Shown here piece by piece: positions 1 to 26,956 of a stretch of 26,956 nt of DNA. This stretch comes from a virus, in the IMG/VR virus record IMGVR_UViG_3300009509_000088, positions 1-26,956 of that record, one strand, 5' to 3'. Within the stretch, counting starts at the first letter, position 1; each line of letters starts with the position of its first letter. The notes under the pieces are model-generated. The model searched no databases, was not told the DNA's origin, and saw nothing but the letters and a program-made list of their open reading frames with translations. The position numbers were made by a program, and so were the translations under genes.

Positions 1-32
1 AGGGCCGCAGGTTCGAATCCTTGCAAGTATAT
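1..32 (+). tRNA. 3' end of a tRNA or tRNA-like sequence (partial, T-arm only)
   Basis: The window opens with a T-loop (TTCGAAT, 12-18) flanked by GCAGG (7-11) and CCTTGC (19-24). This is the 3' part of a tRNA whose body lies to the left. The T-stem pairs fully only if one T at 21-22 is bulged out, which is unusual for a functional tRNA. No CCA is encoded. The acceptor strand cannot be verified because its partner is outside the window. It could be a phage tRNA, a decayed one, or an attachment-site core copied from a host tRNA. Confidence 0.4.
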
Positions 33-40
33 TTTATAAT
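12..40 (+). promoter_or_regulatory. Candidate sigma70-type promoter for the reductase operon
   Basis: A perfect TATAAT lies at 35-40, about 20 bases before the reductase start. Seventeen bases upstream is TTCGAA (12-17), only a 3/6 match to the -35 consensus and inside the tRNA T-loop. In AT-rich DNA a TATAAT can occur by chance, so this is weak evidence. Transcription from it would leave a very short leader holding the Shine-Dalgarno site. Confidence 0.25.
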
Positions 41-60
41 AGATAATTTTTGAGGTGATT

Positions 61-1770
61 ATGGAATTAACTGATAATGCTTTAACTGTGTTAAAAAGTA
101 GATATTTAAAGGACGGTGAAAATTGGGATGATTGTGTAAAAAGAATAATAAAAGAAATAAGTAGAAATGATTCGGATGAAAATTTTATTTCAAATACTAA
201 GGATGTAATATATAATTTAGATTTTATTCCTGCTGGAAGAATATTAAGGAATATTGGTAAGATAAAGCCAGCAATGATGAATTGCAATTTAATTCCAATT
301 GAAGATAATATTGAGTCAATAGGTGAAGCCATAAAGAGTTCTTTAATAATAGCCAGCTTCGGAGGTGGATGTGGTTATTTGTTCTCTGCGTTAAGGCCAA
401 AAGGGGCAACATTATCTACTAAAGGAGGGGAGTCATCCGGAATGTGTTCTTTTATAAAAGCAATTGATATTACTGGACAAACTATAGAGTCCGGAGGGCA
501 AAGAAGAAGCGCAAATATTGCTATATGCGATATTGGGCATCCTGAAATAGAAGAGTTTGTGTCTCTAAAATCTAAACAAGGTGAAATAAGTCAGTTTAAT
601 TTATCCGTTGGAGTAAATAACTTATTCCTTGAGGCCGTAGAAAGAGATAGTAATTGGGATTTAATATTTAATAACACAGTATACAAAACTATTTCTGCTC
701 GTAAATTATGGTTAAAAATAATTAAATCTATGGTTGATACTGCTGAACCAGGAATCATCTATATGGATAACTTAAAAAAGAATAATACATATTATTTTCA
801 GCCAATCATAGGAACGAATCCTTGTGGCGAACAGCCTCTCGGAAATTGGGGATCTTGTTGCCTTGGAGCAATTAATTTAAATAATTGTGTTAACGGGAAA
901 AGAACAGATTGGATAAAACTTGAAAATTTAATTAATACTGGCGTAAGATTTCTTGACAATATTATAGATATTAATTATTACCCAATCCAAGAGCTTGAGG
1001 TTGTTGCGAAAGAAAGTAGGCGAATAGGATTAGGCATAATGGGACTTGCAGAATATTTCTTTAAAAAAGAAATAAGATATGGATCTCAAGAATGTTTAAA
1101 TGAATTGGAAAAATTATTTAAATTCTTTTCTACAAGAGCCTATAATGCATCAATTGAATTAGCTAAAATCAAAAAGCCATTTCCTAAATTTGATAAAGTA
1201 CAATATGGAAAAGCATCATTCATAAGAAAATTACCAGTATCACTTCGTATGAGAATTAAGGAATTTGGAATAAGAAATTCAAATATAATAACAGCGCAGC
1301 CAACAGGAACAACATCTTTAATCCCTAATGTGACCGGAGGGATAGAGCCATTATTCTCAAAGGCTTATTTAAGGAAAGATAGGATCAGTGAAAGAGTTTA
1401 TATTCATCCTATTTATGAGAAGATGATAGAAAATAATGAAGAAATACCTGATTATTTTGTAGATTCGTTTGATCTAACTCCAGAAGAACATTTAAGCGTT
1501 CAGGCTACATTAACAAAATATAATGATTCGGCAATAAGCAAAACTATAAATCTTCCAAGCGATTATACGGCAGATAAACTTGACAAATTGTTGCTTGAAT
1601 ATATATATGATCTTAAGGGCGTCACTGTATATCGTGATGGATGTAGAGACGGTCAAGTATTAAATAGAATAACTCTTGAAGAAGCTAAAGAATATATAAA
1701 ATCAAAAAAAACAGATAACAATTTACAAGAACAAGATGTATCTTGCGCATCTGGAAAATGCACTTTATGA
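61..1770 (+). CDS. nrdJ: Adenosylcobalamin-dependent (class II) ribonucleoside-diphosphate/triphosphate reductase
   Basis: It reduces ribonucleotides to deoxyribonucleotides for phage DNA synthesis, using adenosylcobalamin as radical source. The 569-residue protein carries the reductase barrel signatures: first redox Cys in MMNCNL (C75), GGQRRSAN (about 145-152), the active-site loop NPCGEQPL with N253, thiyl C255 and E257, SCCLGAINL with the second redox Cys (C266/C267), the phosphate-binding QPTGTTSLI, and a C-terminal cysteine pair in CASGKC (C562, C567) that would be re-reduced by thioredoxin or glutaredoxin. No radical-carrying small subunit follows, which fits class II. The length is near the short end of the family. 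I chose ATG at 61 because GAGGTGAT at 52-59 is a near-perfect Shine-Dalgarno site for it; an in-frame GTG at 55 lies inside that site. No intein or intron breaks the catalytic motifs. Class II versus class I rests on motif style and the missing small subunit. Confidence 0.9.
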   Translation: MELTDNALTVLKSRYLKDGENWDDCVKRIIKEISRNDSDENFISNTKDVIYNLDFIPAGRILRNIGKIKPAMMNCNLIPIEDNIESIGEAIKSSLIIASFGGGCGYLFSALRPKGATLSTKGGESSGMCSFIKAIDITGQTIESGGQRRSANIAICDIGHPEIEEFVSLKSKQGEISQFNLSVGVNNLFLEAVERDSNWDLIFNNTVYKTISARKLWLKIIKSMVDTAEPGIIYMDNLKKNNTYYFQPIIGTNPCGEQPLGNWGSCCLGAINLNNCVNGKRTDWIKLENLINTGVRFLDNIIDINYYPIQELEVVAKESRRIGLGIMGLAEYFFKKEIRYGSQECLNELEKLFKFFSTRAYNASIELAKIKKPFPKFDKVQYGKASFIRKLPVSLRMRIKEFGIRNSNIITAQPTGTTSLIPNVTGGIEPLFSKAYLRKDRISERVYIHPIYEKMIENNEEIPDYFVDSFDLTPEEHLSVQATLTKYNDSAISKTINLPSDYTADKLDKLLLEYIYDLKGVTVYRDGCRDGQVLNRITLEEAKEYIKSKKTDNNLQEQDVSCASGKCTL

Positions 1771-1775
1771 AAGAC

Positions 1776-1792
1776 AAAAATATGAGCGGATT
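1776..1792 (+). repeat. 17-base direct repeat, copy 1
   Basis: AAAAATATGAGCGGATT occurs here and again at 2067-2083. In the second copy the ATG-AGC-GGA is the likely start of the resolvase gene (Met-Ser-Gly-Leu). Here the same start opens an 11-codon reading frame, 1782-1817, that ends just before the next gene. The copy looks like a duplicated translation start with a decayed body, or a short leader peptide. Confidence 0.6.
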
Positions 1793-1822
1793 ATTTAACT
1801 TAAATAATGAAAGGTAAAAAAT

Positions 1823-2068
1823 ATGAAAAAGGTTATATTAGATAATAGCGATAATATATGTATTAATAATATTTCTGAAAATACTCCTATATTTGCGAAA
1901 GAAAATAATAAATTAATCGGAATGCTAGTGCTTGAATCGGATGGCTGGATATTAAAAATAGGTGGTAAATGTGGATCTCACGGACATAGTAAAAGCAGAA
2001 GTAAATGTTTGCAAATTGGCGTAGATAGGTATAATTATGAATATTTTATAGAAGATGATGATGAATAA
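1823..2068 (+). CDS. Hypothetical small phage protein (81 aa)
   Basis: I do not recognise this protein. It has 81 residues and no membrane segment. The N-terminal half is Asn/Ile rich. A middle stretch, IGMLVLESDGWILKIGG, looks like two beta strands joined by a tight turn. A basic Ser/Lys/His patch with two cysteines follows (CGSHGHSKSRSKC), then an acidic end rich in Glu and Asp. GAAAGG at 1809-1814 lies about 8 bases before the ATG and acts as Shine-Dalgarno site. Its stop overlaps an alternative upstream start of the next gene, which suggests translational coupling. The place in the run argues for a role in phage DNA metabolism, but that is only context. Confidence 0.65.
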   Translation: MKKVILDNSDNICINNISENTPIFAKENNKLIGMLVLESDGWILKIGGKCGSHGHSKSRSKCLQIGVDRYNYEYFIEDDDE

Positions 2069-2083
2069 AAATATGAGCGGATT
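2067..2083 (+). repeat. 17-base direct repeat, copy 2 (spans resolvase start)
   Basis: This is the second copy of the repeat at 1776-1792. It contains the ATG at 2073 used as start for the RuvC-like gene. The two copies flank the 81-residue gene, so recombination between them could delete that gene cleanly. Confidence 0.6.
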
Positions 2084-2561
2084 GTATATAGGCATTGATA
2101 GCGGTACTACGCAAAGCGGATATATTGTACTTGAAAATGGATTGGGAAAAATAAAAATCAAAGAGTCTGGCATAGTTAGTAATGATGAAATATTTAGATT
2201 ATTCGAGAAATACGCAATAGATAAAGCTGTAATATGTTTAGAGCAAATAAATCCAATGGGAATGAGAATAGGCAGAAGCACAATTGACACTATTTTTTGG
2301 ATAGGCCGTTTCTTTGATCGAGCTAAAACATCAGGATGCGAACCTGTATTAATTGAGCGACAAATTGTAAAGAAAACATTGTGTCCTAAAATGCCAAAAG
2401 TAAATGATTCTAAAATACGGTCCGCTCTTATTAAAATTTACGGTGAACCAGGGATTAAAAAGAACCCAGGTTTTACTTACGGAATTAAAAGTCATATATG
2501 GCAAGCATTAGCATGTGTTACAACTTATTTTATCAAGGAAGGAATTAAGATAGAAATATGA
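2073..2561 (+). CDS. RuvC-like Holliday-junction resolvase
   Basis: Phage RuvC-like nucleases cut branched DNA before packaging or during recombination. The 162-residue protein shows the RNase H fold pattern in order: strand 1 with the first metal ligand, GIDSGTTQSGY (D9); a strand-4 glutamate in VICLEQINP (E57); KVNDSKIRSALI, a helix that comes before the last acidic site in the family; and KSHIWQALACV near the C-terminus, where cellular RuvC has a DxxDA motif and phage members often keep only the His (H141). Three in-frame ATGs at 2055, 2058 and 2061 would add six residues. I prefer 2073 because it lies just after the previous stop, puts the first strand at the very N-terminus as in the family, and belongs to a duplicated start (1776-1792). 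No clear Shine-Dalgarno site precedes it, so coupling to the upstream gene is likely. The next gene overlaps by ATGA. Confidence 0.8.
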   Translation: MSGLYIGIDSGTTQSGYIVLENGLGKIKIKESGIVSNDEIFRLFEKYAIDKAVICLEQINPMGMRIGRSTIDTIFWIGRFFDRAKTSGCEPVLIERQIVKKTLCPKMPKVNDSKIRSALIKIYGEPGIKKNPGFTYGIKSHIWQALACVTTYFIKEGIKIEI

Positions 2562-2869
2562 CAAAAGCATATGAAGATAATTTAAGGAAAAAGAGAGATG
2601 AAATATTAAAGAAATGCAAGAGATTTGCAAAACCAAATTGCAAATGGTGTCACGGCGATGGAGTTATAACGCAAGTTGTTGGGCAAAGGGAAAATATAAA
2701 ACGTGATATATTAAAAACTTGTTTGTGCGTTACAAAGAATCTTTCTTTACTTGATGATATTAAAAAAGGAAAAATTAAGTATCCGGAAGATTGGGAATTA
2801 AAAGATAGAGTAATTAATGTAGCAAAGGAGAATGGTAAATGGAAACCGATAGACCAACTAACCCACTAA
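2558..2869 (+). CDS. Small cysteine-cluster protein, possible zinc-binding (hypothetical)
   Basis: The protein has 103 residues and I cannot name its family. Residues 28-35 read CKWCHGDG, which matches one CxxCxGxG unit of the DnaJ-type zinc finger, and TCLCV at 54-58 supplies a second cysteine pair (C55, C57), so one zinc site is possible; C20 is an extra candidate. The N-terminus is a Lys/Arg-rich helix and the C-terminal third is charged. The start overlaps the resolvase stop in an ATGA, so it is probably translated by coupled re-initiation. Its end overlaps the start of the next gene by 31 bases. A role in nucleic-acid binding is possible but unproven. Confidence 0.7.
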   Translation: MTKAYEDNLRKKRDEILKKCKRFAKPNCKWCHGDGVITQVVGQRENIKRDILKTCLCVTKNLSLLDDIKKGKIKYPEDWELKDRVINVAKENGKWKPIDQLTH

Positions 2870-3231
2870 AAATACAAATTGGTGGAGACCATTATAAGAA
2901 ATTTAAGATTCAGCCAGGTATTTTTTCAGAAGAAAATAAGTTAAGTTTTTTTCAAGGAGATATAGTAAAGAGAATATGTCGCTATAATGTTGAAGGTGGG
3001 AAAGGAAGGCTGGATCTCGAAAAAGCCAAACATGAAATTGATTTATTGATTAAAATTCATTATGATAATGTTCTTGAAGAAATTGAGAAACTTTGTCCTG
3101 GAATTAATCCAGACCCGCCTTATGAAAACGATAATAAAATAGACACATCTGGAATGTATAAAATAATATATGATGATAATAGTAGCGTAAGCGAAGATGA
3201 AGAAAAAGTATATAAATATATTAGGTCTTAA
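2839..3231 (+). CDS. DUF3310 family protein (putative phage nucleotide kinase-like)
   Basis: The 130-residue protein has the DUF3310 signature: GGDHYKKFKIQP (15-26), then FFQGDIVKRICRYN (37-50) and KGRLDLEKAKHEIDLLI (55-71). The family is common in phages next to nucleotide-metabolism genes. It is often labelled a nucleotide kinase, but I know of no solid proof of that activity. The C-terminal 50 residues are acidic and of low complexity and lie outside the conserved part. AAAGGAG at 2824-2830, eight bases before the ATG, fixes the start inside the end of the previous gene. It is the last gene of the plus-strand run, and its TAA overlaps the TAA of the opposing gene at 3228-3231. Confidence 0.8.
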   Translation: METDRPTNPLKIQIGGDHYKKFKIQPGIFSEENKLSFFQGDIVKRICRYNVEGGKGRLDLEKAKHEIDLLIKIHYDNVLEEIEKLCPGINPDPPYENDNKIDTSGMYKIIYDDNSSVSEDEEKVYKYIRS

Positions 3232-3470
3232 TTTTTGCGCAACATCTCTTGAAGAAGCTTTTGATTCTCTTTAAGACAATCTCTAATGTCTTTAAGATAA
3301 TAGTTTGCTTCTATTGTTTTCTCGTTATTACTATCAATTTTCTTCGTGACATCGCGCAGTGTATCTTTCATAGATTCATTTGTTTTATTGATGATAATAA
3401 CATTTGTTATAACAAGAAATACCGATCCGGTAATTATGGCCATCGCTATTTGTGTTAAGGTAGGAATCAT
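3228..3470 (-). CDS. Small single-pass membrane protein with coiled coil (hypothetical)
   Basis: This 80-residue protein has one hydrophobic segment near the N-terminus (about 8-28, AIITGSVFLVITNVIII). A long, charged helical stretch follows with heptad-like Leu/Ile spacing (about 34-78). The shape suits an inner-membrane phage protein such as a spanin-like or holin-like subunit, but no family is clear and no endolysin gene lies in the window. It is the last gene of the minus-strand block. No good Shine-Dalgarno site is visible before the ATG. The opposite strand is also open here, but that product is Cys/Phe-rich and less protein-like. Confidence 0.6.
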   Translation of the reverse strand: MIPTLTQIAMAIITGSVFLVITNVIIINKTNESMKDTLRDVTKKIDSNNEKTIEANYYLKDIRDCLKENQKLLQEMLRKN

Positions 3471-3502
3471 TTTATTTTACTTTATTAAGGTTAAGTATAA
3501 TA

Positions 3503-3540
3503 AGGGGAACTCTAATTAAAGATTTCCCCTCTTTTCTTTA
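3503..3540 (+). terminator. Intrinsic terminator, best read on the plus strand
   Basis: AGGGGAA (3503-3509) pairs with TTCCCCT (3524-3530) across a 14-base loop and is followed on the plus strand by CTTTTCTTTA. The T-rich tail is on the plus side, so it probably stops the rightward reductase-resolvase transcript before it runs into the fibre genes. Read on the minus strand the tail is TTATTATACTT, weaker, so it may also attenuate expression of the membrane protein gene. Confidence 0.6.
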
Positions 3541-3548
3541 ATAACGAA

Positions 3549-4199
3549 CTATGCAGTTACAGTAGGAACAGATTCGATTATAGTAATTTCAGCAACTCCA
3601 GTACTTCCACCAGACCCAGCTCCAAAAGTAGCAAGTATTTCTTCGGCTCCACTTTCATAATTAGCAATTTCAATAACATAAGTTCCGAGAGTAGTTAGGT
3701 CAACTTCAGTTTGATCAACATATTTATCAATAGTACCACTTATTCCGATATCAATAGTAGGTCCAGTAGCATCAAATGCAGTTGTAACTTTTATTACAAC
3801 TTTATCAATAAAGCGACCACTTTTAGAAGTAGAGAGAGATTGAGAAGCACTATCATCGTAATTAAGAATAAGAATAGAAACTTGGGGAGCATCCATATCA
3901 ACCCAAGAAAGATTGCCACTTCCATCATTGGTTAATTGTCCGAGTGAATTAGCATTTGGAAATACATTATTTATATCTCCTGCTCCACCAGTTGCCATTG
4001 TAAACGTAGTTTTCCGCGCTGCTCCATCATATAATTCAATATTCGTGTGATTTGCAGTAGTAACAACAATTTTACCATCAGAATCAGCATTATCAGTAAT
4101 AGTTACAGTATCAGTAGAGCTTCCAACAATTTTAGGACCAGTAAAATTTAATTGAAGAGTATTTCCTATAAGACCAATAATATTTTTCCATACACCCAT
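3549..4199 (-). CDS. Fibre-associated structural protein with shared anchor and beta domain
   Basis: The 216-residue protein seems built of two parts. The N-terminus (MGVWKNIIGLIGNTLQLNF, then GPKIVGSS) matches the N-terminus of the large fibre protein at 6312-10619, which suggests a common baseplate or fibre attachment module. The C-terminal part (from about 105) aligns with both small proteins encoded just upstream: AFDATGP, DIGI, KYV and the marked motif LGTYVIE line up in order. The composition is rich in Thr, Ser, Gly, Asp and Ile and poor in Cys, as is typical of beta-rich virion proteins. AAAGGAGGTG lies just upstream, one of the strongest ribosome sites in the window, so high expression is likely. 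The gene ends in TAG, with the small membrane protein gene downstream beyond a hairpin. Confidence 0.75.
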   Translation of the reverse strand: MGVWKNIIGLIGNTLQLNFTGPKIVGSSTDTVTITDNADSDGKIVVTTANHTNIELYDGAARKTTFTMATGGAGDINNVFPNANSLGQLTNDGSGNLSWVDMDAPQVSILILNYDDSASQSLSTSKSGRFIDKVVIKVTTAFDATGPTIDIGISGTIDKYVDQTEVDLTTLGTYVIEIANYESGAEEILATFGAGSGGSTGVAEITIIESVPTVTA

Positions 4200-4219
4200 T
4201 TAAAACACCTCCTTTCTAT

Positions 4220-4594
4220 CTAAGTATCAAGGAATCTAACCGTTGCAGTTAAAGACCCTTCTGTGGCCCCATCACCGTCTACATATGCCTTGATTACTTC
4301 ATCTCCAGTTAAAATTATTGTATCTTTTATTATATAAGTTCCAATCATTTGTAAATTACATTGACTTATAGTTAAATATTTTTCGTGATTAGCATCTATA
4401 CCTATACTTGTAGTTGGGAAAATTGTAAAGCCTGGCTTCAAAAATAAAGAATTTACTTTTACTTCAAATTCAGTTAATGTATCTCTAGTTAAACAACTTC
4501 TAATGGTTAATTCAGAATCTTCATAATTACCACTAACAGATTCTTCTTGAGGAACTGTATCAGGTATTAATTTATTTGGTCTTGTTCCAGACAT
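4220..4594 (-). CDS. Small beta-rich structural protein, paralogue A
   Basis: This protein of 124 residues is clearly related to the next one upstream (4604-4972). Shared blocks in order are: NKLIPDTV at the N-terminus, SGNYEDSELTIR, DTLTEFEV, the stretch TSIGIDANHEKYLT, then IGTYII and a closing VRFLDT. The pattern of alternating hydrophobic residues indicates a beta sandwich. No named family comes to mind. Its place among fibre genes suggests a virion surface or fibre accessory protein. An AGG-containing Shine-Dalgarno site (ATAGG) lies about 9 bases before ATG. Tandem duplication is the simplest origin. Confidence 0.7.
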   Translation of the reverse strand: MSGTRPNKLIPDTVPQEESVSGNYEDSELTIRSCLTRDTLTEFEVKVNSLFLKPGFTIFPTTSIGIDANHEKYLTISQCNLQMIGTYIIKDTIILTGDEVIKAYVDGDGATEGSLTATVRFLDT

Positions 4595-4603
4595 TTTTAT
4601 AAC

Positions 4604-4972
4604 CTATTCAGTATCTAAGAATTGTATAACTCCAGTAATTTCGCCTATGGTTGATCCATCTGGAGATATATATAATTTTATAATTTCATCTTCTGTTAAT
4701 ACAACTTCTTGTTCAATAACATAAGTCCCAATAGCTTTTAACCAACTTTGCGATTCTGTCATATATTTTTCATGATTAGAATCTATACCAATGCTTGCCG
4801 ATGGGTTTGTTCCGTCAAATGCTATATCTATATCAATCTCAAATTCTAATAATGTATCACCAGTTTTAGCATTTTTTATTATTAATTCTGTATCAGTATA
4901 ATCCCCATGAACAGATAATTTAGTTTGTTGTACTGTATTAGGAACTAATTTATTATTTCTTATCCAAGACAT
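4604..4972 (-). CDS. Small beta-rich structural protein, paralogue B
   Basis: This 122-residue protein is a tandem paralogue of the gene at 4220-4594, with NKLVPNTV, HGDYTDTELIIK, DTLLEFEI, SIGIDSNHEKYM, IGTYVIE and IQFLDTE at equivalent places. It is also the closest match to the C-terminal domain of the 216-residue protein (FDGTNP, SIGI, KYM, GTYVIE). The Shine-Dalgarno site AGAGG sits six bases before the ATG and includes the TAG stop of the upstream gene, so the two are probably translationally coupled. The function is unknown; fibre accessory or decoration is inferred from position. Confidence 0.7.
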   Translation of the reverse strand: MSWIRNNKLVPNTVQQTKLSVHGDYTDTELIIKNAKTGDTLLEFEIDIDIAFDGTNPSASIGIDSNHEKYMTESQSWLKAIGTYVIEQEVVLTEDEIIKLYISPDGSTIGEITGVIQFLDTE

Positions 4973-4981
4973 AATTAACCT

Positions 4982-5296
4982 CTAATAACATATAATTTGT
5001 ATATCGCCTTCTGTTGGGATATCTGATACATATTTTATTGTTATTTCACCGTTATATCTTAATCCATCCATCCATAAATCTTTCCCAGCTTTCAATGTAA
5101 GCTCTGCATTACCTATTGTTATACGGACATCTTCATCCAAACTATTTACAACAATGAGATGAGTGTAAATATAAGTTGGATATTGTATTGTTAAGTCAAT
5201 GAAAGTATCATAAGTATCTGTAATATCACCAAAAGCTAAAATTTCTTCATTGATTATATTGGGATTCATTTGACTCCCAGGATCTTTTAATGACAT
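4982..5296 (-). CDS. Hypothetical fibre-region protein (104 aa)
   Basis: I do not recognise a family. The protein is beta-rich, with repeated short hydrophobic strands (TFIDLTIQY, THLIVVNS, VRITIGN) and no membrane segment. It ends in a strand with one cysteine (IQIICY). The start at 5296 is chosen because AAGGAG lies five to six bases upstream of it. An earlier in-frame ATG at 5317 would add seven residues but lacks a ribosome site and contains the Shine-Dalgarno sequence within its codons. It sits between the propeller gene and the paralogue pair, so a small virion or fibre accessory protein is likely. A stem-loop precedes it. Confidence 0.65.
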   Translation of the reverse strand: MSLKDPGSQMNPNIINEEILAFGDITDTYDTFIDLTIQYPTYIYTHLIVVNSLDEDVRITIGNAELTLKAGKDLWMDGLRYNGEITIKYVSDIPTEGDIQIICY

Positions 5297-5324
5297 TTTG
5301 TCTCCTTTATGTTCCATTCAAATA

Positions 5325-5377
5325 AATGCGGAAACAGACGATGGGGAATCTGCTTTTGGAGTTACCCTATCCGCATT
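5325..5377 (-). other. Intergenic stem-loop before the 104-residue protein gene
   Basis: AATGCGGA (5325-5332) is the exact reverse complement of TCCGCATT (5370-5377). The 37 bases between can form a smaller hairpin (CAGA/TCTG, 5335-5338 and 5349-5352). The stem contains the stop codon of the propeller gene. On the minus strand it is followed by TATTTG, not a strong U-run. It could be a partial terminator, an RNA-processing site or an mRNA stability element. Confidence 0.5.
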
Positions 5378-6296
5378 AAAAATTACATCCAAAAAATATA
5401 GTGTTATTAATAGTTTCAGAAGTTGGTACATATTCTAATAATAACCCATGCGGACCTGTTCCAGCATATAATTTATTGTTATATACTATTAAATCATAAA
5501 TATAAGTTTCACTACTATATTGTGACGCTTGTAAAATCCAACTATCAGTTCCATTATATTTAAATAAACTTCCGTTTGATAACGTTCCGCCATATATTTC
5601 ATTATTAAAAACTACAGAGGCAAGCATATGCGCTCCAGCAGAAGATGCTTTTTGAATCCAACTATCAGATCCATTCCATTGAACAAGATATCCATTATCT
5701 CCAGTTACTCCATATAAATTACTATCAACAACTAAATCTCGTATTATAATTTCTGTACTAAATTTGCTTGCTTTTAATGCCCATGCATCTGAATCATTCC
5801 ATTCAAGCAATAATCCATTATCTCCAGTTCCACAATATAATTTACTATTAAATTCTATTAAAGAATAAGCAGTTGCCTCACTACTATATTTCCCAGCCTT
5901 TTGCACCCAGCTATCTGAATCATTCCACTCTAGTAATTTACCACCATTATATGTGCATCCGTACAGTGTACTATTGTAAACTTCTAAGTCATATATTCTA
6001 CTTTCAGTTCCAAATGTGTTAGCTTTTTGTATCCATGCATCTGAATCATTCCATTCTAGTAATTTACCTCCAGGAAGAGTCCCACCATATAATTTACTAT
6101 TATAAACAATAGCAGATATAACATAAGTTTCACTGCCATATTGTGATGCTTTTTGTACCCAAGCATTAGAATCGTTCCATTCCAGTAACTTGCCAGTTGG
6201 CGAAGATACACCATACAATTTACCGTTATAAATAACTAGTCTATTAATTTGAGTTTCGCTTCCGTATTGACTAGCCGCTTGAATCCAATATCCCAT
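5376..6296 (-). CDS. Seven-repeat beta-propeller-like virion protein
   Basis: The 306-residue protein consists almost wholly of seven tandem repeats of 40-42 residues (residues 4-45, 46-87, 88-129, 130-171, 172-212, 213-252, 253-294). Each repeat begins W-[IV]-Q-K-A-S, has SET near its tenth residue, then VYNSKLYGGT and ends GGKLLEWNDSDA. Four-stranded repeats of this length, seven in number and spanning the whole protein, predict a closed seven-bladed beta-propeller. Kelch-like Gly and aromatic positions are present but I would not assign the Kelch family. There is no signal peptide. AAGGAT lies before the ATG. It directly follows the large fibre gene, so a receptor- or sugar-binding head on the fibre or baseplate is a reasonable inference. 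Confidence 0.75.
   Translation of the reverse strand: MGYWIQAASQYGSETQINRLVIYNGKLYGVSSPTGKLLEWNDSNAWVQKASQYGSETYVISAIVYNSKLYGGTLPGGKLLEWNDSDAWIQKANTFGTESRIYDLEVYNSTLYGCTYNGGKLLEWNDSDSWVQKAGKYSSEATAYSLIEFNSKLYCGTGDNGLLLEWNDSDAWALKASKFSTEIIIRDLVVDSNLYGVTGDNGYLVQWNGSDSWIQKASSAGAHMLASVVFNNEIYGGTLSNGSLFKYNGTDSWILQASQYSSETYIYDLIVYNNKLYAGTGPHGLLLEYVPTSETINNTIFFGCNF
5415..6287 (-). repeat. Seven tandem coding repeats of about 126 bases
   Basis: This range encodes the seven 40-42 residue repeats of the propeller-like protein. The first four units are closest to one another at DNA level; units five and six carry small deletions. They are coding repeats in one frame, not spacer repeats. Confidence 0.8.
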
Positions 6297-6311
6297 TTTT
6301 TATATCCTTAT

Positions 6312-9300
6312 CTAAACTTGCCAAGGACTACCCTGACTCCAATAATTAGTTCCGTCAAAATAAAAAGCAGCTATAATAGATTTTGAATTTCCACCATCCG
6401 CCCATGTTGGTTCATCACCCAACCAGATAACTGCTGCTGGCCAAGTGGCATCCCATCCAGCGGTAGTATCTTGTATTAATCTTAAAATTAAATTACAAGC
6501 ACCAGAAGGAGCCGTAAAAGTAAATGTGCAATCTGCTGTTAATGTAATTTTTTGCTTATTACCCAATTTCCAATTAACAGTTTTTGCAGATCCAGAACTA
6601 CCATTATCATATTCTGCATCAAAATATAAAGTTTCGTTAATTTTAACACAATCATCCGCATCAACAGTAACTTCACCAGAATCTAATTGTGTATCTGTGT
6701 TTTGTGAATGTGATGCTGATACAGTAGCTTCTATTGTAGCTCCGGCAGATGTTATGTCAGAATGAGCATTAACACTTATGCTCCCAAGTGCAGAAGCAAC
6801 ATTTGTTGCATCGGTTACATCAGCTCCGTCTTCTACATTTAATAATGTTTGTGCTTCAGATACAGTAAGGGCATCTATATCACCGGAAGTTATACGACCA
6901 ACTAAAGTTTGTTCTGGAATAGTTAGCGGTAATGGAGTATCATCTGATGTTGCTGCTAAAATAGTATTAGCATTATAATCAGTCTCCATAACTGCTCCAG
7001 ATGAATCTACATTAGAACTGTCGGTAACATCTGCATTTTCTTCTATTCCATCAACTTTAGATTGTAAAGCAGATCCAGCTAATCCTGCTGGAGTTATAAC
7101 TCTTGATTCATCGGTTCCAGTATCTATTTCAGCTATTGTAGCTAATTCAACTATACCTTCTATTGAATCAGTTGCAGATACTTCATCACCAGTATTAGTG
7201 CCACTTTGATTTCCGAGTAATGTTTTTTCAGCATCAGTAAAAGCATTTGTATCTGAATTCGATTCATATAAAGTTTTAATACTTGGAGCATCAAGATTTG
7301 TCTGTGTTATAGCCCAATGACTTAATTGTGTTGGATCATCTTGTAAAGCTCTTAATACATCGCCAACTTCTACAGCTTGGGTAAAAAAATCTCCAGCAAC
7401 GGAAGTGGTATAAACATCTCCTTTTAAGATTCCGGATGGAGATACATCAAGATCAGGTGTATTAGTAGAAGCATCATAATTTCCTTTATCTTCAAATAAT
7501 CCGATCACATTATCATCTACATATTTTTTGACAGATTGTTGGGTTGGAACTTTAGTATCAAGATCAGATACCATATCATCTTCATCTATAACCCAACTAT
7601 TTGAAGAAACATCTGTATCAATATTCATTGTTGCACCAGCAGCATCTACGTTTGTTGAATCAGTAACATCGGCTCCATCCTCAACATTTATTAATGTTCT
7701 AATTTCAGTTGGCGTCAATGCGTCTATAACTCCAGAAGTTATTCTTCCGATAAGAGTTTGCTCCGGAACTGCAAGTGCAACAGGAGTATTGTCTGAATCT
7801 GCCGACAAAATAGTATTAGCATCAAAAGTAGTTTTAGTTACGCAATCTTGAGCATTAGAATATTCTGAAGATGTTAAATGGTAATATTCTCCGGCAGTTC
7901 CGCCTTGCAAATCTCCTAAATCATTATGATTATATACTGATCCTGCTGCAAATCTTTGAGTCCAAGCAGATACTATTGATTCAAATGAACTAGATGATTT
8001 TTGAATTATAATTTTTGCACATAATAAACAAAAATTTGTTACTAAACTTGGTAAAGCTGATGGACTAGTTGCTTCTTCAGCTCCTGCCAGTGTATAATCA
8101 CCTTGACCATAAACATGATGAACGTGACCATCATGATCTACATATATCCAATGAACTCCATATCTATTTACGGTTAATGCAACTAGGCCAGAGGCAACAT
8201 TATTATATTGAGTATTATCTATTTGAAATCCGCCTTCTACACTAACCCAAGAAGCTCCATTGTAATACCATGAAGTAAAAACATTAGAATGAACATGACC
8301 AGTATCATCTCCAGTATTTAAAGATGTTTCTACTATCACAATAGTTGTATTTGTTTCATCCCAACTCGATGAATATATTGTATATACTCCATCATTACCA
8401 TTGCTAGAACTATGTATTCTAATTTTTTTGCTAAATAAAAATTTATCAGTTACATCACCTTCACCACTATCTAAAACTATTGTATTATTTGCCGATATTG
8501 TTCCACCAGATCCTCCGCCTGTTATAGTATAATATGATCCTGTATCAAAACTGTTTATCGTAAAATCATTAATAGCTTGATATAATGTTCCGGATGTTAT
8601 ATTTATTCCTCTATCTATCAATTCAGATTCGGAAGGTTCTAAGCCAGTGGCTCTTTGCATTCCCCAAACCTGGGACATGCTTTGAAGTAATTTATCTTTA
8701 AAATCAGCAAAATTTTGTCCACCATTCAGGATATGTAAATAATTAGTACCTGATTCCTTGTAAACCTTACCTAATACTATTTCTGTAGTATGATTTGGTG
8801 GAGTTGTCTTATGTCCAAAAATTGGTGTGCCAGAATTATAATCTATATATATATAATTTATACCAGTGTCTAATGACATCCCAGTTGTACCAGAAATTTC
8901 AAATGCTTTTATTGAGGCAATTGGAGAATCTGAAATTTTTATATATCCTATAACAGTAGAGATATCAATTGTTCCATTGAGAGCTGAATTTTCAGTAATA
9001 TGATCTGTTCCATTTATATACATTGAGGATTGTGTATTGTTAATTAACTCTTGAATATTGGTATATGTCGGAGAACCTATTTTATCTATTTCAACATCTG
9101 AACCTTGTATATCGAGAATTTCTTTAACTTGCGTTCCGGTAAGATCATCTATATTCCCAGACGTTATCCTCCCCAATATTCTTTGCTCTGCAACCTCTAC
9201 TGCGATCGGAGTATTGTCAGCGTTGGCAGCTAATATTGTGTTAGCATCAAAATAATCTGTATTGAGAACTTTATTTTGTAAGTAATTACTAAAAGTAACT

Positions 9301-10619
9301 CCGCCAGTAACACTATCACCATGTCCTGAACCTTGATCGCCTGGACCATCATCTGCATTCCAATAATTATACTGAGCATCTATTGTCGCTGCCGGAGAAG
9401 CTGCATATAGAGTATGAACTCCGTATCCATTATTTATAAATTCACAATTTTGAACAACAATATTATCGCTCATTACAGCATCAGATTTTGCATATCCCCT
9501 AATTGCTGCATGTTTATTTCGTATAAATTTACAATCTTCAATTAATACATCTGAAACATAGGAATCTACACCGGATGCTTTCATTATTAACCCAGTTCCA
9601 GAATGGCTGTCATCAAAAGTTGCTTGTCCTGTTCCATTACGATCAAATGTACATCCTATAATATAAATACTTTCTACTGACGTACTTGCGTGGGCTGAAA
9701 ATTTAATTCCACATGCTTCGCTTTCAGATCCATATCCATTCCTGGCTATAACAGTATTTTCGATTGTAACATTATTGCAATTATCATATAAATAAATTCC
9801 AAGATTTGAAGAATTTATAACTGAAGAATCTTTTAGTAAGAAATCTTGTACGTATCCAGTGCTAAAATACATTCCTACACTTCCGCATGTATCAAATAAT
9901 GTATTATATATTTTACACTCTTTCCATGTTCCACCACATTTTAAATGTGATGATGTATTATTGTAAAATTTACATTTTTCAAAAATCCAATCAGTAAATG
10001 TTGAAGCATCACAAAATATTCCATGATAATTAAAATTAGAAAATTCAACATCAATAAATGTCGCATGTTCTATTGTTGTAGCAGATCCCTTAATACCGCA
10101 TCCAACGGTTCCCTTACCGTCGATTGTCATATTAATAAAAGATAATCTTTTTTGTTGAGTTTCGCCAGATGAATCAACAGTTAATTGAAAAATCGGATCT
10201 GTGCTACTGTAATGTGAGCTTGTTATTGTTGTCCCTTCTAAGCCAGTCCCGTGTCCAATAAAAGTCAATCTTTTACTGAGAGTAATTATATTATCACCAA
10301 TATCAGTTTCGCCTTTATTTAATAATATAATGTCTCCATCTGAAGCAGCATTTATTGTTGTTTGAAGATTATCACTATAGTCTGATTGTTTAAAAATATT
10401 TCCAACACCTAATTCATTAATGAATTCTTTACTTGCAGCATCGGAAAGAGATTCCGCTAGAGCCAATCCTGTTACTTTATTTACATCTAAAGTAGCTGTA
10501 CTTCCTGCGGAATCACGTAGTTGTAATGTTGCACTATCTGATTTTATTAATTTAGGGCCAGACAAATTTATTTGTAATGTGTCACTTAAAATGCCCTTTA
10601 TGTTCTTCCATATACTCAT
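6312..10619 (-). CDS. Large tail fibre protein with right-handed beta-helix
   Basis: At 1435 residues this is the largest gene and the probable main host-recognition fibre. Domains in order: an N-terminal anchor (MSIWKNIKGILSDTLQINLS, then GPK) shared with the 216-residue protein; a right-handed parallel beta-helix, about 75-448, with pectate-lyase-like turns (IENTVIARNGYG, IEDCKFIRNKHAAIRG) and a closing YNYWNADDGPG; three copies of a roughly 50-60 residue repeat (about 458-508, 932-991, 1215-1274) centred on DANTIL and GRITSG; phage-fibre linkers such as HNDLGDLQGG and EGIVELAT; and a C-terminal tip with KQKITLTADCTFTFTAP and FYFDGTNYWSQG. The beta-helix could bind or cut surface polysaccharide, but no catalytic residues can be named with confidence. 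GAGGG lies before the ATG. The gene sits downstream of gpI-like and the smaller fibre. Confidence 0.85.
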   Translation of the reverse strand: MSIWKNIKGILSDTLQINLSGPKLIKSDSATLQLRDSAGSTATLDVNKVTGLALAESLSDAASKEFINELGVGNIFKQSDYSDNLQTTINAASDGDIILLNKGETDIGDNIITLSKRLTFIGHGTGLEGTTITSSHYSSTDPIFQLTVDSSGETQQKRLSFINMTIDGKGTVGCGIKGSATTIEHATFIDVEFSNFNYHGIFCDASTFTDWIFEKCKFYNNTSSHLKCGGTWKECKIYNTLFDTCGSVGMYFSTGYVQDFLLKDSSVINSSNLGIYLYDNCNNVTIENTVIARNGYGSESEACGIKFSAHASTSVESIYIIGCTFDRNGTGQATFDDSHSGTGLIMKASGVDSYVSDVLIEDCKFIRNKHAAIRGYAKSDAVMSDNIVVQNCEFINNGYGVHTLYAASPAATIDAQYNYWNADDGPGDQGSGHGDSVTGGVTFSNYLQNKVLNTDYFDANTILAANADNTPIAVEVAEQRILGRITSGNIDDLTGTQVKEILDIQGSDVEIDKIGSPTYTNIQELINNTQSSMYINGTDHITENSALNGTIDISTVIGYIKISDSPIASIKAFEISGTTGMSLDTGINYIYIDYNSGTPIFGHKTTPPNHTTEIVLGKVYKESGTNYLHILNGGQNFADFKDKLLQSMSQVWGMQRATGLEPSESELIDRGINITSGTLYQAINDFTINSFDTGSYYTITGGGSGGTISANNTIVLDSGEGDVTDKFLFSKKIRIHSSSNGNDGVYTIYSSSWDETNTTIVIVETSLNTGDDTGHVHSNVFTSWYYNGASWVSVEGGFQIDNTQYNNVASGLVALTVNRYGVHWIYVDHDGHVHHVYGQGDYTLAGAEEATSPSALPSLVTNFCLLCAKIIIQKSSSSFESIVSAWTQRFAAGSVYNHNDLGDLQGGTAGEYYHLTSSEYSNAQDCVTKTTFDANTILSADSDNTPVALAVPEQTLIGRITSGVIDALTPTEIRTLINVEDGADVTDSTNVDAAGATMNIDTDVSSNSWVIDEDDMVSDLDTKVPTQQSVKKYVDDNVIGLFEDKGNYDASTNTPDLDVSPSGILKGDVYTTSVAGDFFTQAVEVGDVLRALQDDPTQLSHWAITQTNLDAPSIKTLYESNSDTNAFTDAEKTLLGNQSGTNTGDEVSATDSIEGIVELATIAEIDTGTDESRVITPAGLAGSALQSKVDGIEENADVTDSSNVDSSGAVMETDYNANTILAATSDDTPLPLTIPEQTLVGRITSGDIDALTVSEAQTLLNVEDGADVTDATNVASALGSISVNAHSDITSAGATIEATVSASHSQNTDTQLDSGEVTVDADDCVKINETLYFDAEYDNGSSGSAKTVNWKLGNKQKITLTADCTFTFTAPSGACNLILRLIQDTTAGWDATWPAAVIWLGDEPTWADGGNSKSIIAAFYFDGTNYWSQGSPWQV
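6798..6977 (-). repeat. Fibre repeat copy 3 (about 60 aa)
   Basis: This codes for the third copy, from NANTILAATSDDTPLPL through VEDGADVTDATNV. It is closest to copy 2 (7647-7826), with the same ILxA, PEQTLxGRITSG and NVEDGADVTD blocks. Confidence 0.7.
7647..7826 (-). repeat. Fibre repeat copy 2 (about 60 aa)
   Basis: This codes for the second copy, FDANTILSADSDNTPVAL through VEDGADVTDSTNV. A shorter match to the end of the unit, ENADVTDSSNVD, also occurs near residues 1194-1205. Confidence 0.7.
9096..9248 (-). repeat. Fibre repeat copy 1 (about 51 aa)
   Basis: This codes for the first copy, directly after the beta-helix: FDANTILAANADNTPIAV, then LGRITSGNIDDLT. It lacks the DGADVTD ending of copies 2 and 3. 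Confidence 0.65.
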
Positions 10620-10641
10620 ATTTTGGCCCTCTTAATTATTG

Positions 10642-11862
10642 TTAAGTTGAAGTTGTTACTATTCCTAAACTACATACATGTTGAACTGAATCTATTGTAT
10701 CTAGATTTCTTATCTCAATATTTGTTCCATTTATATAAAAGAGTTCTGGTAAATGATTTACCGCTAAGAAACCAACTGGAGATCCAGTAAAATTATTTGT
10801 ATATATTATCAATGTTTCATTATTTGTAGAAACAAATTCAAATTCACCTACTCTTCCTGCATCTTTTGTTAATGATCTTGGCCCATCAGTCCAAGCTTGG
10901 AATCTATTTTGTGATCTTAATTCACATCCAGTTATAATTCCGCCTGCTTCGTTATATGTAAAAATAAGATATAAACCTCTGATTGTTCTTCCTGATGTTC
11001 CATCTCCCAATATAGCATTACCAGATTCAGATACAGCAGCATCTATTTCTGTTGACGTAGATGTTAAAACAACATCTTCATTTATTTTAGGAGAAGTTAA
11101 AGTTTTATTAGTTAATGTTTGAGTATCGTCTATTGTAACAATATCTCCAGAAGCAGTTCCACCTACAATATTATCAGTTAATTGATTTAAATCATCCGCA
11201 GAAGCAGTGACAAGAGTGCCTTCTAATTTTAATCCATTTGTTCCGTCATGTCCAGCTACATCTAAATCTTTACCGTCCGTTACGGTGACAGTTGATGTTG
11301 TGGCACTTAATGTTTCTTCAAAATTAGTTGTTGCATTTAAGTCTTCAGCAGATGCGTCTATAGCAGCTAATTTTGTAAAATCTGCTTGAACTAATCCAGA
11401 AACTCCATCAAGTAAATTTAATTCGGTGGATGTAGATGTTAATATTACGTCTTCATTAATCTTGGGAGAATTTAATGTCTTTTGGGTTAATGTCTGTTCA
11501 TCGTCTTCACCAACTATATCGCTTGACAGTCCATGTGCTGTTGATGCTTCGATATGAGTATCTATTTCAGAATGTGTATTTGTGCCTTTATTAAGTATTT
11601 TTGTGTGGTCTACTTCATTTGAAGTAAGGCTATCTGTTTTAACCTTTTTATAATCTGAACTATCCGGAATTTGATTCAGTTCTAATTCATCGATATACTC
11701 TAACCACTGCGATATACGCCATTGTACCCAATTAAAAATCAATGGATCAGCATTTGTTCCAGATATATAGCCAGCATCTTGTTCGCTTTGGTTTTGAGAT
11801 GTGAGTTTAGCCCCGTCATCTGTACTTATCCAATTAAGAAGTCTTGTAGGTTTGCTAGAAAT
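10642..11862 (-). CDS. Tail fibre protein with phage fibre repeats; probable ATT start
   Basis: The protein has about 406 residues. The N-terminus has the pattern of a phage fibre family that starts near a KP motif (SSKPTRLLNW) and continues to FNWVQWRISQWLEYIDELE, the usual baseplate-binding end. Two repeats, about 34 residues each (11404-11505 and 11038-11136), hold QTLTxKTLxSPKINEDV and LTSTSTE, common in phage fibres. The C-terminal 110 residues form a beta-rich tip with no clear match. An in-frame ATG at 11877 would add five residues, but the only good Shine-Dalgarno site, GGAGGTG at 11869-11875, overlaps that ATG. It lies six bases before ATT at 11860-11862, the codon where family members start. 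I therefore place the start at ATT; if that is wrong the gene runs to 11877. Confidence 0.8.
   Translation of the reverse strand: MSSKPTRLLNWISTDDGAKLTSQNQSEQDAGYISGTNADPLIFNWVQWRISQWLEYIDELELNQIPDSSDYKKVKTDSLTSNEVDHTKILNKGTNTHSEIDTHIEASTAHGLSSDIVGEDDEQTLTQKTLNSPKINEDVILTSTSTELNLLDGVSGLVQADFTKLAAIDASAEDLNATTNFEETLSATTSTVTVTDGKDLDVAGHDGTNGLKLEGTLVTASADDLNQLTDNIVGGTASGDIVTIDDTQTLTNKTLTSPKINEDVVLTSTSTEIDAAVSESGNAILGDGTSGRTIRGLYLIFTYNEAGGIITGCELRSQNRFQAWTDGPRSLTKDAGRVGEFEFVSTNNETLIIYTNNFTGSPVGFLAVNHLPELFYINGTNIEIRNLDTIDSVQHVCSLGIVTTST
11038..11136 (-). repeat. Smaller-fibre repeat, second copy
   Basis: This codes for TIDDTQTLTNKTLTSPKI and the following NEDVVLTSTSTEI. It matches the copy at 11404-11505 over about 30 residues. 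The repeat is a common phage fibre shaft element. Confidence 0.65.
11404..11505 (-). repeat. Smaller-fibre repeat, first copy
   Basis: This codes for DDEQTLTQKTLNSPKI, NEDVILTSTSTEL and NLLDG, the first copy of the shaft element in the smaller fibre. Confidence 0.65.
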
Positions 11863-11923
11863 TTTGACCACCTCCATTCCATATTTTATTTAAATCTGTA
11901 TTCAATATTTTTATTAATTTCAT
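11855..11923 (-). CDS. Possible 22-codon leader ORF overlapping the smaller-fibre start
   Basis: An ATG at 11921-11923, preceded by GGGGA five to six bases upstream, opens a 22-codon frame (MKLIKILNTDLNKIW, then GGGQNF) ending in TAG at 11855-11857. The frame runs through the Shine-Dalgarno site of the fibre gene and stops three bases after the proposed ATT start. Its translation could control access to that start. It has no recognisable family and may be chance. Confidence 0.3.
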   Translation of the reverse strand: MKLIKILNTDLNKIWNGGGQNF

Positions 11924-11945
11924 AATTTCCCCATCATATTATTAA

Positions 11946-12437
11946 TTAAACACTGTAAACTTGCATCCATGTACTTGTTCCGAATACACCCATTCCAGAA
12001 CCGAATCCAAAGCGAGTAGAATCTGTTATCTTTATTTCTTCCAATATTACTCCAGCAGCAATAACATCTTGCAAAAGATCCATTAACAAATTCCCTATAA
12101 TATCGCCTATATAAGTTGTTGTAGTTAAATATATTCTCGCAGGAAAAGATTCTATTAATTCAACATCACTTGTTCCTGTCAATAATTTCCAAGTTGTCAA
12201 TATGCGTTCTATATCGCCTTCACTATTGTTTATTCCAATTCTTATTTTAAGTAATACTCGGTATATTTCATCGCTTGTGCCGAGCCTTGATTGGCCTATT
12301 ATTTCACCAAGATTATCAAGTTGAGTGCCTTCACTTCTATCTATATTTAATCTAAAAAGCAATTCTCTTACTTTATTTTCTAATTCTTGGATATCTTCAG
12401 TACAAAATACAGATATTAATTCTTTTAAATTGGACAT
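11946..12437 (-). CDS. Baseplate/tail protein I-like (DUF2612 type)
   Basis: The 163-residue protein matches the DUF2612 style of P2 gpI analogues, which join the baseplate wedge to the fibres. The conserved block lies in the first half: LDNLGEIIGQSRLG followed by DEIYRVLLKIRIGIN and NSEGDIERIL. The C-terminal part (GFGSGMGVFGTSTWMQVYSV) is Gly-rich, as expected for a domain that contacts the fibre. It precedes two fibre genes, as gpI precedes gpH in P2. Its ATG lies one base after the TAA of the propeller/FN3 gene, so the two are tightly coupled. Unusually, it is separated from baseplate J by that gene. Confidence 0.75.
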   Translation of the reverse strand: MSNLKELISVFCTEDIQELENKVRELLFRLNIDRSEGTQLDNLGEIIGQSRLGTSDEIYRVLLKIRIGINNSEGDIERILTTWKLLTGTSDVELIESFPARIYLTTTTYIGDIIGNLLMDLLQDVIAAGVILEEIKITDSTRFGFGSGMGVFGTSTWMQVYSV

Positions 12438-12438
12438 T

Positions 12439-13884
12439 TTATTCTTTTTGATACTCTTGAAGAAGATTTAATTTAGCTTTGGCATCGTGATCAAATATTT
12501 TACCGTCAAAATATACAGTACCACTTATCTCATCGCTTACAACACTTTCGCCCTCTTCGTTAATGGCATATATTATATAATAATATGTTCCTTTATCAAG
12601 TTCTTGATGAGAATATGTTGAATCGATTATGTTTCCTATTTTTGTTCCGGATTCTTTCGTTACGCCAGTATTTATTGAATAATATATATCATAATAATTT
12701 GCATTCTCCATTAAATCCCACGATAGCGTTATTTCGCTATCTCCACTTTCACTTTCAACAATCATGAATCTTGTAGGCGTACTTGGCAATGTTATTTGTT
12801 CGCCTATTATTACTTTTAAATAATTATTGTCACTTTCATCCCGATATGCTAATGCTATTTTACCTTCAGAATTAGAATCAGTTCCTAATCCATATTTACC
12901 GCCACCTCCAATGTCATTGCTGGAAAATATTTCAGTATCGCCAGGAATTATTGTTAACGTATCAAAATCAACTTCGCATAATACTGTTTTGCCTTTTCCT
13001 GAATCAGTTGCATCTTCAAAAGCTATTAAGACATGAGTATCATCTATTCTGCTACAATTCGGATTCCACGATACATTATCCGGATTGAATACTAATCGTG
13101 TACCAACAGTAGGCTTATTATTTGTTATTGATATTGCATACGCTCTTCCACCCCCAGGAGAATCTGGACTATGGCCTGTGATTATTATTTTATTATCGGC
13201 TAATCTGCAACAATGCAAATGTCTTAATTCATCAGTTCCATCTATGGAAGTTACATCTGTGTCACCTCCAGCGGTGGTTGTAAATCCATGACATTTTGTA
13301 TCATCAGCAGGATCTTTATCCCACAATAAAAACCCTTTATTATTTGCTGCTGTGCAAGCTCTAATTTCATCAGCATAGTGATTGCCTATTATTGCAGAAT
13401 CAGAACTCCAAGACCATGAACTGCCATTGTATGTACCGTATTTGCAATATAATACACTAGCTATATCGAATCTTCTTCCCCACAATGAAATTTTATCTTC
13501 TCCTTCATTGCATACGGCAGATAACATTGTTTGTTGAAGATTTAGCGTGGCTATTTGTCCATTATCAGTTATCGAGCTTCCGGTCCACGTTAACGATCTT
13601 AATCTTGTTGTATAAAATCCAGAATCTTCAGAATACGCTAAAACCCACATATTATCGCGTACTTTAGCGAGTTGAATTTGATGATATTGATAGAATGAAT
13701 CAGAAAATAAAGATTGAGAATGCAAGTGAGATCCATCACTATCATAAACACTTGCATATGCTGTTGTTAACGATTCATTAATCCAGCAAACAACAAAAAC
13801 AGAATCAGTTATCCATAAAACTTCTACATTTGTAACTGCCTCAGAAGATCCAGTGTATGGACTATTCCATGATATATCTGGCAT
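12439..13884 (-). CDS. Propeller-like protein with C-terminal fibronectin type III domain
   Basis: The protein has 481 residues. Residues 1-366 hold about seven degenerate repeats of 43-52 residues, each centred on a pattern like RxxDxxxVLAYxD: WITDSVFVVCWINES, LAKVRDNMWVLAYSEDS, VCNEGEDKISLWGRR, TAANNKGFLLWDKD, CRLADNKIIITGHS, CSRIDDTHVLIAFED and TDSNSEGKIALAYRDES. This predicts a seven-bladed beta-propeller unrelated in sequence to the one at 5376-6296. Residues 367-456 are a fibronectin type III domain (SEITLSWDLMENANYYDIYY, GTYYYIIYAINEEGES). A charged helix closes the protein. AGGATA precedes the ATG. It lies between baseplate J and gpI, so it is probably a baseplate-mounted binding protein. 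The host ligand is unknown. Confidence 0.75.
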   Translation of the reverse strand: MPDISWNSPYTGSSEAVTNVEVLWITDSVFVVCWINESLTTAYASVYDSDGSHLHSQSLFSDSFYQYHQIQLAKVRDNMWVLAYSEDSGFYTTRLRSLTWTGSSITDNGQIATLNLQQTMLSAVCNEGEDKISLWGRRFDIASVLYCKYGTYNGSSWSWSSDSAIIGNHYADEIRACTAANNKGFLLWDKDPADDTKCHGFTTTAGGDTDVTSIDGTDELRHLHCCRLADNKIIITGHSPDSPGGGRAYAISITNNKPTVGTRLVFNPDNVSWNPNCSRIDDTHVLIAFEDATDSGKGKTVLCEVDFDTLTIIPGDTEIFSSNDIGGGGKYGLGTDSNSEGKIALAYRDESDNNYLKVIIGEQITLPSTPTRFMIVESESGDSEITLSWDLMENANYYDIYYSINTGVTKESGTKIGNIIDSTYSHQELDKGTYYYIIYAINEEGESVVSDEISGTVYFDGKIFDHDAKAKLNLLQEYQKE

Positions 13885-13894
13885 TTATATTATC

Positions 13895-15724
13895 CTATAC
13901 AGGTGTTATAGTTATATTTGTTGTACTCCAGCTAGAGAATTCTGGATTAGTAGATGTTCCATCTGAAATATCTATATTATCATCTAAGGTAGGTGCAGGA
14001 GAAGTTCCTATTTTAATAGTAAAATCAGTTATTCCTGGAATTTGAGCTATTTGAGCTATTAATTGTGGATATACAATAACATCTTCACCAACACCTAGAT
14101 CATTCCCCCATTCAGCTAGTGCTTCTTTGAGCTGTGCATCGCCATCAGTTGGATATTGAGAATTTGTTGTAAAATCTTCAAGAATAAGATATATTGGAAT
14201 TTCAATTGGTCTCGCAAAATTAATAGTATGCAACACCCCAACGCTATCTTCAATTTCTTTTGTTACTTTATTATAGTTTCTATCTATTACAATAGCAGTT
14301 GCGCCAACTAGTGAACTAATATCGCCAGTTAATACTTCCATTATAATCGAAGAATAATCGCCATCATATTCTACGGAAAAACCATCTGTCATATTCCCTG
14401 TTACAACTGTTCCGCTTAGATTACTTAAGGCATTTAATGCATTTTGAACGTCTGTATTTGAGGCATTATATGCTAATCCGGATGTAGTTTGTCCAACATA
14501 AGTCAATGTCCAAGTTCCACTAGATGGAGTTCCTAAAAAAGAAATGTCATGAACATCATTCCCGAATGAAGATTGAATTCCTGCTGGCTTAGAATCAAAT
14601 ATCATTTGAGCTATTTCATCATCCCTATCGTCAACATCGCCAACTTGTCTTACGACAACCATAAAGCTGTGTGCCGGAAGATTTCTTGAATCTATTGAAT
14701 CTCCTGAATTTTCATAAGCATTAATATTTTGAAGTTGCGCTAATTCTGAATATTGATCATCATTCAGAGTCCATACTTTATTCATTATAGCTTCAAGTGT
14801 CCCTGCCATAGAAGTTGTGAATCGTGTCCTTCTTCTTATCCTAAATTCTGCATCGGTCTCTCTATCTCTCCCCAATACTGCATCTGTAACATTTATCGTA
14901 CTATCCACACCGACAATTGGGCTTAATATATTCGTAACTGTTCTAGCATTAGCCGAAGTAGGGCCAGTTTCAGTACAGGTCATATCAACAACACCTTGGT
15001 TAACGCCAGGGATTGTTTCAGATATTGTTATTGTAACAGCAACACTGGAAGTTTTTAATGTATTATCTTCTTCAACAAGCAGGGGCTGTTCTTGATCCCC
15101 ATCAATTCCCGTAAAAGTAATCGTGAAACCAACAGTAAAATTACCTGAAACCGTTACATCGGTCAAATATGTTAAAGCACGTAAAGCAGTTTGAAAATCC
15201 GCTGCTGTGTCGTCATAATTTATAGAAACAGTCTCATCGCCTTCATACGAGACAGAAAAATATCCTTCATCTGGAACAGTATCAAAAGTTATTGTTTGGA
15301 CTTCATCCGTGCCAGTTCCGAGTGTTAAATCTTCGTCAGTCTCAAATACTGTAGATGTATCACCGTCAACTGATATTTGTGTTCCTGCAGATATAACAGT
15401 TGTTGGTGTTCCGAGAAATCTTTGATTTAATATTTTTGATGCAGAGGCTTCTATATATTCAAGATTGTTTATATCGCCAATATTTTCTAAACTTACTCCG
15501 CTTGCTGTGTTTGGATATCCAGCATTATATATTTGCTCAAATAATTCCCATAAATAATTTTCTCTATCAGCACGTAAATCTCTTAATTGTCCAAGTATTG
15601 ACTCCGAACTTGTATTTATTTGATCTCCGAATTTTGTTTTTAGAGAAGATTCGATATCTTGGCGGATTTCTGTAAGTGTTTTACGGGAAAACCCTGTACT
15701 AGTCACCCCATATTCTATTGTCAT
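13895..15724 (-). CDS. Baseplate J-like wedge protein with two inserted beta domains
   Basis: Baseplate J proteins form the wedge ring around the hub of contractile tails. The 609-residue protein has the family pattern: an N-terminal helical part (LTEIRQDIESSLKTKFGDQ, ESILGQLRDLRADRE, NTASGVSLENIG), the central RETDAEFRIRRRTRFTTSMA segment, and a C-terminal part ending in IAQIPGITDFTIKIG. It is longer than simple J proteins because two similar domains are inserted, at about 141-237 and 392-482. Each has a strand-turn-strand start (TWTLTYVGQTT), a helix VQNALNAL and a GFSVEYDGD-type strand. The start has TAGGAG upstream, which includes the TAG stop of the neighbouring gp25-like gene, so the pair is coupled. 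Confidence 0.85.
   Translation of the reverse strand: MTIEYGVTSTGFSRKTLTEIRQDIESSLKTKFGDQINTSSESILGQLRDLRADRENYLWELFEQIYNAGYPNTASGVSLENIGDINNLEYIEASASKILNQRFLGTPTTVISAGTQISVDGDTSTVFETDEDLTLGTGTDEVQTITFDTVPDEGYFSVSYEGDETVSINYDDTAADFQTALRALTYLTDVTVSGNFTVGFTITFTGIDGDQEQPLLVEEDNTLKTSSVAVTITISETIPGVNQGVVDMTCTETGPTSANARTVTNILSPIVGVDSTINVTDAVLGRDRETDAEFRIRRRTRFTTSMAGTLEAIMNKVWTLNDDQYSELAQLQNINAYENSGDSIDSRNLPAHSFMVVVRQVGDVDDRDDEIAQMIFDSKPAGIQSSFGNDVHDISFLGTPSSGTWTLTYVGQTTSGLAYNASNTDVQNALNALSNLSGTVVTGNMTDGFSVEYDGDYSSIIMEVLTGDISSLVGATAIVIDRNYNKVTKEIEDSVGVLHTINFARPIEIPIYLILEDFTTNSQYPTDGDAQLKEALAEWGNDLGVGEDVIVYPQLIAQIAQIPGITDFTIKIGTSPAPTLDDNIDISDGTSTNPEFSSWSTTNITITPV
14279..14551 (-). other. Inserted small beta domain, baseplate J copy 2
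   Basis: This codes for about 91 residues containing SGTWTLTYVGQTTSGLAYNA, VQNALNAL and GFSVEYDGD. It has the same order of motifs as the domain in the sheath (22738-23031). Confidence 0.6.
15014..15304 (-). other. Inserted small beta domain, baseplate J copy 1
   Basis: This codes for about 97 residues containing YFSVSYEGDETVSINYDD, FQTALRALTYLTDVTVSG and GFTITFTG. It is the more diverged of the two copies in this gene. Confidence 0.55.
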
Positions 15725-15735
15725 GTGTTCTTCTC

Positions 15736-16113
15736 CTATATTAATCCTGCTGTAGAGAAACTATAATCTACTATACCATTCGTACTTATGCATCTGAAAT
15801 CAACAGAGAGTATTCTTGTTTGCGAATCAAGATCAAAATCTATATTTGTTATTTCAAGTATCCCAGGTGTATTAAGTATTGTATTTACGAAAGCAGCTCT
15901 TATTTTTATCGGATCAGGATTTTTCCTGAGTATACTCTGAAAATAAGGCATACCTGAATTTATGTCGAATTTATTTTCTCCTAAAAATATTTGTAATCTT
16001 TGTTTTAAATTTTGTTTTATTGCATCAATACCAGTAACAAATGCTAAATCTCTATTCTCGAGATATAAATCCCATGTAGTTTCATCTAATGCTAAATCAA
16101 CCAAAGTATTCAT
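15736..16113 (-). CDS. gp25-like baseplate wedge protein
   Basis: This 125-residue protein belongs to the T4 gp25 / P2 gpW lysozyme-like-fold family. Gp25 joins the wedge to the sheath and helps start sheath assembly. The evidence is the typical block TWDLYLENRDLAFVTGIDAI, followed by IKQNLKQRLQIFLGENKFD, INSGMPYFQSIL with the usual Gly-x-x-Tyr, and a C-terminal half with a strand-turn pattern (LEITNIDFDLDSQTRILSVD). The length is normal. The start ATG at 16113 directly follows the TAA of the spike gene with no clear Shine-Dalgarno site, so it is probably translated by coupling. Its position before baseplate J is conserved in contractile tails. Confidence 0.85.
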   Translation of the reverse strand: MNTLVDLALDETTWDLYLENRDLAFVTGIDAIKQNLKQRLQIFLGENKFDINSGMPYFQSILRKNPDPIKIRAAFVNTILNTPGILEITNIDFDLDSQTRILSVDFRCISTNGIVDYSFSTAGLI

Positions 16114-16114
16114 A

Positions 16115-16900
16115 TTATATAAAAGTAAGTATTTTAGTTTGTAATGATGTTAACGTTGCCAATGTAGCAGCATCTAATGGTTGCTGAGTCCCGGGGGGCG
16201 GCAATGCCGTGGTAACTGTTGCCGATAATAACGCAGTTATTAAGTCTTTTACTATTGCGAATAAATCACCAGTATTATTCTCAATTTTCATCTTTCCATT
16301 AGGTTCAACTGTTATTTTAGTATTATTATTTTCAATCTTTATGCCATTATTAGGATATAATGTAATTTCTGCTGTATTATTTTTAATAACCATATCAGTA
16401 GAATTTACATTTTGTATTGTCTTATTTTTAGGCAGAACACCTGGTTCAAACCATGCGTCGCTCAAATCGTGATGCCGCACACTATTATGTTCTAGCGGAA
16501 AGCATTCCTGATCCCTTCTCCACTCATTAGTTAAATAATTTTCTAATGACCTGGTTGAAACATGAGCTATTCCTAAATCGCCTTTTTTAAGAGGAAGATG
16601 TATAAAGCAATTAGCGTTGTCTGATGCGGGCCAACGTACCGGAACGTCTGGTATTGGTGCGACATCCATACTAAACAGTTCCGGATAACCACCATTCTCT
16701 TCCTCTCTGATTTGGATTCCTCGTGTTCCCATTTTATAATATTGATTTTTAGTCAATGGTATTATCGTTGCTCTCTGCGTTGAACTATCGTAGCTTTTAA
16801 TCTTAGCAGGAAATGAAACATTAACTTCTAATATTTTAGACAATATCATTTCATTTATTGCCGTAATTAAACTTTTTTCTTTTTTATTAGATTGTTCCAT
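16115..16900 (-). CDS. gp138-type baseplate spike (membrane-puncturing) protein
   Basis: The 261-residue protein has the gp138 N-terminal domain pattern: early strands FPAKIKSYDSSTQRATIIPL, then DVPVRWPASDNANCFIHLPL and KKGDLGIAHVSTRSLENYL, an OB-fold-like region. Next come repetitive short strands (ITLYPNNGIKIENNNTKITV, EPNGKMKIENNTG), which fit the triple-stranded beta-helix of the needle. The end (PPPGTQQPLDAATLATLTSL) is the usual conserved tail of this family. It would form the trimeric spike under the hub. The C-rich codons for PPPG (about 16187-16202) stand out in the AT-rich background. AAGAAG lies before the ATG. Spike between hub and gp25 is the standard order. Confidence 0.8.
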   Translation of the reverse strand: MEQSNKKEKSLITAINEMILSKILEVNVSFPAKIKSYDSSTQRATIIPLTKNQYYKMGTRGIQIREEENGGYPELFSMDVAPIPDVPVRWPASDNANCFIHLPLKKGDLGIAHVSTRSLENYLTNEWRRDQECFPLEHNSVRHHDLSDAWFEPGVLPKNKTIQNVNSTDMVIKNNTAEITLYPNNGIKIENNNTKITVEPNGKMKIENNTGDLFAIVKDLITALLSATVTTALPPPGTQQPLDAATLATLTSLQTKILTFI

Positions 16901-18019
16901 TTATTGATTTTCTTCTTGGAAATTTTTTATAGAATCTTCTAATGTAAATGGAGTCCTTTTATTTATCCATTCTACAGGATCTAAGTCTGGTACATTTGGT
17001 ATTTTCCATTCAACGGCAGTTTCAGGAGGTCGTTTGTATGGTTTACCTTTGCATCTACATTCCCATGTATTCCCATGAGTATCGCCAACATAAACTATTT
17101 CATCTATTAAAAAATATCCCTTGACTTCTTTGCTATAAATATAGACAACTTTATCTATATCCATATCTGATATAAGCAACGAAGTAAATGAGATACCGTC
17201 TTTTTCTCGTTCTGGACTTCCAATTAACCCAGAATATGTGCTTAAAAACAATATTTCATCATATACTGCTTTACCAAGTGCTTCAAGTATTAATTTATTA
17301 TTGTTTATATTCCATGTTAATCCAAATTTTTGGGATAATTTATCGAGTACGTCTGAAGATTTTCCAGATAATATTGAACCAAGTTTTTGCTTTAAATCAT
17401 CCAAACTATCTATTTTATTCAGTGCATCTAATGTATCTATACCGATATCTTTCAGTGTATTGATCGTATCAGTTATCATAGACTTCATGCTAACATTTTG
17501 CTCATAGCTCTTATTTATAATAGCTGTCATTGCAGCAAATTGACCGTCTCCAGTATCTAATTCGCATATATAATCACCATTAGAAAATTTTCTAGATACA
17601 TTAGTTATATCAGCATAGTGAATTAAATCACTTTGCCTAAAATCCTTACTTATACCACGATAACCAACAAATAATTTAACTTGGCATATTGTATTGTCAT
17701 CTTCCAAAACTTTCCATTGGCTTTCTTTAAGATTATATATTTCTATTTTACCTTTATTTGGGACATTACCCTCAACAGTCTTTTTTATGTTAAACTTAAC
17801 CCTTAAATCACTTACGTGAACATTATTCTTCGGACCTTTTGCTGAATAATGATATTTCTTTTTTTGAGCTTCTTTTAAATCATTACCCAAATTAAGTAAA
17901 TTAGCTTCTATAGTTGGCAAAATATTTTGCTTACTTATAATATTATCATATATTAAAGACGGATTATAAACAGGCCCAAATAACACATCTGCTCTTCTTC
18001 CCCAATAAAGATTACCCAT
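16901..18019 (-). CDS. Baseplate hub protein (gp27-like)
   Basis: The 372-residue protein occupies the hub slot between the plug protein and the spike. It shows the hub family style: an early strand block VSDLRVKFNIKKT, KGKIEIYNLKESQW and CQVKLFVGYRG (first beta barrel), followed by the linker helices and GLTWNINNNKLILEAL, then LLISDMDIDKVVYIYSKEVK and YFLIDEIVYVGDTHGNTWEC (second barrel and a His-containing turn often seen in hub and protein D families). It would connect the tube end to the spike. TTGGAG precedes the start. The gene overlaps the end of the plug gene by eight bases. No cysteine-protease or lysozyme domain is visible. Confidence 0.8.
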   Translation of the reverse strand: MGNLYWGRRADVLFGPVYNPSLIYDNIISKQNILPTIEANLLNLGNDLKEAQKKKYHYSAKGPKNNVHVSDLRVKFNIKKTVEGNVPNKGKIEIYNLKESQWKVLEDDNTICQVKLFVGYRGISKDFRQSDLIHYADITNVSRKFSNGDYICELDTGDGQFAAMTAIINKSYEQNVSMKSMITDTINTLKDIGIDTLDALNKIDSLDDLKQKLGSILSGKSSDVLDKLSQKFGLTWNINNNKLILEALGKAVYDEILFLSTYSGLIGSPEREKDGISFTSLLISDMDIDKVVYIYSKEVKGYFLIDEIVYVGDTHGNTWECRCKGKPYKRPPETAVEWKIPNVPDLDPVEWINKRTPFTLEDSIKNFQEENQ

Positions 18020-18359
18020 TTAAATACTCCAAATAATCTTCATCATCGGATGTGACGTAAACTAGCATATGATCATCGCTAACTGTATTTCTTCCTGCTT
18101 CAGTATTTTCATTTACAGCATTACAAAAAAATAAATAACCAGGCGGAACTTCAGGATTAACAAATCTTCTTATTAAATCTGCCCCTATTAATAACGGTAA
18201 TCCTGTCAAAATAGGTTCTTGTTTGTAATTTGCGATTGATAATACCCATTTATCCATTCTTGAGTTATATTGAATAGTGAAATAATATCTACTTCCTTCA
18301 AGAACTGTATTATATTTATAATTATATTTATCTTTATTAAAATACAGTATGTACTTCAT
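18012..18359 (-). CDS. Baseplate plug protein (Pam3 gp18-like, DUF6983 type)
   Basis: The 115-residue protein has the pattern of the cyanophage Pam3 plug family: a strand pair YYFTIQYNSRMDKWVLSIAN, then ILTGLPLLIGADLIRRF and PPGYLFFCNAVNENTEAG. In Pam3 the plug protein closes the tube lumen at the baseplate. An acidic tail (SDDEDYLEYLNG) ends the protein. The start overlaps the end of the Dit-like gene by four bases and has no strong Shine-Dalgarno site. It overlaps the hub gene by eight bases. The assignment rests on sequence style plus its fixed position between Dit-like protein and hub. Confidence 0.7.
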   Translation of the reverse strand: MKYILYFNKDKYNYKYNTVLEGSRYYFTIQYNSRMDKWVLSIANYKQEPILTGLPLLIGADLIRRFVNPEVPPGYLFFCNAVNENTEAGRNTVSDDHMLVYVTSDDEDYLEYLNG

Positions 18360-19042
18360 GATATTGTTTTACCAAATAATTTTGCGAATAACTGCAATAT
18401 TCTATACCCAATATCTCTCGGATCACTCGATACGGCTATTTTGTCTTGGCTACCTTCATTACTTTGAGGTTGAGATAGTGCTTCTGGAGGGTTATATTCT
18501 GCTAAATTTTCAATCCATTCACTTTGAGCAAGTAATACTTCTCTGAATCTTGCTGTAAACTTAAATGCCCTTATTGTATTCTGGTCTCTGGGGACCGTAA
18601 GAGATTCCATAACCATATTCTTATATTCCGTAATATCAGTTGTAATATTTACCGGAATCTTTTGATAATAAAGAATATTTAAAAGATAAAAAGCATTCTT
18701 AGAAGGAGAATCTTTAACAAATGTTCTTGTTTGAGATACTTGAGACGAATATATTCTCTCTTGTTCTACAAAAGGAGCTTTAAATCTATCGAGTGTACTT
18801 TTATTTAAAAAATCTATAGGATCATCACTTATTATGCCAGTTACTTCATATATTACACCTTTATTTATTATATGATCACTAATAACTGCACCATTTTCAA
18901 CTGGAAATTCCGTAGCGGTAGCGTTGAGTGTATGTGTTTCACTACTTGCAACCTCTATCACAAGATATGGCCCATTAGGAGCATCTGATCTTTGTAATAC
19001 TATCCTTTTGTTGCCTGGTAATATATCAAATAAATTTGCCAT
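18356..19042 (-). CDS. Dit-like baseplate/tail protein
   Basis: This protein of 228 residues has the N-terminal Dit-like pattern: PYLVIEVASSETHTLNATAT, the typical EFPVENGAVISDHIINKG, then VIYEVTGIISDDPIDF. The middle is helical and the C-terminus (from about 180) is low-complexity, Ser/Gln/Pro-rich, ending with a short amphipathic helix RILQLFAKLFGK. In small contractile phages a protein of this type sits between tape measure and hub and forms part of the baseplate ring. No strong ribosome site is seen; it follows the tape measure gene by two bases, so coupling is likely. Confidence 0.75.
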   Translation of the reverse strand: MANLFDILPGNKRIVLQRSDAPNGPYLVIEVASSETHTLNATATEFPVENGAVISDHIINKGVIYEVTGIISDDPIDFLNKSTLDRFKAPFVEQERIYSSQVSQTRTFVKDSPSKNAFYLLNILYYQKIPVNITTDITEYKNMVMESLTVPRDQNTIRAFKFTARFREVLLAQSEWIENLAEYNPPEALSQPQSNEGSQDKIAVSSDPRDIGYRILQLFAKLFGKTIS

Positions 19043-19044
19043 AA

Positions 19045-20850
19045 CTAATATTTTGTATCATAAAATTCAATTATTTCTGTTATTGATCTTCCTACTTCAC
19101 CTGCAATAATTGACGCATCTTCCTTGGAAGCATTGCTTAAATCTTGGTTTATCGTTATTGATACCCCCGATAATGCTTTCTCTGCTCTTTGACCCATTGT
19201 ATACTTGCCGCCAAAAAATTGTTTATCTAAAAATGTATTAGCAGTATTAATTGGACTAGTTATAGCTCCACCTATATGCGGTAGTTCTCTCATCCACGCA
19301 GGAACAGTTTCTTTAAGTTCAGAGCCAACTTTACCCCACAATCTTTTATTCACGCCCTGGGTCATGCTTGCAATCGGACCTAACACAGGTATTTTTTTAA
19401 ACCAAGCATCAACTTTATTTATGCCTTTTGGTTTTTCATCATATTCAGTAGAAGCTAACCCATATTGATTCATATAATCTTCATATGTCATTTCACCTCT
19501 TCTAACTTTATCAAACATCCCTATTTTATATTTTTTCTCTGCTAATTCAAGAATGCCTTTGCCTTTTTGATATTGTCTATAATCACCAGTCAATAATCCG
19601 GCCATTATTGTGCTTATACCAATAAGAAGATCCTTAAGATATATTAGTTCAGTTTTTAAATCTTCAAAATTAGATTTTAACTTGCCGCCTAAAAATTTTT
19701 CATCAAACCATCCAGCAAGAGTTTTACCTTTCCATCCGGTAAGATATCTGTATAAACTATCTATTATGATTAAAAGACCTATAATGGAAGCTCCAATTAT
19801 TGTAGGCCATAAAGTTAATCCAGATTGGGCTATCCATATGGATTTAGCAAGACCCCACATTCCTTTTGTTATATATCCTAATGCAGTAGCAAATCCAAGA
19901 CCTATTATTGCAGACATTGTAATAAGCATTAATTTAAGCGCATTTTCTACTCCGCCAACGATATCGGAAAATAGATAAAATGATCTAACAACTTCAAGCA
20001 TTATGCCTACTATATCAGCAAGATATTTAATTAATTTCTTGAGAACATTACCAATTCTCTGTTGTATTATCTTCTGATTAACTTTTAACCATTCTAATGC
20101 TGTTCGTGCAATCTGCTTCATTACTGGTAAGGTTTCTTCACCTGTAAACATTACGATTTCTTTTACGTAATCTTTTATGTTTATAAAAATACCAAGTAAT
20201 GTTTTAGATTGCTCAAACATTAGGTTGTTAAATTTACCGCCAGCAGAAGTCATTCTTTTAAATGCTTCCTGAAACATCTCAAAAGATATTTTACGAGTAC
20301 GAACTAAATGCTGAATTACTTCACGACCCTTTCCGGTCATATCACTTAATGTTTTAACCAACGGCACACCAGCACGTCTTAAATTCTGTAATTCGTATCC
20401 GGTTAAATATCCTGCTGCCTGTACTTTACCAAAACTTAATGCTATTTGTTCAAGAGGAACACTGAGACCTGAAGCTACATCTCCTACCATTTTTAACTGC
20501 GGAAGTAAATCCTTAGCAGAAGATCCCATTCCCATAAGGATTCTGGCAGTACCAAGAACTCCAAATATTTCAAATGGAGTACGTCTTGCAAATTTAAACA
20601 ATCCGTCAAGAGTTTCTTTTGCTAAATCTGCGCTTCCAAGCATCGTAGTAAATGCTATTTTAATTTGCTCTAATTTAGCAGCTTCTTTGACAAATTTCCC
20701 AACAACAAAACCGCCGCCTGCTACAACAGCACTTAAGGCTATCATGCTCTTTTTAGCGATATTTATTCCATGATGAAAATCTCGCAGACCTCTATTATCT
20801 ACTAAAAATGCTAATCTAGCAAAAAGTGATCTTATCTGAAGGCTTCTCAT
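19045..20850 (-). CDS. Tape measure protein
   Basis: The 601-residue protein sets tail length and is ejected during infection. It has the typical N-terminal tape-measure block: LEQIKIAFTTMLGSADLAKE, FARRTPFEIFGVLGTARILM, FGKVQAAGYLTGYELQNLRR and GVPLVKTLSD. Hydrophobic segments lie at about 36-54, 305-328 and 348-366, as often seen for the part that enters the membrane. The rest is mostly helical. At the usual 1.5 angstrom per residue the tail would be about 90 nm, an inference. The ATG overlaps the stop of the frameshift extension as TAATG, so it depends on read-through of the chaperone gene for coupling. The length is short for the family, in line with a compact phage. Confidence 0.85.
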   Translation of the reverse strand: MRSLQIRSLFARLAFLVDNRGLRDFHHGINIAKKSMIALSAVVAGGGFVVGKFVKEAAKLEQIKIAFTTMLGSADLAKETLDGLFKFARRTPFEIFGVLGTARILMGMGSSAKDLLPQLKMVGDVASGLSVPLEQIALSFGKVQAAGYLTGYELQNLRRAGVPLVKTLSDMTGKGREVIQHLVRTRKISFEMFQEAFKRMTSAGGKFNNLMFEQSKTLLGIFINIKDYVKEIVMFTGEETLPVMKQIARTALEWLKVNQKIIQQRIGNVLKKLIKYLADIVGIMLEVVRSFYLFSDIVGGVENALKLMLITMSAIIGLGFATALGYITKGMWGLAKSIWIAQSGLTLWPTIIGASIIGLLIIIDSLYRYLTGWKGKTLAGWFDEKFLGGKLKSNFEDLKTELIYLKDLLIGISTIMAGLLTGDYRQYQKGKGILELAEKKYKIGMFDKVRRGEMTYEDYMNQYGLASTEYDEKPKGINKVDAWFKKIPVLGPIASMTQGVNKRLWGKVGSELKETVPAWMRELPHIGGAITSPINTANTFLDKQFFGGKYTMGQRAEKALSGVSITINQDLSNASKEDASIIAGEVGRSITEIIEFYDTKY

Positions 20851-21083
20851 TATTTACGTTTCTCTTGTTTTTTCCTGTAATATTCTTCTGCTTCAGCTTG
20901 TAAATCTAATGCTTCATGTGCATCGGCTAAAGTATTTATCGTCCAGTATCTATCTATTTCTTCATATGTTGCTATCTTCGCTAATACTGGACGCCAAATA
21001 TAAGTATCAATATTGATTATTTTAGGCTTGAATCCTTGGCTAGATCCCTTAGTCCCTCTATTACGCCTTTTCCGTCGAAAAAA
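20850..21083 (-). CDS. -1 frameshift extension of the tail assembly chaperone
   Basis: This frame has no ATG, GTG or TTG start that would give a sensible gene, yet it encodes a conserved-looking 75-residue sequence after the slip: PKIINIDTYIWRPVLAKIAT, then EEIDRYWTINTLADAHEALD and LQAEAEEYYRKKQEKRK. It is open back to the T TTT TTC heptamer at 21077-21083 in the overlapping chaperone gene. This is the layout of lambda G-GT and its equivalents in contractile phages, where a minority of ribosomes slip -1 and make a longer chaperone that recruits tape measure and tube. The full frameshift product would have 201 residues. It ends in TAA sharing its last base with the tape measure ATG. Confidence 0.8.
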   Translation of the reverse strand, partial: FFRRKRRNRGTKGSSQGFKPKIINIDTYIWRPVLAKIATYEEIDRYWTINTLADAHEALDLQAEAEEYYRKKQEKRK

Positions 21084-21454
21084 TCAGCATACTGCACCTC
21101 TAGTGAAGCGAAAACAACTTTAAATAAATGTTTGATTTTTCCAGTAAAGATGATATCAAAAGACTTTAAAACATCACCTTTGCCTTCATGAGTGACTTGA
21201 CTAAGAAGGGTATTAATCATAGATTGGACATTATCATTATCTAATCTCTCGCATAGTAACCTAGCCGCATCTCCCATATTTACATCTCTCTCTCCAACCT
21301 CCTCATCACCACCACACATTGAACCTATTGCTGGACCAATTAACTTTGTTATTTCAGTTAATAATGCCAGCGATTTCCGAGGGGAAAGATATGTAAAAAC
21401 ATAAGTTTCCCCGTCTATTGTTTTTCTAACTACATCAACTTGACTCCCCATCAT
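21017..21454 (-). CDS. Tail assembly chaperone (short form)
   Basis: The 145-residue protein is placed between tube and tape measure, where the tail assembly chaperone always lies. Early residues look like the family: a strand hairpin DVVRKTIDGETYVFTYLSPR, a mainly helical middle with GPAIGSMCGGDEE, and VQSMINTLLSQVTHEGKGDV. It is not part of the virion; it keeps tape measure protein soluble during assembly. AAGGAG precedes two consecutive ATGs (21454 and 21451), either of which could be used. The slippery site at 21077-21083 lies at codon 124-126, after which 0-frame ribosomes read 19 more codons to TAA. Confidence 0.8.
   Translation of the reverse strand: MMGSQVDVVRKTIDGETYVFTYLSPRKSLALLTEITKLIGPAIGSMCGGDEEVGERDVNMGDAARLLCERLDNDNVQSMINTLLSQVTHEGKGDVLKSFDIIFTGKIKHLFKVVFASLEVQYADFFDGKGVIEGLRDLAKDSSLK
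21077..21083 (-). promoter_or_regulatory. Slippery heptamer T TTT TTC for programmed -1 frameshifting
   Basis: In the chaperone frame the codons are GAT TTT TTC GAC, which gives the canonical X XXY YYZ heptamer T TTT TTC. Slipping one base back joins the frame that encodes the extension at 20850-21083, with no stop in between. I could not identify a convincing pseudoknot downstream; one weak AGGC/GCCT pairing exists. Confidence 0.75.
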
Positions 21455-21484
21455 AATCTCCTTGACTTAATTAATTGTTATTTA

Positions 21485-21925
21485 TTATTCTTCATAATTT
21501 TGCGAAGCTACATCGCTTGTAGATCCGCCAACCCAACCAACTGCTGGTCCTACGGATAATTTGCCTTTTATCATCCATTCTCTTGTTCCAGACTCTTTAG
21601 CGAACCCTAAATCAGCCATCTTTACAACGGTAGCAAGAGCCATGCTGCCAACGCTCGTTCCGTTATTATCTCTGACATCGCAAGGGAAATTTAATCCGGA
21701 TAGATACCATGCGCTAAGGATATCATTATCGGCAGAAGTTTGTGGAAGAGTGATTGTTATTGTTCCCAATCTATTAGAATTTTTAGTTCTTGTAGCTTCG
21801 CCTTGGGTGCCTGATGTAAATGTCCAAGCATCCTCATCGAAAACTACGGTAACTTCATCCCAGTTATCTAATTTTGTTATCCCAAGAGTAATAGAAACTT
21901 GGGTTGGATCATAAGTTTTACTCAT
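21485..21925 (-). CDS. Tail tube protein (DUF3277 type)
   Basis: The 146-residue protein forms the inner tube rings. It has the family signature: start KTYDPTQVSITLG, then VVFDEDAWTFTSGTQGEATR, TKNSNRLGTITITLPQTSAD, NDILSAWYLSGL, and AKESGTREWMIKGKLSVG near the C-terminus. The order sheath then tube is standard. AAGGAG lies upstream of the ATG with good spacing, consistent with a highly made structural protein. The length is normal for this family. Confidence 0.85.
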   Translation of the reverse strand: MSKTYDPTQVSITLGITKLDNWDEVTVVFDEDAWTFTSGTQGEATRTKNSNRLGTITITLPQTSADNDILSAWYLSGLNFPCDVRDNNGTSVGSMALATVVKMADLGFAKESGTREWMIKGKLSVGPAVGWVGGSTSDVASQNYEE

Positions 21926-21942
21926 TGTATACTTTCTCCTTC

Positions 21943-23298
21943 TTATGCTGCGCTAATCTTGCCAGTTATTCCAACTTTATGAATTGCCCCTGCATATGTA
22001 GCGGAGAATGTAATGCCGTTAAGATATCGTATACTCTTTTCTCCGGCAGGAATATTTGCTAATTTTGGTAATGTTATTACAATGGAACCTTCTTGGAGTA
22101 AGCCAACATCGACCCCTCTATTTAGCCAATATGCTACAATTGCACCTACTTGGGCTATCCCAGGAGTCGTAAATGGAACTTTATCGGAATTGTATAATAA
22201 CCTAAAAATATCCGTTGACATATTTACTTGAAGCCAATCAGTCCCTCTCATTATATCTATGTATTCACCAGAAGCTACAACGCCTTCAGAAGTTATCATA
22301 TTGAGCCCTGCTACAGTCTCATACACATTACAGTTCTTAGCTATTGCATAACCTTTTTCTGAAGCAGTTAATGTATCAGGCGTAATTCCAGTTATTGTCT
22401 TAAACTTCCATGTAATTGAGCCAGGATCTTTGGGAGCTTGTCCACCAATTAATCCGGCAATTGGATAGTTATCTTCATCTTCACTATAAAGCAAGAATGT
22501 CCTGTCGTATGCTGCATCTTGCAAGTCGGAAGCTGTATCGTCTGTTGCAGAAGTAATTATTGCAGCTTCATCAGTACTAACACCCATTAATTTTAAATCA
22601 GCTTCAACTAAAGCTGCTAATGCTTGTATATCAGCGCTATCTCCGACACCATTCAACATTGGAACTAAAAAATAAAAATCATTATCTTCTGCCGTGGTTG
22701 CTGCATATGCTTCAGCCCAAGTCTGTGTTGCTTGACCATTCTGTAATGTCTCTATTGTTACACTCGTAACTCCCGTTAAGCTACTTACATCTACAGATTC
22801 TATTTCCGTAAAACCTGTACTTGCATCTGCTCCATCCCACTCAATTGTTATTCCCGAAGCTCCAGCATCCATTGTTCCTGTTACAGTTACACTCGTTATA
22901 CCAGTTAATGCTTCGATTGCTGTTTCTATTGCACTGGTTGCCGCATCATAAGCTATTGCCCCAGTCGTAAGACCGTTCCATGTTATAGTCCATGTTCCAG
23001 CAGTTGCATTAGCATTTGCAGTAATTTTCTGTTGCTCGTTCGTGTCAACGCCTTTTCTCGCAATTTTAAATTGTTCAGGGCTTAATTCTTGACTCATATG
23101 TTTTAACGCAGCAATATACAACGCATCAGTAGTTAAAAATCCATCAGTTAACATATCTGCTGGATCAGTATATGTTTTTACCGTATCTGGGATACAGGTA
23201 TAAGGTCCGAGAAACAGCGTTGTTCCAAAGCCTGCTTGCGTAACCTTGGCTGTCTCTTTGGTTATATTTAAAACAACGAAATCTTCTATTTGAGACAT
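21943..23298 (-). CDS. Tail sheath protein (DUF3383 type) with inserted beta domain
   Basis: The sheath contracts to drive the tube through the envelope. The 451-residue protein has the DUF3383-type pattern: start IEDFVVLNITKETAKVTQAG, FGTTLFLGPY, then DALYIAALKHMSQELSPEQF and KIARKG; after the insertion, ATTAEDNDFYFLVPML, DRTFLLYSEDEDNYPIAGLI, GGQAPKDPGSITWKFK and the C-terminal RYLNGITFSATYAGAIHKVG. Residues about 90-187 are an insertion (TAGTWTITWNGLTTGAIAYD, IETAIEALTGITSVTVTG, GITIEWDGAD) of the same type as the two in baseplate J, probably exposed on the outer sheath surface. GGAGG precedes the ATG. Confidence 0.87.
   Translation of the reverse strand: MSQIEDFVVLNITKETAKVTQAGFGTTLFLGPYTCIPDTVKTYTDPADMLTDGFLTTDALYIAALKHMSQELSPEQFKIARKGVDTNEQQKITANANATAGTWTITWNGLTTGAIAYDAATSAIETAIEALTGITSVTVTGTMDAGASGITIEWDGADASTGFTEIESVDVSSLTGVTSVTIETLQNGQATQTWAEAYAATTAEDNDFYFLVPMLNGVGDSADIQALAALVEADLKLMGVSTDEAAIITSATDDTASDLQDAAYDRTFLLYSEDEDNYPIAGLIGGQAPKDPGSITWKFKTITGITPDTLTASEKGYAIAKNCNVYETVAGLNMITSEGVVASGEYIDIMRGTDWLQVNMSTDIFRLLYNSDKVPFTTPGIAQVGAIVAYWLNRGVDVGLLQEGSIVITLPKLANIPAGEKSIRYLNGITFSATYAGAIHKVGITGKISAA
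22738..23031 (-). other. Inserted small beta domain in the tail sheath
   Basis: This codes for about 98 residues between the N-terminal sheath strand and the sheath core. Motifs in order: GTWTITWNGLTTGAIAYDAA, AIETAIEALTGITSVTVTG, ITIEWDGAD, and SLTGVTSVTIETLQNG. It matches the copies in baseplate J (14279-14551 and 15014-15304). Confidence 0.65.
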
Positions 23299-23312
23299 AT
23301 TATATCCTCCGC

Positions 23313-23813
23313 TTAAGCATTAATATCTATTATATTACCGTTAAGATTAACAGAATTTATCTCACCAATATTGTAATCTATTTCTTCGCCGTAAGAAAGC
23401 ATTATATTAGCATTAATACGAAATTCATATTTAGTTTCTATTAATTCGCTAATATCCCACGGCCCTTCATATCCCCAACACGCAAACCCAACATTCTTTA
23501 AATTTAAAGAATATGTCTCAACATCTAACGAGTTAAGTAATCGTTCCATATGCACCATGTAATTATTATCTGAAACAAGAGTAACAGACAATGTTATTGC
23601 TTTTCGCCATGTATATGTGAAAATATCAGTTTCTTTATATTTTAATTCAGGACCATCTACTTGAATTGGTCCGGTAAGAAAATTAAGAATTAAATATGGC
23701 TTCGCTGGCCTATCTTCACTTGGCCTATCCCATATTATATTTATATCATCCGGAAGAACAGCTCTGGCCCAATCGTATATGCCGTCTTCTAACGTTTCGT
23801 TTAATCTTATCAT
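23313..23813 (-). CDS. Tail terminator / neck protein
   Basis: The 166-residue protein is of the phage neck terminator type: YDWARAVLPDDINIIWDRPS, then RPAKPYLILNFLTGPIQVDG, TYTWRKAITLSVTLVSDNNY and the closing strands IETKYEFRINANIMLS. It would cap the tube and sheath before joining the head. Its position directly upstream of the sheath is the usual one. The C-terminal 25 residues (NIGEINSVNLNGNIIDINA) are a variable beta tail. Ribosome site GAAGA is weak; it begins two bases after the stop of the upstream gene, so coupling is likely. Confidence 0.75.
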   Translation of the reverse strand: MIRLNETLEDGIYDWARAVLPDDINIIWDRPSEDRPAKPYLILNFLTGPIQVDGPELKYKETDIFTYTWRKAITLSVTLVSDNNYMVHMERLLNSLDVETYSLNLKNVGFACWGYEGPWDISELIETKYEFRINANIMLSYGEEIDYNIGEINSVNLNGNIIDINA

Positions 23814-23815
23814 AT

Positions 23816-24433
23816 CTAATCTTCGTCAATTAAGTACCCGTATGCTTTATAATGTGGTATTAAATGACCATGCCAATTCTTTAATTGTAACACCCTATAT
23901 TGCTTACTCACATTTGCAACATCTTTGGTTATACTTTGATTTGAATCTACCGTAATTGTCATAGCATCTCCGATAACATCAGATTCTATCGTATAAGTAC
24001 CGTCCAAATTATCTGTTACGGAAATTAATAACGATGAAGATCCTGCATCTATTAATGTTACTAATCCAGACACTATAGATAACGCTGTAGCTCCTATTAT
24101 AGAAGTATGTGTGAAAGTCGTTCCATTTATTGTGCATGTATAGTCAGTTTCATCTACGACATTATCTATAGTGCAAGTATTAACTTGCGCTACGTTCTCT
24201 TTAACCCTCTTCAATATGTCATCGACTCTAATTTCAGTCTCAGAATACCACTTTAATGTATCTGAATTTCTATTAGCTTCGGGAAGTAATAAAAGTTCGT
24301 CACCGCTTATTGGCTGAACATTTGCATAAACAGGGGAAATTATAGTAGGAGTAGCGGCAACAAAACGACCTTTGATATAATTACCAATGCCAGGTCTTTT
24401 TATTAAAATCTCTTCTTGCCGAAGGAGTGACAT
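23816..24433 (-). CDS. Head-closure / head-tail joining-like protein with inserted domain
   Basis: This 205-residue protein seems to be a small head-tail joining protein interrupted by a domain. The core is residues 1-80 (GNYIKGRFVAATPTIISPVY, NVQPISGDELLLLPEANRNS, TLKWYSETEIRVDDILKR) and 175-205 (SKQYRVLQLKNWHGHLIPHY), the pattern of phage joining proteins where a WxxxHY-like end follows. The inserted part (about 82-170) has DETDYTCTINGTTFTHTS, ATALSIVSGLVTLIDAG and DNLDGTYTIESDVIGDAMTI, a small beta domain common in phage proteins. The ATG overlaps the stop of the upstream gene in TAATG. Confidence 0.65.
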   Translation of the reverse strand: MSLLRQEEILIKRPGIGNYIKGRFVAATPTIISPVYANVQPISGDELLLLPEANRNSDTLKWYSETEIRVDDILKRVKENVAQVNTCTIDNVVDETDYTCTINGTTFTHTSIIGATALSIVSGLVTLIDAGSSSLLISVTDNLDGTYTIESDVIGDAMTITVDSNQSITKDVANVSKQYRVLQLKNWHGHLIPHYKAYGYLIDED

Positions 24434-25047
24434 TATTTCTTATTTTTACCTGTTATTCTTCTTGTGGTTATACTTTTCTTTAATTCGCCAGTATCAATTA
24501 GTGGATGGTCAGAATGTTTTTTGGCAATAGTTATATCGGCATTTGGCTTTCTACTTTTCCAATAGTCGCTATCAATTAACTTAACTATTTCTTTTTCTAG
24601 GAATTTACCAGTTTCCTCAAGAGCTTCAATGGCCTTTTTAGATCCCATAAAATGTTTACTCATTGAACTTAAAACCATATCTTCGAGCTTCTTTTTATTT
24701 GTGTCAAAAGTTAACCCGATATATGATCGTTGAGGAACTTTCCTGGCACCGAGTTCATTTTTAGCACCTCTATCAACAACGTCTGCTGGTGTATTTTCGA
24801 ATAACCCAACGTCTACAGCAATAAAACTACTTCTCGTTACGGGTTCTATATAGTCTATTAACTTATTCCAGCCAGCATTGTTCTCTTCGATTATTATCCC
24901 ACCATGCCTACTAGATATTTTATTCGGGAGTTTATTTAATTTGCCACTGCCAGAACCAGTGTAACTCTTAATAAGAGAAGAACTTGTTAATTCAAAAGAA
25001 CTAGCACTTATTGGTTTCTTGCTAAATTTAAGAAAATCTCTTGCCAT
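24433..25047 (-). CDS. Neck protein (HK97 gp10-like / virion morphogenesis)
   Basis: This protein of 204 residues has the signature of the gp10-like neck family in its middle and end: SFIAVDVGLFENTPADVVDR, GAKNELGARKVPQRSYIGLT, then a long helix and HPLIDTGELKKSITTRR at the C-terminus (LIDTGELKKSI is the conserved block). The N-terminal 60 residues are Ser/Lys-rich and variable. Proteins of this group connect the head completion complex to the tail. AGGAGT precedes the ATG. It lies between the connector and head-closure-like genes, as expected. Confidence 0.75.
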   Translation of the reverse strand: MARDFLKFSKKPISASSFELTSSSLIKSYTGSGSGKLNKLPNKISSRHGGIIIEENNAGWNKLIDYIEPVTRSSFIAVDVGLFENTPADVVDRGAKNELGARKVPQRSYIGLTFDTNKKKLEDMVLSSMSKHFMGSKKAIEALEETGKFLEKEIVKLIDSDYWKSRKPNADITIAKKHSDHPLIDTGELKKSITTRRITGKNKK

Positions 25048-25419
25048 TTATACTCCTGGGGGAACAACCCTAAACCCAAAATGAATTCTATTTCTTATTT
25101 CAAGAAATGTTATCCCATATTGAGTTCTGGCGTAAGGCATATCTTTAACACTCCACCTAACATTATTACTGTATTCAAGCATCTCATCGCCAGTTTTCTC
25201 TTTTACAACTTGTCCTCCGCCGCCACCGCTTATTCCTTGAGAAATCAATGTAAGCCTGTGAGCTACCAAATATCTTGCTGCCTGTTCTAATTTACTTCCG
25301 AATACCGAAGCACTAAGATCACTTGTAACATCTGCAATAATCAAATTCCATAAATCATCACTAAGAGTTGATAATTCAGGAGCAATTAGAAGTACATTGG
25401 CTTTTGTAGTAGCAGACAT
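25048..25419 (-). CDS. Head-tail connector / adaptor protein (DUF4054 type)
   Basis: The 123-residue protein is mainly helical in its first half (LSDDLWNLIIADVTSDLSAS, GSKLEQAARYLVAHRLTLIS) and has a Gly-rich turn, ISGGGGGQVVKEKTGDEML, then the family-style YARTQYGITFLEIRNRI near the end. This is the pattern of DUF4054 head-tail adaptors that bind below the portal. It is placed just after the capsid region. GAAAG lies about 9 bases upstream of ATG. It ends one base before the neck gene begins. Confidence 0.75.
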   Translation of the reverse strand: MSATTKANVLLIAPELSTLSDDLWNLIIADVTSDLSASVFGSKLEQAARYLVAHRLTLISQGISGGGGGQVVKEKTGDEMLEYSNNVRWSVKDMPYARTQYGITFLEIRNRIHFGFRVVPPGV

Positions 25420-25423
25420 TTAA

Positions 25424-25885
25424 TTATTCTTTCTTCTTCAATGCTTCTTCGACTTCTCTAATTTCTTCGACTTTTTTATCTAAAGCCTTAATAACAGTCT
25501 TTCTTACAGTATCTCTTTTCTCTTCTACGCTTCTTAAATGCTCTAACTCACTTATTTCCATAGTATTATCTATAAGCGAAATCATTTCATGAACATTAAG
25601 CGTATTGTAGTCAATGTCACTTTCATTTGTCCCAACATCAACTGAAATTACTTCTTCTTTATCATCCTTGTCAACTTTAATATCAATAGACTCTTTTGGC
25701 TTGAACACAGTCAATACTGTCTCATAATATTCCATGTCTTTATTTGCAGCGTTAACAATTGCAACCCAAATCTTTTCAGGAATGTGATTCTTCCCTGGAA
25801 TGAATCGAAAATATTTCTGAAGATTTGTTTTTTCTTCAATGTAAGGCAAAGATAATGTGTTCGGTTTATTATAAAAAATAATCAT
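25424..25885 (-). CDS. Hypothetical capsid-region protein with C-terminal coiled coil
   Basis: I do not recognise the family. The protein starts with a beta-rich part (MIIFYNKPNTLSLPY, FRFIPGKNHIPEKIW) and ends in a long charged helix of alternating Glu and Lys with hydrophobic spacing (LEHLRSVEEKRDTVRKTVIK and onward), probably a coiled coil. An acidic Asp/Val-rich linker joins them. The place between major capsid and connector suggests a small head protein. I chose ATG at 25885, which has GGGGA about 8 bases upstream; earlier in-frame starts are ATG 25900 and TTG 25903, both without a Shine-Dalgarno site. Confidence 0.65.
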   Translation of the reverse strand: MIIFYNKPNTLSLPYIEEKTNLQKYFRFIPGKNHIPEKIWVAIVNAANKDMEYYETVLTVFKPKESIDIKVDKDDKEEVISVDVGTNESDIDYNTLNVHEMISLIDNTMEISELEHLRSVEEKRDTVRKTVIKALDKKVEEIREVEEALKKKE

Positions 25886-25911
25886 TTCTTGATTCCCCAT
25901 CAATTAAGATT

Positions 25912-25937
25912 AGGGGAGGCATATTTCAGCCTCCCTA
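25912..25937 (-). terminator. Hairpin after the major capsid gene (partial terminator or processing site)
   Basis: GGGAGGC (25914-25920) pairs exactly with GCCTCCC (25929-25935) around an 8-base loop. On the minus strand it lies just after the capsid stop and is followed by CTAATCTTAATTG, a loose T-rich stretch. It may lower transcription past the capsid gene so capsid protein is made in excess. Confidence 0.55.
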
Positions 25938-25944
25938 CGTAAAA

Positions 25945-26886
25945 TTAAATACCAGTTAAAAATAAACAAGCCATAGGATAGCGAACAACAACTCCGCCAT
26001 TCCGTGCTTCTACATTAATAACATATTCGAGATTTCTTTTCTCGACAGGCTCAACTTCCATTTCCATAGGAATACGATTCTCGATTACTTCGGGATCTCT
26101 TTCGTAAAATACGGCCCCGTCAGCAGTTCCGCCAACAAACGCATTGTCTAATTCAGTTGATAACCACCCAACAGTTTTTAAACCATATGCATTCCCAGGT
26201 TTTGTGATCTCTTCAAGAATAGTAGTTTCAGAAAGACTATTGATTTTAGTCCTTGCAAGAATATTATATTGATCCATCGGAACCAACATAGTATCAGCTT
26301 CATGCAAACCCTTGGAAGTGGTCCTAATTGCTCCAGTAGCATTACTTATATCAAGTAAAATCTCAGCAGCAGTCTTTAGAGCCCAGGTGTCTCCACCTAC
26401 GCCAGTCCCTACAGCTTGCGTCGGGATGTTGGCATTATTTAAGAACCCTACAATACCGTATGTAGAATCACCTGTCCATGCAAGATTATTTTCTAATTCA
26501 CGGATTGCCCTACGTGCAGCATTAGCCTTGATCGTCTCAAGAGGCACATTAGCCATAGCAGCAGCGCGAATCTCTTGTTTTGAATAACCAAAAGAAGCCC
26601 CGATACTCTTAACTCTTTGTGTGTACTCACGCGTTACGGCATCTGCTCGCGGCAAATCATCTGCGTAATTAGCGATTATCTTTGCCATACCTACCATTGT
26701 GATCATACGGTAAGTAATACTCTCTGCGCCAGGGTTATCCCTGTTGCTTACTGGAATATATTCACGATACTTTAATTCTCGTTGTTTATATTCATATAAC
26801 TTAGACTCTATTTCCTCAAGTTGTCTTGAAAGAAAAAGTGTCTCATTTGCATCAAAATGATGTTTAACTGCATCTAAGCGAATCAT
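25945..26886 (-). CDS. Major capsid protein (DUF2184 type)
   Basis: The 313-residue protein fits the DUF2184 family of HK97-fold capsid proteins. Typical blocks are YKQRELKYREYIPVSNRDNP, then SITYRMITMVGMAKIIANYA, DDLPRADAVTREYTQRVKSI, the GASFGYSKQEIRAAAMANVP block, and LAWTGDSTYGIVGFLNNANI. The C-terminal part (YVINVEARNGGVVVRYPMAC) is the usual last beta sheet. No long scaffolding (delta) domain is present. GAGGAGG before the ATG and the following hairpin point to high, separate expression. A second structural gene ends just upstream. Confidence 0.87.
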   Translation of the reverse strand: MIRLDAVKHHFDANETLFLSRQLEEIESKLYEYKQRELKYREYIPVSNRDNPGAESITYRMITMVGMAKIIANYADDLPRADAVTREYTQRVKSIGASFGYSKQEIRAAAMANVPLETIKANAARRAIRELENNLAWTGDSTYGIVGFLNNANIPTQAVGTGVGGDTWALKTAAEILLDISNATGAIRTTSKGLHEADTMLVPMDQYNILARTKINSLSETTILEEITKPGNAYGLKTVGWLSTELDNAFVGGTADGAVFYERDPEVIENRIPMEMEVEPVEKRNLEYVINVEARNGGVVVRYPMACLFLTGI

Positions 26887-26911
26887 TTATCAAACCTCCT
26901 CTATATTCAAA

Positions 26912-26956
26912 TTATGGTAAGTTAATCTCAACAATTGCAATTCCACTTGCTGCGGC
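26912..26956 (-). CDS. C-terminal end of an upstream structural gene (partial)
   Basis: The last 14 codons of a minus-strand gene enter from the right edge: AAASGIAIVEINLP, then TAA at 26912-26914. The short alternating hydrophobic end fits a small decoration or structural protein often found just upstream of DUF2184-type capsid genes, but too little is present to name it. Confidence 0.5.
   Translation of the reverse strand, partial: AAASGIAIVEINLP

Follow-up and report, generated by a model that had tools for sequence, protein, structure and literature searches.

The question raised by this locus is whether the tail assembly chaperone of a virus ends where its first reading frame ends, or whether a second part of it is encoded in another frame that gene callers drop. 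In the 26,956-nt stretch of viral DNA analysed here (the window), the original prediction placed a programmed −1 frameshift at the end of the chaperone gene, on a T TTT TTC heptamer. Judging from comparative sequence analysis, we consider, with a probability of about 0.93, that a programmed −1 ribosomal frameshift makes two forms of this chaperone. The features that bear on the question are as follows.

21943..23298, minus strand: tail sheath (DUF3383); PF11863 E 1.5e-32, phrog_205 tail sheath E 2.9e-90
21485..21925, minus strand: tail tube-like structural protein (KPP10 ORF10 family), directly upstream of the chaperone; PF11681 E 1.1e-5, phrog_280 E 3.6e-26
21458..21463, minus strand: AAGGAG, probable ribosome-binding site of the chaperone gene, read in the sequence
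21017..21454, minus strand: tail assembly chaperone, the gpG-like short form of 145 aa by standard translation; PF21822 Phage_TAC_15 E 6.8e-20, phrog_1613 tail assembly chaperone E 2e-19
21095..21100, minus strand: GAGGTG, Shine-Dalgarno-like sequence inside the gene, 11 nt upstream of the heptamer and proposed to stimulate the −1 slip; pairing enrichment and a shared GAG GTG
21077..21083, minus strand: slippery heptamer T TTT TTC in X XXY YYZ phase, read in the sequence and in phase in relatives
20850..21083, minus strand: −1 frame, T-type C-terminal extension (201-aa fusion product predicted); phrog_4364 E 1e-5, dN/dS, helix model
19045..20850, minus strand: tape measure protein, with ATG 20850-20848 overlapping the stop of the extension; Pfam TMP_3 E 1.2e-15, phrog_9959

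Along the minus strand, sheath, tube-like protein, chaperone, extension and tape measure follow one another in this order, and the presence of a DUF3383 tail sheath gene indicates a contractile tail. "Tube" is a probable label for the product of 21485..21925, based on its position and on how the gene at the corresponding place is annotated in Pam3. The chaperone was recognized as such in the original prediction, and Pfam and PHROGs both agree, with a Phage_TAC_15 score of 72.3 bits against a curated cut-off of 22. Chaperone and extension lie between the tail tube and tape-measure genes, which is the placement of the short and frameshift-extended chaperones of lambda G-GT, where the −1 slip occurs near the 3′ end (PMC5009743).

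Near the end of the chaperone gene the 0 frame reads GAG GTG CAG TAT GCT GAT TTT TTC GAC GGA, with the heptamer in frame at 21083-21077 as had been claimed, and it stops at TAA 21019-21017. In the −1 frame, TGA 21086-21084 stands directly before the heptamer, so that this frame is open only from the heptamer onward; it runs for 75 codons beyond the heptamer and is closed by TAA 20852-20850, which overlaps the ATG of the tape measure. The frame is thus stop-free up to the tape-measure start, as predicted, and it has no conventional start of its own: ATG, GTG and TTG are all absent from its 77 codons, and the only near-cognates present are ATA, ATC and ATT, of which ATA and ATC lie near the 0-frame stop. 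The predicted product length of 201 residues is also correct (126 + 75), provided that the first of two adjacent ATGs is used. The heptamer in the window is by itself weak evidence, since AT-rich codon use (Asp GAT 85%, Phe TTT 83% in this genome) mostly yields GAT TTT TTY for Asp-Phe-Phe. Over the whole window TTTTTTC is not over-represented, with 8 matches against 14.5 expected. Since the heptamer is unremarkable in the window alone, relatives were examined in two ways, by the chaperone and by the extension.

The chaperone-based search, made by tblastn and pattern scans, reached relatives down to about 26% protein identity; tblastn matched 66 records in one search and 19 in another, 11 records were taken up, and a further pattern scan returned only six viral contigs already known. 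TTTTTTC was in phase in 6/6 viral contigs from this search and also in Rhizobium, Hafnia and Pam3 records, and T TTT TTT was found in Erebus and ctfzr933. For the extension-based search, the motif DAHEALDL was back-translated and looked up in contigs from viruses and genomes, the slip site playing no part in the query. This gave at least 179 matches (60 viral, at least 119 from genomes), and a chaperone ORF was found upstream in 51 of the matches listed. Among these 51, the extension was always in the −1 frame relative to the chaperone, both parts never shared a single frame (0/51), and 49 carried an in-phase T-run heptamer, the other two carrying G GGA AAG and C CCT TTT. These two loci, L066:2318-2563 and L070:1099-1344, have the T-run replaced by canonical heptamers and keep the −1 extension; G GGA AAG is the heptamer in phase in lambda G. 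At 128 of the matches listed no chaperone ORF was found by profile: 114 had a longer open frame without the WR motif conserved in the extensions, and 14 were looked at, of which L040 and L060 are extensions cut by the locus end, L113 is an extension, and 11 look unrelated. L113:7100-7500 is an extension fragment in a Labrenzia genome contig; it adjoins unrelated sequence, that genome has no PF21822 match, and the fragment is probably a prophage remnant.

The window, 13 tblastn loci and 51 motif-found loci made up a set of 65, which formed 45 clusters at 85% identity; L014, from the same phage as L027, and L019, whose chaperone is identical to that of L017, are not in the set, and L001/L002 are the same contigs as L010/L011. 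Slip sites were searched in phase 2 over the last 140 nt of the gene, and T-runs were counted separately in all phases. A T-run of at least six was present in this stretch in 41 of the 45 clusters and lay in the same phase in 41/41, with lengths of 6, 7 and 8 in 28, 7 and 6 clusters. The four clusters without one are L066, L070, L016 (KPP10) and L018 (Otagovirus), and the last two show GTTTTT. At the aligned Phe-Phe, NNT TTT TTY was used in 39/39 clusters against 7.1 expected from the codon use of each locus, in 32/32 against 3.4 expected in loci above 50% GC, and in 13/13 against 3.4 expected after collapsing to below 50% identity. This site was first picked knowing the T-run, and a repeat in which the protein alignment defined the column gave the same result. 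Before Phe-Phe the residue may be D, S, P, T or G, but T is in every case the third base of its codon. Leu has taken the place of the second Phe in L048 and L031, yet the heptamer is retained as T TTT TTA. Because of this conservation in relatives, T TTT TTC is far more than a chance occurrence. As in lambda G-GT, the 0 and −1 frames of the family overlap around a conserved in-phase X XXY YYZ heptamer.

The extension itself evolves as a protein. Between the window and its nearest relative, L010, the 51 codons compared beyond the 0-frame stop gave a dN of 0.15 and a saturated dS, which is protein-level selection in the −1 frame. It had been described as acidic and helical: the helical part held, with three high-confidence helices modelled by AlphaFold2 from about residue 25 of 77, whereas the 75 residues contain 18 K/R against 11 D/E and are basic. 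When the extensions of 28 of the 45 cluster representatives were aligned (named phage records left out), W, R, A and L proved invariant and D-A-H-E-A-L-D-L nearly so. The PHROG family phrog_4364, labelled as of unknown function, was matched by 27 of the 28, and for most of them this match is not independent of the search, because they were found via part of the DAHEALDL motif; the window's own match, at E 1e-5, is independent. We propose that phrog_4364 is the T-type domain of these chaperones. The Pfam family DUF6889, a term not found in the literature searched, was weakly matched by 7 of the 28 and perhaps also covers this domain; the extension of the window had no Pfam match. Its sequence matched no solved structure (best E 0.27), and its model matched no fold in BFVD at E<=0.001.

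Upstream of the heptamer, the analysis pointed to a second signal. Pairing with the anti-Shine-Dalgarno was computed to an assumed 16S 3′ end, which may not be that of the host. Over the 45 clusters, 8-mers ending 4-14 nt before the heptamer paired better than their synonymous versions, generated according to local codon use (z −3.4 to −5.8), and the rest of the 60 nt upstream gave z between −2.0 and +2.6. The mean best pairing was −6.5 versus −4.1 kcal/mol (z −6.8, 0/2000 draws) when the 45 clusters were treated as independent despite shared descent, and z was −4.9 over 16 clusters below 45% identity under the same assumption. Glu codons at the site were GAG in 22 of 27 cases against 11.4 expected, compared to 118 of 252 against 113.3 expected elsewhere in the same genes. 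GAG GTG is shared by the window and its AT-rich relatives L010, L003 and L004, where GTG makes up 0-9% of Val codons; the observed pairing strength was reached by 127, 366, 111 and 9 of 5000 shuffles for the window, L010, L003 and L004, respectively. The element is common and not universal, since pairing fell below its own null median in 32 of 45 clusters and did not in 13, and L006, L031, L048, L080, L017 and L070 show little or no upstream pairing. At 40-46 nt before the heptamer, pairing was weaker than in synonymous shuffles (z about +2.5, 45 clusters), which is perhaps an avoidance of competing sites.

The Shine-Dalgarno stimulators of −1 frameshifts in E. coli dnaX and IS elements lie 9-14 nt from the slip site (PMC5009743), and at 11 nt GAGGTG falls within this spacing; it probably helps the slip as a stimulator. 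dnaX also has a downstream hairpin (PMC3711429), whereas simple folding of the 60 nt from +5 after the heptamer found no such stable hairpin in the window (z −0.38), with a mean z of −0.56 over 45 clusters and values below −2 in 6 of them. The pseudoknot suggested earlier for this position did not appear either, in the window or in the 45 clusters, by the same simple folding, and the Shine-Dalgarno-like signal is the better-supported stimulator of the two. Ribosome-binding-site interference is a general factor in the frameshift predictor of PMC10885494. The available portions of PMC10885494, PMC3711429 and PMC5009743 contain no description of a Shine-Dalgarno-like stimulator at a tail chaperone site, and the GAGGTG element upstream of the chaperone slip site is new as far as the literature searched reaches.

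These data also allow other origins of the two-frame arrangement to be weighed. The extension could be a small gene in its own right, with ribosomes re-initiating past the 0-frame stop at a start of its own, which in the window would be a near-cognate ATA, ATC or ATT. The closeness of ATA and ATC to that stop would fit this, as would the separate CDS given to the extension in some annotations (KPP10 ORF14, phiPsa374 gp148, Hafnia phage Zyzzx 119). However, the foreseen objection that homologues might encode the extension from their own start codon finds no support, since 21 of 42 clusters, the window included, have no ATG, GTG or TTG ahead of the conserved WR motif, and where a start exists, a ribosome-binding site is mostly absent. 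Re-initiation also leaves unexplained the −1 phase in 51/51 of the matches listed with a chaperone upstream, the opening of the −1 frame back to the slip site, and the in-phase T-runs in GC-rich genomes, and we regard it as extremely unlikely.

Slippage of RNA polymerase on the T-run, giving mRNAs one base shorter, is highly unlikely as well. A homopolymer run is present, with 7 or 8 Ts in some relatives, but all 41 of 41 runs begin in the same codon phase, which is needed for tandem tRNA slippage and not for the polymerase, L066 and L070 hold X XXY YYZ heptamers without any T-run, and the Shine-Dalgarno-like signal upstream speaks for the ribosome. Runs of six bases are short for polymerase slippage. 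Two frames differing by one base would likewise be expected if the chaperone gene had formerly been one frame and was broken by mutation or sequencing error. The chance of this is negligible given the same arrangement in 45 clusters of independent records, the lack of a single case among the 51 listed matches with both parts in one frame, and a dN far below dS in the extension. A base error in the T-run, which had been raised as a possible flaw, is ruled out for the family because so many independent records show the same arrangement.

A programmed −1 ribosomal frameshift is well supported here as one of a known kind, lambda G-GT-like and already published for related phages. The predicted likeness to lambda G-GT was borne out, both in the gene order and in the slip site and −1 phase, which are kept in relatives to about 26% identity. 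Lambda, P2 and many tailed phages use a −1 chaperone frameshift (PMC5009743). The lambda G heptamer is G GGA AAG instead of T TTT TTC, and in the 22 nt upstream of it no Shine-Dalgarno-like pairing is stronger than −4 kcal/mol. P2 E/E′ (NC_001895), from a contractile phage, has an in-phase T TTT TTG that precedes the stop by 25 nt, an annotated −1 frameshift, and an extension that overlaps the tape-measure start as in the window; AAGGTGG lies about 4 nt before its heptamer, whereas GAGGTG of the window lies at 11 nt, and the P2 chaperone did not match the window chaperone in the searches made. Related phages share the gene order and a −1 frame open through to the tape measure, and a conserved −1 programmed frameshift was reported in December 2025 for Vandenendeviridae (Adele and relatives) and, from alignment, for Andersonviridae (PMC12846349). 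The window chaperone matches KPP10 and phiPsa374 by tblastn, and both show a GTTTTT site, the Vandenendeviridae motif (PMC12846349); in contrast, the window reads GATTTTTTC, with T TTT TTC after GA. In the available text of PMC12846349, RHEph04/Erebus-type and Pam3-type phages appear only as two tree roots, and a Shine-Dalgarno-like element is not mentioned. No paper on a frameshift in DUF3383 phages was found in the literature searched.

Under the frameshift reading, most ribosomes would end at 21017 and release the short form of 145 residues. In a minority, GAGGTG (21100-21095) would pair with the 3′ end of 16S rRNA and so pause the ribosome or pull it back. These ribosomes would slip one base on T TTT TTC and continue in the −1 frame, so that a basic linker and a small domain of three helices would be appended and the product would reach 201 residues. 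If the two forms act as lambda gpG and gpGT do, numerous short copies would coat the tape measure and few long copies would bring in the tail tube protein, neither form staying in the virion. We think it likely that contractile phages of a whole lineage, which takes in Pam3, phages of Rhizobium and Aminobacter and many uncultured phages, drive their chaperone frameshift with an internal Shine-Dalgarno-like sequence and T TTT TTY, without downstream RNA structure and kept against strong codon bias, so that a dnaX-like stimulator would operate in tail assembly. With the internal element, the proportion of the two chaperone forms in these phages has a simple explanation that can be tested.

The analysis supplies the missing half of the tail chaperone, and it adds a measured conservation, a likely stimulator of Shine-Dalgarno-like sequence, and a name for a domain so far without annotation. 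The expectation that annotation by open frames would miss the extension agrees with the Pam3, RHph_TM26 and RHEph04 annotations, none of which has a CDS for it. Among the records left out, L019 (OK283618.1) is labelled Listeria phage LPML1 and classed in Ounavirinae; its chaperone is identical to that of Hafnia phage Zyzzx (L017, MW749004.1), and its host label may be wrong. Elsewhere in the window, on the plus strand, positions 55-1770 encode a 571-residue protein, a putative ribonucleotide reductase by its motifs, and positions 2055-2561 encode a 168-residue protein whose start presumably resembles RuvC/RNase H-fold resolvases.
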